64,000 nucleotides of DNA from Synechococcus sp. GreenBA-s (lineage in GTDB: Bacteria; Cyanobacteriota; Cyanobacteriia; PCC-6307; Cyanobiaceae): positions 1 through 64,000 of the forward strand of contig NZ_JAGQBX010000006.1 of NCBI RefSeq assembly GCF_024345855.1. The letters are read 5' to 3'. Within the stretch, counting starts at the first letter, position 1, and each line of letters begins with the position of its first letter. Made by a program: the position numbers and the translations under genes. The notes beneath the pieces are model-generated. The model had not been told where the DNA came from, ran no database searches, and was given only the letters and a program-made list of their open reading frames with translations. Positions 1 to 64,000 of this stretch are shown piece by piece.

Positions 1-244
1 CTTTTGAACTTACAACACCGGCGGCTCGCGCCTCCTTTGTCGTCAGTCCGCCTCGGAATTCCCTCGGGTCCCCCCGCTGGCTCCTTGGCGCTGCACGCTC
101 GCCTCTCGGCTCCCGCGCAGTCCAAAACCATAACACCCCCCTCGCCCTTCACGCAAACAGGGCGTGCTCAGCTGGGCAGAAAGCTGACGCAACCCCTTGC
201 CCTGCCTAGCGTTGGCCCGAAGGCCCAGGGGTCTGGAGCCCGCC
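1..244. other. Upstream region of the invertase, no gene recognised
   Basis: I see no convincing gene here. Reading frames that cross it are open only because of the high GC content. The stretch is C-rich in its first half. It carries a TAGCGT box about 33 bases before the invertase start and otherwise no hairpin or repeat that I can support. Confidence 0.5.
207..212 (+). promoter_or_regulatory. Candidate -10 box for the invertase
   Basis: TAGCGT lies 32 bases before the chosen ATG. Similar TANNNT boxes sit 18-35 bases before many other starts in this window (petB, minD, abrB, HNH gene, the gene at 12939), which is the main argument for it. No good -35 element is visible. Confidence 0.35.
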
Positions 245-1693
245 ATGGCGCAGCAGTTCAGCCAGGAGCGCCTGCGGGTTCGCCCCAGTTCCCGGGAAGA
301 CGCCGTGGTGGCCCGCGCCCGGGAGTACTTCGAGCGCACCTTGATCCAGGTGGGCGGCAAGCCGGTGGGCTCCATGGCCGCCCTGAAACACCCGGGCGGG
401 GACGGCGCCCTCAACTACGACGAAGTGTTCCTGCGGGACAACGTGCCCGTGATGCTCTACCTGCTGCTGCAGGGGCGCCACGACATCGTGCGCCATTTCC
501 TGGAGGTGTGCCTGGACCTGCAGAGCAGCGCCTACCAGACCCGCGGCGTGTTCCCCACCAGCTTCGTGGAACAGGACGGCAAGGTGCTGGCCGACTACGG
601 CCAGCGCTCGATCGGCCGCATCACCTCGGTGGACGCCAGCCTGTGGTGGCCGGTGCTCTGCTGGCTCTACGTGCGCCGCAGCCGCGACTGGGAATTCGGC
701 GTGAGTCAGAAGGTGCAGCGCGGTGTGCAGCTGCTGCTGGATCTGGTGCTGCACCCCACCTTCGAGGGCACGCCGGTGCTGTTCGTGCCCGACTGCGCCT
801 TCATGATCGATCGCCCCATGGACGTGTGGGGCGCACCGCTGGAGGTGGAGGTGCTGCTGTTCGGCTGCCTGCGCAGCTGCTGCCAGCTGATGGAGCTGGC
901 CCAGAAGGGCAACACCAGCCGCCTTCTGGATCAGCGCCTGCTGCTGACCCGGGCCTGGCAGCAGGACCTGCGCCTGTTCCTGCTCAAGCACTACTGGGTG
1001 ACCAGCAAGACCCTGCAGGTCCTGCGGCGCCGACCCACGGAGCAGTACGGCGACCATCAGTACCAGAACGAGTTCAACGTGCAGCCCCAGGTGATCCCCC
1101 CCTGGCTGCAGAACTGGCTGGAGGAACGGGGCGGCTACCTGATCGGCAACATGCGCACCGGCCGGCCGGACTTCCGCTTCTACAGCCTGGGCAATGCCCT
1201 GGCCTGTCTGTTCGGGCTGGTGTCGGCGCCGCAGCAGCGGGCCCTGTTCCGGCTGGTGCTGCACAACCGCGAACACCTGATGGCCCAGATGCCGATGCGG
1301 ATCTGCCATCCGCCGATGGAGGGGGATGAATGGCGCGACAAGACCGGCTCGGATCCCAAGAACTGGCCCTGGAGCTACCACAACGGCGGGCACTGGCCCA
1401 GCCTGCTCTGGTTCCTCGGCGGCGCGATCCTGCTGCATGAGCAGCGCCACCCCTCGGCGGATGTGCTGCTGATGGGCCAGATGAAAGCCATGCTCGAGGA
1501 GTGTTACTGGAGCCAGCTCAACCAACTGCCGCGCCAGCAGTGGGCCGAGTATTTCGACGGACCTACCGGCACCTGGGTGGGCCAGCAGGCCCGCACCTAC
1601 CAGACCTGGACGATCGTGGGCTTCCTGCTGCTGCACCACCTACTGCGGGTGAACCCCCGCGACGTGACCCTGCTGGACATCAACACCCCCTGA
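245..1693 (+). CDS. Glycoside hydrolase family 100 (neutral/alkaline invertase)
   Basis: A 482-residue cytoplasmic protein without a signal peptide. It matches the alkaline/neutral invertases of cyanobacteria and plants, which split sucrose into glucose and fructose. The block MIDRPMDVWGAPLEVE corresponds to the family block around the catalytic Asp, and SYHNGGHWPSLLW is the conserved C-terminal block. The ATG at 245 is preferred over an upstream in-frame codon at 197 because the extra residues do not look like family sequence and the TAGCGT box lies between the two. The gene stands alone and converges on petD. A role in turning over sucrose as a compatible solute or reserve is inferred from the family. 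Confidence 0.88.
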   Translation: MAQQFSQERLRVRPSSREDAVVARAREYFERTLIQVGGKPVGSMAALKHPGGDGALNYDEVFLRDNVPVMLYLLLQGRHDIVRHFLEVCLDLQSSAYQTRGVFPTSFVEQDGKVLADYGQRSIGRITSVDASLWWPVLCWLYVRRSRDWEFGVSQKVQRGVQLLLDLVLHPTFEGTPVLFVPDCAFMIDRPMDVWGAPLEVEVLLFGCLRSCCQLMELAQKGNTSRLLDQRLLLTRAWQQDLRLFLLKHYWVTSKTLQVLRRRPTEQYGDHQYQNEFNVQPQVIPPWLQNWLEERGGYLIGNMRTGRPDFRFYSLGNALACLFGLVSAPQQRALFRLVLHNREHLMAQMPMRICHPPMEGDEWRDKTGSDPKNWPWSYHNGGHWPSLLWFLGGAILLHEQRHPSADVLLMGQMKAMLEECYWSQLNQLPRQQWAEYFDGPTGTWVGQQARTYQTWTIVGFLLLHHLLRVNPRDVTLLDINTP

Positions 1694-1713
1694 GCGCCAG
1701 CTTGGCCAGACAC

Positions 1714-1741
1714 AAAAAACCCCTGGCCAGAGCCAGGGGTT
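1714..1741 (-). terminator. Rho-independent terminator of petB-petD
   Basis: A perfect 10-bp stem (1718-1727 with 1732-1741) encloses a CAGA loop and is followed on the minus strand by a run of T (the As at 1714-1719). It lies just after the petD stop codon. The U-tract is on the petD side, so the terminator serves the minus strand; the stem may also act on the invertase transcript. Confidence 0.85.
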
Positions 1742-1799
1742 GAGGGGTTGGAGCCGAAGCCCGTAGGGAGACAGGGCTCAGGCAAGGAGGCACTGAGGC

Positions 1800-2282
1800 T
1801 CAGAAAAGGCCCAGGGTGAGGGACTTGTCGATGGGCAGGGCAGCGCCGATGCCGAGGTAGATGGTGAACACCGTGCCGAACAGGAAGGCCGCCATGGCCA
1901 CCGGACGACGGAAGGGGTTCTGGAACTTGTTGAAGCTCTCGATGAACGGGATGAGCATCAGGCCCAGGGGAACCATCGTCTGCAGGACGATGCCGAGCAG
2001 CTTGTTGGGCACGACCCGCAGGATCTGGAACACCGGGTAGAGGTACCACTCCGGCAGGATTTCCAGGGGTGTGGCAAAGGGATCGGCCTTGTCACCCAGC
2101 ATGGCGGGGTCGAGCACGGCCAGACCCACCAGGCAGCCGATCGTCCCGAGGATCACCACCGGGAAGATGTAGAGCAGGTCGTTGGGCCAGGCCGGCTCAC
2201 CGTAATAGTTATGGCCCATGCCCTTGGCCAGCTTGGCCCGCAGCTTGGGATCGCTCAGGTCGGGCTTCTTGAGGATGTGCAT
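1800..2282 (-). CDS. petD: Cytochrome b6-f complex subunit IV
   Basis: A 160-residue thylakoid membrane protein, the usual length for PetD. It forms the second half of the cytochrome b core with PetB and lines the quinol-oxidation (Qo) site. The PEWY motif of the Qo site is at residues 77-80, and three hydrophobic segments follow the soluble N-terminus, as the family requires. It follows petB on the same strand after 167 bases and is closed by a strong terminator. It carries electrons between plastoquinone and plastocyanin or cytochrome c6. Confidence 0.98.
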
Positions 2283-2449
2283 GGTGAAGGCCTGAAGAGG
2301 GACCGGGTTGAAGAGCCGGTAAGCCGGCGGAAACCGAGTGGAGGAAGGCTAGGAAGCGGGACGGAGCTGCCGCTGGTCCTGGAGGGATGACGGCAGAGGG
2401 ATTGCAGCATTTCGCAATCCCTGGCCGGTCGCCGCGGCAGAACCTGGAT

Positions 2450-3130
2450 TCAGAGGGGACCGGAGATGCCCTGCTTACGGATCATCAAGAAGTGCACGAG
2501 CATGAACACGGCCAGCAGCCAGGGCATCACGAAGGTGTGCAGGCTGTAGAAGCGCGTGAGGGTGGCCTGGCCGACGCTCTCACCGCCGCGCAGCAGCTCA
2601 ACCATGAAGTTGCCAACCACGGGCACGGCGGCAGGCACGCCGCTCACGATCTTGACGGCCCAGTAGCCCACCTGATCCCAGGGCAGGGAGTAGCCGGTGA
2701 CCCCGAAGGACACAGTGATCACGGCCATGGTGACGCCGGTGATCCAGGTGAGCTCCCGGGGGCGCTTGAAGCCGCCGGTGAGGTACACGCGGAACACGTG
2801 CAGGATCAGCATGAGCACCATCATCGAGGCACTCCAGCGGTGCACCGAGCGGATCAGCCAGCCGAAGCTGACGTCCGTCATCAGGTACTGCACCGAGGCG
2901 TAGGCCTCAGCCACCGTGGGCTTGTAATAGAAAGTCATCGCAAACCCGGTCGCAAACTGGACCAGGAAGCAGACCAGGGTGATGCCACCCAGGCAATAGA
3001 AGATGTTGACGTGGGGGGGGACGTACTTCGACGCGATGTCGTCGGCGATGTCCTGGATCTCGAGCCGCTCCTGGAACCAGTCGTAGACCGGCGAGGACTT
3101 TCCGCCAGCGGCGGGAGAGGAGTTCGCCAT
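2450..3130 (-). CDS. petB: Cytochrome b6
   Basis: A 226-residue cytochrome b6, the haem-binding core of the b6f complex. His97/His111 and His198/His213 match the bis-histidine ligands of the two b haems. Cys46 is the equivalent of the cysteine (35 in shorter homologues) that anchors the extra c-type haem. The first ~14 residues ([11 protein letters not shown] after MAN) make it longer than the ~215-218 residues usual for PetB. It is co-oriented with petD. A TAGACT box lies 25 bases upstream on the minus strand, inside the gap to the divergent protease gene. Confidence 0.98.
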
Positions 3131-3154
3131 GCAGCGAGAGGGTTTGGTTGGCAG

Positions 3155-3160
3155 AGTCTA
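3155..3160 (-). promoter_or_regulatory. Candidate -10 box for petB
   Basis: On the minus strand the sequence reads TAGACT, 25 bases before the petB ATG. It lies in the short divergent gap shared with the processing protease. It follows the spacing seen at other starts in this window, but no -35 element is obvious. Confidence 0.4.
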
Positions 3161-3180
3161 CCGATCGCCCAGGACCGGAC

Positions 3181-4506
3181 GTGAGCGCCCCGCCGACCCA
3201 GCCCCGACACCTGCCGCCCTCGCCAGCGGGGCCCGGCCGGAGGCTGGCGCCGGTGCCCACCGCGCTGGTCAGCGCGCTGCTGACGGCGGTCCTGCTGCTG
3301 CAGCCCGCCGCGGCCTGGGCCCTGAATGACGCCCAGCAGCTGGTGGTGGAGAGCTGGCGGCTGGTGAACCAGAGCTACGTGGATCCGGCCCGCTTCGAGG
3401 CGATCGGCTGGAAGCGGCTGCGCCAGAAGGCCCTCGAACGCCCGATCCAGACGAGCGGCGACGCCTACGACGTCATCGAGGCCCTGCTCGCCCCCATCGG
3501 CGACCCCTACACCCGCCTGCTGCGGCCGGCCGAATACGCCAGCCTGCGCTCCAACACCCAGGGCAGCGTCAGCGGCGTGGGGCTGCAGCTGGGGCTCAGC
3601 GGCAGCACGGCGGCGAGCGACGCCGCGATCGTGGTGATCGCCCCCCTGGAGGATTCCCCCGCCGATGAGGCCGGCATCAGCAGCGGCACGGCCGTGCTGC
3701 GGGTGGATGGGCTCGAGACGCAGAGCCTCGGCTTGGAGGGCACCGCGGCGCGGCTGCGGGGCGCGGCGGGCACGCGGGTGCTGCTGACGTTGCAGTCCCC
3801 CGGCGGGCGGCCACGGGAGCTGGAGCTGCAGCGGCGCACGGTGGACCTGCATCCCGTGCGCAGCCGCCTGATCGAGAACGGCGGCCATCGCCTCGGTTAT
3901 CTGCGCATCAGCCAGTTCGCCGAACCCGTGCCCCAGCAGGTGCAGGACGGCCTGGAGCAGCTGCAGCGGGATGGGGCCGAAGGGCTGATCCTGGATCTGC
4001 GCAACAACTCGGGCGGCCTGGTGGCGGCAGGCCTGGCCGTGGCCGATGCGCTGCTGGATGGCGAGCCGATCGTGGAAACCCGCAACCGGGAGGGCTTCGC
4101 CGATGCCCAGCAGGCCCACCGGGGCCTGCTCTATGGCGGCCCGATGGTGACCCTGGTGAACGCGGGCACCGCCAGTGCCAGCGAGATCCTGGCCGGCGCC
4201 CTCCAGGACGACGGCCGCTCACCCCTGCTGGGCAGCCGCACCTTCGGCAAGGGTCTGATCCAGACCCTGATCGGGCTGGGCAGCGACGGCAGCGGCCTGG
4301 CGGTGACCGTGGCCCGCTACGTGACCCCCAGCGGCCGCGACATCCAGAACCTCGGCATCGAACCGGACCGGCTGCTGCCCGGCCCCGAGCCGCTGGACCC
4401 CGGTGGAGCCGAGGACCACTGGCTGGAGGCGGCGGCCGCCCAGCTGGCGCACCAGCTTGATGGCCCGGCGGCAGGGCCGGCCAGGGCCGGGCAGGAGGCC
4501 GGCTGA
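3181..4506 (+). CDS. C-terminal processing peptidase, S41 family
   Basis: A 441-residue protease with an N-terminal hydrophobic export segment (around residues 25-46, ending ...AAAWAL), a PDZ domain in the middle and the S41 catalytic core. By alignment to E. coli Tsp (Ser430/Asp441/Lys455), the residues are Ser332 in GTASASE, Asp343, and Lys357 in TFGKG, with the same 25-residue Ser-Lys spacing. The family includes CtpA, which matures the D1 protein, and paralogues CtpB and CtpZ; I cannot tell which one this is. GTG at 3181 is chosen because AGGA lies 6 bases before it and the petB -10 box lies upstream. A TTG at 3148 is the alternative. Its stop overlaps the next gene's start (TGATG). Confidence 0.88.
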   Translation: MSAPPTQPRHLPPSPAGPGRRLAPVPTALVSALLTAVLLLQPAAAWALNDAQQLVVESWRLVNQSYVDPARFEAIGWKRLRQKALERPIQTSGDAYDVIEALLAPIGDPYTRLLRPAEYASLRSNTQGSVSGVGLQLGLSGSTAASDAAIVVIAPLEDSPADEAGISSGTAVLRVDGLETQSLGLEGTAARLRGAAGTRVLLTLQSPGGRPRELELQRRTVDLHPVRSRLIENGGHRLGYLRISQFAEPVPQQVQDGLEQLQRDGAEGLILDLRNNSGGLVAAGLAVADALLDGEPIVETRNREGFADAQQAHRGLLYGGPMVTLVNAGTASASEILAGALQDDGRSPLLGSRTFGKGLIQTLIGLGSDGSGLAVTVARYVTPSGRDIQNLGIEPDRLLPGPEPLDPGGAEDHWLEAAAAQLAHQLDGPAAGPARAGQEAG

Positions 4507-5765
4507 TGGGTCCGCGCACCTACCACGACCCGCTGCACGGGGCGATCCGCCTGGACCCGCACCATCCGGCCGAGGCCCTGGCGATCGACCTGATCGACAC
4601 GGCTCCCTTCCAGAGGCTGCGGCGCATCCGCCAGCTCGGCCCGGCCTTCCTCACCTTCCACGGGGCCGAATCCAGCCGCTTCACCCACTCCCTGGGGGTG
4701 CTGCACCTGGCGCGCCAGGCCCTCGATGGGCTGGCCGCCCAGGCTCCCCAGCTGGAGGAGCACCGGGGCGTACTGCTGGCGGCGGCGCTGCTGCACGACC
4801 TGGGGCACGCCCCCCTGAGCCACTCGGGCGAGGAGATGTATGGCCTGCGCCACGAGAGCTGGTCGGGCCGGCTGATCCGCGAGCACCCCGCCCTGCGCCA
4901 GCGGCTCGAGGCCTACGCCCCCGGCACGGCCGATGCGGTGGCGGACCTGCTGGAGCACGGCCGCTACGACCAGCCCGCCATCAAGGCCCTGGTGAGCAGC
5001 CAGCTGGACTGCGACCGGCTCGACTACCTGCTGCGCGACAGCTACAGCACCGGCACCCGCTACGGCCAGCTGGATCTGGAGCGGATCCTGGCCGCCCTCA
5101 CCCTCGCGCCCGACGGCCAGCTGGCCCTGCACCCCAAGGGCCTGATGGCCGTGGAGCACTACCTGGTGGTGCGCAACCTGATGTATCGGAGCGTCTACAA
5201 CCACCGGCTCAACGTGGTGTGCAACTGGCTGCTGAGCCAGGTGATCGCCACCGCCCGGCGGCTGGGGCCCAGCCAGCTGGAGGCCGATGCGGTGATGGCC
5301 GGCTGGCTGTGGCAGCCGGACGCCCTTGACCTGGAGACCTACCTGGCCAACGACGACCTGCGCACCGGCTACCACCTGCTGCGCTGGCGGGAGGAGGGTC
5401 CGGAGCCGCTGCGGGGGCTCTGCGCCCGGCTGCTGGATCGGCGCCTGCTCAAGGCCACGGCGGTGACGGAGCTGCGCCCCGAGCGGCGGCTGGAGTTCCT
5501 GGCCCGGGCCCGGGCCCTGAGCGGCGCGGCGGGCCTGGATCCGGAGAGCTGCTGCGGGCTGCAGCAGCGGGAGAGCCGCGGCTACCACCCCTACAAAGGA
5601 GGGCTGCGCCTGTGGGACGGCCAGCGCCTGGCGGCCCTGGAGGCCAGCTCGGCCCTGGTGACCAGCCTCAGCCAGCCGGTGCAGACCGCCTGGCTGATCC
5701 ACCCGGCCGAGGTGAGCCCGGTGCTGCGCGAGGAGCTGGCGCTGGCCCTGGCCGATGGCCGGTAG
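4506..5765 (+). CDS. HD-domain phosphohydrolase (dGTPase-like superfamily)
   Basis: A 419-residue soluble protein of the HD superfamily related to dNTP triphosphohydrolases (YdhJ/SAMHD1-like). The metal-binding residues are visible as His61 in RFTHSLG, His97-Asp98 in LLHDLGHAP, and a downstream Asp in QLDCDRLDYL. The N-terminal YHDPLHGAI block is typical of this subgroup. It is translationally coupled to the upstream protease (one-base overlap) and sits 38 bases before minC, so the three genes probably share a transcript. The substrate is not known; nucleotide hydrolysis is the family expectation. Confidence 0.85.
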   Translation: MGPRTYHDPLHGAIRLDPHHPAEALAIDLIDTAPFQRLRRIRQLGPAFLTFHGAESSRFTHSLGVLHLARQALDGLAAQAPQLEEHRGVLLAAALLHDLGHAPLSHSGEEMYGLRHESWSGRLIREHPALRQRLEAYAPGTADAVADLLEHGRYDQPAIKALVSSQLDCDRLDYLLRDSYSTGTRYGQLDLERILAALTLAPDGQLALHPKGLMAVEHYLVVRNLMYRSVYNHRLNVVCNWLLSQVIATARRLGPSQLEADAVMAGWLWQPDALDLETYLANDDLRTGYHLLRWREEGPEPLRGLCARLLDRRLLKATAVTELRPERRLEFLARARALSGAAGLDPESCCGLQQRESRGYHPYKGGLRLWDGQRLAALEASSALVTSLSQPVQTAWLIHPAEVSPVLREELALALADGR

Positions 5766-5803
5766 TGGGATGCTGGCCCAGCTGAGATGTCCGCCCCGGT
5801 GAG

Positions 5804-6487
5804 ATGGCCGCCCTGCTGACACCGGCCCAGGCCCCTGGCCTGCCCCACCAGCTGCAGCTGCCGATCAGCCGCAGCGCCGGCAACGGCGCCCTGGCGGAGG
5901 TGCGCCACGGCCTCGGCAGCCGGCCCCCCCGCGGTGCGCTGGTGCTGCACAGCCGCGACTGGCCGCTGACCCTGCCGGAGCTGCGGGCGCTGCAGCAGCT
6001 GCTGGAGGGCGTGGGCCTCACGCTGGAGCGGGTGGAGGGCAGCCGGGCCGAGACCCTGGTGGCCGCCGCGGCCATGGGCCTGGCCACCGGGCTGCGCAGC
6101 GAACCGGACGTGGAGGCCGGGGGGGAAGCGGATCGGCCCGCAGCGGCGCTCACGATTCACCAGGGCACCCTGCGCTCCGGCGACCACCTGCAGGCCGAGG
6201 GGTCGGTGCTGCTGCTGGGGGACGTGAACCCCGGCGCCCGCATCTCGGCGGTGGGGGATGTGCGGGTGTGGGGACGGCTGCGGGGCGTGGCCCACGCCGG
6301 CTGCCGCGGCGATGGCAGCGCCCGGATCGTGGCCCTGCAGCTGCGGCCCCTGCAGCTGCGCATCGCCGCGGCCGTGGCCCGGGGGCCCGAGGATCAGCCC
6401 CCCGCAGGCTTCACCGAGGAGGCGGTGCTGGAGGGAGGGGCGATCGCGATCCGGCCGGCCGAACCCACCTGGCCCCTCAGCGGTTGA
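5804..6487 (+). CDS. minC: Septum site-determining protein MinC
   Basis: A 227-residue MinC. The C-terminal beta-helix domain (about residues 115-215) carries the signature LLLGDVNPGARISAVGDVRVWG followed by GVAHAGCRGD. The N-terminal half is divergent, as is usual in cyanobacteria. It inhibits FtsZ ring formation away from mid-cell together with MinD. GGTGAG precedes the ATG. Unlike a normal min operon, minD and minE are separated from it by three genes on the opposite strand. The 3' end overlaps the convergent transporter gene by 11 bases. Confidence 0.92.
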   Translation: MAALLTPAQAPGLPHQLQLPISRSAGNGALAEVRHGLGSRPPRGALVLHSRDWPLTLPELRALQQLLEGVGLTLERVEGSRAETLVAAAAMGLATGLRSEPDVEAGGEADRPAAALTIHQGTLRSGDHLQAEGSVLLLGDVNPGARISAVGDVRVWGRLRGVAHAGCRGDGSARIVALQLRPLQLRIAAAVARGPEDQPPAGFTEEAVLEGGAIAIRPAEPTWPLSG

Positions 6488-7064
6488 TCAGCCCCAGACC
6501 GCCCAGCACCCCAGCCACGGCCATGAACCACAGGGGCGAGACGCGGGTGCGCAGCATCAGCGTGCACACCAGCAGGGACACCAGCAGGGCGGGCAGATCG
6601 TGGTCTGCGGTGCGCAGGATCTTGACGCCCACCCCGAACAGGATGCCCAGGGTGATCGGGCCCAGGCCCCGCTCGAAGGCGACGCGGAACGGCGAATCCT
6701 TGAAGCGATTCCAGCCCAGGGCCGCCGCCACCATCACCAGGGTGGAGGGCAGCAGGATCGCCGCCTCCGCCACCACGCCGCTGAGCAGGGCCCAGAACGG
6801 CCCCTCGCGCCAGGCGGCCCCCATCCCCAGCAGCCCCACGATCATCGAACTGGGCCCGGGCGCCGCTTCCGCCAGGGCGTAGAGGTCGGCGAACTGGCGG
6901 GAGGTGAGCCAGCAGAATTTGTCGACGCTGAGGTGGTGATACTCGGCCAGCAGGGTGTTGCCGCCGCCCAGGGAGAACAGCGACAGGCTCAGGAAATCCC
7001 AGAGCACCGCCGCCAGGTTGGCGAGGTCGGTGAGGCTGGCCGGCTGGCAGGCGACCGCACTCAT
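6477..7064 (-). CDS. Chromate transporter family, second half-size subunit
   Basis: A 195-residue membrane protein of the CHR family in its short, single-domain form. It shows the family features SLFSLGGGNTLL near the N-terminus and ALAEAAPGPSS before the main hydrophobic block. Short CHR proteins come as adjacent pairs, and its start overlaps the stop of the first half by 4 bases (ATGA). The family is named for chromate efflux, but the physiological anion of cyanobacterial members is uncertain; sulfate-like oxyanions are plausible. Its 3' end overlaps minC on the opposite strand. Confidence 0.85.
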   Translation of the reverse strand: MSAVACQPASLTDLANLAAVLWDFLSLSLFSLGGGNTLLAEYHHLSVDKFCWLTSRQFADLYALAEAAPGPSSMIVGLLGMGAAWREGPFWALLSGVVAEAAILLPSTLVMVAAALGWNRFKDSPFRVAFERGLGPITLGILFGVGVKILRTADHDLPALLVSLLVCTLMLRTRVSPLWFMAVAGVLGGLGLINR

Positions 7065-7681
7065 GGCTCAGGCCCGGCGGCAGGGGACGGCTGGCGAGGC
7101 GAGCGCGGCCAGTAGATGGCCATGGCGATCGGCCCCAGCACCAGCACCAGCGGAATCAGCCGCACGTGGAACACGTCCATGGCCAGAAAGCTGGCCGCCG
7201 CCAGCAGCAGGGCCAGGGGGTCGCGGCGGTACTCACCCAGGATCTTGAAACCCATCGAGAGGGCCATGCCGGCCGCCGCGGCCACCACCCCGGCCAGCAC
7301 CCGGTCCACCGCCGTCACCAGGTGGAGGTAGAAGTAGGCGAGCCCGATCAGCAGCAGCACGCTGAAGGGCAGCAGCAGCATTCCCGCCAGGGCCGCCAGG
7401 GCACCGGCCAGGCCGTGGAAGCGGGCGCCGATGTAGACGGCCATGTTGATCTGGTTGGGCCCCGGGAACAGGCGGGCCACGGTGAGGCCCGTGATGAACT
7501 CCTCGTTGCTCATCCAGCGGCGGTTCTCCACCACGATCCGCTGGCTCCAGGCCGAGAGGCCGCCGCCGAAGGAGGAGAGCGCCACCTGCTGCATGCCCAG
7601 GAACAGCGCCGCCAGCGACGGGGGCGATGCCGCCGGGGCAGCGGGCGGTGGGGTCACACTGGGTGGCGGGGAGCTGGCCAT
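7061..7681 (-). CDS. Chromate transporter family, first half-size subunit
   Basis: A 206-residue CHR-family membrane protein and partner of the following gene. After a Pro/Ala-rich N-terminus (about 25 residues) come the signatures LSSFGGGLSAW and ARLFPGPNQIN, followed by several hydrophobic segments. Paired half-size CHR proteins work as a heterodimer with opposite membrane topologies. It lies immediately downstream of the phospholipase D-like gene on the same strand (5 bases between them), so the three genes look like one operon. Confidence 0.86.
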   Translation of the reverse strand: MASSPPPSVTPPPAAPAASPPSLAALFLGMQQVALSSFGGGLSAWSQRIVVENRRWMSNEEFITGLTVARLFPGPNQINMAVYIGARFHGLAGALAALAGMLLLPFSVLLLIGLAYFYLHLVTAVDRVLAGVVAAAAGMALSMGFKILGEYRRDPLALLLAAASFLAMDVFHVRLIPLVLVLGPIAMAIYWPRSPRQPSPAAGPEP

Positions 7682-7686
7682 GCCGC

Positions 7687-8685
7687 TCAGTTGTGCACGA
7701 AGTGGGGATCGGGCGGTAGCTCGCCCTCCTCGTGGAGGCTGGGATCGAGGGGATCGGGGGCCCGGTACTTGGCGGCCTCGGCCCAGTCGGCCTCGAAGGT
7801 GGCCTTGAGCCGCGCCACCACCTCGGGGGCATCGGACTCGATCCCCAGCTCGCGGCGCAGGTCGAAGGCGCTGCGGTCGATGTTCATGGAGCCGGTCTGG
7901 GCTGCGATGCCATCGATGAGGATCAGCTTGGCGTGCAGCTTGAGGTGCTTCTGGCGCCGAACCTTCACCCCGAAGCGCCCCATCAGCCGCAGGGAACTGA
8001 AGGTGTCATAGATGTCCCAGTCGCTGATGCCGTGCTTGCCGCCGCACAGCACCCGCACCTTCACGCCGCGCTCCCGGGCCGCGATGATCCGCTCGAGGAT
8101 CACCGCATCCACGAACTTGGGGTGCTGGATCCAGAGGGTGCTGGTGGCCGCATCCACGATCCGGGCCATCTGACCGCGGCTGTGGAAGCTGCTCCAGACC
8201 AGCCCGACGCCGAGATCGGGCTGGAAGAACTGCCGGTGCCAGTCGGCCTCGAAGCCGGCGATCACCTGGGCCACCACCTCGGGGGCGTAGGTGACCACGC
8301 CGTAGTCCCGGGTCTGGGTGAAGTATTTGTCGGCCAGATTGAAGGTGGAGATCAGGGCCAGCTCCCGGTCCACCACCAGCGACTTTTCGTGGGTCACCGG
8401 GAAGGCCTCGCTGGTCCAGGCCACCTCGATCTGCCAGCTCTGCAGCAGGGCGTAGGCCTCGTCGTTCCAGCGGTCGCCGGCGGAGGTGTGGGGGTTGAGC
8501 ATCACCCGCACCCGCACGCCCCGCTCGCGGGCGCGGTGCAGGGCCTCCTCCACCTCCCGCGACTGGAGCTTGAACTGCTTGAGCAGCAGCTGCTCGCGGG
8601 CCTGGTCGATCAGCTCCACCACGGCCTGCACCCCGTCGTCGGGCATCACCAGCAGCCGCTGCCGGTGGTCGGGGGAGGGGGTCAT
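7687..8685 (-). CDS. Phospholipase D-like / cardiolipin synthase-type enzyme
   Basis: A 332-residue protein with two HKD motifs, HEKSLVVD and HAKLILID, each followed by the expected Gly/Ser-Asn residues (STFN and GSMN). Two such halves make one active site in the phospholipase D superfamily. Members transfer phosphatidyl groups (cardiolipin synthase) or cut phosphodiesters, and the sequence does not decide which. There is no signal peptide or membrane segment. ATG at 8685 (MTPSPDH) is preferred because the 24-residue upstream extension has no family character. It heads the opposite-strand block lying between minC and minD. Confidence 0.85.
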   Translation of the reverse strand: MTPSPDHRQRLLVMPDDGVQAVVELIDQAREQLLLKQFKLQSREVEEALHRARERGVRVRVMLNPHTSAGDRWNDEAYALLQSWQIEVAWTSEAFPVTHEKSLVVDRELALISTFNLADKYFTQTRDYGVVTYAPEVVAQVIAGFEADWHRQFFQPDLGVGLVWSSFHSRGQMARIVDAATSTLWIQHPKFVDAVILERIIAARERGVKVRVLCGGKHGISDWDIYDTFSSLRLMGRFGVKVRRQKHLKLHAKLILIDGIAAQTGSMNIDRSAFDLRRELGIESDAPEVVARLKATFEADWAEAAKYRAPDPLDPSLHEEGELPPDPHFVHN

Positions 8686-8773
8686 CGCGGGCCGTTCGGG
8701 CCTCCGTGTTCTAGACCCCACCAGCGGCGCGGCAGGGACAGCCGGAACACGGACCAAATCCGGGGGTTCGTCT

Positions 8774-8792
8774 TAGCCTGCCCCGACGTCGG
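8774..8792 (+). promoter_or_regulatory. Candidate minD -10 box and adjoining palindrome
   Basis: TAGCCT (8774-8779) lies 21 bases before the minD GTG. It is followed at once by the perfect 10-bp palindrome CCGACGTCGG (8783-8792). The palindrome would fall at the transcription start or in the leader and could be an operator. Neither element has been tested. Confidence 0.35.
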
Positions 8793-8800
8793 ACGTTGCC

Positions 8801-9619
8801 GTGACCGCTCCAGGGACCCGCTACATCCTGATCTGCTCCGGCAAGGGGGGCGTCGGGAAGACCACCCTCACGGCCAACCTGGGCATCGCCCTGGCCCGGC
8901 AGGGGGTGCGCACGGCGGTGCTGGACGCGGACTTCGGCCTGCGCAACCTGGACCTGCTGCTGGGCCTGGAGAACCGCATCGTGTTCACCGCCCAGGAGGT
9001 GCTCTCGGGCAGCTGCCGCCTGGAGCAGGCCCTGGTGAAGCACAAGCAGGAGCCCAACCTGGCCCTGCTGCCGGCCGGCAACCCCCGCATGCTCGAGTGG
9101 CTCCAGCCGGAGGACATGCAGCGCATCGCCACCATGCTGGGCGAGCAGTTCGACGTGGTGCTGATCGACTGCCCGGCCGGCATCGAAGACGGCTTCAAGA
9201 ACGCGGTGGCCGCGGCCCAGGAGGCGATCGTGATCACCACCCCGGAGGTGTCCGCGGTGCGGGACGCCGACCGGGTGATCGGCCTGCTCAACAGCCACGG
9301 TGTCAAGCCGATCCAGCTGGTGCTCAACCGGGTGCGGCCCAAGATGATGGCCAACCAGGAGATGCTGAGCGTCGCCGATGTGACCGACATCCTGGCCCTG
9401 CCGCTCCTGGGCCTGGTGATGGAGGACGAGCAGGTGATCGTGTCCACCAACCGGGGCGAGCCGCTCACCCTCAACGGCGCCAAGTCGCCGGCGGCTCTGG
9501 CCTACAACAACATCGCCCGGCGCCTGCGCGGCGAGGACGTGCCGTTGATGGATCCCGCCAAGGCCGGCCGGGGCCTGCGGGCCAAGCTCGGCCGCCTGAT
9601 GACCACCAAGATCTTCTGA
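8801..9619 (+). CDS. minD: Septum site-determining protein MinD (ATPase)
   Basis: A 272-residue ParA/MinD ATPase. The deviant Walker A motif KGGVGKT is at residues 15-21, the Walker B-like VVLIDCPAG is near residue 125, and a C-terminal amphipathic membrane-targeting helix ([10 protein letters not shown]) closes the protein. It binds membrane with ATP, recruits MinC and is released by MinE. The start is GTG. It is followed by minE after 4 bases. Confidence 0.97.
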
Positions 9620-9623
9620 AGCG

Positions 9624-9950
9624 ATGACCCTCCGCGACTTCATCGACAAGCTGCTCGGTCGTCAGCCCGCCAGCGCCAATGTGGCCCGCGAACGGCTGCA
9701 GCTCGTGCTCGCCCACGACCGCAGCGACCTCAACCCCGAACTCCTGGAGCAGATGCGGCGCGAGATCCTCGAGGTGGTGAGCCGCTACGTGGAGATCGAC
9801 CTGGAGGAGGGCGACGTGAGCCTTGAGACCGGCGATCGGGTCACGGCCCTGGTGGCCAACCTGCCGATCAAGCGGGCCCGTCCCCTGGTGGAGCCCGGCA
9901 GCGCTGCTGGCGGCGTCAGCCGTAGCCACGGCCTGAACCCGGGTGCCTGA
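9624..9950 (+). CDS. minE: Cell division topological specificity factor MinE
   Basis: A 108-residue MinE. The N-terminal amphipathic segment ([11 protein letters not shown]) and MinD-stimulating region ([16 protein letters not shown]) are followed by the dimerisation domain. The C-terminal tail of about 20 residues is variable. It stimulates MinD ATPase and drives pole-to-pole oscillation. It is the second gene of the minDE unit. Confidence 0.96.
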
Positions 9951-10003
9951 AGCCCAGGCACCGGAACCGCGGGAACACTGCGGGCAGCGCAGCCGCCACG
10001 GCC

Positions 10004-10204
10004 ATGGCTCCCAACCTGTTCGCGATCACCGCCGGCGAATCCCTGGTGCTGGATCAGTTGCTGCAGGGCCACAGCAACAAGGGGATCGCCGCGGCCCTGG
10101 TGCTCAGCCCGCGCACGGTGGAGGGACACATCGGCAACCTGCTGGCCAAGACCGGCTGCCGCAACCGCACCCAGCTGCTGCTCTGGGCACTGCGGCAGAG
10201 ATAA
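10004..10204 (+). CDS. Small LuxR-type helix-turn-helix protein
   Basis: A 66-residue protein that is almost entirely a LuxR/GerE DNA-binding domain: LLQGHSNKGIAAALVLS, then PRTVEGHIGNLLAKTGCRNR. There is no receiver or ligand-binding domain, so it must be controlled by abundance or by a partner. Stand-alone GerE domains exist in cyanobacteria, but this one has no function I can name. It starts 53 bases after minE and ends just before tRNA-Thr. Confidence 0.72.
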   Translation: MAPNLFAITAGESLVLDQLLQGHSNKGIAAALVLSPRTVEGHIGNLLAKTGCRNRTQLLLWALRQR

Positions 10205-10211
10205 GCTCCCC

Positions 10212-10228
10212 ACGGGGCCACGCCCCGT
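10212..10228 (+). terminator. Hairpin between the LuxR-like gene and tRNA-Thr
   Basis: A perfect 7-bp stem (ACGGGGC/GCCCCGT) with a 3-base loop ends one base before the tRNA. It has no T-run, so it may be a weak terminator of the preceding gene or a processing signal for the tRNA. Confidence 0.35.
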
Positions 10229-10229
10229 C

Positions 10230-10301
10230 GCCGGCTTAGCTCAGTGGTAGAGCAGCGCTTTTGTAAAGCGAAGGCCATCGGTTCAAATCCGTTAGCCGGC
10301 T
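10230..10301 (+). tRNA. tRNA-Thr (anticodon TGT)
   Basis: A complete 72-base cloverleaf. The acceptor stem GCCGGCT/AGCCGGC is perfect, the D-arm is AGCTCAGTGGTAGAGC, the anticodon TGT is at 10262-10264, and the T-arm holds GGTTCAAATCC. The first anticodon-stem pair is a G-A mismatch. The discriminator base is T and CCA is not encoded. Confidence 0.96.
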
Positions 10302-10414
10302 TTTCGTGCAAGTGACCCTCAGTCCATCGACAGACTCTGCAAACCGCCCACCGCAGGTGTGGCAGCGCTCCGCCCCAGGAGGGGTACTGTTGACCAATAC
10401 CGTATTCGCGTTCC

Positions 10415-10888
10415 ATGGACGCCCGGACGCCAGGCAGCCGTGTCGGGGACAGGAGAGGCGGGTCCGATCGCCGCGATGCAGCCCGCCAAGGCCAGGAGTC
10501 GCGCCGCAGCCCCGACGACCGACGTCAGCAGCCGCGCCATCAGGTGCCCTTCGGTGCCTGGGCCGTCACGGGCGTCATGCGCTGCCAGGATGAGCGCCTC
10601 TGGCCTGTCACCCTCTGGGACATCAGTCGCCGTGGCGCCTGTGTGGTGGTGGTCGGCGAACCGGACCTGCAGTCCGGCGAAGCGGCGCAGTTGACCCTGC
10701 ACGACAGCATGCATGCCGACAGCCTGGTGCTGGAGGTGGAACTGTGCTGGCAGCTCTGCGAGGGGCGCCAGACCTTCCTGGGCCTGGAACTCCCCGGCGA
10801 CGCCGAACTGCCCGACGACTGCTTCCTGGCCCCCTACCTGGAGCAGACCTGGGCCGAGGGCGAGCCCATCGACGCCAGCCTCCTGTAA
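10415..10888 (+). CDS. PilZ-domain protein (first of three)
   Basis: A 157-residue protein. An Arg-rich N-terminus (residues 9-45) leads into a PilZ domain with both cyclic-di-GMP-binding motifs: RQQPR (37-41) and DISRRG (69-74). A beta-rich remainder ends in LEQTW. The PilZ proteins near 29.3 kb and 39.4 kb share the same layout, including a repeated xxxRR N-terminus. It probably acts as a cyclic-di-GMP receptor; the output is unknown. No strong ribosome binding site precedes the ATG. Confidence 0.78.
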   Translation: MDARTPGSRVGDRRGGSDRRDAARQGQESRRSPDDRRQQPRHQVPFGAWAVTGVMRCQDERLWPVTLWDISRRGACVVVVGEPDLQSGEAAQLTLHDSMHADSLVLEVELCWQLCEGRQTFLGLELPGDAELPDDCFLAPYLEQTWAEGEPIDASLL

Positions 10889-10950
10889 CAGCGACTCAGA
10901 CCAGAGCCGCCCGCTCCCCCTGGAGCCCAGGGACTGACCCGGGGTTCGCA

Positions 10951-11769
10951 TCAGGACGCGAACAGGCGCAGCAAGTAGACCAGAGCCACGGCGATCCCCA
11001 CACCCACCACTAGGTGGCGCAGGGCCTCAGGATCAACCCGGCCGGCCAGCCGGCCCCCCAGCGCTCCGCCCAGCAGGGCTGCCAGCGCCATCACCGCGGC
11101 CGTGACCCAGGCCACCTGGCCGGAGAACAGGAAGAACAGCGCGGCCGTGACGTTGGTGAGGAAGGCGATCGCCTGCTTGAGGCCATTGAGGCGAGTCAGG
11201 CTGTCGTCGAGGCTGAGGGCCAGCACCGCCAGCACGATCACGCTCAGACCGCCGCCGAAATAGCCCCCATAGATGGCCGCCAGGGCCACCGGGCCGATCG
11301 CCCACCGCTCACTGGGGAGGCGGCCGCGACGTTCGGCACGCCGCAGAACCCAGGCCCGCAGCCGCCCCTGGGCCGCCAGCAGCAGGGAGGCGAACAGGAT
11401 CAGCAGGGGCACCAGGGCGGCGAACAGCCTCTCGCCGGTGTTCAGCAGCAGCACCCCGCCCACCAGTCCGCCGGCGGCAGCGGCGGGCAGCAGCAGCCAG
11501 AGGCGGCGGCCCTGGCCGCGCAGCTCCCGGCGCTGGGCCAGGGTGGCGCCCAGGTAGCCGGGGGCCAGGGCCACGGTGTTGGTCACGTTGGCCATCACCG
11601 CCGGCAGTCCCAGGGCGGTGAGGGCTGGGAAGCTGATCAGGGAGCCGCCGCCCGCCAGGGCGTTGATCAGGCCCGCGGCCGCGGCCGCCAGCGCCACCCA
11701 GGCCAGATCCAGGCCCCCGAGCTCCCCCACCGCCCGGGGGGCCACGGCCAGCAGGGCCTCAGAGGGCAT
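10951..11769 (-). CDS. TauE/SafE-family sulfite/anion exporter
   Basis: A 272-residue membrane protein with about eight hydrophobic segments. Its two halves carry the TauE/SafE signatures: [18 protein letters not shown] near residue 33 and [11 protein letters not shown] near residue 165. The family exports sulfite, sulfoacetate and related organosulfur anions, although many members are uncharacterised. Its ATG lies within the end of the cysteine synthase gene (11-base overlap), so the two are co-translated. That pairing favours a sulfur substrate. Confidence 0.88.
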
Positions 11770-12739
11770 CGCCGTACCAGTCGCTCACGTCGTCGCCCTC
11801 CAGGCCGATCGCGGCCAGCAGGCTGGTGGAGAGGTAGCGCTCGCTGCCCGAGGCGCAGATGGCCACGATGCGCTGCCCCGCCAGCTCCGGCCGCCGCGCC
11901 AGCTGCAGGGCCGCCCAGACCACCGCCCCGCTGGAGACGCCGAGGGGAATGCCGTCGTGGGCGGCGCAGTAGCGCAGCACGGCGATCGCATCCTCCTCAT
12001 AGGCCGAGACGATCTCGTCGATCAGCTCGAGATCCACCTGGGGCGACACGAAGTTGGGCCCCATGCCCGTGAGCTGGTGCGGCCCAGGTTCACCGCCCCC
12101 GAGCACGGGGGAGCGGGCCGGCTGCACCGCCACGCAGCGCAGGCCGGGATGGAGGGGCTTGAGGGCGCGGGCCACCCCCATGAGGGTGCCGCCGGTGCCC
12201 ACCCCCGCCACCACCACCGCCAGCTGGCCGCCGGTGTCGCGCCAGATCTCGGGGCCGGTGGTGCGCTCGTGGATGGCGGGATTGGCGGGGTTGCGGAACT
12301 GCTGCAGGATCACGCCGCCGGGGATGCGCCGCTGCAGCTCCTCCGCCTTGGCGATGCAGCCGAGCATGCCCTGGTCCGCCGGCGTGAGCACCACCCTCGC
12401 CCCGAGCAGCTTGGCCAGGCGGATGCGCTCGGCGCTGACCCGCTCCGGCATCACCAGGATCAGGCGAACCCCGGCGGCGGCGGCGGCAAAGGCCAGGCCG
12501 ATGCCGGTGTTGCCGGTGGTGGGCTCGATCAGCACGGAGTCCTGTCGCACCACACCGGCAGCGCGGGCGTGCTCCAGCAGGTTGAAGGCCGTACGGTCCT
12601 TGACGCTGCCGAGGGGGTTCAGGTACTCGAGCTTGAGCACCACTTCCGCCTGGGCTCCGTAGTGCCGGGCCGTCCCGTGCAGCCGCACCAGCGGCGTGTT
12701 GCCGATGCGCTCGGTGAGGCGATCGAGAATGGCGGTCAT
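11759..12739 (-). CDS. cysK: Cysteine synthase (O-acetylserine sulfhydrylase)
   Basis: A 326-residue PLP enzyme that joins sulfide to O-acetylserine. Lys47 in NPLGSVKDR is the Schiff-base lysine. TTGNTGIG binds the substrate carboxylate and [10 protein letters not shown] binds the cofactor phosphate. The C-terminus (SDWYGD) is intact. ATG at 12739 fits the family start ([16 protein letters not shown]). Its end overlaps the exporter gene. Cyanobacteria often carry more than one such enzyme, so it may be an accessory isoform rather than the main one. Confidence 0.93.
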
Positions 12740-12898
12740 TGCTGGCGTTGCAGCCCCCACGGCGCGGACGTGCGGCCGATCATCGCCGCAGACCCCGGGG
12801 GAGCCGCGTCTGCGGCGATGGTGGCGCCAGCCACGCCAGCGGCAGGCGGATCCCATCGGGCACCGGCCTGGGCCCGGAGCGTGTCACTGGAATCGGGC

Positions 12899-12904
12899 TA
12901 GCGT
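12899..12904 (+). promoter_or_regulatory. Candidate -10 box for the secreted unknown protein
   Basis: TAGCGT lies 34 bases before the ATG at 12939 and is identical to the box in front of the invertase. It lies in the divergent gap with cysK. Confidence 0.35.
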
Positions 12905-12938
12905 TTCGCCAGTCGAGGCGCCGACCGCCACCCACGCC

Positions 12939-14147
12939 ATGGCCCCCTCAGCCCTGACCTCGACCTGGCGGCACGGCGGCGGCGGCCTGGCCCTGCTGCT
13001 CACCCTGGCCGCACTGCCGGCCCCGGCGGCCCCCGCCAAGCGGCCAGCCCCGGCGGCCGCTGGCGCCACTTACACGCTGGAGGCCCGCACCGTGACGGGC
13101 CTGGGGGCGGGCGGCATGGGCAGCGCGGAGATGATGCGGATGGTAATGGGCGGTGGCGCCAGCATCAGCAGCAGCCGAACCCTGGAGCTGCGCCTGCAGG
13201 GCAGCCGGGTGCCGGCCGAGGCGCCGAAGGCGGAACACCGGATCCCCCAGGGCCTGGCCCTGGGCAGCGCCCTGCCCCTGCTCAGCAGCGGGCCCAGCAG
13301 CGGGCGCAGCCGGGGTGCCGAGACGCCGGAGCCGCTGGAGCGCCCCAAGGGCCGCCTGCTGATCTTCCGCGGCTGCGGCGAGACTGCCGGCTCCGGTCAA
13401 CCGGAGGTGCTGGACATCGCCAAGCTGGTGCCGGACGCCAGGCAACTGGAGGCGCTGCAGGGGGCCATGGGCCAGCGGGCCGGCCGGGGCGCCGCGCTTG
13501 AGCCGGCGGCAGCCGCCGCCATCACCGGCACCTGGCCCAACGGCGACAGCCAGGGCGACCTCGCGGCCACGGCCTCCCTGGTGGGCGACCACAGCGTGGT
13601 GAGCAACTACGCCCCCGAGCTCCGCTTCCGGGTGGAGGCCAGCCACGACTTCCTGGCTCCGCTGCAGCTCAGCGCCAGCCCCGCCGGAGCCGCCTGGCAG
13701 CTGTCCTGGCAACCCGTCGCCACCGTGCTGGGCTACCAGGCCATGGCCACCAGCGCCGGCAAGGGCCCGGACGAACTGGTGATCTGGACCTCCAGCAGCA
13801 GCGGCTGGGCGGGCAGCGCCATCCCCTCCAACCTCGATCGCCGCAGCGCCGCCCAGCTGATCGCCCAGAAGGTGCTGCTGCCGCCCGAGGCCACCCGCTG
13901 CAGCATCAGCGCCCAGGCCAGTGCGGCGATGGCGATGCCGGTGCTGCAGGTCACGGCCTACGGCGATCCGCTCACCGTGACGGGCCCGGCGGGCGCCACC
14001 CCCTGGCGGGTGAGCCTGCGGCGCGAGTCCACGGCCTCACGCCTGCTGATGGCCGGCATGCCCGGCGCCGATGCCGATGACGGGGCGGGCGGCGAGGCAG
14101 ACCAGACGAAACCCCGGGGCTTCAAGCTGTTTCCAGGGCTGTTCTGA
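12939..14147 (+). CDS. Secreted protein of unknown function
   Basis: A 402-residue protein with a signal peptide (hydrophobic GLALLLTLAALPAPAAPA). Near residue 70 is a Met/Gly-rich stretch (MMRMVMGGG). The rest consists of beta-prone and Ala/Gly-rich blocks with few cysteines (GCGE, TRCS). I do not recognise a named domain. Proteins with a similar combination (a Met-Gly stretch and a PQGLALG segment) occur in proteobacteria to my knowledge, also without a function. It is followed after 27 bases by the HD-GYP gene on the same strand. Confidence 0.7.
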   Translation: MAPSALTSTWRHGGGGLALLLTLAALPAPAAPAKRPAPAAAGATYTLEARTVTGLGAGGMGSAEMMRMVMGGGASISSSRTLELRLQGSRVPAEAPKAEHRIPQGLALGSALPLLSSGPSSGRSRGAETPEPLERPKGRLLIFRGCGETAGSGQPEVLDIAKLVPDARQLEALQGAMGQRAGRGAALEPAAAAAITGTWPNGDSQGDLAATASLVGDHSVVSNYAPELRFRVEASHDFLAPLQLSASPAGAAWQLSWQPVATVLGYQAMATSAGKGPDELVIWTSSSSGWAGSAIPSNLDRRSAAQLIAQKVLLPPEATRCSISAQASAAMAMPVLQVTAYGDPLTVTGPAGATPWRVSLRRESTASRLLMAGMPGADADDGAGGEADQTKPRGFKLFPGLF

Positions 14148-14174
14148 GCCGGCGGCCGTGGTCCACGCCGAAGC

Positions 14175-15338
14175 GTGGCTTGGTCCAGCGGCACCAGCGT
14201 GAAAACCCTGAAGGCTGGTGTGACCGTGCTCGCGCGCCATCCGGCCGGTGGGCTCGCCGATGATCTGAGCGGGCGGCTGCGGGGACTGCAGGACCGCATG
14301 CTGGCCATAGCGCCCACGATCGACCGCATCGCCTGCACGCGCTACGACCCGACCACGGACCTGCTGAAGACGTTCGTCAACAGCACCCGCAGCGGTGAAG
14401 CGATCGCCGACGACGCATGCACCCTGGCCACGAGCAGCGCCCTGCAGGCCCTGGCCCAGGGGGGTGGCGTGCGGGTGATCCAGGACATTCCCGCCACGGT
14501 GCAGGGCACGCGTGAACACTCCCGTTGGCTGCGGCGCCAGGGCTACGGCTCGTCACTCACGGTGCCGATGCAGGACAACAGCGCCTTCATCGGCTTCATC
14601 GTCTACGACTCGCTCCAGCGCAACGCCTTCACCGCCACCCTGCAGCGGGATCTGGAGCTGTTCTCCAACCTGATCAACATCACGATCTCCAGCGTCTACG
14701 CGGCCGTGCGCTCACTTCGGGCCTCCGCCGCCGTCGCCCAGGACTTCGTGCGACTGCGCGACTACGAGACCGGCAGCCACCTCGATCGCGTCGCCCACGA
14801 CTGCCGCCTGATCGCCAAGAACCTGGCCCAGCCCCTGGGGCTGAGGGATGCGTTCATCGAGCAGCTGTTCCTCTACGCGACCCTGCACGACATCCGCAAG
14901 ATCGGCATTCCCGACGCCATCCTGCTCAAGGAGGGGAACCTCACTCCGGAGGAGCGGCAGGTGATCCAGACCCATGGGCCGCTGGGCCTGCAGATCCTCG
15001 AAAAGGTGATCGGCAAGCACGCCCTACGGGACCTGCCGGATTCCACCTTGATGCGCAACATCGTGGATGGCCACCACGAACGGCTCGACGGCTCCGGCTA
15101 TCCACTGGGCCTGCGGGGGGAAGCGATTCCCCTGGAGGCGCGGATCGTGGCGGTAGCCGATGTGTTCGACGCCAGCACCTGCCGCCGGCCCTATCGCCAG
15201 CCCCAGGCGATCGAGGCGGGCCTGGCGGAACTGGAGCACCAGGCGGCCGGGGGACTGGTGGATTCCCTGGTGGTGGCGGCGCTGACCCGCCAGCGGGCCG
15301 ACGTGGAGGCCATCCGCCAGCGCTTCCAGGACGACTGA
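14175..15338 (+). CDS. GAF / HD-GYP domain protein (candidate cyclic-di-GMP phosphodiesterase)
   Basis: A 387-residue soluble protein. A GAF sensor domain (about residues 30-180) is followed by an HD-GYP domain (about 190-370). Visible motifs are RDYETGSHLDRVA, LHDIRKIGIPD, DGHHERLDGSGYP and VADVFDAST. The metal-binding His/Asp residues and the GYP loop are present, but HDxGK reads HDIRK, with Arg in place of the conserved Gly. HD-GYP enzymes hydrolyse cyclic-di-GMP to GMP or pGpG. The GTG at 14175 is the first plausible start; in-frame GTGs downstream (for example at 14199) are alternatives. Confidence 0.83.
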   Translation: MAWSSGTSVKTLKAGVTVLARHPAGGLADDLSGRLRGLQDRMLAIAPTIDRIACTRYDPTTDLLKTFVNSTRSGEAIADDACTLATSSALQALAQGGGVRVIQDIPATVQGTREHSRWLRRQGYGSSLTVPMQDNSAFIGFIVYDSLQRNAFTATLQRDLELFSNLINITISSVYAAVRSLRASAAVAQDFVRLRDYETGSHLDRVAHDCRLIAKNLAQPLGLRDAFIEQLFLYATLHDIRKIGIPDAILLKEGNLTPEERQVIQTHGPLGLQILEKVIGKHALRDLPDSTLMRNIVDGHHERLDGSGYPLGLRGEAIPLEARIVAVADVFDASTCRRPYRQPQAIEAGLAELEHQAAGGLVDSLVVAALTRQRADVEAIRQRFQDD

Positions 15339-15494
15339 TCCACGGACCGGCACAGACGAAGCGCGCCTGCCGCTTTCTGCAAACCCAGCCGAATTCCTCG
15401 ACTTTTCAATCGCCACGGCCAGCGCGACAGGGGCCTGGGTTGTCGATACGTTGCGGCAAGACGGCCGGGTGACTCCGGTGCGCCAGGCAAGGCC

Positions 15495-16106
15495 ATGCGT
15501 CCCCTCCCAACCCCCAACGGCAGGCCGGCCCTGCAGCTCCGGCGGCTGGCCGGCGGGCTGCTGGGCGCTGTACTGGGCTACGGGCTCACCAGCCGGCTGC
15601 CGGAGGTGCCCGCCACCCTGCTGGGCGCCCTGGCCCTGGGCGGTACGGCCCAGCTGAGCGGCCGCACCGTGGATCCCCTGCGCTGGTGGGGCCTGCTGGG
15701 GGTCGCCACCGGATCGGTGCTGGGAACGGCGGTGATGCTGGCGGCCAAGCTGCAGGCCAGCGCCCCCGCTGGGCATCTCACGGGCCGGGCCCTCACGGTG
15801 GGCTGCTTTGCCCTGGCCGGCGGCCTGGCCGGTCGACGCCTGAGCCGGGATGCGCTGCTGGGCGGCGGCCATCCGCCGCGGGAGCTGCTGCGCTCGGCCA
15901 GTGCGCTCACTACCGGCATCTTCGCGGTGCTGGTGACCCTCACCTTCCTGTATTCCGGCCTCGATCCCGCCCGGGCCTTCTCCAGCCGTCTGAGCACCGC
16001 GCTCACGATCCTCGTGACTGCGATCACGGTGCCGGGCTGGCTGATCCACCTGCTGGATCGCCCGCCCCAGCGCTCCCCCCGCCCGCAGCCCGATGCCGAC
16101 CGCTGA
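15495..16106 (+). CDS. Membrane protein of unknown function, first gene of a five-gene run
   Basis: A 203-residue protein with about five hydrophobic segments and a basic, Pro-rich C-terminus. I recognise no family. AAGG lies a few bases before the ATG. It overlaps the next gene (DUF1622) by 14 bases and probably heads a translationally coupled operon of small membrane proteins ending in a transporter and a phosphatase. Confidence 0.68.
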   Translation: MRPLPTPNGRPALQLRRLAGGLLGAVLGYGLTSRLPEVPATLLGALALGGTAQLSGRTVDPLRWWGLLGVATGSVLGTAVMLAAKLQASAPAGHLTGRALTVGCFALAGGLAGRRLSRDALLGGGHPPRELLRSASALTTGIFAVLVTLTFLYSGLDPARAFSSRLSTALTILVTAITVPGWLIHLLDRPPQRSPRPQPDADR

Positions 16107-16509
16107 CAGCGCCGAGACCCTGCTGCTGGCCGTGGCCGGCGCCACCCGCTTCCTGCTCGAGACCCTCTCGGTGGGAACGGTGCTCGTGGGCCTACTGGCC
16201 TGTGCCCAGCAGCTGCCACGGCCCTGGCGGCGGCGACCGCATTCCAGCCTCCCCCTGGCGGGGGTGCGGCTGCGCTTCGGTGCCTGGCTGTCGCTCGCCC
16301 TGGAGTTCCAGCTCGGGGCCGACATCGTCGCCACCACCACCACCCCCTCGGGCCAGCACCTGATCCAGCTGGGCGTGGTGGCCGTGATCCGGACCTTCCT
16401 GAATCTGTTCCTGGGCCGGGAACTGGAGGCGGAGACGCGCCTGGAACGGGAGAACGCCCGGCCGGCCCCGCCCGCCCAGGACGCCAGCGCGGAGGCCCGG
16501 CCATGGTGA
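16093..16509 (+). CDS. DUF1622 family membrane protein
   Basis: A 138-residue protein with three hydrophobic segments and the DUF1622 core: LEFQLGADIVATT, then GVVAVIRTFLNLFLGRELE. The function of the family is not known. It overlaps its neighbours on both sides, so it is made together with the DUF202 protein. Confidence 0.8.
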   Translation: MPTADSAETLLLAVAGATRFLLETLSVGTVLVGLLACAQQLPRPWRRRPHSSLPLAGVRLRFGAWLSLALEFQLGADIVATTTTPSGQHLIQLGVVAVIRTFLNLFLGRELEAETRLERENARPAPPAQDASAEARPW

Positions 16510-16886
16510 ACGTCAACAACGAGCTGGCCAAGGAGCGCAACCGGGCGGCCGCCGATCGCACCCTGATGGCCTGGATCCGCACCAGCCTGTCGCTGATCAG
16601 CTTCGGCTTCGGCCTCGACAAGATCATCGCCGCGATCAACGGCCGCGGCGGCGGCATCGCCCACGCCGGGCTGGGGGTGCAGCTGGTGGCGATGGGCTTC
16701 GTGACCACGGGCGTCCTCGCCCTGGCCCTGGCCACCCTGCAGCACCAGCGCTATGTGCGGCGGCTCCAGCGCAACGACATCGTCTACCGGGATCACTTCC
16801 CGATCGCGACGGTGACCGCCGTGCTGATCACGCTGATCGGCGTGATCGCGCTGCTGATGCTGCTGGTGGGCGCCGTCACGGCCTGA
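16503..16886 (+). CDS. DUF202 (YidH-like) membrane protein
   Basis: A 127-residue DUF202 protein. The N-terminal signature NNELAKERNRAAADRTLMAW is followed by IRTSLSLISFGFGLDKI, then two more hydrophobic segments. Known members are small inner-membrane proteins without an established role. It starts within the last codons of the DUF1622 gene. Confidence 0.85.
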   Translation: MVNVNNELAKERNRAAADRTLMAWIRTSLSLISFGFGLDKIIAAINGRGGGIAHAGLGVQLVAMGFVTTGVLALALATLQHQRYVRRLQRNDIVYRDHFPIATVTAVLITLIGVIALLMLLVGAVTA

Positions 16887-16936
16887 GCCCTCCCAGCCCC
16901 GTTCCGCCTACGTCCTTCTCCTCTGCACCCGTCGCC

Positions 16937-17803
16937 ATGGCCCAGGCCTCCACCCTGCTGGTGAGCGCCACCCTGTTCACGATCATGTTCGCCCTCGGCC
17001 TCGGCCTGCCGGGCGATGGGCTGCGCCTGGTGCGCCGTCGCTGGGGCCTGGTGCTGCGGGTGCTGGTCGGCTCGTGCCTGCTCGTGCCCCTGGCGGCCCT
17101 GCTGCTGCTGAAGCTGCCCGTCAGCTTCGCCCTGAGCCCGGCCGCGCGCCTGGCGATCGGGCTGATGGCCGTCTGCCCCAGCGCGCCCCTGATCCTGCGC
17201 AAGGCCGGCAACCAAGGTGGCGATCGCCAGCTGGCGGCGCTGCTGCAGGGCTGTGCTGCCGTGGCCGCAATCGTGTCGGTGCCGCTGATGGCCGACCTCT
17301 TCAGCTCCAGCTTCGGCCTGAAGGGCTGGGACGTGGGTCCGGCGGAGGTGGCCCTGCAGGTGGGCCAGGTCCAGCTGCTGCCCCTGCTGGCGGGCCTGGC
17401 GCTCCGGCGCTGGCAGCCCCAGCTGGTGGGCCGGATCCAGGAGCCGCTCGACCGGCTCGCCAACGGCCTGCTACTGCTGTTGATCGTGGTGGTGCTGCTC
17501 AAGACCGCCCCGCTGCTGCTGCCCTTCGTGGGCCGTGAACTGCTGGCCTTAGCCCTGATGGCGGTGATGGTGCTGGCGGCGCTGGCCATCGGCCTGCTGC
17601 TCGCCGGCCCCCAGCCGCGGGAGCGCACCACCGTGGCGCTGGTGACCTCGATGCGCAATCCCGGCCTGGCCCTGCTGCTGGCCACCACCCATGCGCCCAG
17701 CCAGCCGGGCGTGAAGATCGCCGTGCTCGCCTACCTGCTGGTCACGGTGCTGCTCTCGCTGCCCGTGCTGCGCTGGCAACAGCGCCAGGGGGTGGCGGCA
17801 TGA
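16937..17803 (+). CDS. Bile acid:sodium symporter (BASS) family transporter
   Basis: A 288-residue protein with about nine hydrophobic segments and the BASS-type core: GLMAVCPSAPLILRKAG in the first half and SMRNPGLALLLA in the second. The family imports organic anions with sodium; substrates include bile acids, sulfated steroids, pyruvate and glucosinolate precursors. The substrate here cannot be read from sequence. It overlaps the HAD gene by 4 bases (ATGA), and the sulfatase locus follows. Confidence 0.78.
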   Translation: MAQASTLLVSATLFTIMFALGLGLPGDGLRLVRRRWGLVLRVLVGSCLLVPLAALLLLKLPVSFALSPAARLAIGLMAVCPSAPLILRKAGNQGGDRQLAALLQGCAAVAAIVSVPLMADLFSSSFGLKGWDVGPAEVALQVGQVQLLPLLAGLALRRWQPQLVGRIQEPLDRLANGLLLLLIVVVLLKTAPLLLPFVGRELLALALMAVMVLAALAIGLLLAGPQPRERTTVALVTSMRNPGLALLLATTHAPSQPGVKIAVLAYLLVTVLLSLPVLRWQQRQGVAA

Positions 17804-18738
17804 CCGGCAACGGCCGCGATCCGCTGCCCTCCTGGCGGGAGGGGCCGAGCAAGGAGCGTCTGCTCCGCTTCGTGGAGGCCGTGAGCCATCCGGGCAGCGC
17901 CGACCACGTCGCCCCCGAGGAGCGCATCGCCGTGTTCGACAACGACGGCACGCTCTGGTCGGAACAGCCGATGTATGGGCAGCTGGCCTTCGCCCTGGAG
18001 CGGGCCCGCACCCTGCTGCAGCAGCGGCCGGAGCTGGCCGGGGATCCGCTGGTGGCCGCCGCGGCCGCCGGCGATCTGCAGACGCTGATGGGCCAGGGCA
18101 TGCGCGGCCTGCTGGAGCTGGTGGGCCACACCCATGCGGGCATGACCAACGCCGCCTTCAGCGCGCTGGTGCGCCGCTGGCTGCAGGACGCCCGCCACCC
18201 GGGCCTGGGGGTGCCCTACACCCAGCTCGTCTACCAGCCGATGCTGGAGCTGCTGGCGCTGCTGCGGGCCCACGACTTCCGCCTCTGGATCGTGACCGGC
18301 GGTGGCGCCGAGTTCGTGCGGGTGTTCGCCGAGGAGCTCTACGGCATCCCACCGGAGCGGGTGATCGGCTCGACGATCCGGCTGCGCTATGGCGAGGAGA
18401 CCGGTGAGCCGGCCCTTTGGCGCGAGCCGACGGTGGACTTCATCGACGACGGCGACGGCAAGCCGGTGGGGATCGAGCGGGCCATCGGTCGGCGGCCGAT
18501 CGCGGCCTTCGGCAATTCCGACGGCGACCTGGCGATGCTGCGCTGGACCACCGCGGCCCCGGGCCCGCGGCTGGGGCTGCTGCTCCACCACGACGACGGC
18601 GAGCGGGAGGTCGCCTACGACCGCCACTCCCCCTTCGGACGACTGGATCGGGGCCTGGAGCTGGCGGCGGTGCACGGCTGGAGCCTGGTGAGCATGCGGC
18701 GCGACTGGCACCGGGTGTTCACCGCCCCCGATCCCTAG
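17800..18738 (+). CDS. HAD-superfamily phosphatase (phosphoserine phosphatase-like)
   Basis: A 312-residue hydrolase. Motif I is FDNDGTLW (nucleophile Asp47, acid/base Asp49), motif II is WIVTGGG, and motif III-IV is FGNSDGDLAML. A large cap lies between motifs I and II. This subgroup is usually annotated as a phosphoserine phosphatase-like haloacid dehalogenase hydrolase. Its start is coupled to the BASS transporter. Its stop TAG shares the 4-base CTAG with the stop of the convergent AraC regulator. Confidence 0.83.
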   Translation: MTGNGRDPLPSWREGPSKERLLRFVEAVSHPGSADHVAPEERIAVFDNDGTLWSEQPMYGQLAFALERARTLLQQRPELAGDPLVAAAAAGDLQTLMGQGMRGLLELVGHTHAGMTNAAFSALVRRWLQDARHPGLGVPYTQLVYQPMLELLALLRAHDFRLWIVTGGGAEFVRVFAEELYGIPPERVIGSTIRLRYGEETGEPALWREPTVDFIDDGDGKPVGIERAIGRRPIAAFGNSDGDLAMLRWTTAAPGPRLGLLLHHDDGEREVAYDRHSPFGRLDRGLELAAVHGWSLVSMRRDWHRVFTAPDP

Positions 18739-19703
18739 GTCACGCGCAGCCGGGTCGCCAGGGTCTGCCGCGGCAGCTCGCCGAAGAGGCAGCGGTAATC
18801 GCGGGAGAAGTGCCCGGCGCTGAGGAAGCCGAAGCGGACTGCGACCGTCGCCACCGTGGTCCGCCCGGGGTCGGCGGCGAGCAGCAGGCGCCGCACCGCG
18901 TGCAGGCGCTGCAGCTTGAGATAGGCCATCGGCCCCATGCCCAGGTGCTCGCTGAAGCCCTGGATCAGGCTGCGCCGGCTGGCGTGCACCTGGCGGCAGA
19001 GCTCCTCCAGGGTGATCGGCAGGTCGGGATGGCGGTGCATCCAGTCCTGGGCCCCCTTGACCAGCTCGATGCGGGCGGGGGGCCGGTCCAGCCGGGCGGC
19101 ACTGCCCTGGGCCAGGGCCTCCACCAGCAGGGGCAGCAGATCCTGCTCGATCAGCCGCGCCATCCCCGGCTCAGTCAGCAGGCCCGGGTTGGCCTCCGCC
19201 AGGGCGAACAGCTGGCGCAGATAGCTGCGCACCCGCGCGAACCGCACCGCCTCCACCTGCAGCCAGTTGGCGGCAAACCCCTGCTCTTCCAGCTCGACCC
19301 AGCCGAGGCCGCCGGCCAGCCGCAGGAAGCGGCCCTGATCCAGCACCACCAGGACCAGGTCGCTGCGGTCGGCGGTGGTGAGATGCACGTCACCGTCGCT
19401 GGCGAGACCGAAGACCGCCGTGGACGGCAGCACTGTGCCATGGGAGCGGCAGGACCCGGTTTCGGGCCGCGCCGCCAGGTCCAGGGCCAGGATCTGATGG
19501 CCCAGCAGCTTGGGCCCGACCACGTGCAGCTGGCGATCGAGGCGGGCCCGCAGCAGCAGCAGCGGACCGACGCGCACCAGCTGGAGACCGCTGTCCAGGG
19601 GGCCGGGCGCGAGCTGGGTGAGCTGCAGCACCAGACCGCTGGCCGTGAGGCAATCGGCCAGCTGCTCCACGCAGCCCACGGACACCATGGCCACGAGGAA
19701 CAT
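18735..19703 (-). CDS. AraC-family transcriptional regulator, divergent from the sulfatase
   Basis: A 322-residue regulator. The C-terminal double helix-turn-helix (about residues 225-320) includes ITLEELCRQVHASRRSLIQ and VATVAVRFGFLSAGHFSRDY. The N-terminal two thirds is a ligand or dimerisation domain of the type seen in regulators of amine/sulfatase loci (long, beta-rich, no clear cupin). ATG at 19703 (MFLVAMVS) is chosen; the frame stays open into the sulfatase gene only as an antisense shadow. The divergent position suggests it controls the sulfatase operon, itself, or both. Confidence 0.82.
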   Translation of the reverse strand: MFLVAMVSVGCVEQLADCLTASGLVLQLTQLAPGPLDSGLQLVRVGPLLLLRARLDRQLHVVGPKLLGHQILALDLAARPETGSCRSHGTVLPSTAVFGLASDGDVHLTTADRSDLVLVVLDQGRFLRLAGGLGWVELEEQGFAANWLQVEAVRFARVRSYLRQLFALAEANPGLLTEPGMARLIEQDLLPLLVEALAQGSAARLDRPPARIELVKGAQDWMHRHPDLPITLEELCRQVHASRRSLIQGFSEHLGMGPMAYLKLQRLHAVRRLLLAADPGRTTVATVAVRFGFLSAGHFSRDYRCLFGELPRQTLATRLRVT

Positions 19704-19868
19704 CGAAATGCACTTTTCGAATGTACGTACCCCGTCAGCCCCGGCACACTGCCTACAGACACCGACGCACCCACGGCTCGAGGCATCCAACGGGAGGCCA
19801 CCAGCCCCGGGCAGCCGGTATCCCGTCAGCCCGCCTGGGCCAGCGACTCTCCCGCGGCACCTGCACCC
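19704..19868. promoter_or_regulatory. Divergent AraC/sulfatase control region with direct repeats
   Basis: Two near-identical 14-base direct repeats (TACCCCGTCAGCCC at 19728-19741 and TATCCCGTCAGCCC at 19819-19832) lie 91 bases apart. The first overlaps the palindrome GTACGTAC (19723-19730). AraC regulators typically bind direct repeats of about this size, so these are candidate operator half-sites. Confidence 0.4.
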
Positions 19869-21380
19869 ATGCCCACCACCAAGCCCAACATCCTCATCCT
19901 CTGGGGTGATGACATCGGCCAGAGCAACCTGAGCTGCTACAGCCACGGACTGATGGGGTACGAGACCCCGAACATCGACCGCGTGGCCAAGGAAGGGGCC
20001 AAGTTCATCCACTACTACGCCGAGCAGAGCTGCACCGCCGGCCGCGCCGCCTTCATCACCGGCCAGAGCGTGTACCGCACGGGCCTCTCCAAGGTGGGCC
20101 TGCCCGGCGCAGAACAGGGCTTCAAGGCAGAAGATCCCACCATTGCCGAACTGCTCAAGCCCCAGGGCTATCGCACCGGCCAGTTCGGCAAGAACCACTT
20201 CGGCGACCGTGACGAGCATCTGCCGACGATGCACGGCTTCGACGAGTTCTTCGGCAACCTCTATCACCTCAACGCCGAGGAAGAACCCGAACTGCGCGAT
20301 TATCCCAAGGAGGATGATCCCGAGTTCCCCAACTTCCGCAAACGCTTCGCCCCCCGCGGCGTACTGCACTGCTGGGCCAACGGCGATGGCACCCAGCGCA
20401 TTGAGAGCACGGGGCCCCTCACCCGCAAGCGGATGGAAACCGCCGATGATGAATTCATGGTGGAGGCCAAGCGCTTCATCCGCGATGCGGTGGCGTCAGG
20501 AGAGCCCTTCTTCGTGTGGTTCAACACCACCCACATGCACTTCCGCACCTATGCGCGCCCACAGGATGTGGGCCGCAGCGGCCGCTGGCAGTCGGAATAC
20601 CACGACGTGATGATCTATCACGACGAGTGCATCGGCGAGATGCTCAACCTGCTCGATGAGCTGGGCATCGCCGACAACACGATCGTGATGTACGGCACCG
20701 ACAACGGGCCCCACATGAACAGCTGGCCCGATGCCGGCATGACCCCCTTCCGCAGCGAGAAGAACACCAACTGGGAGGGGGCCTTCCGTGTGCCCGCCCT
20801 GGTGCGCTGGCCAGGCCACATCCCCGCCGGCACCAACATCACCGGCCTCTGCAGCCACCTCGACTGGCTGCCCACCCTGCTGGCGGCCGCCGGTGAGCCG
20901 GAGATCAAGGAGAAGCTGCTCACGGGCTACCCGGTGGGCAGCAAGACCTTCCGCATCCACCTGGATGGCTACAACATGCTCGACTACTGGACGGGCAAGA
21001 CCGACAAGAGTCCGCGCAAGGAGTTCTTCTACTTCTCCGACGACGGCGATCTGGTGGGCCTGCGCTATGACAACTGGAAGTTCGTGTTCAAGGAACAGCG
21101 TGAGCAGGGCACCTGTCAGATCTGGGCCGAGCCGTTCGTGGAACTCCGCGTGCCAAAGATCTTCAACCTGCTCACCGATCCCTACGAGCGGGCCGACATC
21201 ACGTCCAACACCTACTGGGACTGGATGTTCGACCACGTGTTCATGCTCGTGCCGGCCCAGGCCTATGTGGGCGAGTTCCTGAAGACCTTCATGGAGTATC
21301 CGCCGCGGCAGAAGGCCGCCAGCTTCTCCCTGGAGCGGGTGATGGAGAAACTCGAACAGGCGGCCAGCGGCGCCGCCTGA
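19869..21380 (+). CDS. Sulfatase (arylsulfatase-type, formylglycine-dependent)
   Basis: A 503-residue sulfatase. The modification motif C-T-A-G-R is at residues 55-59, and Cys55 is expected to be oxidised to formylglycine. Metal-binding WGDDIG (Asp14/Asp15) opens the protein; GKNHFGD and YGTDNGP supply the other catalytic residues. It hydrolyses sulfate esters; the true substrate is unknown. There is no clear signal peptide, so it appears cytoplasmic and would need an imported substrate. The ATG at 19869 directly precedes the catalytic domain. The formylglycine-generating enzyme follows after 23 bases. Confidence 0.93.
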   Translation: MPTTKPNILILWGDDIGQSNLSCYSHGLMGYETPNIDRVAKEGAKFIHYYAEQSCTAGRAAFITGQSVYRTGLSKVGLPGAEQGFKAEDPTIAELLKPQGYRTGQFGKNHFGDRDEHLPTMHGFDEFFGNLYHLNAEEEPELRDYPKEDDPEFPNFRKRFAPRGVLHCWANGDGTQRIESTGPLTRKRMETADDEFMVEAKRFIRDAVASGEPFFVWFNTTHMHFRTYARPQDVGRSGRWQSEYHDVMIYHDECIGEMLNLLDELGIADNTIVMYGTDNGPHMNSWPDAGMTPFRSEKNTNWEGAFRVPALVRWPGHIPAGTNITGLCSHLDWLPTLLAAAGEPEIKEKLLTGYPVGSKTFRIHLDGYNMLDYWTGKTDKSPRKEFFYFSDDGDLVGLRYDNWKFVFKEQREQGTCQIWAEPFVELRVPKIFNLLTDPYERADITSNTYWDWMFDHVFMLVPAQAYVGEFLKTFMEYPPRQKAASFSLERVMEKLEQAASGAA

Positions 21381-21403
21381 TCCCATCGCCAGGCCCGCGC
21401 CCC

Positions 21404-22441
21404 ATGGCCCGATCCCAGTCCACCTCCCGCAGAGTCCCGGCCTCGCCCTCGACATCGCCCGCGGCATCGCCCCCGGCCTCGGCCTCGGCGCAGTCCCGGC
21501 CGGGGCGCCCACCGGCCCGGGACATGCTGTGGATTCCGGGGGGCACCTACCGGATGGGATCGGACCACCACTACCCGGAGGAGGCACCGGCCCATCCGGT
21601 GCAGGTGGAGGGGTTCTGGATGGACCGCACCCTGGTGACCAACGGCCAGTTCCAGAAGTTCGTGAAGGCCAGCGGCTACCGCACCCTGGCCGAGCGGCCC
21701 GCCGATCCAGCCCACTACCCCGACGCCCAGCCCGAGCTGCTGGCTCCCGCTTCGATCGTGTTCGTTCCCCCCGCCGGACCCGTCGGCAGCGCGGATCCCT
21801 ACCGCTGGTGGCAATACATTCCCGGCGCCAACTGGCGCCATCCGGAAGGTCCCGGCAGCTCGATCAAGGGGCGCGAGCAGCATCCCGTGGTGCACATCGC
21901 CCATGAGGATGCGCTGGCCTACGCCAGCTGGAGCGGCAAGGCGTTGCCCAGCGAGGCGGAGTGGGAGCGGGCCGCCCGCGGTGGCCTGGAGCAGGCGGAA
22001 TTCGCCTGGGGCGATGACCTCTACCCCGGTGGCGTGCCGGTGGCCAACACCTTCCAGGGGGACTTCCCCCACCACAACAGCCTGCTCGACGGCTACGCGC
22101 GCACCTCACCGGTGGGGGCCTTCCCGGCCAACGGCTACGGCCTGCTCGACATCATCGGCAACGTCTGGGAATGGACGGACACCTGGTATCGGGACCACAG
22201 GGTGACGGTGCGCGCTGGCGGCTGCTGCGGAGCCGACGCCGCCCGCACCGCCAGCATCGACCGCAACTCCCAGCACGGTGCGATGCCCCGCAAGGTGGTG
22301 AAGGGGGGCTCCTTCCTGTGCGCCCCCAGCTATTGCCGCCGCTATCGCCCGGCCTCGCGCATGGCCCAGGGCATCGACACCGCCACCTGTCACATGGGGT
22401 TCCGCTGCATCGTGCGGCCCCGATCGGATCCGCATCCATGA
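21404..22441 (+). CDS. Formylglycine-generating enzyme (sulfatase-modifying factor)
   Basis: A 345-residue SUMF1/FGE-family protein. After a Ser/Ala/Pro-rich leader (about 40 residues), the domain starts at MLWIPGGTYRMGS and runs through GNVWEWTD to the C-terminal GFRC. The active-site cysteine pair is Cys306/Cys311 in SFLCAPSYCRRYR, with the same 5-residue spacing as human Cys336/Cys341. This supports true FGE activity rather than a catalytically dead relative. It would convert Cys55 of the adjacent sulfatase to formylglycine. Its stop overlaps the start of the next regulator (ATGA). Confidence 0.93.
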   Translation: MARSQSTSRRVPASPSTSPAASPPASASAQSRPGRPPARDMLWIPGGTYRMGSDHHYPEEAPAHPVQVEGFWMDRTLVTNGQFQKFVKASGYRTLAERPADPAHYPDAQPELLAPASIVFVPPAGPVGSADPYRWWQYIPGANWRHPEGPGSSIKGREQHPVVHIAHEDALAYASWSGKALPSEAEWERAARGGLEQAEFAWGDDLYPGGVPVANTFQGDFPHHNSLLDGYARTSPVGAFPANGYGLLDIIGNVWEWTDTWYRDHRVTVRAGGCCGADAARTASIDRNSQHGAMPRKVVKGGSFLCAPSYCRRYRPASRMAQGIDTATCHMGFRCIVRPRSDPHP

Positions 22442-23472
22442 ATCCCATCGAGATCTTCAAGCGCCAGCCCCTGCTGTTCGGCAGCGCCAGCGCCATCACC
22501 GACACCGACGTGGATGCGCTGGCCCACCGCTATGCGGCCAGCATGGCCCTGCGGGAGTTCGACCAGGCCGGCCGCGATGAGCCCTTTCTCTATCGCGCCA
22601 GCACCGTGCAGATCGGCGATCTCACGGTGAGCACGGGGTTCCACACCCCGATCCGCCTCTGCACCAAGGAGAGCTCGATCGCCACGGTGATGCTGATCCA
22701 GAGCGGAAGCGTGCGGCTCCGGGCCGATGGTCGCGCGATCCAGCTGGACCAGCCCCAGGATCTGCTCTACCTGCCCGGCTGCGCCTTCGAGGAGGAGACG
22801 GAGCACGTGCGCGGGGTGCTGTTCTCCCTGGATGCCGATCGGCTGGCCCGCACCGCCGCCGGCATGACCGGGTTCCGCGTCAGTCCCGGCAAGCTGCGGC
22901 AGCGCCTGACGAATCCGCACCGCCTGCAGCCCCACACGGGTGTGGAGCGGGAGGTGCTGCAGACCCTGCAGCACACCTTCCCCCTGCTGGATGCCCCCGG
23001 CCTGCAGCTGGAGGGCACCCTGCCCCTGCTCGCCATCGACGATCTGATCTACCGCAGCATCGCCCTGGCCCTCTGCGGCGACGTGATCCGCTCCGGGCAG
23101 GCACGCCGCGCCCCCCGCGGCAGCGCCAAGGCCGTGATCATCGACGAACTGGTGGACTGGATCCGGGCCAACCTCGACCGGCCCATCGCCCTCTCGGATC
23201 TGGAACAGCGCAGCGCCTATTCGGAGCGCACCCTGCGCAACGCCTTCCAGCAGCGCTTCGGTTGCGGCCCCAGTGAGTGGATCCGCGAGCAACGGCTCAC
23301 GGCCGCCCGGGAACGGCTCCTCGATCCCCGTCCCGGTGACAGCGTGTCGACCATTGCGCAGGCCCTGGGCTACCGGCACCTCTCGCAGTTCAGCCGCGAT
23401 TGCCACCGGGCCTTCGGCGTTCGCCCCTCGGACCTGCTGCGCCAGAGCCGCCAGGGCCAGGCACAGGGCTGA
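22438..23472 (+). CDS. AraC-family transcriptional regulator, coupled to the sulfatase operon
   Basis: A 344-residue regulator. The N-terminal part resembles the AraC-type binding domain 2 (OxyR/FeaR-like), and the C-terminal helix-turn-helix pair includes LSDLEQRSAYSERTLRNAFQ and ISTIAQALGYRHLSQFSRDC-like segments (exactly VSTIAQALGYRHLSQFSRDC). It is translated from a start overlapping the FGE stop, so it belongs to the sulfatase-FGE operon and may autoregulate it. It differs in sequence from the divergent AraC protein upstream, so the locus has two distinct regulators. Confidence 0.88.
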   Translation: MNPIEIFKRQPLLFGSASAITDTDVDALAHRYAASMALREFDQAGRDEPFLYRASTVQIGDLTVSTGFHTPIRLCTKESSIATVMLIQSGSVRLRADGRAIQLDQPQDLLYLPGCAFEEETEHVRGVLFSLDADRLARTAAGMTGFRVSPGKLRQRLTNPHRLQPHTGVEREVLQTLQHTFPLLDAPGLQLEGTLPLLAIDDLIYRSIALALCGDVIRSGQARRAPRGSAKAVIIDELVDWIRANLDRPIALSDLEQRSAYSERTLRNAFQQRFGCGPSEWIREQRLTAARERLLDPRPGDSVSTIAQALGYRHLSQFSRDCHRAFGVRPSDLLRQSRQGQAQG

Positions 23473-23491
23473 TCAGCGGCTGCGCTGCCGA

Positions 23492-24499
23492 TCAGAAAAA
23501 GAACTTCAGCCCCAGCTCGATGCCGTTCTGGTGGCTGGTGAAGCCCGTGCTGCGGCTGGCCCCATTGGCGTAGGCCATGCCGAGATAGCGCCAGGACACG
23601 TCGATCATGGTGCTGTTGCCCACCGCGTAGCCAAGGCCGAGCTGGGCATTGCCGGTGAGGTCCTCGGCGCCGGCCAGGCCGAAACCGCTCACATCCGCGC
23701 GGGCGAAGGCCCGCAACCGCGGCGCCAGGAAAACGGAGGCCTGGGTGCCCAGCAGGGGTTGGGCCCAGGTACGACTGACCTCACCCTGCCGCTGGAGCCG
23801 AATCCCCAGGGGGCCATTGCCGCGGAGTTCCGCATCGACCCCGAGCTGGGCCTGCATGAGGCGGATGCCGGCATAGGGAATCAGCGTGACGGCACCGGGC
23901 GTGCCGGTGGCCGCTTCCCGCGGCCCGAAGCGGTAGCGCAGAGCGAGGTCGTAGATGCCGTTGATCGCGGTGACATCGGCAGAGCCGGTGAACAGGCCAC
24001 GCCGGGTGGTGGTGGACTTCTGGGCACCCAGCTGGGTGTAGGAGATGTCGGTGAGCAGGCCGATGCGGCCATACTCCAGAGAAGCGCGTGCCGAAGCCAC
24101 CGACTCCAGCTTGCTGAGGATCTGGCTGGGATTGAGGGTGGTGTCGGCCTCGAAACCACGCACGGTGGTGGTGCTGTTGACCCAGGGGAGGAAGCCGTAG
24201 AGCTCCACGGTGCCGGCCCAGCCGGTGTCGTCTGGGGCTGCCTGGCTAACGGGAGCCCCTGTGGTGGCGGGGGTCTCCGGGGTGCCGGCGGGAACCGCCG
24301 AACCCGCAGCGTCCACGGACGCGACCGCAGCCGCGGCAGGGGCCACCGTATCGACGCCACCTGAGGGCGACGCGCCCCCCGCGCGGCTGCTCGAGCTGGC
24401 GCCCGGGGAGGCCTCCACTGCCTTGGCCCCCGAGACCTGGCCAAAGCACGCCGCGGCAAGGCTCAGGACCAGGAAGACACGGCGACGGGAACCGGACAT
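23492..24499 (-). CDS. Outer-membrane beta-barrel protein
   Basis: A 335-residue exported protein. A signal peptide (VFLVLSLAAACFGQVSGAKA) is followed by an Ala/Gly/Pro-rich linker to about residue 90. Alternating beta strands then end in GIELGLKFFF, with the terminal Phe typical of proteins inserted by BamA. It resembles small outer-membrane barrel proteins of unknown function. It converges on the AraC gene with 19 bases between them. Confidence 0.75.
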   Translation of the reverse strand: MSGSRRRVFLVLSLAAACFGQVSGAKAVEASPGASSSSRAGGASPSGGVDTVAPAAAAVASVDAAGSAVPAGTPETPATTGAPVSQAAPDDTGWAGTVELYGFLPWVNSTTTVRGFEADTTLNPSQILSKLESVASARASLEYGRIGLLTDISYTQLGAQKSTTTRRGLFTGSADVTAINGIYDLALRYRFGPREAATGTPGAVTLIPYAGIRLMQAQLGVDAELRGNGPLGIRLQRQGEVSRTWAQPLLGTQASVFLAPRLRAFARADVSGFGLAGAEDLTGNAQLGLGYAVGNSTMIDVSWRYLGMAYANGASRSTGFTSHQNGIELGLKFFF

Positions 24500-24663
24500 A
24501 GCGAAGGCAACGACGGGCCGATGGAGGGATCACAGGTGGGATGGGGCCAGCCAGCACCGTGGCCTGGGCCCCAATCCCGCGATATCCGATGCAGTCTGGC
24601 AGCGATGACTGACGGCAACCACAGCCGCCTTCAATCCAGCCGCTGCCATCAAGCGCCGCCGCC

Positions 24664-25434
24664 ATGATCAAGCGAGTGAGCATGGACCGCGTTCCCCCCT
24701 TGGCATCCTCTCCAGCTGTGATGACCCCACCCCGTCGATCCACCTGGTATGCGCGACAGCAGCAGCGCCGGGCCTCGCCCTTCTATCGCCTGCTGGATCG
24801 CTCCTTCGGCTTTCGGCTGCTGATCGCCGCGGCCGCCTCCTTCTCCCTGCTGGCGGTGGTGCATCGCTTCGAGAATTGTTATGGATCGGATGCCAAGACA
24901 GCGTGCATCACGAGCAACTTCTGGGACATCGTGAGCGTTGGCAATGTGGAATCCTTCAGCATCGTGGCGGCGGCGCTGATATACATCATGGAGGCCGGCC
25001 AACGCAAGGAAAAGGAGCACCATGAGATGCTCGACCTGCTGCTCACCCAGCGGGACGCCGGCACCAGCATGAGCCTGGCCAGGATCCGGGCCCTCGAGGA
25101 TCTCAGCGCGGCGGGACTATGGCAGGACAACTTCGACCTCCATGGCGCCAATCTCGAGGGCCTGCGGATTCCCTTCAGCCACTGGCACGGTGCCGATTTC
25201 AGCGGCGCCGTGCTGCGCCAGGCCAACCTGCGCCAGAGCGATCTGAGCAGCACCAACTTCCATGGTGCCGACCTCAGCGGGGCGGATCTGCGGGGTGCCG
25301 ACCTCAGTGATGCCGACTTCACGGGTGCCGATCTGAGCGGTGCTGACCTCAGCGGTGCCCAGTTGCGCGGGACCCAATTCGAGGGGGCGAACCTCAACGG
25401 CATCCGCAGCGATCGGTCCCTGCTCCCGAGCTGA
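24664..25434 (+). CDS. Membrane-anchored pentapeptide-repeat protein
   Basis: A 256-residue protein. Two hydrophobic segments (near residues 50-67 and around FSIVAAALIYIM) are followed by a short helical region. About 20 pentapeptide repeats of the A(D/N)LSG type then run to residue ~245 and would form a right-handed quadrilateral beta-helix. Such proteins are common in cyanobacteria, and most have no known role. In-frame ATGs at 24682 and 24721 are alternative starts. Confidence 0.82.
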   Translation: MIKRVSMDRVPPLASSPAVMTPPRRSTWYARQQQRRASPFYRLLDRSFGFRLLIAAAASFSLLAVVHRFENCYGSDAKTACITSNFWDIVSVGNVESFSIVAAALIYIMEAGQRKEKEHHEMLDLLLTQRDAGTSMSLARIRALEDLSAAGLWQDNFDLHGANLEGLRIPFSHWHGADFSGAVLRQANLRQSDLSSTNFHGADLSGADLRGADLSDADFTGADLSGADLSGAQLRGTQFEGANLNGIRSDRSLLPS

Positions 25435-25471
25435 GCAGGGACCTCAGCCAGCGCAATCCCTGGCACCAGAC

Positions 25472-25497
25472 GGGTCCATCCCTGCCGGGATGGACCC
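25472..25497. terminator. Bidirectional hairpin between convergent genes
   Basis: A perfect 11-bp stem (GGGTCCATCCC/GGGATGGACCC) with a TGCC loop sits between the ends of the pentapeptide gene (plus) and the Gly/Asn/Arg-rich gene (minus). It lacks a T-run but is well placed to end both transcripts. Confidence 0.65.
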
Positions 25498-25503
25498 AGG
25501 AGC

Positions 25504-26541
25504 TCAGGTGGCGCCGAAGGCCACCTGACAGGCCGCATTGAGCAGCTGAGCCTCCTCAGCGCTCTGGGGCTCACGACCATCGAGCAGGCCGCTGTTGCAG
25601 TCGGCACTGAGTTGGTAGGTGTTGCCATCCGCCGTCACCGCAAACGTCACCGCGGAGCTGCTGGAGGGCTGCACACTGCCGTAGAGGAGCTGATAGTCGG
25701 TGCTGGGCACCACGATGTAGGTCTGGTTGTCACTGATGGCAGCGTCGACGGCGTTGTTGATGATCGCCGCCGTGGCCAGGGTACCCACCCCCCAGGCGGC
25801 GGCCCGGGCACCCCACCAGCCCCAGGTTGGGGTGGACCAGCCGCCGTACCAGCCGTAGTTCCAGGGCCTGGCCACGCCCCAGCCCGGCCGGGCCCAACCC
25901 GGCCGCACGTTGACGTTGTTGATGTTGACCTCGCGGTTCCAGTTGCGGTTCACATCGCGGTTGACGTTCCGATTGATGTCGCGGTTGACGTTCCGGTTCA
26001 CGTCGCGGTTGACGTTCCGGTTCAGATCGCGGTTGATGTCCCGGTTGGTGCCCAGATCGCGCGTGCCGGCTCCCTGCCGATTGCTGACCGGGGTGCGGGT
26101 CGTGGAGCCGAGGCTGCCACTAGGGCGGGCCAGATCACGGGTGCCGGTGGAGGGACGGGAAAAATCCCGTCCGCCGCTGGGGCGATCCAGCGAGGGCCGG
26201 GAGGCGCCGCCACCCACGTTGCTGCTCCAGCCGCCGGACGGCCGACTGGTCCCCCGGTTCAGGCCGCCACCGGCCCCACTGAAGCCACTGCTGGCCCGGC
26301 TGCCGCCGCCGCCAAAACTGCCACCGCCTCGGGAACCGCCGCCACCGCGGGACCCTCCACCCCCGCCACCTCGACCACCGCCGCCGCCGCCACGGGCAAT
26401 CAGCGCGGCCGCGTCAGCCTGGGTGCCGGTGCGCAGCGATCGGGCCTGCACCGAAGCCCCGGGGGCCTGGGCGTGGGCCGGGAGGATGGGGGCCGCTACA
26501 GCACCGACAAGTAACAGTGCTAATCCTGAAGTCGTCTTCAT
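25504..26541 (-). CDS. Secreted Gly- and Asn/Arg-rich repeat protein
   Basis: A 345-residue exported protein. A signal peptide ends at ...PAHA. A Gly/Arg/Ser-rich region (residues 50-95) follows, then a Ser/Arg/Pro region, a run of NRDxNRNxN repeats (about 167-208) and a Trp/Gly-rich stretch (216-245). A C-terminal domain begins near AAIINNAVDAAI and ends with two cysteines (ADCNS, NAACQ). The NRD/NRN repeat is highly basic and Asn-rich. No family is recognised, and a surface or nucleic-acid/polyanion-binding role is only a guess. Its ATG overlaps the stop of the upstream gene by 4 bases. Confidence 0.75.
   Translation of the reverse strand: MKTTSGLALLLVGAVAAPILPAHAQAPGASVQARSLRTGTQADAAALIARGGGGGGRGGGGGGSRGGGGSRGGGSFGGGGSRASSGFSGAGGGLNRGTSRPSGGWSSNVGGGASRPSLDRPSGGRDFSRPSTGTRDLARPSGSLGSTTRTPVSNRQGAGTRDLGTNRDINRDLNRNVNRDVNRNVNRDINRNVNRDVNRNWNREVNINNVNVRPGWARPGWGVARPWNYGWYGGWSTPTWGWWGARAAAWGVGTLATAAIINNAVDAAISDNQTYIVVPSTDYQLLYGSVQPSSSSAVTFAVTADGNTYQLSADCNSGLLDGREPQSAEEAQLLNAACQVAFGAT
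25931..26050 (-). repeat. Five tandem 24-bp coding repeats
   Basis: Units start at 25931, 25955, 25979, 26003 and 26027. On the plus strand each begins TCGCGGTT; the middle two units are almost identical. Translated on the minus strand they give the 8-residue unit NRNVNRD(V/I). The period is a multiple of three, so unit gain or loss keeps the frame. Confidence 0.9.
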
Positions 26542-27032
26542 TTCTTCACCAGATCGCAGCCGGAGTCGTAGCAGCTGGCGGTCACACGGCCGGTGGAATC
26601 AAACAGCACCTTGACCAGGTCACGACCAGCAAAGGCGTTGGGGTTGTCCTCCCGCACGCTGTTGAGGTAGTTGGGATTGACGGCGCAGAGATTGCGGCCG
26701 TTGAAGCAGACCGTGTTGGTCGAGAAGCGGGCCTCGGCACGCTCCAGCGGCTGCCACTGCTTGAGCTCCATATTCCAGCGCTGCATCCGCACCGGTGACT
26801 CCAGGATGCGCACGGTCTCGATCGTCGATCCGATGCGATGCCGATAGAGCGTGGCCGCGCCGTCGTTCTCGACCTCGATCGTGCAGGCCTGGGCCGGTGC
26901 ACCCCGGAGTGCACAGCGCGTGTCGAGCTTGTAGAGCACCTCACTGCGGGCCGCAGTCGGACTGCAGATCAGCGCTGCACCAAGGGCCGCCAGCGCGAGG
27001 GCGCAGCGGGGAACGGGCCGGGGAGAAGACAT
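26538..27032 (-). CDS. Small secreted cysteine-containing protein
   Basis: A 164-residue protein with a signal peptide (ALALAALGAALICSPTAARS). The mature part has six cysteines (TRCALRG, QACTI, CFNGRNLC, ASCYDSGC), suggesting three disulfides, and is mostly beta. I do not recognise the family. ATG at 27032 gives a proper signal peptide. It overlaps the repeat protein gene by 4 bases, so the two are translated together and may act together outside the cell. Confidence 0.75.
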   Translation of the reverse strand: MSSPRPVPRCALALAALGAALICSPTAARSEVLYKLDTRCALRGAPAQACTIEVENDGAATLYRHRIGSTIETVRILESPVRMQRWNMELKQWQPLERAEARFSTNTVCFNGRNLCAVNPNYLNSVREDNPNAFAGRDLVKVLFDSTGRVTASCYDSGCDLVKK

Positions 27033-27331
27033 GAATCGGGAGACAATCGGGAGGAGCAGGAGAGGTATCCGACGCAGGACACCGCGCTGCTGACACCATG
27101 GCCAGGGAGCGCGATGGATCGCAACCTGGCCCACGACATCGTTACAAGGGTGGGCATCAAGTTGCCTGGGGGACACCATGGGCGAGCAACCCATGATCCG
27201 AGTGGATCAAGATGTGCCGAATTCCACAACCCTCGCGCTCAGGTGTCCTGCACTCCCAGGGCGATGGCCGATGACCCCGATCACACATTGATGCACCATT
27301 CACGTCTCCCTGACGCCGCACATCGCGCCCC
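27033..27331. other. Intergenic region between the secreted-protein pair and MscS
   Basis: About 300 bases between divergent genes. The only clear structure is a perfect 6-bp inverted repeat, TGATCC-GAGT-GGATCA (27194-27209), a possible operator. I see no gene and no RNA fold I can name. Confidence 0.4.
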
Positions 27332-29095
27332 ATGACACCATGGCGACCCCGTCCTGACACCCGAGCGGCGCTGGCCAAGGCTGAGCCGCGAGATCCCGCA
27401 GCGGCCGCCGGCATGACGCCCCAAGCGCCTGGGCTCACCGCCCGGCGGGCCCGGCGACCGCTCGCCTGGCGGGCCCTGACCGCCGTCCTGCTGCTGGGGC
27501 TGTCGGCTCTGCTTGCCATCGCCCCCCCCGGCGCCCTCGGCGCCACCAGCAAGGCCTGGACTCCCCCCGGCTGTGCCGAACAGGGCGCCTGGATCACCCT
27601 GGAGGGGGCGAAGGTGGTGGAACTGCGCTGGGCCGTGGGGGGCCGGGATCCCGCCGCCGCCGCCGCCGAAGGCAGCACCGGGCTCAGCGGCCTGGCCCGC
27701 AACCCCCTGGTGGCACCCGAATCGATCGTGGTGCGGGATGGTGACGTCTACAGCTACATCGGCATCGAGACCCTCGACGGCGGTGGCTTCCGGCGCCTGC
27801 TGAGCCTGGATGACCGGGCGGGCCAGTGCTTCGGCGTGTCGCGCGCGACCCTGGCCCGGCGCTACCGCGACCAGGTCCGCGCCGCGATCCGCGCCTACCG
27901 CCAGGAACACAGCCTGAGCTCCTGGCTCACGGGATCCGCCCTGGCGGCGCTGGTCCTGACGATCTACCTGATCTGGATCCGCTGGCAATCGCGGCTGAAA
28001 CAGCGGCTGGCCAGGGCCATCCAGACCCGCCGGTCGCTGCGGATCAGCGGACTGGGGCAGGCAGGCAACCAGCTGCTCGAGGAGGCCCAGGCCGGCGGCC
28101 TTTTGCAGGGGCTGCTGACGGTGGCCCACTGGGCCCTGCTGGTGGTGGTCAGCTACCTGTTGGTGCCGATGCTGCTGGGCTTCTTCCCACCCACCAAGGT
28201 GATGGCGGCGGGCCTGCGCAGCCAGCTGCTGGCGGTGGTGCAGGCGGGCCTTGCCCAGGTGGTGGCGGCGATTCCCAACCTGCTCACGATCCTGCTGATC
28301 CTGGCGATCACGGTCGGCGCGGTCCGGCTCAGCCATGGACTGTTCCGGGCCCTGGGCCGGGGTCGGCTGCACTTCAGCTGGTTCTACCCGGAATGGGCCG
28401 AGCCCACCGCGCGGATCGCCACCGCCCTGATCGTGCTGGCGGGCGGCGTGATCGCCTTCCCCTACGTGCCGGGCTCCACCAGCAAGGTGTTCCAGGGGGC
28501 AGGCCTGTTCCTCGGTGTGCTGGCCGCCCTCGGCTCCAGCGCCATCGCCACCAACGTGATCAGCGGCCTGATGTTGATCTACACCCGGGCCTTCCAGGAG
28601 GGCGATCGGGTCGAGATCGCGGGGGTGGTGGGTGTGGTGCAGGAGCGGGCCCTGCTGGTGACGCGCCTGCGCACCCCCCGCAACGAACTGGTGAGCGTGC
28701 CCAATGCCACGGTGATCGCCACCTCGGTGACCAATTTCAGTTTCTCGCGGCGGGAGATCGCACGGCCCGTGGCCCTGGCCACCACGGTCACCATCGGCTA
28801 CGACGTGCCCTGGCGCCAGGTGCAGGCCCTGCTGCTCAGCGCCGCCCGGAGTGTGGAGGGAATCAGCGACGAACTCGCCCCCTTCGTGCTGCAGACCTCC
28901 CTCAACGACTTCCACATCAGCTACGAGCTGACCGTGTTCGTTCGGGACGTGGAGCGCTACCGCGAGACCCTCTCCCAGCTACTGGCCGCGGTGCAGGACG
29001 CCTTCGCCGCCGACGACGTGGAAATCCTCTCTCCCGCCTATCACGCCATCCGCAACGGCAATGCCAGCACGGTTCCGAAACCCCCTCAGACCTGA
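27332..29095 (+). CDS. Mechanosensitive ion channel, MscS family (large form)
   Basis: A 587-residue membrane protein. A signal-like segment (residues 45-70) and a periplasmic domain are followed by a TM helix near 200, further TM helices between 265 and 400, and the MscS core: pore-lining helix GLFLGVLAALGSSAIATN and beta domain FQEGDRVEIAGVVGVV...RTPRNELVSVPNA. MscS channels open on hypo-osmotic shock to release solutes. It may be coordinated with the PilZ gene downstream, but the gap (about 60-170 bases) allows separate transcription. ATG at 27413 is an alternative start. Confidence 0.9.
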   Translation: MTPWRPRPDTRAALAKAEPRDPAAAAGMTPQAPGLTARRARRPLAWRALTAVLLLGLSALLAIAPPGALGATSKAWTPPGCAEQGAWITLEGAKVVELRWAVGGRDPAAAAAEGSTGLSGLARNPLVAPESIVVRDGDVYSYIGIETLDGGGFRRLLSLDDRAGQCFGVSRATLARRYRDQVRAAIRAYRQEHSLSSWLTGSALAALVLTIYLIWIRWQSRLKQRLARAIQTRRSLRISGLGQAGNQLLEEAQAGGLLQGLLTVAHWALLVVVSYLLVPMLLGFFPPTKVMAAGLRSQLLAVVQAGLAQVVAAIPNLLTILLILAITVGAVRLSHGLFRALGRGRLHFSWFYPEWAEPTARIATALIVLAGGVIAFPYVPGSTSKVFQGAGLFLGVLAALGSSAIATNVISGLMLIYTRAFQEGDRVEIAGVVGVVQERALLVTRLRTPRNELVSVPNATVIATSVTNFSFSRREIARPVALATTVTIGYDVPWRQVQALLLSAARSVEGISDELAPFVLQTSLNDFHISYELTVFVRDVERYRETLSQLLAAVQDAFAADDVEILSPAYHAIRNGNASTVPKPPQT

Positions 29096-29263
29096 AGGGT
29101 GGGGGACATAGCCGCAAAGTCCACGTAGAGTCCAGTTCCAAGCTGGCGGAAGAGAGCACTGCCCCTTCCTTCGTTCCTCAAACGCCTGGTCGCAGATCGG
29201 CGCAACACTCCCGACCGCCGGGGCGATGAGCGGCTGGGTCAGGCCGCGCGGCGCGAGGGGGCG

Positions 29264-29596
29264 GTGCGACGCAACCACGACCGCCGGGTGATCTACACCA
29301 ACGCCCCCAGTGGCGACCTCACCCTGCTGGATGGGACCAAGCGGCTGGCCACCCTCTGGGATATCAGCCAGGGCGGTGCCTGCGTGCTGGTGCAGGGCAG
29401 CCTGATCAACCTCAAGGCCAACGACCTCTGCACCCTCACCCTCAAGGACAAGGGCGGTCGGGAGGAACTGGCGCTCAAGACGAAGGTGGCCTGGAGTTCC
29501 GTTGAAGATGCGGGCACCTACGTTGGCCTCAAATTGCGGACGGGCGGCAAGATTCCGCCGGGCACCTTCCTGGATCGCCTGCAGCGCAACCGCTAG
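29264..29596 (+). CDS. PilZ-domain protein (second of three); true start probably further upstream
   Basis: From GTG 29264 the protein has 110 residues and retains both binding motifs: RNHDR (3-7) and DISQGG (33-38). The same frame is open back to 29129. The upstream codons encode an Arg-rich stretch (FLKRLVADRRNTPDRRGDER) very like the N-termini of the other two PilZ proteins (LLRALLGERRRGGERR; VGDRRGGSDRR). No ATG, GTG or TTG occurs there in frame. A CTG at 29159, preceded by GGAAGAGAG, would give 145 residues. Confidence 0.72.
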   Translation: MRRNHDRRVIYTNAPSGDLTLLDGTKRLATLWDISQGGACVLVQGSLINLKANDLCTLTLKDKGGREELALKTKVAWSSVEDAGTYVGLKLRTGGKIPPGTFLDRLQRNR

Positions 29597-29645
29597 CGGC
29601 TAGACCTGCCAGCCCCAGAACGGCAGGGGCGATGGTGCCACCGGC

Positions 29646-30038
29646 TCAGGGGGTGTTCTGGGCAGCGCTGCCGGAGGGGTAGAACAGCTCCCGCAGGCTC
29701 CCGGCCTGGGCCGGACAGAGCTGGGGGGCGTAGTAGCGCACCGCGGCACCCTGCACCTGCTCGACGGTCACGCCCACGAAGCGCAGGCCGGCCTGCTCGA
29801 ACTGGGCCTGGAGCTGCTGCTGCAGGGTTGGAACCGGCAACGGGCGGCCGATGCTCTCGCAGAGGAGCTGGGCATAGAGGCGGGCCCCACAGCCGGTTTC
29901 GCCGTAGCGGGACACGCAGGGACTGGCCGGTGGCGGCAGGGGCGGGGGTGGCGCCAGGGCCGGCGCCGGCTGGCCCCAGGCGGGGGGCAGGCCCAACGAC
30001 AGCAGGGCAAGGACGGACAGGAGCAGCCCCCTCCTCAC
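29646..30038 (-). CDS. Small secreted protein of unknown function
   Basis: A 130-residue protein with a signal peptide (LLLSVLALLSLGLPPAWG) and a Pro-rich stretch (PPPPLPPPASP). The C-terminal part has four cysteines (PCVS, GCGA, LCES, LCPA). No family is recognised. Its ATG overlaps the stop of the upstream lipoprotein-like gene by 4 bases, so they form a coupled pair. Confidence 0.62.
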   Translation of the reverse strand: MRRGLLLSVLALLSLGLPPAWGQPAPALAPPPPLPPPASPCVSRYGETGCGARLYAQLLCESIGRPLPVPTLQQQLQAQFEQAGLRFVGVTVEQVQGAAVRYYAPQLCPAQAGSLRELFYPSGSAAQNTP

Positions 30039-30715
30039 CGAAAGGCCTCCGGCCTGCAGTCGGCAAGGCGGCCCACGGCCTGCCCATCAAGGCGAGGCAT
30101 CGCGTCGGTGGTGAGCAGGGCGGGGTTGAGGGCCCGCAGGTCCCGGGCAATCGCCGCCAGCCGCGCCTCGGAGCTCACCAGCAGCCGGCCATGCTCGGCA
30201 GCCCAGGCCCCGGAACGGGCCGCTTCCTTGGTCTGCCAGGCCTGCACGGCTTGAGCGTAGCGCTCCTGATCGAGCTCCTGGTCGTAGATGGGCAGCTTGC
30301 TCAAGGCGGCGGGATCCGGGGGCTGGGGCTTAGCCGTGGGCCGGTAGACCTCGGCGCGGAGCCGGTCGAGATCGGCCTGTTCCCGCCGGAATTCGGCCAC
30401 CAGCTGGGAGACCTGGGGCCGCGTCCGCCGGCAGACCGCCAGGCGCTGCGCCAGGGCCGCGGCCTGACGCCGGGCGGCGACGGCACGCTCCTGGGCGAGG
30501 CGCTGCTCGATCGTGTCGAGACAGCGGTTGTAGGTGTACCAGCGCTTGATCACACCGCCCTCGCGCTGGGCCCGGCTCTCGCAGCGCACCTTGCCCTGGT
30601 CACTGACCCGCTGGGCCGCCCCCCAGCCGCAACTTCCCAGCAGCCCGCAGATCAGCAGGACGAGGGCGGTCTTGGCTTGGCGCGTGGCGGCGGGTTTGAA
30701 GCAGAAACCCAGCAC
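30035..30715 (-). CDS. Putative lipoprotein of unknown function
   Basis: 226 residues from GTG 30715. A basic N-terminus and hydrophobic core lead to a lipobox, LLGSC, so it is probably attached to lipid after export. The mature part is helical and Arg/Ala/Gln-rich, with a likely coiled coil (DTIEQRLAQERAVAARRQAA and on to about residue 130). It has several cysteines. The upstream ATG at 30772 would add 19 residues that spoil the signal peptide, so GTG is favoured, although the ribosome binding site is poor. Function unknown. Confidence 0.58.
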   Translation of the reverse strand: MLGFCFKPAATRQAKTALVLLICGLLGSCGWGAAQRVSDQGKVRCESRAQREGGVIKRWYTYNRCLDTIEQRLAQERAVAARRQAAALAQRLAVCRRTRPQVSQLVAEFRREQADLDRLRAEVYRPTAKPQPPDPAALSKLPIYDQELDQERYAQAVQAWQTKEAARSGAWAAEHGRLLVSSEARLAAIARDLRALNPALLTTDAMPRLDGQAVGRLADCRPEAFR

Positions 30716-31153
30716 AGGGATGCAGGCAACGGGCGACCAACATCCATGATTCCAGACCTGCCGGCGCCACACCAGCCAAGACCTGGGGGCCAGCCTCTTG
30801 CGGGGGTCTTGGCCATCCGCTTACAGCCTGCGCGCACAGCCCGCAGGCTCACGTCTTCGAGCGCAGACGGAACCGCAACCAGCACACAACTAACTGTGCG
30901 CGCAGGCCACCGATGCCTCCAGACCCCAGGCAACGGGGGATGGCTCGGGAAACGCCATCGCGGCGGTGCCAGGGTAATCAGCCCGGCTGCGATCGCAGGA
31001 GCGGCGCAAGCCGGCGACGCATCCTTGCGCTGTAGCCAGCCCCAGCGATCCAGCAGAAGCACCCGGTGCAATGAGCGCCACTGGCACTCTGCAATGCGTG
31101 GCGGCGGGTTGTGCATCGCAGTGATAGGTTTGTGATGCACAGGGGGACACACC
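30716..31153. other. Intergenic region upstream of abrB
   Basis: About 440 bases with no credible gene on either strand. It holds the promoters of the divergent lipoprotein gene and abrB. Near the abrB end are a TAGGTT box and a perfect inverted repeat (separate entry). The rest shows no repeat or tRNA-like fold that I can support. Confidence 0.45.
31111..31140 (+). promoter_or_regulatory. abrB promoter with flanking inverted repeat
   Basis: The perfect 7-bp inverted repeat GTGCATC (31111-31117) ... GATGCAC (31134-31140) brackets a TAGGTT -10-like box (31125-31130), 23 bases before the abrB ATG. A dimeric regulator binding both arms would cover the promoter; autoregulation by the AbrB protein is the simplest reading. 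AGGGGGA just downstream is the ribosome binding site. Confidence 0.5.
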
Positions 31154-31522
31154 ATGCTCACGGGAACCGATCTGCTGACCAAGGTCAAGGAGTTGGGCGA
31201 TGCGTCCAAGTCCGATCTGGTGCGCAGCTGCGGCTATGTCAGCACCAAGAAGGATGGCAGCGAGCGGCTGAACTTCACGGCCTTCTACGAGGCCCTGCTC
31301 GAGGCCAAGGGCATCAGCCTGGGTGAAACCGGTGGCAAGGGCGTCGGCAAGGGTGGCCGCAAACTCAGCTACGTGGCCACGGTGCAGGGCAATGGCAACC
31401 TGCTGGTGGGCAAGGCCTACACCGCCATGCTCGATCTCCAGCCCGGCGATGAGTTTGAGATCAAGCTCGGCCGCAAGCAGATTCGTCTGATCCCCGCCGG
31501 CAGCACCGACGAAGAGGAGTGA
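31154..31522 (+). CDS. AbrB-family transcriptional regulator (cyAbrB type)
   Basis: A 122-residue cyanobacterial AbrB. The N-terminal cyAbrB region (SKSDLVRSCGYVSTKKDGSE) is followed by a Gly/Lys-rich linker (residues 59-69) and the AbrB-like DNA-binding fold: LSYVATVQGNGNLLVGKAY and GDEFEIKLGRKQIRL. In other cyanobacteria, cyAbrB proteins are abundant global regulators of carbon and nitrogen metabolism. The gene is monocistronic, with a strong ribosome binding site and a suggestive operator upstream. Confidence 0.93.
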   Translation: MLTGTDLLTKVKELGDASKSDLVRSCGYVSTKKDGSERLNFTAFYEALLEAKGISLGETGGKGVGKGGRKLSYVATVQGNGNLLVGKAYTAMLDLQPGDEFEIKLGRKQIRLIPAGSTDEEE

Positions 31523-31567
31523 TCCCCGGCCGGGGTGCCCAGCCCCGCGCCACAGCGCTCCCGCCAG

Positions 31568-31592
31568 GCCCCGGCTCCGGTCGGGGCTTTCT
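31568..31592 (+). terminator. Weak terminator after abrB
   Basis: A 6-bp GC stem (GCCCCG/CGGGGC, 31568-31573 with 31582-31587) is followed by TTTCT. It lies about 45 bases after the abrB stop. Just downstream the 12-mer CGTCTTCTGCTG occurs twice (31611 and 31637). Confidence 0.5.
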
Positions 31593-31800
31593 GCTGGGGG
31601 CTTGCCAGGGCGTCTTCTGCTGAGGCCTTCGGCTGACGTCTTCTGCTGGCATCTCGTGCTGCGGATCCAGCCAACCGGACGTCAAACAGCGAACCCGCCA
31701 TCAGCATGGCAAGGTCAGGCCGGATCCCATGACGGATCGCAGGCTGGAACGCAGGACAACGGACAGGACCAAGGACAGGACACAGGAAAGGACGGAACGC

Positions 31801-32727
31801 ATGCACGAGCACGCCCACGCCGATGTCCATCCGGCGGTGCAGATCCAGCGCCTGCCGCATCCCCACCAGCACCAGCACCGCATCGGCTCGCCCACCGCCT
31901 TCCGCTGGAGCGTGATCCTCAACAGCGCCCTCTCCGGGCTGCAGCTGGTGATCGGCTTCAGCTTCGGCTCCCTGGCCCTAGTGGGCGACGCCATCCACAA
32001 CCTGGGCGATGTGGCCGGCCTGCTGTTCGGCTGGGGGGCTGAACGGCTCAGCGCCAGACCCGCCACGGCGCGCTTCACCTACGGCTTCGGCCGCAGCACC
32101 CAGCTGGCCTCACTGATCAATGCGGTGCTCATCCTGATGGCCGCCGCGGTGGTGATCGTGGAGGCGATTCAGCGGCTGGGCAGCCCGGTGGAGATCATGG
32201 GCCTACCGGTGGCCGTGGCCGCCGCCCTCGGCGTTGTGGTGAATCTGCTCTCGGCCCGCCTGTTCAGCGCCGGCGGCCACCAGCACGATCTCAACCGCCG
32301 GGCGGCGATGCTGCACCTGCTCACCGATGCGGCCGTCTCGGCGGCGGTGTTGGTGAGTGCGCTGCTGGTGATGCTCACGGGCTGGCACTGGCTGGATGCG
32401 GCCACCGCCATCGGCGTGGGTCTGGCGGTGGCCTGGAGTGGTGCAGAGCTGCTGAAGGAATCGCTGGTGGTGTTGCTGGATGCGGTGCCGCCTGGCATCG
32501 ATCTGGAGGCGGTGGAGCAGGCCCTGCGCGCGGTCCCGGGCGTGGTGGATGTGCACCACCTGCACGTGTGGGGCATGAGCACCTCCCAGAGCGCGCTCAC
32601 CGCCCATCTGCAGCGCAGCCCCGGCGGCCTGAGCGACATGGCCCTGCTGCACCAGGCCAAGGAGGAGCTGGCCCGGCTCGGCATCGCCCACAGCACCCTC
32701 CAGCTCGAACCGGCGCCGCAGGAGTAG
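31801..32727 (+). CDS. Cation diffusion facilitator (zinc/cadmium/cobalt exporter)
   Basis: A 308-residue inner-membrane metal/proton antiporter of the CDF family. A His-rich N-terminus (HEHAHADVH, PHPHQHQH) is followed by six hydrophobic segments. The metal-site residues are GDAIHNLGD in TM2 and HLLTDAAVS in TM5; a C-terminal cytoplasmic domain contains VVDVHHLHVWGMS. It exports Zn2+ or similar ions. ATG 31801 is preferred because AAGGA lies 8 bases before it. An in-frame ATG at 31729 would add 24 Arg/Thr/Asp-rich residues encoded by short GGACAGGAC-type repeats. Confidence 0.9.
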   Translation: MHEHAHADVHPAVQIQRLPHPHQHQHRIGSPTAFRWSVILNSALSGLQLVIGFSFGSLALVGDAIHNLGDVAGLLFGWGAERLSARPATARFTYGFGRSTQLASLINAVLILMAAAVVIVEAIQRLGSPVEIMGLPVAVAAALGVVVNLLSARLFSAGGHQHDLNRRAAMLHLLTDAAVSAAVLVSALLVMLTGWHWLDAATAIGVGLAVAWSGAELLKESLVVLLDAVPPGIDLEAVEQALRAVPGVVDVHHLHVWGMSTSQSALTAHLQRSPGGLSDMALLHQAKEELARLGIAHSTLQLEPAPQE

Positions 32728-32747
32728 GCCAACCGCGCCGCGCTGCC

Positions 32748-32753
32748 TAGGTT
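32748..32753 (+). promoter_or_regulatory. Candidate -10 box for the DUF1400 gene
   Basis: TAGGTT lies 24 bases before the ATG at 32778 and only 6 bases before an in-frame ATG at 32760. It therefore argues for the later start, which also has GAGGAG at the right distance. Confidence 0.4.
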
Positions 32754-32777
32754 GGCCCCATGCCCGAGGAGCCCTCC

Positions 32778-33419
32778 ATGCCCCACCCCCGCCGCGACCG
32801 CCACCAGCCCGCCCCACGCCGCGCCCGGCTCGCCCCTGTTGCCCTCGGCCTGGCCGGGCTGGCGGCCGGGCTGCTGGGCGCCCCGAGCCAGGCGGCCGAA
32901 CAGGTGGTGTTCGTGAGCGGAGCCTTCCGCCGCTCGATCCCCGTGGCCGACCTGGAACACCTGGCCAGCACCGGCGAGGCCCGAGGCCTGCTGGCCGATG
33001 CGATCCGCCTCGGGCGCCAGACGCCGGAGGCCGTCGGCCGGCTGCTCAACAAGCAGATCACCCTGCCCCTGGTGGCCACCAGCCGCGTGCTGAACACCCG
33101 CATCGGCGGCGTGGCCCTGGAGCGGGTGTCCCGCATCCTCTACCCGCTGCGGGCCCCGGCGGCCGGCGTTCCGGCCCTGCGCAGCGCCACGATCCTGGCG
33201 CTGAACGCCGGCAACGGCACCCTCTCGCCGGTGGGATTCCTGCGGGCCTATCCCAGCCGGGAACTGGCCGTGAACCTGCCGGTGCTGCAGCGGGCCGTGA
33301 ATCAGATCAGCTCGCTGTCCGGCGTGGTGAGCACATTCCTGGAAACGGATCTGGGCGGCAATCTCGACAAGCCTGGCAACGGTGACAGCTCGGGCGCCAC
33401 CAGTCCCCGGGCCCAGTAG
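32778..33419 (+). CDS. Exported DUF1400 protein
   Basis: 213 residues. An Arg-rich N-terminus and hydrophobic segment (ALGLAGLAAGLLGAPSQAA) form a signal peptide. The rest matches DUF1400, a cyanobacterial domain usually found in front of an alpha/beta-hydrolase: VFVSGAFRRSIPVADLEHLA, then LLNKQITLP and FLRAYPS. Here the hydrolase part is absent and the protein ends about 30 residues after the domain. ATG 32778 is preferred (GAGGAG 6 bases before it). Function unknown. Confidence 0.78.
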   Translation: MPHPRRDRHQPAPRRARLAPVALGLAGLAAGLLGAPSQAAEQVVFVSGAFRRSIPVADLEHLASTGEARGLLADAIRLGRQTPEAVGRLLNKQITLPLVATSRVLNTRIGGVALERVSRILYPLRAPAAGVPALRSATILALNAGNGTLSPVGFLRAYPSRELAVNLPVLQRAVNQISSLSGVVSTFLETDLGGNLDKPGNGDSSGATSPRAQ

Positions 33420-33425
33420 CCCCCA

Positions 33426-33431
33426 TAGGCT
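33426..33431 (+). promoter_or_regulatory. Candidate -10 box for the first GGDEF-EAL gene
   Basis: TAGGCT lies 7 bases after the DUF1400 stop. A transcript starting near 33438 would carry GAGGA at 33449-33453, too far from the GTG at 33533 to serve it, which hints at an earlier, non-canonical start. Confidence 0.3.
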
Positions 33432-33532
33432 GAACTTCAGCGCATCGCGAGGACGCCACGACGCCGCCTCGGCCTGGTCTGAACCGCGCAACGCCGCTGA
33501 CGGGCTTTCTCGGCGGCCCAAGACCGCTGCTG

Positions 33533-36367
33533 GTGCTCTGGGCTGTGCTCCTCCCCCTGGCTGCACCGGCGGCGCCACTCCAAGGGCCTGGGGCGGAGCG
33601 GATGCCGGTCACGGCGACCGAGCCCCACTCCGCCTGGCTGGCTCGCCATGGGCTACCCCTCCTGGCCGCCGTGTTGGGGGCCGGAAGCTTGCTGGTGCTC
33701 TGGAGTGCCAGCCTGCGGATCCAGGTGCGCCGCCGCACCCGGGAACTGGCCGCAGCCAGGGACGTGCTCAGCAGCACGATCGAGGCCATGCCCGACCCCC
33801 TGATCGAGCTCTCCGCCGAGGGGCAGATCCTGGCCATCCACGGCCCACGCCGCGACCTGCTGACGCGGCCGGTGGAGGACCAGGTGAACCACCACGTGCG
33901 CGAGGTGCTGCCTGTGCAGGCCGCCACCGTGGTGCTGGAGGCCCTGGCGGAGGCGGAACGGCAGGGCTATGCGAGCGGCCAGGAGATCAACGTGCCCGTA
34001 CCAGGCGGAACGGCCTGGTTTGAGCTGTCGGTGATGCGACGCAGGTTGCCCTCCCAGGGACACGCTCGCTTCCTGCTACTCAGCCGCGACATCACCGGCC
34101 GCAAGCGCGACGCCCAGCGGATCCAGCGCCTCAATCGGCTCTACACGGCGCTGTGCCGCTCCAACCAGGCGATCGCCCGCCAGGAGGAGGAGACCGCCCT
34201 GCTGCAGGAGATCTGCCAGATCGCCGTCAGCTCCGCCGACATGACGATGGCCTGGGCGGGCCTGATCGATCCCCTCAGCCAGCACGTCCAGGCGGTGGCC
34301 TGGGCCGGCGCTGGCACCGACTATCTGCGCGGCCTGAGCATCACCACCGACCGCAACGATCCCCGGGGCCGGGGGCCTGTAGGCACGGCCCTGCGGGAGC
34401 AGCACCCCGTCTGGTGCCAGGACTTCCAGAACGATCCCAGCACCGCCCCCTGGCACGAGCGCGCCCGCCTCTACGGCTGGGGCTCCGTGGCCGCCCTGCC
34501 CCTGCACCGCGAGGGGGCCGTGATCGGCGGCATCGCGCTCTACTGCGCCGAGGCGAACGGCTTCGACGCGCAGAGCCAGGAGCTGCTGATCGAGATGGCA
34601 CGGGACATCGACGTTGCCCTCGATCGCCTCAGTTCCCTGGCGACCCAGCGCCGCCTGGAGCAGGAGGTGGCGGCCAGTGAGGCGAAGTACCGCGAACTCA
34701 CCGAGTCGATCCATGACGTGATCTGGACCCTGGATCCCGAGACGTTCCGCTACCTCTATGTGAGCCCATCGGTGCAGCGGCTGCGGGGCTACCCACCGGA
34801 GGAGGTGATCGCCCAGCCGTTTGCGGCCTCGCTCCTGCCTGAGGGCGCGCACCGGATGGAGGAGCAGATCCAGGCCGAACTGGAGGAGTTCAAGCAGGGC
34901 CTGCGCAGCAGCGAGATCGTGTCGGTGGATGAGGTGGAGCAGCCCTGCCGGGATGGCTCGAGCGTGTGGACGGAGGTGGTGACCAACCTGATCCGCAACC
35001 CCAGCACCGGCCGCATCGAGCTGCACGGCGTGACGCGCGACATCACCGAGCGCAAGTTCGCCCATGAGCAGATCAAGCGCCTGGCCTACTCCGACCAGCT
35101 CACCGGCCTGGCCAACCGGGTGCTCCTGCGGGACCGCTTCCGCAACGCCCTGGGGCTGGCCCGCAAGCAGGGGCGCCACCTGGCTCTGCTCAACCTTGAC
35201 CTGGACCACTTCAAGACCATCAACGACAGCCTCGGCCACTCGGTTGGCGATCGGCTCCTGATCGAAGTGGCCCGGCGTCTGGAGAGTCAACTCCGGCCCG
35301 GCGATACCCTCTCTCGCTCAAGCGGTGACGAGTTCCTGCTTCTGCTCCCGGACAGCGATGCCGAGGCGACGCTGGAGCTGGTCCGACGGCTCATCCAGAC
35401 GGTCGCCATGCCCTACCGCCTGAATGACGAGCTCCAGTTCCTCACCGCCTCGATCGGCATCGCCCTCTACCCGGAGGACGGCACCACGATCGAAACCCTG
35501 ATGAGCAACGCCGATGCAGCGATGCATCAGGTGAAGCAGGAGAACCGCAACAGCTTCCAGTTCTTCACCCCCAGTGTGCAGCAGCGCAGCTCGCGCCACC
35601 TGCGCCTCTCCAACGCCCTGCACCAGGCCCTGGAGCGCGGCGAATTCGAGCTGCTCTACCAGCCCCAGTCGGACCTGAGCAGCAACCGGATCATCGGGGC
35701 CGAGGCGCTGGTGCGCTGGACCTCGCCGGAGCTGGGGCCGGTGTCGCCGGCGGAGTTCATCCCCATCGCCGAGGCCAATGGCCTGATCATTCCCATCGGC
35801 GACTGGGTGCTGCGCCAGGCCCTGCGCGATGCCGCCCGCTGGATCCGGCCCGCGGGTCCGGGGCAGGCGTCGCCCCTCACCGTGTCGGTGAACATCTCGG
35901 CGGTGCAGTTCCGTGACAGCGACCTGCCCAGCCGGGTGCTGCAGCTGCTGGCCGAGGAACGGCTGCCCCCCGCGCGCCTGGAGCTGGAACTCACCGAGTC
36001 GGTGACGCTGGACAATCCCGAGCGGGCGGTCCTGCTGATGGATCGCCTGTTCAACGAGGGCATCCAGCTGGCAATCGACGACTTCGGCACGGGCTATTCG
36101 TCGCTGAGCTACCTCAAGCGCATCCGCGCCCACAAGCTCAAGATCGACCAGTCGTTTGTGCGCGGCCTGGAGAACGACGCCGATGACCGAGCGATCGTGC
36201 TCACGATCATCAACCTCGCCCGCACGATGGGCATGCGCACGATCGCGGAGGGGGTGGAGACGCCCCAGCAGTTGGAGCTGCTGCGCCGGGCCGGCTGCGA
36301 TGAGATCCAGGGCTACTGGATCGGGAAACCGATGACCCATGAGACCTTCCTGCAGCTGCCCCTCTGA
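33533..36367 (+). CDS. Membrane-bound PAS-GAF-PAS-GGDEF-EAL protein (first of a tandem pair)
   Basis: A 944-residue signalling protein. It starts with a hydrophobic N-terminus and a TM helix near residue 45. PAS (about 80-185), GAF (about 205-370), PAS (about 385-505), GGDEF (about 520-675) and EAL (about 690-940) follow. The GGDEF signature reads SGDEF, with the inhibitory site RPGD five residues before it, so cyclase activity is doubtful. The EAL domain keeps the metal and catalytic residues (GAEALVRW, VNISAVQF, ELELTES, DDFGTGYSSL, KLKIDQSF, AEGVET), so phosphodiesterase activity is likely. GTG 33533 is the first standard start; the frame is open further upstream. Confidence 0.9.
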   Translation: MLWAVLLPLAAPAAPLQGPGAERMPVTATEPHSAWLARHGLPLLAAVLGAGSLLVLWSASLRIQVRRRTRELAAARDVLSSTIEAMPDPLIELSAEGQILAIHGPRRDLLTRPVEDQVNHHVREVLPVQAATVVLEALAEAERQGYASGQEINVPVPGGTAWFELSVMRRRLPSQGHARFLLLSRDITGRKRDAQRIQRLNRLYTALCRSNQAIARQEEETALLQEICQIAVSSADMTMAWAGLIDPLSQHVQAVAWAGAGTDYLRGLSITTDRNDPRGRGPVGTALREQHPVWCQDFQNDPSTAPWHERARLYGWGSVAALPLHREGAVIGGIALYCAEANGFDAQSQELLIEMARDIDVALDRLSSLATQRRLEQEVAASEAKYRELTESIHDVIWTLDPETFRYLYVSPSVQRLRGYPPEEVIAQPFAASLLPEGAHRMEEQIQAELEEFKQGLRSSEIVSVDEVEQPCRDGSSVWTEVVTNLIRNPSTGRIELHGVTRDITERKFAHEQIKRLAYSDQLTGLANRVLLRDRFRNALGLARKQGRHLALLNLDLDHFKTINDSLGHSVGDRLLIEVARRLESQLRPGDTLSRSSGDEFLLLLPDSDAEATLELVRRLIQTVAMPYRLNDELQFLTASIGIALYPEDGTTIETLMSNADAAMHQVKQENRNSFQFFTPSVQQRSSRHLRLSNALHQALERGEFELLYQPQSDLSSNRIIGAEALVRWTSPELGPVSPAEFIPIAEANGLIIPIGDWVLRQALRDAARWIRPAGPGQASPLTVSVNISAVQFRDSDLPSRVLQLLAEERLPPARLELELTESVTLDNPERAVLLMDRLFNEGIQLAIDDFGTGYSSLSYLKRIRAHKLKIDQSFVRGLENDADDRAIVLTIINLARTMGMRTIAEGVETPQQLELLRRAGCDEIQGYWIGKPMTHETFLQLPL

Positions 36368-36397
36368 GGCCGCGATTCCATCACCGGGGACTGCGGC

Positions 36398-36403
36398 TAG
36401 CTT
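36398..36403 (+). promoter_or_regulatory. Possible -10 box between the tandem GGDEF-EAL genes
   Basis: TAGCTT lies in the 163-base gap between the two paralogues, 127 bases before the second ATG. It resembles the other -10-like boxes of the window, but its distance is longer than usual. Confidence 0.25.
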
Positions 36404-36530
36404 GAAGGTTCGATGCGGGCCAGCGTTCAACCAGCCGAGGCCGTAACGCCCATGACCCTCCCCCCCCTTGGGCACACCCCGGCCAGCAAGCCCCTCGCAG
36501 GCCAGCGGCAGCCCCGCCGCGGGTTCTGAG

Positions 36531-39446
36531 ATGGGGCCAGCGGCACGGGCGCCCGGGCGACCACCACGCCACCGACAGGCGACGGGATTGCTGTGGCTGC
36601 TGCTGATCGGACTCCTGGCCCTGGCCGGCGCCGAGGCCGTTCCCGCCCAGGCCCTGCCCGGCCAGCGCCGCGATCCCCCCGGCGCGCTCCCCCTGATTGT
36701 CGGCCTGGCGCTGCTCGGCGCCGGCCTGCTCGGCTGGAACGTGCAGCTGCGGCGCCGCCTGCACCGCCGCGACCAGGCGCTGCAGCGCAGCGAAGCGCAC
36801 GCCCTCGCCACCCTGCAGGCCATCCCCGACCTGCTGTTCGAAATGGATCGCCAGGGGCGCTACCTGGCCGTGCAGGCCCAGGATCCCGAGCAACTGGTGG
36901 CCCAGCGGGAGCTGCTGCTCGGCCGCAGCGTGCACGAGGTGATGCCGCCCGCCGCCGCCGCCGCCTGCCTGGAGGCCCTGGCCGAGGCCGATCGGCGGGG
37001 CAGCGCCAAGGGCTACCAGATCCTGTTGCCGCTGCCGGAGGGGGAGCGCTGGTTTGAAGTGTCCGTGGCCAGGAAGTGCGGCGGTCCCGGCGCTCCAGAC
37101 ACCTATGTGGTGCTCTCCCGCGACATCCACGAGCGCAAGATCGCCCTGGAGGAACTGCAGCGCCAGATCCGCTACTACGCCATCCTCAGCCGCTGCAACG
37201 ACGCCATCCTCGCCAGCCGCAGCGAGGCCGAGCTGATGCAGCGCATCTGCGAGGAGGCCATCAGCAGCGGGGTGCTGCGCATGGCCTGGATCGGCCTGGT
37301 GGATCCCGCCAGCGGGCGGGTGAAGCCCGAGGCCTGGGCCGGCGTGGGCACCGACTATCTCACCGACATCCAGATCTCGATCGCAGCCGACAGCCCCTAC
37401 GGCCAGGGTCCCACCGGCACGTCAATCCGCGAGGACCGGCCCTTCTGGTGCCAGGACTACCAGCACGATCCGGCCACCGCCCCCTGGCATGGCCGGGGTG
37501 AGCAGTTCGGTTGGAAGGCCTCGGCCTCGCTGCCGCTGCACCGGGGGGGAGCCGGCATCGGCGCCCTCACCCTCTATTCCTCGGAAGCCAACGCCTTCAC
37601 CGCCAGCGTGCAGCGGCTGCTGCTCGACATGGCCACGGACCTGGACCTGGCCCTGGATCGCTTCGCCTTCGAGGCCGAACAGGAGCAGCTGCGCGCGGCG
37701 GTGCTCCAGAGCGAGCGCCAGTACCGGGAACTCACCGAAACCATCAACGACGTGGTCTGGCGGATTGAGGCGCAGAGCCTGAGGCCGCTCTACTTCAGTC
37801 CCTCGGTGCAGCAGCTCTGGGGCTATGGGCCCGAGGCGGTGCAGCGGGAGCTGCCGCTGCGGGCCTACGGCCCCCGGTTCCGGCTCTGGCGGCAGCAGCG
37901 CCAGCTCGACTACAGCCGCTGGCAGGCGCGGGGCCGCGGAGCCAGCCCGATCAGCCTGCCGCTCGAGGAGATGGAGCTGCGGCGCCGCGATGGCCGCGCC
38001 GTGTGGGTGGAGAGCTCGATCAGCCTGGTGCCGCAGGGCTCCAGCGGCCGGCCGGAGTTTCACGGCGTCTCCCGCGACATCACCTCCCGCAAACAGGCGG
38101 AACAGGAAGTGGAGCGACTCGCCCACTTCGACCGGCTCACGGGCCTGGCCAACCGCGACCTGCTCAACCAGGAGTTCCAGTTCGTGCTCAACACCTGCCT
38201 GCGGGAGCATGAGCCGGTGGCGGTGATGCTGCTCAACCTGGATCACTTCCAGGTGATCAACGACTCCCTGGGCAGCGAGGCCGGCGACCGGCTGCTGGTG
38301 GAGACGGCCCAGCGGCTGCGCCGCAGCCTGCGCAGCTCCGATGTGATCGCCCGGGTGGGTGGCGATGAATTCCTGATCGTGCTGCCGAAGCTCAAGGCGC
38401 GCGACGCGGCGATCCTGGCCGCCACGCTGCAGGCGGCCGTGGTCGAGGCCTGGCACGACGACGGCCATGAGGTGGTCGTGACCGCCTCGGTGGGCATCGC
38501 CATGGCCCCGGACGACGGCCGCGACCGCGACCTGCTGGCCCGCAAGGCGAGCCTGGCGCTCCACGACGTGAAGCAGGGGCAGCCCAACGGCTACCGCTTC
38601 TTCACCGACGAACTGCAGGCCCACACGGCCCGCACCATGCAGCTCTCCAACGCCCTGCGCTTCGCCCTGGAGCGCGGCGAATTCCGGGTGGTGTATCAAC
38701 CCCAGGTCGACACCGCCACGGGGGCGGTGCTCGGGGCGGAAGCCCTGCTGCGCTGGCAGCATCCGGAGCTGGGCCCGATCTCCCCGGCGGAGTTCATCCC
38801 CGTGGCGGAGCGCAACGGGCTGATCCTGCCGATCGGCCGCTGGGTACTGGAGCAGGCGATCCAGCAGCTGCAGCAGTGGATCGACGCCGGCCAGGCACCG
38901 CCCCGCATCGCCGTGAATCTCTCGGCGCTGCAGTTCCGCCAGGCGGATCTGGCCGACCAGACAGTCGCCCTGTTGGCCCGGGCCGGCGTGCCCGCCGATC
39001 TGCTGGAGCTCGAACTCACCGAGACGGCCACGATGGAAGACCCGACAGGCGCCAGGCGCACCATCCACCAGCTCGACCAGCTCGGCATCCGCTTCGCCAT
39101 CGACGACTTCGGCACGGGCTATTCCTCGCTGAGCAACCTGCGCCAGCTCAAGGTCTCCAAGCTCAAGATCGACGCCTCCTTCATCCGCGACCTGAACGTC
39201 AACGCCGATGCCCGCGCCATCGTGACGGGGATCGTCAACATGGCGCGGGGCATGGGCATCCGCACCCTGGCCGAGGGGGTGGAATGCCTCACAGAGCAGC
39301 GCTTCCTGCAGCAGCAGGGCTGCGATGAGATCCAGGGCTTTCTGTTCGCCGAGCCCCTGTCCCCCGAGGCGTTCATCGCCTACGTCGCGCGCACGCGAGA
39401 CGATGCCGCGGCGGCGGGGCAACGGCAGCAGGCGCCAACGGGCTAG
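36531..39446 (+). CDS. Membrane-bound PAS-GAF-PAS-GGDEF-EAL protein (second of a tandem pair)
   Basis: A 971-residue paralogue of the preceding gene with the same domain order. Two hydrophobic N-terminal segments (about residues 20-40 and 55-72) are followed by PAS, GAF (with the shared WCQDYQHDPATAPWHGR-like block), PAS, GGDEF and EAL. Here GGDEF is intact (RVGGDEFLIVLP), preceded by the inhibitory site RSSD. EAL is complete (GAEALLRW, VNLSALQF, ELELTET, DDFGTGYSSL, KLKIDASF). Both synthesis and breakdown of cyclic-di-GMP are possible. ATG 36531 is preferred; an in-frame upstream codon at 36468 would add 21 residues. Its stop shares CTAG with the convergent PilZ gene. Confidence 0.91.
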   Translation: MGPAARAPGRPPRHRQATGLLWLLLIGLLALAGAEAVPAQALPGQRRDPPGALPLIVGLALLGAGLLGWNVQLRRRLHRRDQALQRSEAHALATLQAIPDLLFEMDRQGRYLAVQAQDPEQLVAQRELLLGRSVHEVMPPAAAAACLEALAEADRRGSAKGYQILLPLPEGERWFEVSVARKCGGPGAPDTYVVLSRDIHERKIALEELQRQIRYYAILSRCNDAILASRSEAELMQRICEEAISSGVLRMAWIGLVDPASGRVKPEAWAGVGTDYLTDIQISIAADSPYGQGPTGTSIREDRPFWCQDYQHDPATAPWHGRGEQFGWKASASLPLHRGGAGIGALTLYSSEANAFTASVQRLLLDMATDLDLALDRFAFEAEQEQLRAAVLQSERQYRELTETINDVVWRIEAQSLRPLYFSPSVQQLWGYGPEAVQRELPLRAYGPRFRLWRQQRQLDYSRWQARGRGASPISLPLEEMELRRRDGRAVWVESSISLVPQGSSGRPEFHGVSRDITSRKQAEQEVERLAHFDRLTGLANRDLLNQEFQFVLNTCLREHEPVAVMLLNLDHFQVINDSLGSEAGDRLLVETAQRLRRSLRSSDVIARVGGDEFLIVLPKLKARDAAILAATLQAAVVEAWHDDGHEVVVTASVGIAMAPDDGRDRDLLARKASLALHDVKQGQPNGYRFFTDELQAHTARTMQLSNALRFALERGEFRVVYQPQVDTATGAVLGAEALLRWQHPELGPISPAEFIPVAERNGLILPIGRWVLEQAIQQLQQWIDAGQAPPRIAVNLSALQFRQADLADQTVALLARAGVPADLLELELTETATMEDPTGARRTIHQLDQLGIRFAIDDFGTGYSSLSNLRQLKVSKLKIDASFIRDLNVNADARAIVTGIVNMARGMGIRTLAEGVECLTEQRFLQQQGCDEIQGFLFAEPLSPEAFIAYVARTRDDAAAAGQRQQAPTG

Positions 39447-39943
39447 GTCCCGGGCCCCTCGTCGCTCCAGTGGTGGTCGAGGTAGGCGTCGAGGAAGGTG
39501 GCCGCGGGCAGCTGGGCACCGCCGCTGAAGCAGAGCCCCAGGAAGGCATCGTGGCTCTTGCTGCCCAGCCAGCGGATCTCCACCGCCAGGCTCACGCTCT
39601 CTGGGCCCACCGGGTCGTAGAGCAACACCTGGCCGCAAGCACCGCAGCTGGCCGAGAGCTGCCCCTGCACCGCCAGGCAGAGGCCGCCCTCACTGAGGTC
39701 CCAGAGGTTGCCGCAGAGCTCCTGCCCATCCTCCAGCACCAGCACACCGCGCACCGCAGCGGCTCCGATCGGGGCCAGCCGCCGCCGGTGGGCACGCCGG
39801 TTCAGCGCACTGCGTCGGGAGGAGCCGTCCCGCCGCGAAGGCCCCTCCAGCAGGGTCTCGTCCTCGCTGGACTGCTGCCGTTGGCGTCGCTCGCCGCCAC
39901 GGCGCCGCTCGCCGAGCAGAGCCCTCAGCAGCCGGCGGGACAT
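39443..39943 (-). CDS. PilZ-domain protein (third of three)
   Basis: 166 residues. A strongly basic N-terminus (LLGERRRGGERRQRQQ) leads into a PilZ domain with the motifs RAHRR (50-54) and DLSEGG (82-87). It ends in FLDAYLDHHW, much like the first PilZ protein (FLAPYLEQTW). It probably binds cyclic-di-GMP. It converges on the second GGDEF-EAL gene, sharing the 4-base CTAG that encodes both stop codons. An in-frame GTG at 39955 is the alternative start. Confidence 0.8.
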   Translation of the reverse strand: MSRRLLRALLGERRRGGERRQRQQSSEDETLLEGPSRRDGSSRRSALNRRAHRRRLAPIGAAAVRGVLVLEDGQELCGNLWDLSEGGLCLAVQGQLSASCGACGQVLLYDPVGPESVSLAVEIRWLGSKSHDAFLGLCFSGGAQLPAATFLDAYLDHHWSDEGPGT

Positions 39944-40063
39944 CGCAGCACACACAAGCTCCGCCCGCTTTAGCGCAACTGGCGTGGCTACGCAGCCCCT
40001 TCGGGGCGCCGCGACACAGAGTGCAAGGGGGCCGCCAAGGCCCCCGCCAAGGCCAAGGCCATG

Positions 40064-40087
40064 AAAAAACCCCGCCGCAGCGGGGTT
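40064..40087 (-). terminator. Rho-independent terminator of psaI-psaL
   Basis: An 8-bp stem (AACCCCGC/GCGGGGTT) with a 4-base loop is followed on the minus strand by six Ts. It lies about 45 bases after the psaL stop. Confidence 0.85.
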
Positions 40088-40129
40088 GTCAGAACGGGCT
40101 TGCGCTCAGGGAAGCTCAGGAGGCTGGGT

Positions 40130-40621
40130 TCAGCCCACGCTCCAGACGCCACCGGCGATCTTCACCAGGGGAGCCACCACCGCGGTGCCGGCCAGGAACC
40201 AGGCGAAGGCGGCACCGCCGGTGCCACCCAGCCAGAAGCCGCTGGCGAACTCGGCCCAGCCGGCCTTGGTGAACAGGTCGGCCGGGGGGTTGTCGATGGT
40301 GGCATCCGCGGGCTGCACGCTGGGGCCGGTGCCGGCGGTGCCGTAGAGGGACAGCGCCACGGTGAGGATCGACACCAGGCCGATCGCGGCGAGCAGGCCG
40401 GCGGTGCTGGCGTAGTCGGTGTTGCGCAGGGGGCCGGTGATGGCGAAGGGCCCGTAGATGAAGAAGCCGTGGGCGGCACCGATCTCCAGGCCGCGGCGGT
40501 TGGGCGACAGGCTGGGGCGGTAGGCCGGCAGGGCGTTCAGGAACGCCTTGGAGAAATAGCTGCTGTTGACGGGGGTGGCCAGATTGCCGACGGTCGGGTC
40601 GGCGACGGGGGTCACGGTCAT
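40130..40621 (-). CDS. psaL: Photosystem I reaction centre subunit XI
   Basis: A 163-residue PsaL with the conserved N-terminal block ([18 protein letters not shown], here [14 protein letters not shown]), the domain [20 protein letters not shown] and three hydrophobic segments. It connects PSI monomers into trimers in cyanobacteria and binds chlorophyll. ATG 40621 matches the family start (MTVTPVAD). It is cotranscribed after psaI with a 43-base gap and closed by a strong terminator. Confidence 0.98.
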
Positions 40622-40664
40622 CGGTGGAGGGAAGTCGGTGGGCTGGGGCTGGACGCGCGGCGGA

Positions 40665-40781
40665 TCAGTCGCGGGCTTCAACCACGTTGAACAGCAGGGC
40701 CATGGCCACCGCGGGGCCGAGCAACCCAACGAGGGGCACGAATACCGAGGGCAACCAGGCGGCGGCGAAATCTCCGGTCAT
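40665..40781 (-). CDS. psaI: Photosystem I subunit VIII
   Basis: A 38-residue single-TM protein: [19 protein letters not shown], then [19 protein letters not shown]. This is the expected length and pattern of PsaI, which packs against PsaL in the PSI trimerisation domain. It lies immediately upstream of psaL on the same strand, as in other picocyanobacteria. A TACAGT sequence on the minus strand (40811-40816) could be its -10 box. Confidence 0.95.
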
Positions 40782-40947
40782 CAGCGTGGGCCAATACAGC
40801 TACCGTCGGCACTGTACGGATCACCTCCAGAGCTGCTCTTGGGCGGCTTGGGTGGCGACATAAAAGTTCAATCCGCGATCCCGCCGCGGGCCAATCCGCG
40901 CCCCTGGCGCACACCATCCGCCCCCTCCCCGACCGCCGGTATCCGCC

Positions 40948-41550
40948 ATGTCCCAGGCCCTCGGTGGCGCCGTCGTCTCCGCTGTGCTGGTGGCCGCCTG
41001 GCTGCTGGGCCGGCGCCGGCCGGCGCTGATCCACTCCACCGACGCCGCGGCCGTGGCGGCCCTGAACCGCACCCAGATGGCCCTGATCGCGGGGAGCGGC
41101 AGCGGGGCGACCGGCACCGAAGCCAGGGCTGACACCGAGGAGGAAGCAGGCAGCGCGGCCACAGCGGATCCGGCCGCGCCGCCGGAAGGCCCATCGGATC
41201 CAGCGCTCGCCCTGGACTGGCCCCTGGATCGGCCGAGCCTGCAGCAGCTGGGCGCGGAGCAGCTGCACCTGCAGCCCCCCCACGACGCCCGCAACCGTGC
41301 CGCCCTGCTGCACCAGCTCCAGGCCGACTTCGCCGCCGCGGGCGTGGCCCGCCGCCGTGCCCTGGCCCGCTGCGTCGCCTGGGGCGATCGGGCCACCCTG
41401 CCGCTGGTGCAGCGGGGCCTGCGGGATGCCGATCCGGTGGTGGCGGGCCTGGCGGCCCGGGCCATGGAGGCCTTCCGCGGCCGCAGCCAGGCACCGGCGG
41501 AGGCGGCTCAGCCGCTGAGGCTGCCCCGCAACGTCTCGCGCACCCTGTAG
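40948..41550 (+). CDS. Membrane-anchored protein with a HEAT-like C-terminus
   Basis: 200 residues. An N-terminal hydrophobic segment (AVVSAVLVAAWLLG) is followed by an acidic, Ala/Pro-rich linker (residues 50-90). A helical C-terminal part resembles one or two HEAT repeats (RRRALARCVAWGDRATLPLV, then GLRDADPVVAGLAARAME). No named family is recognised. It is divergent from psaI. Its last 43 bases overlap the convergent glycosyltransferase gene. Confidence 0.65.
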   Translation: MSQALGGAVVSAVLVAAWLLGRRRPALIHSTDAAAVAALNRTQMALIAGSGSGATGTEARADTEEEAGSAATADPAAPPEGPSDPALALDWPLDRPSLQQLGAEQLHLQPPHDARNRAALLHQLQADFAAAGVARRRALARCVAWGDRATLPLVQRGLRDADPVVAGLAARAMEAFRGRSQAPAEAAQPLRLPRNVSRTL

Positions 41551-42515
41551 ATCGGCCGGCCCTGGCTCTCGTGGTAAGTGCGCATCTGCAGCTCCGCCAG
41601 CAGGCCGAAGCAGAACAGCTGCATCCCCGCGATCAGGGCCAGCACCGCCACCAGCAACAGGGGGCGGTTGCCGATGTCGGCGTCGGCGAAGAGCTTCTCG
41701 GCCACGAGGTAGAGGCTGAGCACCAGCCCGAAGGCGATCGACGCGAGCCCCCAGAAGCCGAACACGTGCATCGGCCGGGTCAGGAAGCGCTTCATGAACC
41801 ACACCGTGAGCAGGTCCATCAGCACCCGGAAGGTGCGATCGAGGCCGTACTTGCTCTGGCCGAACTGGCGGGCGTTGTGGTTCACCTTCACCTCGCTGAT
41901 CCTCGCCCCCTCGATGAAGGCCAGGGCCGGCAGGAAGCGGTGCAGCTCGCCGTAGAGGTTCATGTCCTCCACCAGCTCGCGGCGGTAGGCCTTGAGCGAG
42001 CAGCCATAGTCGTGCAGGCGCACGCCGGTGACGCGGGCGATCAGGCGGTTGGCGACCTTGGAGGGCAGGAGGCGGCTCACCGCGTTGTCCTGGCGCTGGT
42101 GGCGCCAGCCGCTCACCAGGTCGAAGCCCCGCTCCAGTTCGGCCAGCAGCATCGGGATGTCGGCCGGATCGTTCTGCAGGTCGCCGTCGAGGGTCACGAT
42201 CACGGCGCCGCGGCTGGCATCGAAGCCGGCCGCCATGGCCGGGGTCTGGCCGTAGTTGCGGCGCAGCAGCACCGCCACCAGCTCGGGGGTGGCCGGCGCC
42301 AGCTGCTTCAGCACCGCGGCCGTGGCGTCGCTGGAGCCGTCGTCGACGAGCACCAGCTCGAAGCTGCGCCCCAGGGGCCGCAGGGCCGCCAGCAGCTTCT
42401 CCACCAGCAGTGGCAGGCTCTCCGCCTCGTTGAAGAGGGGCACCACCACCGAGAGCTCCGGCGCCGTGTCGGCCGGGGTTGCGGGGCTGGGCTGGGGCAG
42501 GGGAGGCTCAGTCAT
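41508..42515 (-). CDS. Family 2 glycosyltransferase (polyprenyl-phosphate sugar transferase-like)
   Basis: A 335-residue protein. The GT-A domain contains VVPLFNEAESL, VDDGSSDAT and the DxD-type metal site LDGDLQNDPADIP. Two C-terminal TM helices (about 235-260 and 275-300) give the layout of GtrB/DPM1-like enzymes, which transfer a sugar onto undecaprenyl phosphate for use outside the membrane. The acceptor and sugar are not determined. A TAAGTT box lies 33 bases upstream on the minus strand. Confidence 0.88.
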   Translation of the reverse strand: MTEPPLPQPSPATPADTAPELSVVVPLFNEAESLPLLVEKLLAALRPLGRSFELVLVDDGSSDATAAVLKQLAPATPELVAVLLRRNYGQTPAMAAGFDASRGAVIVTLDGDLQNDPADIPMLLAELERGFDLVSGWRHQRQDNAVSRLLPSKVANRLIARVTGVRLHDYGCSLKAYRRELVEDMNLYGELHRFLPALAFIEGARISEVKVNHNARQFGQSKYGLDRTFRVLMDLLTVWFMKRFLTRPMHVFGFWGLASIAFGLVLSLYLVAEKLFADADIGNRPLLLVAVLALIAGMQLFCFGLLAELQMRTYHESQGRPIYRVRETLRGSLSG

Positions 42516-42547
42516 CGGTGGGGCCGGATCGGAGCCACTGCCGCAGC

Positions 42548-42553
42548 AACTTA
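42548..42553 (-). promoter_or_regulatory. Candidate -10 box for the glycosyltransferase gene
   Basis: On the minus strand the sequence reads TAAGTT, 33 bases before the ATG, overlapping the last codon and stop of the upstream NlpC/P60 gene (which ends at 42551). Confidence 0.3.
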
Positions 42554-43327
42554 GGGAAGAGGGGTGCCGTCATGGCAACGCACCACCCGCCCGGCGCCCC
42601 GCAGCTCCAGCCGGTAGTGCACCGACACCGGATCGGCCACCTGGGGATCGAGGCTGTCGACGCCCAGGCCGTCACGCCCGTGCTCGCGGCCGGAGCTGTG
42701 CAGATAGCGGCCCTGGCCCAGGTAGAGGCCCACGTGGCTGCAGCGCTGGGGCTTGCCGAAGAAGATCAGGTCACCGGGCCGCAGCAGGGCGTAATGGCCG
42801 GGCCGCACCGCCACGGGCTGGCAGAAGCGCTCCTGCTGGTAGGCATCGCGCGGAATCCACACACCGGCGGCCGCATAGGCCGTCTGGAGCAGGCCGGAGC
42901 AGTCGAAGTTGGGCCCGAGGCTGCCGCCCCAGAGGTAGCGGTTGGGCCGCTGCCGGGCCGCCGCGGCGAAGGCCAGCACCCGGGGCAGCCGCGCGGTGAT
43001 GGCGGGCGCCGCCAGCAGGCGGGGGCGGTGGGGCCCGCTGGCGAAGGCGATGCCCAGCAGCTCCTCGGCCTCCAGCCAGCCGGGATAGCCGTCCTCCAGC
43101 AGGCGCACCCGCAGGCGGCCCGGGACCGTGGAGCCGCCGCTGCCCCCGGGCGCCTCCAGCACCTGCAGGCTGCGCCCCGCCGCGGCCTGGGTGGCCAGCC
43201 CGGGGCCCCGCGGGCTGCTGCGCAGTTCCACCGGCGCGGCCAGGCGCCAGCGGCTGCCGGGGCGCAGCAGCTCGGGGGCGACCGGCTGGCCGGGTTGAGC
43301 CAGGGCCGCGTTGCCTAATCTCGCCAT
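42551..43327 (-). CDS. NlpC/P60 family peptidoglycan endopeptidase with SH3-like domain
   Basis: A 258-residue hydrolase. An SH3-like N-terminal region (about residues 20-95) is followed by an NlpC/P60 domain with the catalytic triad Cys143 (NFDCSGL), His198 (CSHVGLYLG) and His210. Such enzymes cut the peptide stems of peptidoglycan, between D-Glu and the diamino acid. No classical signal peptide is seen, as is common for cyanobacterial members. It is divergent from the beta-lactamase-like gene with only 17 bases between the starts. Confidence 0.9.
   Translation of the reverse strand: MARLGNAALAQPGQPVAPELLRPGSRWRLAAPVELRSSPRGPGLATQAAAGRSLQVLEAPGGSGGSTVPGRLRVRLLEDGYPGWLEAEELLGIAFASGPHRPRLLAAPAITARLPRVLAFAAAARQRPNRYLWGGSLGPNFDCSGLLQTAYAAAGVWIPRDAYQQERFCQPVAVRPGHYALLRPGDLIFFGKPQRCSHVGLYLGQGRYLHSSGREHGRDGLGVDSLDPQVADPVSVHYRLELRGAGRVVRCHDGTPLP
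43316..43321 (+). promoter_or_regulatory. Candidate -10 box for the beta-lactamase-like gene
   Basis: TAATCT lies 23 bases before the ATG at 43345, inside the 5' end of the divergent NlpC/P60 gene. Confidence 0.35.
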
Positions 43328-43344
43328 TGCCAGCAGGGGCCGCG

Positions 43345-44352
43345 ATGGGGTTCTACAGCCCGGATGGGGCCATGCAGCGGATCCTCGCCGATCAGATCGG
43401 CGCCCTTGAAGCCCAGGGCCGCCCGGGCCTGGGCCAGCAGCTCTCGGTGACCTGGCTGCGCTACGACAGCTCCCTGCGCCAGAGCGCCGCCGGTGCCAGC
43501 AGTGGCTTCGATGCCGCGGGCTTCTGGCAGCGGCCCGTGGCCGGGGCGGCCTGGAACGGCGATCGCCCCCGCTATCCGGCCAGCGTCGTGAAGCTGCTCT
43601 ACCTGGTGGCCGCGGAGGCCTGGCTACAGCGCCAGCTGATCGAGGAGGGCCCCGAGCTGCGCCGCGCCCTGGCCGACATGATCCGCGACTCCAGCAACGA
43701 CGCCACCGGCCTGGTGGTGGACCTGCTCAGCGGCACCAGCAGCGGCCCGGAGCTGCCGCCGGCCGCCTTCGCCCAGTGGAGCGCCCAGCGCCAGCTGGTG
43801 AACCAGTGGTTCGAGAGCCTGGGCTGGCCCGAATGGCCCGGCTGCAACGCCTGCCAGAAGACCTGGGGCGACGGGCCCTACGGCCGCGAGCGCCAGTCGT
43901 ACGGGGAGGAGCTGCAGAACCGCAACCGCCTCAGCACCGACCTCACCGCCCGGGTGCTGCACGGGGTGATGGCGGGGGCGCTGGTGTCGCCGCCGGCCTG
44001 CGCCCGCATGCAGGAGCTGCTGGCCCGCTCCCTGGATCCGGCGGAGCGGGCCGCCGATCCCGAGAACCAGGCGGATGGCTTCATCGGCGGCGGCCTGCCC
44101 CTGGGCGCCCGGCTGTGGAGCAAGGCCGGCTGGATGACCCAGGCCCACCACGACGCCGCCTACGTGGAACTGGAGGGCCATCGGCCCTTCCTGCTGGTGA
44201 TCTTCAGCGAGGGGGCCGAGCGGGCCCAGGACGAGACCCTGCTGCCGGACCTGACCCGCGCCCTGACAGCCAGCTGCCGGATTGACGTCCCAGCGGTGGA
44301 TCCGAACGAGCCAGCGGACGACGCTGGCAGGCCCGAAGGGGCGGGGGAATGA
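43345..44352 (+). CDS. Serine hydrolase, class A beta-lactamase-like
   Basis: A 335-residue protein with the penicillin-recognising serine fold. The nucleophile motif SxxK is Ser80-Val-Val-Lys83 (PASVVKLLYL), with DSSNDAT where class A enzymes have SDN. The third box reads SKAGWMT (KTG-like, as KAG). No signal peptide is apparent. Cyanobacterial members are usually of unknown activity; peptidase, esterase or lactamase function are all possible. The ATG at 43345 follows a TAATCT box and AGGGG; a TTG at 43327 is the alternative. Confidence 0.82.
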   Translation: MGFYSPDGAMQRILADQIGALEAQGRPGLGQQLSVTWLRYDSSLRQSAAGASSGFDAAGFWQRPVAGAAWNGDRPRYPASVVKLLYLVAAEAWLQRQLIEEGPELRRALADMIRDSSNDATGLVVDLLSGTSSGPELPPAAFAQWSAQRQLVNQWFESLGWPEWPGCNACQKTWGDGPYGRERQSYGEELQNRNRLSTDLTARVLHGVMAGALVSPPACARMQELLARSLDPAERAADPENQADGFIGGGLPLGARLWSKAGWMTQAHHDAAYVELEGHRPFLLVIFSEGAERAQDETLLPDLTRALTASCRIDVPAVDPNEPADDAGRPEGAGE

Positions 44353-44374
44353 AGCCCTGAGGTCAGGGCTGGAA

Positions 44375-44463
44375 CGGAGAGGGAGGGATTCGAACCCTCG
44401 ACAGAAGTTGCCTCCTGTAACTCCTTAGCAGGGAGCCGCTTTCAACCACTCAGCCACCTCTCC
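44375..44463 (-). tRNA. tRNA-Ser (anticodon GCT)
   Basis: An 89-base class II tRNA with a long variable arm. The acceptor stem GGAGAGG/CCTCTCC is perfect, the anticodon GCT lies at 44427-44429 on the complementary strand, and the T-arm contains GGTTCGAATCC. It reads AGC/AGU codons. CCA is not encoded. Confidence 0.96.
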
Positions 44464-44481
44464 AGCGGCCCGAAAAGCCTA

Positions 44482-45717
44482 TCAGCCCTCGGCCCCGTCC
44501 ACCGCCAGACGCGGCAGTCGGTGCTTGAAGCCGCAGAGGATCTCCCAGGGGATGGTGCCGCAGGTCTCGCTCCAGACTTCGGGGCCGATGGCGTCCGCCC
44601 CCTCCTCCCCCAGCAGCGTCACGACGCCGCCCACATCCAGCTCCGGCACGTCGGTGGCATCAAGCACCAGCTGGTCCATGGTGATCGCCCCCACCTGGCG
44701 CAGCCGCCGGTCGCCGAACAGCACCTCCAGCCGATCGGAGAGCAGCCGCGGCACGCCGTCGGCATAGCCGATGCCCACCACCGCCAGGCGGCTGGGCCGG
44801 CGGGTGATGAAGCGATGGCCGTAGCTGACCCCCACCCCGGCGGGCACCTCGCGGATCAGGCTCACCCGCGCCCGCACCCGCATCGCCGGCCGCAGGGGCA
44901 GACCACCGCCCAGGTGGGCGCCGGGGCGGTGGCCGTAGAGGGCCAGGCCCACGCGCACGAGGTCGAAGTGGAGGGCCGTGCTGCGCAGGGTGCCCGCCGA
45001 GTTGGCCAGGTGGCGCGCTCCGGGGGCCAGGCCCCGGTCCGCCAGGGCCCGGAGCACCTGCTCGTAGCGCTGCTGCTGCAGGCGGGTGAGGCCGTCGTCG
45101 CCCTCCGGGGCATCGGCGGCGGCCAGGTGGGAGTAGGTGCCGGCCAGCTGCACCGCATCGAGGCCGGCGATGGCCTCCACCAGACGGGGGCCCTGCTGCC
45201 AGTCGGCGCCGAGCCGGGCCATGCCGGTGTCGAGCTTGAGGTGGACGGCCATCGCGCGGCCGCTGCCGGCGGCGATGTTCTGGCAGAGCAGGGCCTCGCG
45301 CATGCCGCTGAGGGTGGGCATCAGCTGCCCGTGCAGGCAGGCCCGCAGCTCCTCGGGCTGGGTGAGGTTGCCGAGCACCAGCACGGGCGCCTCGATGCCG
45401 GCCTGGCGCAGCTCCAGGCCCTCCTGCAGGGTGGCCACCCCGAAGCAACTGGCCCCGCCGGCCAGGGCGGCGCGGGCGACGGGCAGGGCCCCATGGCCGT
45501 AGCCGTCGGCCTTGACCACCGCCATCAGCTCCGTGCCCGGCGCCAGGGCGGCCCGCAGGGCACGGGCATTGGCCGTGATCGCCGCCTCATCCACCTCCAC
45601 CCAGGCGCGCTGGCGGGGATGGGCCCAGAGGTCGGGCAGGCGGCCGGGAAGACGGGGGGCGGCCGGAGTGAGCGAACCGGCGGCGGCGGATGGGGGCGTG
45701 GGGAAGGGTTCGGGCAT
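44482..45717 (-). CDS. alr: Alanine racemase
   Basis: A 411-residue PLP enzyme that makes D-alanine for peptidoglycan. The PLP lysine is Lys69 in VVKADGYGHG. The second catalytic residue, a Tyr, is in GVSYGHRF, and GIGYADGVPR and MDQLVLD are conserved. An N-terminal extension of about 35 residues is Pro/Ala-rich. It lies between tRNA-Ser and the divergent HNH gene, within a group of cell-wall genes. Confidence 0.95.
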   Translation of the reverse strand: MPEPFPTPPSAAAGSLTPAAPRLPGRLPDLWAHPRQRAWVEVDEAAITANARALRAALAPGTELMAVVKADGYGHGALPVARAALAGGASCFGVATLQEGLELRQAGIEAPVLVLGNLTQPEELRACLHGQLMPTLSGMREALLCQNIAAGSGRAMAVHLKLDTGMARLGADWQQGPRLVEAIAGLDAVQLAGTYSHLAAADAPEGDDGLTRLQQQRYEQVLRALADRGLAPGARHLANSAGTLRSTALHFDLVRVGLALYGHRPGAHLGGGLPLRPAMRVRARVSLIREVPAGVGVSYGHRFITRRPSRLAVVGIGYADGVPRLLSDRLEVLFGDRRLRQVGAITMDQLVLDATDVPELDVGGVVTLLGEEGADAIGPEVWSETCGTIPWEILCGFKHRLPRLAVDGAEG

Positions 45718-45763
45718 CCGGGCAGGCGGGCAGTCAGGGGCGGACGCGCCGGCTCCACCCGGA

Positions 45764-45769
45764 TAGCAT
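45764..45769 (+). promoter_or_regulatory. Candidate -10 box for the HNH gene
   Basis: TAGCAT lies 22 bases before the ATG at 45792 and overlaps an upstream in-frame ATG (45768), which supports the downstream start. Confidence 0.35.
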
Positions 45770-45791
45770 GCCGTGGAACCAGGGGGCTGGC

Positions 45792-46295
45792 ATGGGCCAC
45801 GTTCTCGTTCTGAATGCGTCCTACGAGCCGCTGAACATCACCACCTGGCGCCGCGCCACGGTGATGCTGCTCAAGGGCAAGGCCGAGGGGCTGGAACACC
45901 ACCCCAGCCGCAGCCTGCGGCCCGGCCTGCGCCAGCCCACGGTGATCCGGCTGCGCCAGTTCGTGCGGGTGCCCTACCGGCCGCTGCCGCTCACCCGGCG
46001 CAACGTGTTCCACCGCGACGGCCACCGCTGCCAGTACTGCGGCCGCAGCGGCGAACCCCTCTCGATCGACCACGTGATCCCCCGCAGCCGCGGCGGCCAG
46101 GACGTGTGGGAGAACGTGACCACGGCCTGCCTGCGCTGCAACGTGCACAAGGGCAGCCGCACGCCCCGGGAGGCCGGCATGGTGCTGGCCTGCACCCCGC
46201 ACCGCCCCAGCAGCAGCCTGGTCTTCGAGGCCACCCGCCAGATGGAGGCGGGCCAGCACGGCGAGTGGGAGAAGTACATGTTGGGGGCGACCTGA
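45792..46295 (+). CDS. HNH endonuclease family protein
   Basis: A 167-residue protein. The N-terminal block HVLVLNASYEPLNITTWRRA is typical of the widespread cyanobacterial HNH family. The HNH core has two CxxC zinc pairs around the catalytic region (CQYC; SIDHVIPRSRGG; CLRC; NVHKGSR). It probably nicks or cuts DNA, but the biological role of this conserved housekeeping-like nuclease is not known to me. GGGGG precedes the chosen ATG, and the TAGCAT box lies just upstream. Confidence 0.9.
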   Translation: MGHVLVLNASYEPLNITTWRRATVMLLKGKAEGLEHHPSRSLRPGLRQPTVIRLRQFVRVPYRPLPLTRRNVFHRDGHRCQYCGRSGEPLSIDHVIPRSRGGQDVWENVTTACLRCNVHKGSRTPREAGMVLACTPHRPSSSLVFEATRQMEAGQHGEWEKYMLGAT

Positions 46296-46320
46296 GCCGC
46301 CGCCGCCACCGCAGGGCCGG

Positions 46321-47427
46321 TCAGCCGCCGGCGCCGGCGGCCTGTTCGGCCAGCTCCTCCAACTGGCGCCGCTGGTCCACCGCCACGCAGGCCCCGATCA
46401 GCTCGGCGAGCTGGCCCTGCAGCACCGGCTCCAGGGAGAAGTTGCGGCCCAGCCGGTGGTCGGTGGTGCGGTTGTCCTTGACGTTGTAGGTGCGGATCTT
46501 CTCGCTGCGGTCGCCGCTGCCCACCTGGGCCAGGCGGGCCGAGCGCTGCTGGGCGTTGGCCGCCGCCAGCTCCCGCTCGTAGAGCTTGGCCCGCAGGATC
46601 TCCATCGCCCGCTCCCGGTTCTGCAGCTGGGAGCGCTCCTGGGTGCAGAACACGCGGATGCCGGTGGGCTTGTGCAGCAGGTCCACCGCCGTCTCCACCT
46701 TGTTGACGTTCTGGCCGCCGGCGCCACCGGAGCGGGCGGTGCTGATCTCCAGGTCGGTGGGGTCGATCTGCACCTCCACCGGATCGGCCTCCGGCATCAC
46801 CGCCACCGTGGCGGTGGAGGTGTGCACCCGGCCCTGGGATTCGGTGACCGGCACCCGCTGCACCCGGTGCACGCCCGCCTCGTACTTCAGCTGGCTGTAG
46901 ACGCCCTCGCCCCGGATGGCCAGGATCAGCTCCTTGTAGCCGCCCAGCTCGGCCTCCGAGGCGCTGACGGGCTGCACGTTCCAGCCCACGCTCTGGGCAT
47001 AGCGCTCGTACATGCGGGCCAGATCCCCGGCCCAGAGGGCGGCCTCATCGCCGCCGGCCCCGGCGCGGATCTCCAGCATCACGCTGCGCTCGTCGCGGGG
47101 ATCGCGGGGCAGCAGGGCCAGGGTGAGTTGCTCGGTGAGGGCGGCGCTGCGCTCGGCCAGCTCCGCCAGCTCGGCCTGGGCCAGGGCCTCCATCTCCAGC
47201 TCGCCGCGGTGGTCCCGGAGCAGCTGGCGCACCTCCAGCTCCTGGCGCTGTAGCTCCTGGAGATCGCGGTAGCCGAGCACCAGGGGCTCGAGCCGGGAGC
47301 GCTCCCGGGCCAGGGGCTCCAGCTGGGCCGGATCGGCCGCCACGGCGGGATCGGCCAGCTGGCGCTCCAGGGTCTCGAAGGTGCGGCAGGCGGTATCCAG
47401 CCGGTCGCGCAGGAACGTGGCATCCAT
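46321..47427 (-). CDS. prfA: Peptide chain release factor 1
   Basis: A 368-residue RF1. The GGQ motif ([13 protein letters not shown]) that triggers peptide release and the family block [18 protein letters not shown] are intact. It recognises UAA and UAG stops. ATG 47427 ([10 protein letters not shown]) fits the family. It is the last gene of the long ribosomal run, after rpmE. Confidence 0.96.
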
Positions 47428-47508
47428 GGCGGAGTGGCGGGTGACAGCAAAAAGCCGGATGCCCGTGAGCACCCGGCCGAAGGGCTGGAGTTCAGCGACA
47501 GGAGCGGA

Positions 47509-47784
47509 TCAGGCCTCGGCTTCGGCCGCGTCCTGCTTGGCTTCGGGCTTGGCCTCGGCGGCCTTGGCATCGCTGACGCCGGCCATGCCGTACTTGCGCA
47601 TGAAGCGGTCCACCCGACCCTCGGTGTCCAGGATCTTCTGGGTGCCGGTATAGAAGGGGTGATTGCCGCTCCACACGTCGACGTGCAGCTCGGGGCTGGT
47701 GGAGCCGGTGGTCATCACCACCTCTCCGTTGCAGATCACCTTGGCATCGGGATACCAGGTGGGATGAATGTCGGCCTTCGGCAT
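47509..47784 (-). CDS. rpmE: 50S ribosomal protein L31
   Basis: A 91-residue bL31 of the non-zinc (C-minus) form: a single Cys in KVICNGEVV and no CxxC pair. The conserved DVWSGNHPFYTGTQKI is present. The last ~23 residues are an Ala/Glu/Lys-rich tail beyond the usual fold. It lies between rpsI and prfA. Confidence 0.96.
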   Translation of the reverse strand: MPKADIHPTWYPDAKVICNGEVVMTTGSTSPELHVDVWSGNHPFYTGTQKILDTEGRVDRFMRKYGMAGVSDAKAAEAKPEAKQDAAEAEA

Positions 47785-47831
47785 GGCGGGATACGGCTGA
47801 ATACGAAGCTGAAAACGGAAAAGACCGGCAA

Positions 47832-48233
47832 TCAGCGCTTGGAGAACTGGGGAGCCTTACGGGCTTTCTTCAGGCCGTACTTGCGACGCTCCTTGGCGCG
47901 CGGGTCACGGCTTAGGTGCCCTTCGGTCTTGAGGGGCTTGCGGTTCTCAGGCGAGAGGTCGCACAGGGCCCGGGCGGCACCCTGCTTGATGGCATCGGCC
48001 TGGCCGGTGAGGCCGCCGCCACGCACGTTGACCAGCAGGTCGTACTCTGCCTCGAGACCCAGGGTCTGCAGGGGGGCCTTGACGGCCGCCAGGTAAACGG
48101 GGTTGTAGTTCAGGTAGTTGTCACCGGGGCGACCGTTGATGGTCACGGTGCCGGTGCCGGGAACGACGCGGACACGGGCAACGGCGGTCTTGCGGCGGCC
48201 GGTTCCCCAGTAGACGACTTTGTTGGTGCTCAT
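47832..48233 (-). CDS. rpsI: 30S ribosomal protein S9
   Basis: A 133-residue uS9 ending in [12 protein letters not shown], the basic tail that reaches the P-site t[16 protein letters not shown] opens the protein. Its ATG overlaps the rplM stop by 4 bases, the standard L13-S9 coupling. Confidence 0.97.
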
Positions 48234-48682
48234 TGGGCGGAGGCGGCGGGATCGAGGGCGAGAACCTGGGGCTGCTGGGCGGCGTGGGGATGCTCGGCGC
48301 CCTTGTAGACCTTGAGCTTGCGGAACAGCTGACGGCCGAGGGCGTTGTGGGGGAGCATGCCCTTGACGGCCTTCTCGATGATCCGCTCCGGCAGGCGGGC
48401 CTGCAGGTGGGCAAAGGTCTCGGTCTTCATGCCGCCGGGACGGCCGGAGTGGCGGCGATACACCTTCTGGGTGCTCTTGTTGCCGCTCACCCGCACCTTG
48501 TCGGCGTTGATCACCACGACGAAGTCACCCGCGTCGATGTGGGGGGCGTAGTTGGGGTTGTTCTTGCCCCGCAGCACGGAGGCCACTTCACTGGCGAGGC
48601 GGCCGAGGGTCTGATCCGCCGCATCCACCAGATACCACTGGCGGGAGGCGGGATCCTGAGGGGGAACGAGAGTCTTGTTCAT
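48230..48682 (-). CDS. rplM: 50S ribosomal protein L13
   Basis: A 150-residue uL13 with [16 protein letters not shown] and the [19 protein letters not shown] block. It is the first gene of the L13-S9-L31-RF1 segment. A leader with its own hairpin and a TAAGGT box lies upstream, so this segment probably has its own promoter. Confidence 0.97.
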
Positions 48683-48967
48683 CGCGCCGGCGGGCCGGAT
48701 CGGGTAGCGCGCCGTGGCTGGACGGATCTGCGCTGGAAACCAGGCGGATCGGGGTCCCGGCCGACGGGGCTGGACAGGGGAACGGCAGGGGCACCCGATC
48801 GCTCGGGTGTCAGAAGCTCGTGAAACGACCTTACCTCTTCGGTGGCGAGCACCTGGAGAAAGGGCGACGAGGCCGGCCAGGATCGCAATCCTGGCCGGGT
48901 TCTGGGGAGAAACTGCCCGCAGCGATCAGCAGGGGCAGGGTGCTCTGGCCTCCCGGCGCCGGAGCCT
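48683..48967 (-). promoter_or_regulatory. truA-rplM gap: terminator-like hairpin, -10 box and leader hairpin
   Basis: Reading toward rplM, there are three elements. First is a perfect 11-bp hairpin (48873-48898, loop 48884-48887) about 70 bases after truA, with no T-run. Second is TAAGGT on the minus strand (48828-48833). Third is a perfect 7-bp hairpin, CACCCGA/TCGGGTG (48792-48809), in what would be a ~140-base leader. Together they look like an end of transcription followed by a promoter and a structured leader. Autogenous control of the L13 operon is known in some other bacteria, but this leader matches no fold I can name. Confidence 0.5.
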
Positions 48968-49861
48968 TCAGCCTTGCGGCTGGGGCGCTCCGGCGGCTGG
49001 AGGATCAGAGCACTCCAGCGAATACCGCGGTTGGCCATCGTACCAGGCGGCTCGGGAGAACACCTCGCGGGGATAGCCCACCCGCAGCAGGCAGAGGCCC
49101 TGGGGCGGCGCCGCCTCCTTCACCTCCGAGCGGGCACGGCTGCGCCAGCGCCGCTCGAAGTCCGCCAGGGCCAGGCGCCCCTCCCCCAGCGCCACCAGCT
49201 GACCCATCACCAGCCGCACCATGCCGTAGAGGAAGCCACTGGCCTGGAGTTCCACCGTGATCAGATCGCCGCAGCGCTCCACGCTCACCTCCTGCAGGGT
49301 GGTGCGCGAGTGGGAGCGGCTGCTGCCGGCCCGCTCGAAGGCGGCGAAGTCGTGCTCCCCCAGCATCCCCTCCAGGGCCCGGCGCATCAGGTCCTCATCC
49401 AGGCACACCTGGTAGCGGTGCCAGCTCCAGGGGGCCAGGAACAGGTTGGGCAGCCGGGCGTTGTGGAGCGTGTAGCGGTAGCGGCGGTAGGTGGCCGAGA
49501 AACAGGCATGCCAGTCGGGGGGCACAGCGGCGGCGGCCCGCACCCGGATGCTGGCGGGCAGACGGCCGTTCAGGGCCGCCGCCCAGCGCTGGGCCGGGAT
49601 CGGGCCCGCCGCCTCGAAGTGCACCACCTGGCCGGCGGCATGGACGCCGCTGTCGGTGCGGCCCGCCGCCACGGCCAGCACCGGCCGCTGCGGATCCAGC
49701 TGGGCGATCGCCGCCTCGAGGGTCTCCTGCACGCTGGGGTCGCGGGGCTGGCGCTGCCAGCCGCAGTAGGCGGCGCCGTCGTACTGGAGGCAGAGGGCCA
49801 CCCGGCGCAGGGGGCCACCTTCAGGGGCCGGAGCGGCCGAGGCGGGGACCAGGGACGGCAT
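48968..49861 (-). CDS. truA: tRNA pseudouridine synthase A
   Basis: A 297-residue enzyme that makes pseudouridine at positions 38-40 of tRNA anticodon stems. The catalytic Asp is in [10 protein letters not shown], and [12 protein letters not shown] and GFLYGMVR are conserved. I choose ATG 49861. The upstream ATG at 49924 sits directly against the T-run of the rplQ terminator, leaving no room for a ribosome binding site, and its extra 21 residues are Pro/Ser-rich filler. Confidence 0.93.
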
Positions 49862-49925
49862 GGACGGCGGGGCGAGGGGCCAGGGACCGCGGGGCGGCCG
49901 GCGGCCAGGGGAACTGCTGGCCATG

Positions 49926-49960
49926 AAAAAACCGCGATGGGCCCAAGGGCCATCGCGGTC
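49926..49960 (-). terminator. Rho-independent terminator after rplQ
   Basis: Long stem (ACCGCGATGG/CCATCGCGGT extended by GCCC/GGGC with one bulged base) and AA loop, then a T-run on the minus strand (As at 49926-49931). It closes the rpoA-rplQ segment and stands just before truA. Confidence 0.85.
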
Positions 49961-49995
49961 TGGTGCTGAATGGGCGCGGGCCTGGGCCCAGCGGC

Positions 49996-50346
49996 TCAGA
50001 CCAGCTCGATGATCGCCATCTCGGCGTTGTCGCCGCGGCGGGGCACCGTGCGGATGATGCGGGTATAGCCGCCGTTGCGGTCGCCGTAGCGCTCCTGGGC
50101 CTTGTCGAACAGGGCGTGCACCAGTTGCTTGTCGTAGATGTAGCCGATGGCGCGGCGGCGGGCGGCGAGGCTGCCCTCCTTGGCCAGGGAGATCATGCGC
50201 TCGGCCTCATCACGCAGGGCCTTGGCGCGAGCCTTGGTGGTGGTGACGCGACCCTCGCGGATCAGCTGGGTGGTCAGACCCCGCAGCAGGGCCTTGCGTT
50301 GGTCGGCGGGGCGTCCCAGCAGGGGGACTCGGCACTGGTGTCGCAT
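49996..50346 (-). CDS. rplQ: 50S ribosomal protein L17
   Basis: A 116-residue bL17 with [21 protein letters not shown] and the C-terminal [19 protein letters not shown]. It follows rpoA by 53 bases and is closed by a strong terminator. Confidence 0.97.
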
Positions 50347-50399
50347 GGGAGGAGCGGTGAAGCGTTGAGAGATGGAAGGATCGAGTCGGAAGCCCCGGC

Positions 50400-51338
50400 T
50401 CAGGCGCTGGTGCGGCTCTGGGGCAGGGAGATGCCGATGCGCTCAAGGGCCTCGATCACCTCATCGGCCGATTTGGAGCCGAAGTTCTTGATCTCCAGCA
50501 GGTCCTCGTAGCTGAAGCCCATCAGGTCGGACACGGAGTTGACCTGGGCGCGCTTGAGGCAGTTGTAGGCGCGCACGGAGAGGTTCAGTTCCTCGAGGGG
50601 GATCTGGGCCTCGGCGGAGGGCTCAGGTTCCAGGCCGGGCTCATCAGCCACGGTCAGGCTGGCCAGGGGCTGGAACAGGGCGATCAGCTGGTTGGCCGCC
50701 TGGGCCATGGCGTCGTCGGGGCTGACGGAGCCATCGGTCTGGATTTCCAGGCGCAGGCGCTCGCGGGCGGAACCGCCCTCGCCCACGGCGGTCTCATCCA
50801 CCGTGTAGTTGGCGCGGCGCACCGGCATGAACACGGCATCGATCTGCAGCAGGTCGATGGCGCTGCTGTCCTCGTGGCGGCGATCCACGGGGCGGTAGCC
50901 GACGCCGCGCTCCACGTGCACTTCCAGCTCCAGGCTGTGGCCCTCGGCCACGATGGCGATCGGACGCTCGGGGTCGATCACCTGCACCTGGGAGGAGAAC
51001 TGCAGGTCGCTGGCGGTCACGGTGGCGGGGCCGTTGACCACCAGACGACCGATCTCCAGCTCGCGGCTGCGGCTGTGGACGGTGACGTCCTTGCAGTTCA
51101 GCAGGATGTCGAGCACGTCTTCACGTACGCCCGGCACGGTGGCGTACTCATGGTTCACACCGGCGATGCGCACGGCGGTGATGGCACTGCCCTCCAGGGC
51201 TCCCATCAGCACGCGACGCAGGGAATTGCCGAGGGTGATGGCCTGGCCCCTTTCCAGGGGCCCGATCACGAAGACGCCCGTCTGGGAGCGGTCGTCGGCG
51301 ATCTGATGCTCGACCCGATCGATCTGGTACTGCAGCAC
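50400..51338 (-). CDS. rpoA: RNA polymerase alpha subunit
   Basis: A 312-residue alpha subunit. The N-terminal assembly domain has [21 protein letters not shown] Glu/Ala-rich linker (about 225-245) leads to the C-terminal domain, with [15 protein letters not shown] and [14 protein letters not shown], that contacts promoters and regulators. Standard position after rpsK. Confidence 0.98.
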
Positions 51339-51414
51339 GGTCTGAAGCTCGGAAAGTATGGATAGGGCCCGGCCGGGGGATGGGCCGCGATGCGCTGGGC
51401 GCAGGGGCGTCGGA

Positions 51415-51807
51415 TCAGACCCGGCGACGCTTGGCGCGGCGGCAGCCGTTGTGGGGCAGCGGGGTGACGTCGCGGATCAGGGTGATCTCCAGGCCAGCCA
51501 CCTGCAGGGCACGGATGGCGGTCTCACGGCCGGAACCGGGGCCACGCACCAGCACTTCGATCTGGCGCATGCCCTGCTCGAGGGCGCGGCGGGCGGCCGC
51601 TTCGGCGGCGGTCTGGGCGGCGAAGGGGGTGCCCTTACGGGCGCCCTTGAAGCCGCTGGCACCGGCGGAGGACCAGGAGATCACCTCGCCGGCCGTGTCG
51701 GTGATCGACACGATCGTGTTGTTGAAGGTGCTCTGGATGTGCGCCACACCGTTGGGCACATTGCGCTTCGTCTTCTTGGCGCCGGATTTCTTGGCGGGCT
51801 TGGCCAT
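51415..51807 (-). CDS. rpsK: 30S ribosomal protein S11
   Basis: A 130-residue uS11 with [18 protein letters not shown] and the C-terminal [11 protein letters not shown]. It is placed between rpsM and rpoA as in most bacteria. Confidence 0.98.
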
Positions 51808-51924
51808 GGTGTAGGCCCTGCGAGGGCAGGGAGGTGATCGGGGGACTGACGGGGGAATCGCCCTGGTGACGCCCGGTGCCCGAGGGGCACTGCGGCGGCA
51901 GGGCGACGGCGGTGCAAGAAGGGC

Positions 51925-52290
51925 TTACTTCTTCTTACCGGCCACGGTCTTGCGGGCGCCGCGGCGGGTGCGCGCGTTGGTGCGGGTGCGCTGGCCACGG
52001 ACGGGCAGGCCGGCGCGGTGGCGACGGCCGCGCACGCAGCCGATGTCCTGCAGTCGCTTGAGGGCCATGCCCTCCTGGCGGCGCAGGTCACCCTCGAGGG
52101 TGAAGGACTCGGCGGCGCCGCGCAGCTTCTGCACGTCGGCGTCGTCAAGGTCCTTGACGCGGGTGTCGGGGTTGACGCCGGTCTTGGCGAGGATCTTCTT
52201 GGCCCGGGTCAGGCCGATCCCATACACATAGGTGAGAGCAATCTCGATCCTCTTGTCACGAGGAATATCGACACCGGCAATCCGAGCCAC
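51925..52290 (-). CDS. rpsM: 30S ribosomal protein S13
   Basis: A 121-residue uS13: [20 protein letters not shown] at the start and a Lys-rich tail, KTVAGKKK. The start is a GTG at 52290. The same frame stays open for 47 further codons upstream, but that part lacks family sequence and a suitable start. Confidence 0.96.
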
Positions 52291-52445
52291 GTAAAAAACG
52301 ATCGGGTGGGCAGAGGGGAGGCCAACGACAGGGTTGGGCTCAGGGGAGGCTCCCGATGGGGTCGGGGCCAGGGGAGACCGCGGAAGGGCGAGGTCTCGGG
52401 GGTGGTCCGGCAGGGCCGGACCGGCGGACAAGGCTCAGCCTGGGA

Positions 52446-52559
52446 TCAACCCTGGCGCTGCTTGTGCTTGGGGTTGGTGCAGATGACCATCACCCGGCCG
52501 TGGCGGCGAATCACCCGGCACTTGTCGCACATTTTCTTGACCGAGGCGCGCACCTTCAT
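52446..52559 (-). CDS. rpmJ: 50S ribosomal protein L36
   Basis: A 37-residue bL36: [19 protein letters not shown], then [18 protein letters not shown]. The four zinc ligands (CxxC, then C and H) are complete. It lies between adk and rpsM; infA, often found next to it, is absent here. Confidence 0.97.
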
Positions 52560-52590
52560 GGGGGCGGTCTCTCCGAATTTCCAAACGACT

Positions 52591-52596
52591 ACCTTA
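52591..52596 (-). promoter_or_regulatory. Candidate -10 box for rpmJ-rpsM-rpsK-rpoA-rplQ
   Basis: On the minus strand the sequence reads TAAGGT, 31 bases before rpmJ, identical to the box in front of rplM. It suggests an internal promoter at the start of the alpha-operon segment. Confidence 0.4.
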
Positions 52597-52628
52597 TCAC
52601 ACGGGTCAATCGCGTCGGTCCCGGCCGT

Positions 52629-53189
52629 TCAGCCGAGCAGGGCCGCGATCCGGGCCTCGATGGCCTCTACCGTGCCGGCGGCATCCACGGCCTGGAGCAG
52701 CTGGCGCTCGTAGTAGTAGGCGATCAGGGGCGCGGTCTGCTCGCGGTACACCTCCAGACGGTGGCGGATCACCGCCTCGTTGTCGTCGGCGCGGCCGCGG
52801 GAGAGCAGACGCTCGATCAGCACCGCGTCGTCCAGCTCCATCAGCACCACCAGCTCGATCGGCTGGCCCAGCTCGTCGAGCAGCTGGCCGAGGGCCTCGG
52901 CCTGGACCCGGTTGCGGGGGAAGCCGTCGAGCAGCCAGCCGCCGCCACCGGCCGCCTGCTGCTGCTCGAGACGGCTGCGCACGATCGCCAGCACCAGGGC
53001 ATCGCTCACCAGCTCGCCACGGGCCATCACGGCCTCGGCCTCCTGGCCGAGGGCACTGCCGGCCTGCACTTCGGCCCGCAGCAGATCGCCGGTGGAGAGG
53101 TGCAGCAGGCCCCGGGCGGCCGCGAGGCGCTGGGCCTGGGTGCCCTTGCCGGCGCCGGGGGGGCCGAGGAAGAGGAGGCGTTGCGTCAT
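52629..53189 (-). CDS. adk: Adenylate kinase
   Basis: A 186-residue short-form adenylate kinase (no zinc-finger LID). The P-loop is GPPGAGKGTQAQRL, and the DGFPRN motif reads LLDGFPRNRVQA. It interconverts ATP + AMP and 2 ADP. ATG 53189 (MTQRLLFLG) fits the family. It lies 106 bases after secY. Confidence 0.97.
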   Translation of the reverse strand: MTQRLLFLGPPGAGKGTQAQRLAAARGLLHLSTGDLLRAEVQAGSALGQEAEAVMARGELVSDALVLAIVRSRLEQQQAAGGGGWLLDGFPRNRVQAEALGQLLDELGQPIELVVLMELDDAVLIERLLSRGRADDNEAVIRHRLEVYREQTAPLIAYYYERQLLQAVDAAGTVEAIEARIAALLG

Positions 53190-53295
53190 GGCGCGAAAGG
53201 GGAGTCGGATTGGGGAAAGGACGGAGATCGGGGATCGGGGACGCCGAAGCGATGAGCCGCGGACCGGCCCCTGGGCCAGGCCCGAAGGCAACGCC

Positions 53296-54615
53296 TCATT
53301 GGCGCACCATGCCCTCGTAGCGCTGGGAGATCACGTAGGTCTGCACCTGCTTGGCGGTGTCGATCGCCACGCCCACCAGGATCAGCAGCGAGGTGGCGCC
53401 CAGGCCCTGGAACGTCTTGACCTGGGTCGCGGACTCCACCGCCGAGGGGATGATCGCCACGGCGCCGAGAAACAACGAGCCCAGCAGCGTCAGACGGTTC
53501 TGCACGCTGGAAAGGTAGAGGGCCGTGGCCGAGCCGGGCCGCACACCGGGCACCGCCACGCCGGTGCGCTTGAGGTTGGTGGCAATGTCGATCGGGTTGA
53601 CCGTGAGCGAGGCGTAGAAGAAGGAGAAGCCCACGATCAGGGCGAAGTACACCAGCGCGTAGACCCAGGGGGTGCTGCTGTTGGGGCTGAGGTAGCCGGC
53701 CAGCTTGATCAGCCAGGGCGCGTTCGCCATGTTGGCGATGGTGAGCGGCAGGAACACCACCGCCGAGGCGAAGATGATCGGCATCACGCCGCCGGCATTG
53801 AGCTTGAGCGGCAGATAGCTCTGGCGCGCCGCCAGCAGGTTGGCGCCGCCCACCTGGCGCTTGGCGCTCACGATCGGGATGCGGCGGTTGCCCTCCTGCA
53901 CGAAGATGATGCCCACGATCGTGACCAGGAACACCAGCACCAGCACCACGATGCCGCCCACCGTGCTGCGGTCGCCACTCTGGGCCAGCTCGATGGTGGA
54001 GCCCAGGGCCCGGGGCAAGGTCGCCACGATGTTGAGGAAGATCACCAGCGAGGCGCCCTGGCCGATGCCGCGTTCGGTGATCACCTCGCTGATCCACATC
54101 ACCACCATCGAGCCGGTCACCAGGGCCACGGCGGTCTGGATCACGAACACGAGATCCGGCGTGCCGGCGGTGGCGTAGGGGCGCAGGATCAGGGCGAACA
54201 CCACGCTCTGGAGGATGCCCCAGCCCAGGGCCACGTAACGGGTGTACTGGGCGATCTTGCGGCGGCCGGCCTCACCCTCGTTCTTCTGCAGATCCTCCAG
54301 CTGGGGGATGGCGGAGGTGAGCAGCTGCAGGATGATCGAGGCGTTGATGAACGGCAGGATCCCCAGGCCGAACACCCCCAGGGTGGAGATGCCGCCGCCG
54401 GTGAAGATGTCCAGAAAGCCGATCAGCTGGCCGCCGCGGGCGATGAAGTCCTGGAAGGCGACCCGATCGATGCCGGGCACGGGGATGTAGATCCCCAGGC
54501 GCACCAGCAGCAACAGGCCCAGGGTGGTCAGCACGCGATCGCGCAGGCCCTTGGCCTGGATCAGCTGGCTGAGGATTTCTCCGGCACTGGGGTTGCGACC
54601 CCGGCTGACAAGCAT
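53296..54615 (-). CDS. secY: Preprotein translocase subunit SecY
   Basis: A 439-residue channel protein with ten TM helices. Family blocks are LGIYIPVPGIDRVAF, GIGQGASLVIF and ALYLSSVQNRLTLLG-like (C-terminal third). It serves plasma and thylakoid membranes in cyanobacteria. A strong hairpin-plus-T-run lies 36 bases before its start, so its expression may be separated from the upstream ribosomal genes. Confidence 0.98.
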   Translation of the reverse strand: MLVSRGRNPSAGEILSQLIQAKGLRDRVLTTLGLLLLVRLGIYIPVPGIDRVAFQDFIARGGQLIGFLDIFTGGGISTLGVFGLGILPFINASIILQLLTSAIPQLEDLQKNEGEAGRRKIAQYTRYVALGWGILQSVVFALILRPYATAGTPDLVFVIQTAVALVTGSMVVMWISEVITERGIGQGASLVIFLNIVATLPRALGSTIELAQSGDRSTVGGIVVLVLVFLVTIVGIIFVQEGNRRIPIVSAKRQVGGANLLAARQSYLPLKLNAGGVMPIIFASAVVFLPLTIANMANAPWLIKLAGYLSPNSSTPWVYALVYFALIVGFSFFYASLTVNPIDIATNLKRTGVAVPGVRPGSATALYLSSVQNRLTLLGSLFLGAVAIIPSAVESATQVKTFQGLGATSLLILVGVAIDTAKQVQTYVISQRYEGMVRQ

Positions 54616-54650
54616 GGCGAAGAGGGGCGGTGGAGGGGAGAAAGCGGAAC

Positions 54651-54691
54651 AAAAAAGCCGTCTGCAGGGCCCAAGGCACTGTCAGACGGCT
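54651..54691 (-). terminator. Intrinsic terminator/attenuator between rplO and secY
   Basis: Stem AGCCGTCTG/CAGACGGCT (54656-54664 with 54683-54691). Further internal pairing (CAG/CTG, GCC/GGC) is possible. It is followed on the minus strand by six Ts (As at 54651-54656). It is a textbook terminator placed inside a co-oriented ribosomal run. Confidence 0.8.
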
Positions 54692-54736
54692 CTGACCCTA
54701 AGGGGTCTGAAGAACGGGAGAGATCGGGCCGATGGC

Positions 54737-55189
54737 TCAGATCTCTTCGACGCTGCCGCCGGCGGCCTCGATCTTGGCGCGGGCGCTGGCGGTGAAGGCG
54801 GCGGCCTGGACCGTGAGTTTCACGGACAGGTCACCATTGCCGAGCACCTTGAGGGGATGCTTGGGGCTGGTGACCAGGCCCTCCTTCACCAGGGTGTCGA
54901 TGTTGACGGTGCTGCCGGCCTTGAGGTCGGCGAGCTTGCCCACATTGATCACCGTGTAGTTCGTCGGGTTGATCAGGGTGAAGTGCTTGAGCTTCGGCAC
55001 CCGGCGGTAGAGGGGCATCTGACCGCCCTCGAAGCCCGGACGGGTGGGGCGACCTGAGCGGGACTTCTGACCACGCATGCCGAAACCACAGCTGGCGCCC
55101 TGGCCGGCGGCGATGCCGCGGCCCTTGCGGAGCTTGCGGCGGCGGGCCCCCTTCTGGGGGGCGAGGGACTGGAGATTGAGCGACGTCAT
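54737..55189 (-). CDS. rplO: 50S ribosomal protein L15
   Basis: A 150-residue uL15 with [20 protein letters not shown] and [16 protein letters not shown]. It follows rpsE by 8 bases; rpmD (L30), found between them in many bacteria, is absent as usual in cyanobacteria. A terminator follows. Confidence 0.97.
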
Positions 55190-55197
55190 GGCGGGCC

Positions 55198-55845
55198 TCA
55201 GGAGTAGATCTGCTCGAGGGAGATGCCCCGCTCCTTGGCGGTCTCCTTGTGGGTGCGCAGGCCGTTGAGGGCATCCACGGCGGCCCGGGCATTGTTGAGG
55301 GGGGTCTTGGAGCCCAGGCGCTTGGCCAGCACGTTCTTGATGCCGGCGAGCTCCAGCACCGTGCGGATCGAACCGCCGGCGATCACACCCGTACCGGGGG
55401 CGGCCGGACGGATCAGCACGCTGGCGGCGCCGTCACGGCCGTTGCCGAGGGTGGGGATCGAGGAGTGGCGGGTGAGGGGCACCTTGACCAGGTGCTTCTT
55501 GCCATCGGCCACGCCCTTGCGGACGGCGCCGATCACATCGCCGGCCTTGCCGACACCCACGCCCACCTGGCCCTTCTCGTTACCGACGACGACGATGGCC
55601 CGGAAGCTCATCTTCTTGCCGCCCTTCACGGTCTTGGAGACCCGGCGAATCTGCACCACGCGCTCCTGCCACTCGGAGTCGCGCTCCTGACCGCGACGAT
55701 TATCGCGGCCCCGACCGCCCTTGCGGTCACCACCCCTGCCGTCACCGCGGCCACCGCGGCGCTCCTGCTGGCCTTCGGCCGCGGCAGGAACGTCGGAGGC
55801 GGCGGGCACCGCGTTGGACTGAACTTGATCGTTGGTTTCCGTCAT
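55198..55845 (-). CDS. rpsE: 30S ribosomal protein S5
   Basis: A 215-residue uS5. The N-terminal ~55 residues are an Arg/Gly/Asp-rich, probably disordered extension. Family sequence starts at [20 protein letters not shown], with [17 protein letters not shown]. The extension makes it longer than E. coli S5 (about 166 residues) and is common in cyanobacteria. Confidence 0.97.
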
Positions 55846-55859
55846 GGTGAGAGCAGGGA

Positions 55860-56225
55860 TCAGAACTGAAGGCCCGCTTCCCGGGCGGCATCAGCCAGGG
55901 CCTTGACCCGGCCGTGGTACAGGTTGCCGCCGCGATCGAAGACCACCTGCTGGATGCCCTTGGCAAGGGCCCGCTTGGCGACCAGCTGACCAACGGCGAC
56001 GGAGGCGTCGGAGTTGGAGCCGAGCGTGAGGCTGGTGCGGAGCTCCTTGTCGACGGTCGAGGCGGAACACAGGGTGTTCTGGGCCGCGTCGTCGATGACC
56101 TGGGCGTAGATGTGATTGTTGGAGCGGAACACGGCGAGCCGGGGGCGAACCGCGGTGCCGGCCAGATGGCGACGCAGGCGGCGGTGCCGCTTCTGGGTCT
56201 GCTGCTTGCGAGTAAGGGACGACAT
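55860..56225 (-). CDS. rplR: 50S ribosomal protein L18
   Basis: A 121-residue uL18, the 5S rRNA binder. [19 protein letters not shown] and [20 protein letters not shown] are conserved. Standard position between rplF and rpsE. Confidence 0.97.
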
Positions 56226-56257
56226 GGGGGTACTGGGTAACGACGCTCAGGCAGACC

Positions 56258-56797
56258 TCATTTCTTACCGGTCTTACCGGCCTTGCGCAGGATGCGTTCG
56301 CCCTCGTACTTGATGCCCTTGCCCTTGTAGGGCTCAGGCGGACGGATGGCGCGCACCTTGGCGGCTTCGTTGCCCACAACTTCCTTGTCGGCACCGGACA
56401 CCAGCACGGTGGTGTTGCCGTCAACGGCAAAACTGACGCCCGCGGGGGGATCCAGCTCCACCTGATGGCTGTAGCCGGCGCTCACCACCAGCTTCTTGCC
56501 CTGGACAGCGGCGCGGTAGCCCACGCCGACGATCTCGAGCTTGCGAGTGAAGCCGTTGCTGACGCCCTCGACCATGTTGGCCACGAGGGTGCGGCAGAGG
56601 CCGTGGCGCTCCCGGGAACGGCGGCTGCCGTTGACGGGGCTCACCACCAGGGTGTTGCCGTCCTGGGCGATGGCGACGCCATCGGGGAGGGTGCGGCTCA
56701 ATTCCCCCTTGGGCCCCTTCACGGTCACGTCGAGGCCGTTGAGGCTGACGGTGACCGCGTTGGGGACGGGAATCGGCGCTTTACCAATACGAGACAT
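56258..56797 (-). CDS. rplF: 50S ribosomal protein L6
   Basis: A 179-residue uL6: [15 protein letters not shown] at the start, and the signature [20 protein letters not shown] near the end. It lies between rpsH and rplR. Confidence 0.98.
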
Positions 56798-56812
56798 GGG
56801 TTGACCTCCCTA

Positions 56813-57214
56813 TCAGTAGACGTAGCAGAGCACTTCGCCGCCGACGCCCTGCTTGCGGGCATCGCGGTCGCTCATCACACCCCTGGAGGTGGAGATGATG
56901 GCCACGCCGAGGCCGCCAAGAACCTTGGGCAGCTGGCGGGTGTTCTTGTAGATCCGCAGGCCGGGCTTGCTGACGCGCTGCACGGTGCGGATGGTGGGCT
57001 GGCGGTGCTTGCCGCTGTACTTCAGCTCGAGCACGAGGTGCTTGAGCACGCCCTCACCTTCTTCGGTGATGTCGGCGATGAAGCCCTCCTGCTGCAGCAC
57101 GTTGGCGATGCTGCGGACGATGCGGGAGGCGGGCACCTTGGTGGTCTGGTGACGCTTCTCACTCGCATTGCGGATGCGGGTGAGCAGGTCGGAAATCGGG
57201 TCGTGATTAGCCAT
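56813..57214 (-). CDS. rpsH: 30S ribosomal protein S8
   Basis: A 133-residue uS8: [16 protein letters not shown] at the start and [20 protein letters not shown] at the end. It follows rplE directly; rpsN (S14), found here in E. coli, is absent. Confidence 0.97.
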
Positions 57215-57233
57215 GGTCGGATCCGAAGAGGGC

Positions 57234-57773
57234 TCAGTTGCTCTGGAACGGCATTCCCATCTCGCGCAGGAGGGCGCGGCCCTCTTCGTCGTTACGGGCG
57301 GTGGTCACGATGGTGATGTCCATGCCCCGGATGGCATCGATCTTGTCGAAGGAGATCTCGGGGAAGATGATCTGCTCCCGGATACCCAGGGTGTAGTTCC
57401 CCCGGCCGTCGAAGCTCTTGGCACTCACGCCGCGGAAGTCGCGGATGCGCGGCAGGGCGAGGTTAATGAGACGTTCGAGGAAGGCATACATCCGATCACC
57501 GCGGAGGGTGACGGCCACACCGATCGGCATGCCCTGACGGATCTTGAAGCCGGCGATGGCCTTCTTGGCGCGGGTCACCACGACCTTCTGGCCGGTGATG
57601 GTGGCCAGCTCCACGATCGAGGCCTCGAGGGCCTTGGCGTTCTGGGCGGCTTCACCGAGGCCCCGGTTGACGGTGACTTTCACCACCTTGGGGACTTCGT
57701 GGATGTTCGAGAGGTTGAGATCCTTGAGCAGCTTGGGCTGGATCTTCTCCCGATAGTTCTGTTTGAGGGACAT
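57234..57773 (-). CDS. rplE: 50S ribosomal protein L5
   Basis: A 179-residue uL5 that binds 5S r[23 protein letters not shown] and [13 protein letters not shown]-like ([20 protein letters not shown]) are conserved. The gap to rplX upstream is 109 bases, longer than most in this cluster. Confidence 0.97.
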
Positions 57774-57882
57774 GACGGGGGGAAGGGGTTGCGCTTCTGG
57801 GCGTTGTCAGAAGGCGGACAGGGACAGACGGAAAGACAGGCGGGTGTAGCGGAGACCGATCAGGGGCCTGGGGTGAGGAATC

Positions 57883-58239
57883 TCAGTCCAGGATCTCGCC
57901 GGTCTTCTTGAGGCGGCGCTTCTTGGTGCCGTCCTTCTCCAGCACGATCTCCACGCGGCTGGCCACCTTCTTCTCGGTGGAGTACAGCTGCACGTTGGAG
58001 GCATGCACGGAGGCTTCCTCGGTCACGATGCGACCGGATTCGCCCTCCTGGGTGGGCTTGACGTGGCGGGTGCGCAGGTTGATGCCCTGCACGACCACGC
58101 GGTTCTCGTAGGGCAGGGTGCGCAGGACCTCACCGGTCTTGCCCTTGTCCTTGCCGGCGATCACCTGGACGGTGTCGCCCTTCTTGATGCGCATCTTGAT
58201 GCGCACCTGGGCCTTGGCCTTGGGGGTGGCAGTCGCCAT
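57883..58239 (-). CDS. rplX: 50S ribosomal protein L24
   Basis: A 118-residue uL24 with the KOW motif [20 protein letters not shown] and [20 protein letters not shown]. It starts one base after the rplN stop. Confidence 0.97.
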
Positions 58240-58240
58240 C

Positions 58241-58606
58241 TCAGATCACCTCCGGAGCGAGGGACACGATCTTGGTGAAGTTGCGCTCGCGCAGTTCGCG
58301 GGCAACGGGACCGAAGACGCGGGTGCCCTTGGGGTTGTTGTCGTTGCCCAGGATCACGGCGGCGTTGTCGTCGAACCGGATCGAGTTGCCGGTGTCGCGG
58401 CGCAGGGTGGCCCTGGTGCGCACCACAACGGCCTTGACCACGTCCGACTTCTTGACGCCCATGTTGGGCATGGCGTCCTTGACGGCGGCCACGATCACAT
58501 CGCCCACGTGGGCGTAGCGACGGTTGGTGCCCAGCACACGGATGCACTGGATCCGCTTGGCGCCGCTGTTGTCAGCGACGGTGAGGAAAGTTTCCTGTTG
58601 AATCAT
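58241..58606 (-). CDS. rplN: 50S ribosomal protein L14
   Basis: A 121-residue uL14: [20 protein letters not shown], and [20 protein letters not shown] near the C-terminus. Standard position between rpsQ and rplX. Confidence 0.98.
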
Positions 58607-58618
58607 CGGGAGTCTTCC

Positions 58619-58870
58619 TCAGCTGGCGCTGGTGTTGGTGAGAACCTCGGCCACGGCCCAACGCTTGGTGCGGCTGAGGGGACGGGTTTCGGTAATGCGA
58701 ACCCGGTCACCCACCTTGCAGGCGTTGGCCTCATCGTGGGCCTTGTAGCGGGTGGTGCGGCTCACCGTCTTCTGATAGATGGGGTGGGGGAAGCGGTTTT
58801 CCACCGCCACAACCACCGTTTTGTCCATCTTGTCGCTGACGACGGTGCCGACCCTTTCCTTGAGTGCCAT
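58619..58870 (-). CDS. rpsQ: 30S ribosomal protein S17
   Basis: An 83-residue uS17: [20 protein letters not shown] and [18 protein letters not shown]. It lies between rpmC and rplN. Confidence 0.97.
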
Positions 58871-58887
58871 GACTGGTATGGGGGGAA

Positions 58888-59097
58888 TCAGGAAGCGGCG
58901 GAGCGCTGGCGCTCGGATTGCACCGTCAGCAGCTGGGCCAGCTTGATGCGGGCGGCCTTGAAGCGGTGCGGGGTCTCGAGACGGCGGGTGGCCTGCTCGA
59001 AACGGAGGGTGAACAGTTCGCGGCGGGTGCCATCGATCTGGGCGGTGATCTCCTCGCCGGAGAGCTTGCGCAGTTCGGCGATGTCGGGACGTGCCAT
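58888..59097 (-). CDS. rpmC: 50S ribosomal protein L29
   Basis: A 69-residue uL29 helical hairpin: [20 protein letters not shown] and [20 protein letters not shown]. It is 2 bases after rplP. Confidence 0.97.
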
Positions 59098-59099
59098 GG

Positions 59100-59558
59100 T
59101 CAGGACTCCACGGTGGCGACTTCTGCGACCTGGGCGGCCTCTTGGTCAGCCAGGCTCAGAAACTTGGTCTTGAGGGGCAGTTTGTACTGCGCCAGGCGCA
59201 TGGCCTCTTTGGCGATGTCGGGGGTGATGTCGGCACCACCCATCTCAAAGAGGATGCGACCGGGCTTGATCACCGCCACCCAGAACTCCGGGTTGCCCTT
59301 ACCGGAACCCATCCGGGTTTCGGCGGGGCGCATGGTGACCGGCTTGTCGGGGAAGATCCGGATCCAGATCTTCCCGCCCCGCTTGACATGGCGGGTCATG
59401 GCACGACGACAGGCCTCGATCTGGCGGGAGGTAATCCACCCGCACTCCTGGGCCTGGAGCGCGAAGTCACCGAAGGCAATGGTGTTGCCTCGGGTGGCGA
59501 TGCCGCGCATGCGGCCGCGCTGCTGCTTGCGGAATTTGACGCGTCTGGGACTCAGCAT
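59100..59558 (-). CDS. rplP: 50S ribosomal protein L16
   Basis: A 152-residue uL16: [20 protein letters not shown] and the [20 protein letters not shown] block near the tRNA-binding face. It lies between rpsC and rpmC. Confidence 0.98.
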
Positions 59559-59574
59559 GGTTCAGGCCTCCTGA

Positions 59575-60303
59575 TCACTCTTCGTTCGAACGGTCTTCGA
59601 ACTGTTGGGGCCGCCGGCTGGTGCGGCGCTTGGGTGCCGCACCCACGGGCACCTTGTCCTGTTGACCAGGAAGGACTTCCCCCTTGAACACCCACACCTT
59701 GATCCCCAGCACCCCGTAGGTGGTGGAGGCGACCTTGGTGGCGTAGTCGATGTCGGCGCGGAGGGTGTGCAGGGGCACACGGCCTTCGCGGGTCCACTCG
59801 GTCCGGGCGATCTCGGCGCCGTTGAGGCGGCCGCTCACCTGGATCTTCAGGCCCAGGACGCCAGCGCGCTGGGCGCGCTGGACGGTCATGCGCAGCACGC
59901 GGCGGAAGGCCACGCGCTTCTCCAGCTGCTGGGCGATGTACTCGGCCAGCAGGTAGGCGTCGGCGTCGACGCGCTCCACTTCGACCACGTTGATGCGCAC
60001 CTGGCGGCTGGCATCCCCGACGGTCTTCTGAATGCCGGCGCGCAGTTCCTCAATGCCGCTGCCCTGACGGCCCACGAGCACGCCCGGGCGGGCGGTCTTG
60101 AGCTCGACCTCGAGCTGGTCGGCCTTGCGGGCGATCAGCACATCGCTGATGCCGGCGGCGCCGTACTTCTTGTGGATGAACTTGCGGATCCGGTCATCCT
60201 CCTGGAGGAGGGTCGGATAGGTCTTGCTGGGGGCGTACCAGCGGGACCGGTGCTCCTGGGTGATCCCCAGGCGCAGGCCGGTTGGATGGATCTTGTGTCC
60301 CAT
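59575..60303 (-). CDS. rpsC: 30S ribosomal protein S3
   Basis: A 242-residue uS3 with the KH-type block ([20 protein letters not shown]) and [17 protein letters not shown] basic tail of ~30 residues follows. It helps form the mRNA entry site. Standard position between rplV and rplP. Confidence 0.98.
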
Positions 60304-60321
60304 CGTTCGGTGTCCTCGGGA

Positions 60322-60675
60322 TCAGGCGGAAGGAGCCACAGCAATGCTGATGTGGCAGGTTTTTTTCTGAATCGCGTAGGCGCGACCCTGGGCGCGGGGG
60401 CGGAAGCGCTTCAGCACGGGACCCATGTCGGCCGTGGCCGCAGAGATCACGAGGTTGGCGGGATCCAGGCCCAGGTTGTTCTCGGCATTGGCCACCGCAG
60501 AACGCAGCACCTTGGTGATCGGGCCGGTGGAGCGGTAGGGCATGAACTCGAGCATGATCAGCGCGTCGCGATAGGAGCGACCGCGGATCTGATCGAGCAC
60601 CCGGCGCACCTTGGACACGGAGCCACGGATGTAGCGGCCATGGGCCTGGGCCGTTTGGTTGGAGCTGTTAGCCAT
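60322..60675 (-). CDS. rplV: 50S ribosomal protein L22
   Basis: A 117-residue uL22: [20 protein letters not shown] and the beta-hairpin loop region [20 protein letters not shown] that lines the exit tunnel. ATG 60675 is chosen, 4 bases after the rpsS stop; the frame continues 20 codons into rpsS. Confidence 0.97.
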
Positions 60676-60679
60676 GTCC

Positions 60680-60955
60680 TCAGCGGCCTCCTTTCTTGTC
60701 CTTGATGTGGCCCCGGAAGTTGCGGGTAGGCGCAAATTCCCCGAGCTTGTGACCCACCATCTGCTCCGTCACGTAGACGGGCACATGGGCCTTGCCGTTG
60801 TGAACGGCAATGGTGTGGCCGATCATCATCGGCAGGATGGTGGATGCCCGTGACCAGGTCTTGATCACGGACTTGTCGTCGGCAGCGTTCTGCTTCTCAA
60901 CCTTGCGGAGCAGGCTGTCGGCAACAAACGGGCCTTTTTTGAGTGAACGTCCCAT
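60680..60955 (-). CDS. rpsS: 30S ribosomal protein S19
   Basis: A 91-residue uS19: [40 protein letters not shown] and [12 protein letters not shown] are all intact. It is placed between rplB and rplV. Confidence 0.98.
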
Positions 60956-60990
60956 GGCGGTTTAAGCGGAAAGCAAAGCGGTGTGGTTCA

Positions 60991-61854
60991 TCAGGAATCG
61001 CGTCCGCCACGGCTCCGCTTGGAGGTGCGGCGACGTTTCCGGAGCACAAACCGATTGCTGGGTTTGTTCCGCTTGCGGGTCTTGAGGCCAAGGGCCGGCT
61101 TACCCCAGGGGGTGACAGGACCGGAGCGGCCGATCGGCGCGCGACCCTCGCCACCACCGTGGGGGTGGTCGCAGGGGTTCATCACCGAACCGCGCACCTG
61201 GGGACGGCGACCGAGCCAGCGGCGACGGCCGGCCTTGCCGAGGCTGGTGTTGCGGACTTCGGCGTTGCCCACTTCGCCGAGGGTGGCGTAGCACTCACGG
61301 CGCACCAAGCGAACCTCGGTGGAGGGCAGCTTGAGGGCGACATAGTCGCCCTCCTTGGCCATCACCTGGGCGCTGGCGCCGGCGGTGCGCACCATCTGGC
61401 CGCCACGACCGGCGTACAGCTCCACGTTGTGGACGCTGGAGCCGAGGGGGATGGCGGAGAGGGGCAGGGCGTTGCCGTTCTCGATCGGGGACTCGGGACC
61501 CGAGACCACGGTGGAGCCGACGGCCACCCCGGCCGGAGCCAGGATGTAGCGCTTCTCGCCATCGGCGTAGAAGAGCAGCGCCAGACGGGCGTTGCGGTGC
61601 GGGTCGTAGTGGATGGCGGCCACCTTGGCCACCACCCCGTGCTTGTCGCGACGGAAGTCGACGAGGCGATAGAGGCGCTTGTGGCCACCGCCGCGGTGGC
61701 GGCAGGTGATCACACCACGGTTGTTGCGGCCCTTGCGCTGGTGCTTGGCCACCACCAGGCCGCGCTCGCGGCCCCGGCCGGTGACTTCGGCGTAGTCGCT
61801 GGCGACCCGGGTGCGGGTGCCAGGCGTAATCGGGCGGTACTTACGGATTCCCAT
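60991..61854 (-). CDS. rplB: 50S ribosomal protein L2
   Basis: A 287-residue uL2. [16 protein letters not shown] is at the start; the functional block [20 protein letters not shown] contains the conserved His near the peptidyl transferase centre. Standard position between rplW and rpsS. Confidence 0.98.
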
Positions 61855-61869
61855 GTCGGTTCAGACCCC

Positions 61870-62172
61870 TCAGGACTCAGGGAACAGCTGGATGGCACTG
61901 CCATCGGCAAGGCGCACCACCGCCTTCTTCACCTGGGCGCGCTTGCCGGCGAAACGGCCCACACGCCGGGTGCGGCGCGGGGGGTTCATGGTGCTGATCC
62001 CGACGACCTTCACATCGAACAGCTGTTCGACGGCGGCCTTGATGTCGGGCTTGGCAGCCCGGTGGTCCACCTCAAAGGTGTACTGGTTCTGCTCCAGGGC
62101 GCGGGTGGCCTTCTCGGTGATCAGCGGCCGACGGATCACATCCGCGAGCCGACCTGCAAAACGTTCAGCCAT
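61870..62172 (-). CDS. rplW: 50S ribosomal protein L23
   Basis: A 100-residue uL23: [20 protein letters not shown] and [20 protein letters not shown]. It sits at the tunnel exit and docks trigger factor and SRP. Its start overlaps the end of rplD by 8 bases. Confidence 0.97.
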
Positions 62173-62800
62173 CGCCGTAGACCTCCTGAATCTTCGCGAG
62201 TGCTTCCTCGCTCACCACCAGGGCGTTGGCGTGGAGCAGATCGAACACGTTGAGCTGATCGGCGGCGATCAGCTTCACCTTTTCGAGGTTGCGCACCGAG
62301 CGGCGCACCACCTCGCTGGGGGCATCCAGCACCACCAGCACCTTGGAGCCTGCGGCGATGCCGAGACGGCCGAGGGCGGCGGTGATTTCCTTGGTCTTGG
62401 GGATGTCCAGGCCAGCGGCGAAACCCTTCACCACGGTGATGTCCGCAGCGCGGCTCACCAGGGCGGTGCGAAGGGCGAGGCGCCGCTCCTTGCGGTTCAT
62501 CCCCAGGTTGTAGGTGCGGGGCTTGGGCCCGAAGACCACACCGCCACCGGGACGCAGCGGGGTGCGGATCGAACCCTGGCGGGCGCGACCGGTGCCCTTC
62601 TGCTTGTAGGGCTTGCGGCCGCCACCGGCCACTTCAGCGCGGGTGAGGGTGCTGGCGGTGCCCTGACGGGCGTGGGCCAGCTGGCGCACCACGGCGCGAT
62701 GCACGAGGTCCTTGGCGGAGCTCTCTTTGGCGACCTTCAGGTCGAGGCTGGCGGAACCAGCCTCCTTGCCTTGCCAGTCGCGAACGACGATGGTTGTCAT
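62165..62800 (-). CDS. rplD: 50S ribosomal protein L4
   Basis: A 211-residue uL4: [20 protein letters not shown] and [20 protein letters not shown], the loop that lines the exit tunnel. It starts 11 bases after rplC and overlaps rplW. Confidence 0.97.
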
Positions 62801-62811
62801 CTCTGTCCTCC

Positions 62812-63459
62812 TCAGTTCGCGGCCTTGGCGCCCACCCGCTTGGCGGGGAGGATGTTCAGCAGGGTGCCCGGCTTGCCGGGAACCGAGCCCTTCACCACCA
62901 GCAGATTGCGCTCGGTGTCCACCTTCAGGATCACCAGCCCGCGGGTGGTGATCTGCTTACCGCCGTAGCGGCCCGCCATGCGCTTGCCGGGGTAGACGCG
63001 GCCGGGGGTGGTGCCGGCGCCGATCGAGCCGGGCTCGCGGTGGTTCTTCGAACCGTGGGTCATGGGGCCGCGGCTGAAGCCGTGGCGCTTCTGCAGGCCG
63101 GAGAAACCGCGACCGATGGTGTCGCCGCTCACATCGACTTTCTGGCCCGCCTCAAAGGTGGCCACGGTGACATCGCTGCCGAGTTCCAGACCGTCGACGC
63201 TGTCGACGCGGTACTCCTTCAGGTGACGCAGGGGCTCGCTACCGGACTTGGCCAGGTGACCCTTGGCCGGCTTGTTGACGAGCTTCTCGCGAATGTCACC
63301 GAAGCCCAGCTGGACGGCGGTGTAGCCGTCGGTGCTGTCGGTTTTGAGTTGGGTGATGCGGCAGGGACCCGCCTCGATCACGGTGACCGGGATGGATCTG
63401 CCTTCGTCGTCGAAGAACTGGGACATACCCAGTTTCTTCCCAAGAATGCCGATGGACAT
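62812..63459 (-). CDS. rplC: 50S ribosomal protein L3
   Basis: A 215-residue uL3: [20 protein letters not shown] and the signature [20 protein letters not shown]. First gene of the ribosomal run here. rpsJ (S10), which precedes it in E. coli, is absent, as is normal for cyanobacteria where it lies with tuf. Confidence 0.98.
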
Positions 63460-63967
63460 AGGAAGGGGAACAACGCCAGCAGGACCACCACTGCCCTCTG
63501 CAACTGCAGTCAGCAATGGTGTGGGCTGAATTCGGCGCTCACGGGCTGACCCGGCGGGGCGTGGCGCTCAGGCGAGCGCGGCGGCAGAGACCGGGGGAGC
63601 TAGCGGCATCGCAGACAGCAGGCTGGGACTTGCTCGACCGGACCAGGCAATCCCCGAGGGGACCGGATTGATCTGCAGGGGAGGAAGCGCCGAAGCGGAT
63701 CTCCCGAGGTCAGTCCTGGCGCGTGGAGCAGTTTCCCGGCGGTGACTCCTGAGCCGATCCCGAAGGAGGACTGGGGAGGCCGCACTGGCCGGGGAAGGTC
63801 GCCACCACTGGCGACCTGGTGCAGTGCGCTGGAGGCCCGGCTAGCGGACGGGCACAGTTGCAGTTGCACAAGCGACGATGGTACCGCATCGGCCCACGGC
63901 CCTCCCCTGGGCCGAACCAAAGACCGGGGCCCAGCTGCCAGACTGGCGGAAGCGCTCTGCTGCCCGC
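63460..63967. promoter_or_regulatory. Divergent leader region between rplC and ndhN
   Basis: 508 bases without a credible gene; a 106-codon open frame on the minus strand (63600-63920) is Pro/Ser/Arg filler. A perfect 8-bp hairpin, AGGTCGCC/GGCGACCT with a 6-base loop (63796-63817), would lie in the rplC leader if transcription starts upstream of it. A TACCAT sequence on the minus strand (63882-63887) is a possible -10 box, giving a leader of over 400 bases. Confidence 0.4.
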
Positions 63968-64000
63968 ATGCCCCTGCTGCTCACCGGTCGCGGATTCCGC
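63968..64000 (+). CDS. ndhN: NAD(P)H-quinone oxidoreductase subunit N (5' end only)
   Basis: Only 11 codons are inside the window: MPLLLTGRGFR. These match the start of NdhN of picocyanobacteria (MPLLLTGKxFR), a membrane-facing subunit specific to cyanobacterial and plastid NDH-1. The position, divergent from rplC, also fits the gene order known from marine Synechococcus and Prochlorococcus. Confidence 0.75.
   Translation, partial: MPLLLTGRGFR

Follow-up and report, generated by a model that had tools for sequence, protein, structure and literature searches.

The min locus and its reversed gene block

The window analysed here is the whole 64,000-nt stretch at the start of contig NZ_JAGQBX010000006.1 of Synechococcus sp. 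GreenBA-s, in which three co-oriented minus-strand genes lie between minC and minD. On the plus strand, an HD-domain hydrolase gene (4506..5765, Pfam PF01966), which is the upstream neighbour of minC in carriers and non-carriers of the block alike, precedes minC (5804..6487), recognized by its MinC_C domain (1.2e-27) and by MinC NCBIfam matches under their cut-offs. The minus-strand block comprises chrC, encoding the second half of a short-chain CHR transporter (6477..7064; PF02417, 1.6e-29, aligned to TIGR00937 positions 196-368), chrN, encoding the first half (7061..7681; PF02417, 3.6e-29, TIGR00937 positions 6-157), and a gene for a PLD-superfamily enzyme with two HKD motifs (7687..8685, ATG start; PLDc_2, 2e-47, supported by residues in the alignment and a structure model). 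A divergent intergenic region (8686..8800), which spans 49-152 nt in the 22 carriers measured, separates this PLD gene from minD on the plus strand (8801..9619, GTG start; TIGR01968, 4e-105), and minE follows at 9624..9950 on the same strand (TIGR01215, 1.5e-27). Pfam and NCBIfam were concordant on MinC_C, both Chromate_transp domains, PLDc_2, MinD and MinE.

The junctions within the block are tight, with 5 nt from the PLD stop to the chrN start and a 4-nt overlap of chrN and chrC, and the ends of minC and chrC overlap by 11 nt (6477-6487). The first-pass annotation of this DNA had described min genes split by three co-oriented minus-strand genes, and every coordinate and junction that it gave was exact. 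The contiguity of minC, minD and minE expected of a Min operon is lacking here, as the block splits minC from minDE. PLD is matched once in the genome, and another CHR protein, more distant at 30% identity, is encoded elsewhere in it. The closest named relative found is Vulcanococcus limneticus LL, with 97% identity for PLD and 96% for MinD. Downstream of minE, positions 10004-10301 hold a LuxR-type open reading frame of 66 aa and a tRNA-Thr; the former was found again in many related loci and the tRNA in three (L061, L126 and L137).

Proteins encoded by the block

Two HxKxxxxD motifs (H99/K101/D106 and H251/K253/D258) place the first enzyme in the PLD superfamily. H99, D106, H251 and K253 are invariant in 81 PLD sequences, and K101 and D258 are each changed in one (L137 and L074, respectively). 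The structure model (mean pLDDT 85.7) found phospholipase D 7e0m as its best PDB match, with a TM score of 0.78 of the query, and the same fold search returned poxvirus F13 and PLD3, so that lipid- and DNA-acting relatives are both among the matches. The protein ends in a conserved C-terminal tail, PDPLDPxxHEEGELPPDPHFVH. Assignment as a cardiolipin synthase was rejected, with a score of 64.3 bits against the TIGR04265 equivalog cut-off of 290. ChrC (195 aa) and ChrN (206 aa) are adjacent mono-domain PF02417 proteins and hence constitute a short-chain CHR pair. Both halves score under the NCBIfam ChrA/ChrB equivalog and efflux-model cut-offs, and a sequence search of the PDB with ChrN reached a best E of only 0.69.

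In genus g35, three related genomes (L311, L312 and L313) retain PLD and have neither chr gene; L137 belongs to the L311 genome. K101T, N116D and N268S occur in all three of these chr-less PLDs, and the 79 other PLDs of the 80 named keep all three residues; we take N116 and N268 to be part of the extended HKD motif. Among the chr-less PLDs, dN/dS is 0.24-0.47, compared with 0.035-0.16 in PLDs with a chr pair, the values resting on few changes, and one chr-less PLD set against a paired relative gave 0.15. The PLD of L074 is a counter-example, carrying D258N though its chr genes are present. As a single lineage amounting to one event, this pattern suggests that PLD may need the CHR pair and that the three proteins may work together. 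A farther-reaching proposal, in which PLD and the CHR pair would form a single three-part system with transporter-dependent PLD activity and a place beside minC reflecting a real link between envelope and division, strikes us as improbable. The best-ranked titles and abstract openings from a literature search held no description of a PLD and CHR block beside min genes. The unit of PLD and bipartite CHR proteins is defined here, and its parts seem to decay together, which offers a testable pairing for the CHR family in cyanobacteria.

Distribution among relatives

An intact block was present in 36 of 121 sampled family genomes, leaving 85 of the 121 without one. Full-length PLD and chrN (at least 67% identity) occur in the identical set of 36, and match coordinates show PLD adjoining minD in divergent orientation in 36/36 carriers (37 places, G087 having two). 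For comparison, minD was matched in 109 of the 121 genomes (E<=1e-60), minC in 111 (E<=1e-8) and PLD in 37 (E<=1e-10), the 37th, G045, having a partial PLD; 15 further genomes yielded distant CHR matches only. In a 400-genome sample of the family, PLD was matched at E<=1e-40 in 119 genomes spanning 16 of 59 genera, and all six genomes matching at E<=1e-20 in a 291-genome sample of the class belong to the family.

The complete order minC-chrC-chrN-PLD-minD is conserved in 66 of 80 named loci and, because of this conservation, goes beyond chance. Seven other named loci end at contig edges yet are consistent with the full order (3, 2 and 2), five hold a block without min genes, one (L130) is a cut block lying at the same site as L139, and one (L137) reads minC-PLD-minD. 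Among the 68 loci in which all four genes were measurable, 43 show overlapping minC and chrC ends, most commonly by the 11 nt seen in the window (26/68). One contig titled Bifidobacterium breve (L133, CALPNT020000145.1) carries a picocyanobacterial PLD-chrN-chrC-minC-HD-S41 row with a PLD 83% identical, and is mislabelled or a contaminant.

Outside the family, 24 outgroup loci were taken from the 70 non-family genomes with a minD match. In 19 of them minC precedes minD on the same strand without a block, at match distances of 48-618 nt, two of which (561 and 618 nt) leave room for a small gene; the remaining five have no minC within the 1.5-kb flank of minD. Many non-carriers within the family, too, have minC directly before minD.

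Searches for a source of the block returned no donor. Its base composition carries no foreign signal, with GC of 0.68-0.71 (0.69-0.78 in six neighbouring genes) and GC3 of 0.92-0.95 (0.88-0.97 in these six). The 25 plasmid records found at E<=1e-5 were all under 60% identity (best 39%), and searches of the class and the phylum gave no donor either, the nearest PLD proteins outside the family being 33-39% identical. Twelve phylum genomes outside the family have a PLD match. No chr genes were detected beside the out-of-family PLD in seven surroundings, those of an Acidisarcina plasmid (L285, by annotation) and of six of these 12 genomes (L289-L294, with up to 1.5 kb on either side, contigs permitting, and L297-L300, which are longer stretches from four of the six).

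The block at other sites and its decay

The block occupies five chromosomal places in the family. Besides the interval between minC and minD, it lies between the HD gene and minC in two genomes (L295 and L296) of genus g34, which otherwise belongs to the marine-type lineage. Three further sites are unrelated: in L100, L104 and L116 the block is flanked by miaB-like and ddl-like genes, in L139 and L130 it adjoins an mnmG-like gene, and in L138, L301, L302 and L304 it lies close to rsmE-like and OsmC-like genes, these neighbours being named from reading translations; L303 comes from the L138 genome. The three genes thus move together as one unit, which supports this part of the earlier reading. 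In the genomes of L100, L104, L116, L139 and L130, minC stands directly before minD with gaps of 24-58 nt; the L138 genome gave no minD match. A duplicated minC as the origin of the HD|minC position was rejected, as in L295 and L296 the HD and chrC matches are just a few bases apart, leaving no minC remnant there.

Decay is visible at the min site itself. Between minC and minD, G068 retains a stub of chrC residues 152-195, and G045 retains chrC 161-195 together with PLD 7-180, about half of the enzyme. Five genomes (G083, G076, G072, G099 and G030) have minC and minD without a block, though congeners in g48, g35 and g30 are carriers. At two further loci, L216 and L217, 333 and 401 nt separate minC and minD, with no block remnant at E 1e-4.

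In RCC307 (L126:8491-9492), an opposite-strand HAD-phosphatase-like open reading frame, named from reading its translation, lies between HD and minC, and eight other RCC307-type loci show an HD-minC gap of similar size. In loci of this type, minC may be flanked by opposite-strand genes on both sides.

Phylogeny of hosts and blocks

Hosts were compared on an rpoB tree of 67 genomes, seven of them reached through loci and the other 60 drawn from the 113 sampled genomes in which rpoB was matched. The lineage names marine-type, Cyanobium-type and RCC307-type are our own assumption, drawn from a few named members (L138, L100, L116 and L126). All 8 RCC307-type rows have the block at the min site. 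Among 39 Cyanobium-type rows, a grouping with support of only 82/84, the block is at the min site in 25, elsewhere in 5, absent in 5, decayed in 3 and of unknown state in 1. It is absent from 15 of 16 marine-type rows, the other having it elsewhere, and from the 4 basal rows. Scored as a min-site block (decayed copies included) or not, this distribution takes at least six changes on the tree. AU tests on the order of the three main lineages rejected none of the three groupings (p 0.50, 0.27 and 0.39). This and the 82/84 support leave room for one insertion as well as for two.

On the block trees, the blocks of L100, L104 and L116 nest among min-site blocks, from which it follows that the block most likely left the min site in these genomes. 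L138-type blocks form a separate long branch on the block tree and fall among RCC307-type PLDs in a PLD tree rooted with distant proteins. Though found in hosts of the marine-type genus g34, the HD|minC blocks group with Cyanobium-type blocks, which suggests, from tree position, that they may have reached these hosts by transfer. AU tests rejected neither a single clade of HD|minC and L138-type blocks, that is, of that host lineage (p 0.128), nor a placement of the HD|minC blocks outside the Cyanobium-type ones (p 0.337). Where the chr pair is present, dN/dS of the block genes is 0.03-0.22.

A putative promoter element of minD

In many carriers, a -10-like element, GGCCTTAACCTG, precedes minD by about 28 nt; its exact core recurs in 40 of 72. 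In the window it reads TTAGCCT (8773..8779, plus strand), starts 28 nt before the minD start codon and has the block upstream of it; the element is conserved in carriers and in block-less relatives. With a profile trained on 40 carrier sequences and with uncorrected p-values computed per row from letter shuffles, p<=0.05 was reached in 60 of 72 carriers, 40 of which had trained the profile. The same threshold was reached in 12 of 12 Cyanobium-type rows without a block at the min site and in only 4 of the 25 other rows of this kind (16/37 in all), the latter 25 being marine-type, basal and three that genus did not place on the tree, with two stub rows and one PLD-only row excluded. Two of the Cyanobium-type genomes, G059 and G111, are absent from the rpoB tree and were so classed because their genus, g59, includes the carrier G087, with a similar min locus. 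In G083, where 19 nt separate the stop of minC from minD, the -10-like element overlaps the end of minC.

The minD-type element has no match upstream of minC, minE, HD or S41 in the window (p 0.21-0.53). A sigma-70 and terminator scan of 4400-10400 returned 0 promoter-like and 0 terminator-like sites, with no TTGACA-type match before minD. On the minus strand, GTTCTAG (plus-strand positions 8708..8714; minus strand CTAGAAC), partly conserved in an alignment of 23 sequences, may be the -10 element of the PLD operon. The presence of the motif in all 12 Cyanobium-type rows without the block at the min site indicates that the putative minD element does not depend on the block. The first-pass proposal that minD gained its own promoter after the insertion is thus not supported, though the motif was matched in few of the other rows.

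Origin and persistence of the block

Taken together, we consider an old operon insertion, followed by inheritance, losses and relocations, to be the probable history of this locus. An early ancestor of the family crown, which includes the Cyanobium/Vulcanococcus and RCC307-type lineages, would have acquired a reversed three-gene operon (PLD, first CHR half, second CHR half), presumably read as one transcript, between the end of minC and the promoter region of minD. The direction of change would be from uninterrupted to interrupted min genes. From then on, the block would have been passed down at the min site, with several losses and with relocations of the whole unit elsewhere. minD-minE are probably transcribed from a separate promoter that lies immediately after the block, and such a putative promoter would explain why the insertion was tolerated. 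The earlier reading of a ready-made operon inserted into the min genes is upheld, the unit being found at five places and 19 of 24 outgroup loci having minC before minD; recency is not, since many relatives share the block. The condition that would have spoken against insertion, an arrangement common to most relatives and hence ancestral, holds for this clade, although 85 of the 121 sampled family genomes have no intact block.

An insertion that reached this lineage's min operon recently and was followed by a new minD promoter would account for the outgroup order and for a reversed block with its own tight junctions. We regard it as extremely improbable, as the block is common to the 36 family genomes and to 25 of 39 Cyanobium-type rpoB rows, and the -10-like motif occurs in every Cyanobium-type row that lacks the block at the min site. 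Wider sampling has here corrected a single-genome reading of recent min disruption. Repeated entry at the min site, with the block spreading from one lineage to another through recombination in the min genes around it, is a possible but unlikely account: it draws on patchy presence within genera g18, g30, g35 and g48, on the mobility of the block as a unit and on the grouping of HD|minC with Cyanobium-type blocks, whereas the large block-tree groups roughly match the lineages and the stubs show loss, which is able to explain the patchiness.

The block could instead be linked in function to cell division or to the membrane that Min uses, with selection maintaining its place by minC. Its occurrence before minC in some lineages and after it in others, the long conservation of the arrangement and the relation of PLD to lipid-acting enzymes are in keeping with such a tie, which we nonetheless judge very improbable in view of three other sites where blocks persist with their sequence conserved and of the many family genomes without an intact one. 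Under the favoured history of an old insertion, the position beside minC might be mostly a historical accident. We also propose, more tentatively, that the CHR halves may form a bipartite oxyanion transporter, which the PLD-type phosphodiesterase would serve in some way. In Synechococcus PCC 7002, a mutant of A1320, a gene annotated as a chromate transporter, has a growth rate 64% of wild type under phosphate shortage (PMC11358556). More broadly, the case indicates that an operon on the opposite strand can persist within a conserved core locus over long evolutionary periods, probably thanks to a separate promoter for the genes that follow it.

Comparison with known systems

The window PLD shares its two HKD motifs and fold with a superfamily that includes phospholipase D, cardiolipin synthases, NucT nucleases and DrmC, but falls under every NCBIfam equivalog cut-off listed and has its own conserved C-terminal tail. 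DrmC profiles of the DISARM defence system are its best PADLOC and NCBIfam matches. Assignment to DISARM was nevertheless rejected: PLD scores 78.3 bits against the NF038319 cut-off of 133, it is surrounded by CHR, min, HD and S41 genes, and, in a PADLOC scan of the three block proteins, ChrN and ChrC had no match, so that no defence system is supported. The closest parallel to the transporter genes lies in the SCHR proteins, encoded by adjacent mono-domain CHR gene pairs such as ywrB-ywrA (chr3N/chr3C) of Bacillus subtilis (PMC8940164). As in that pair, two neighbouring genes encode a first and a second half of about 200 residues each; both halves match PF02417. Unlike ywrB-ywrA, the pair in the min block is preceded by a PLD gene in an operon-like row and has no regulator gene beside it in the block.
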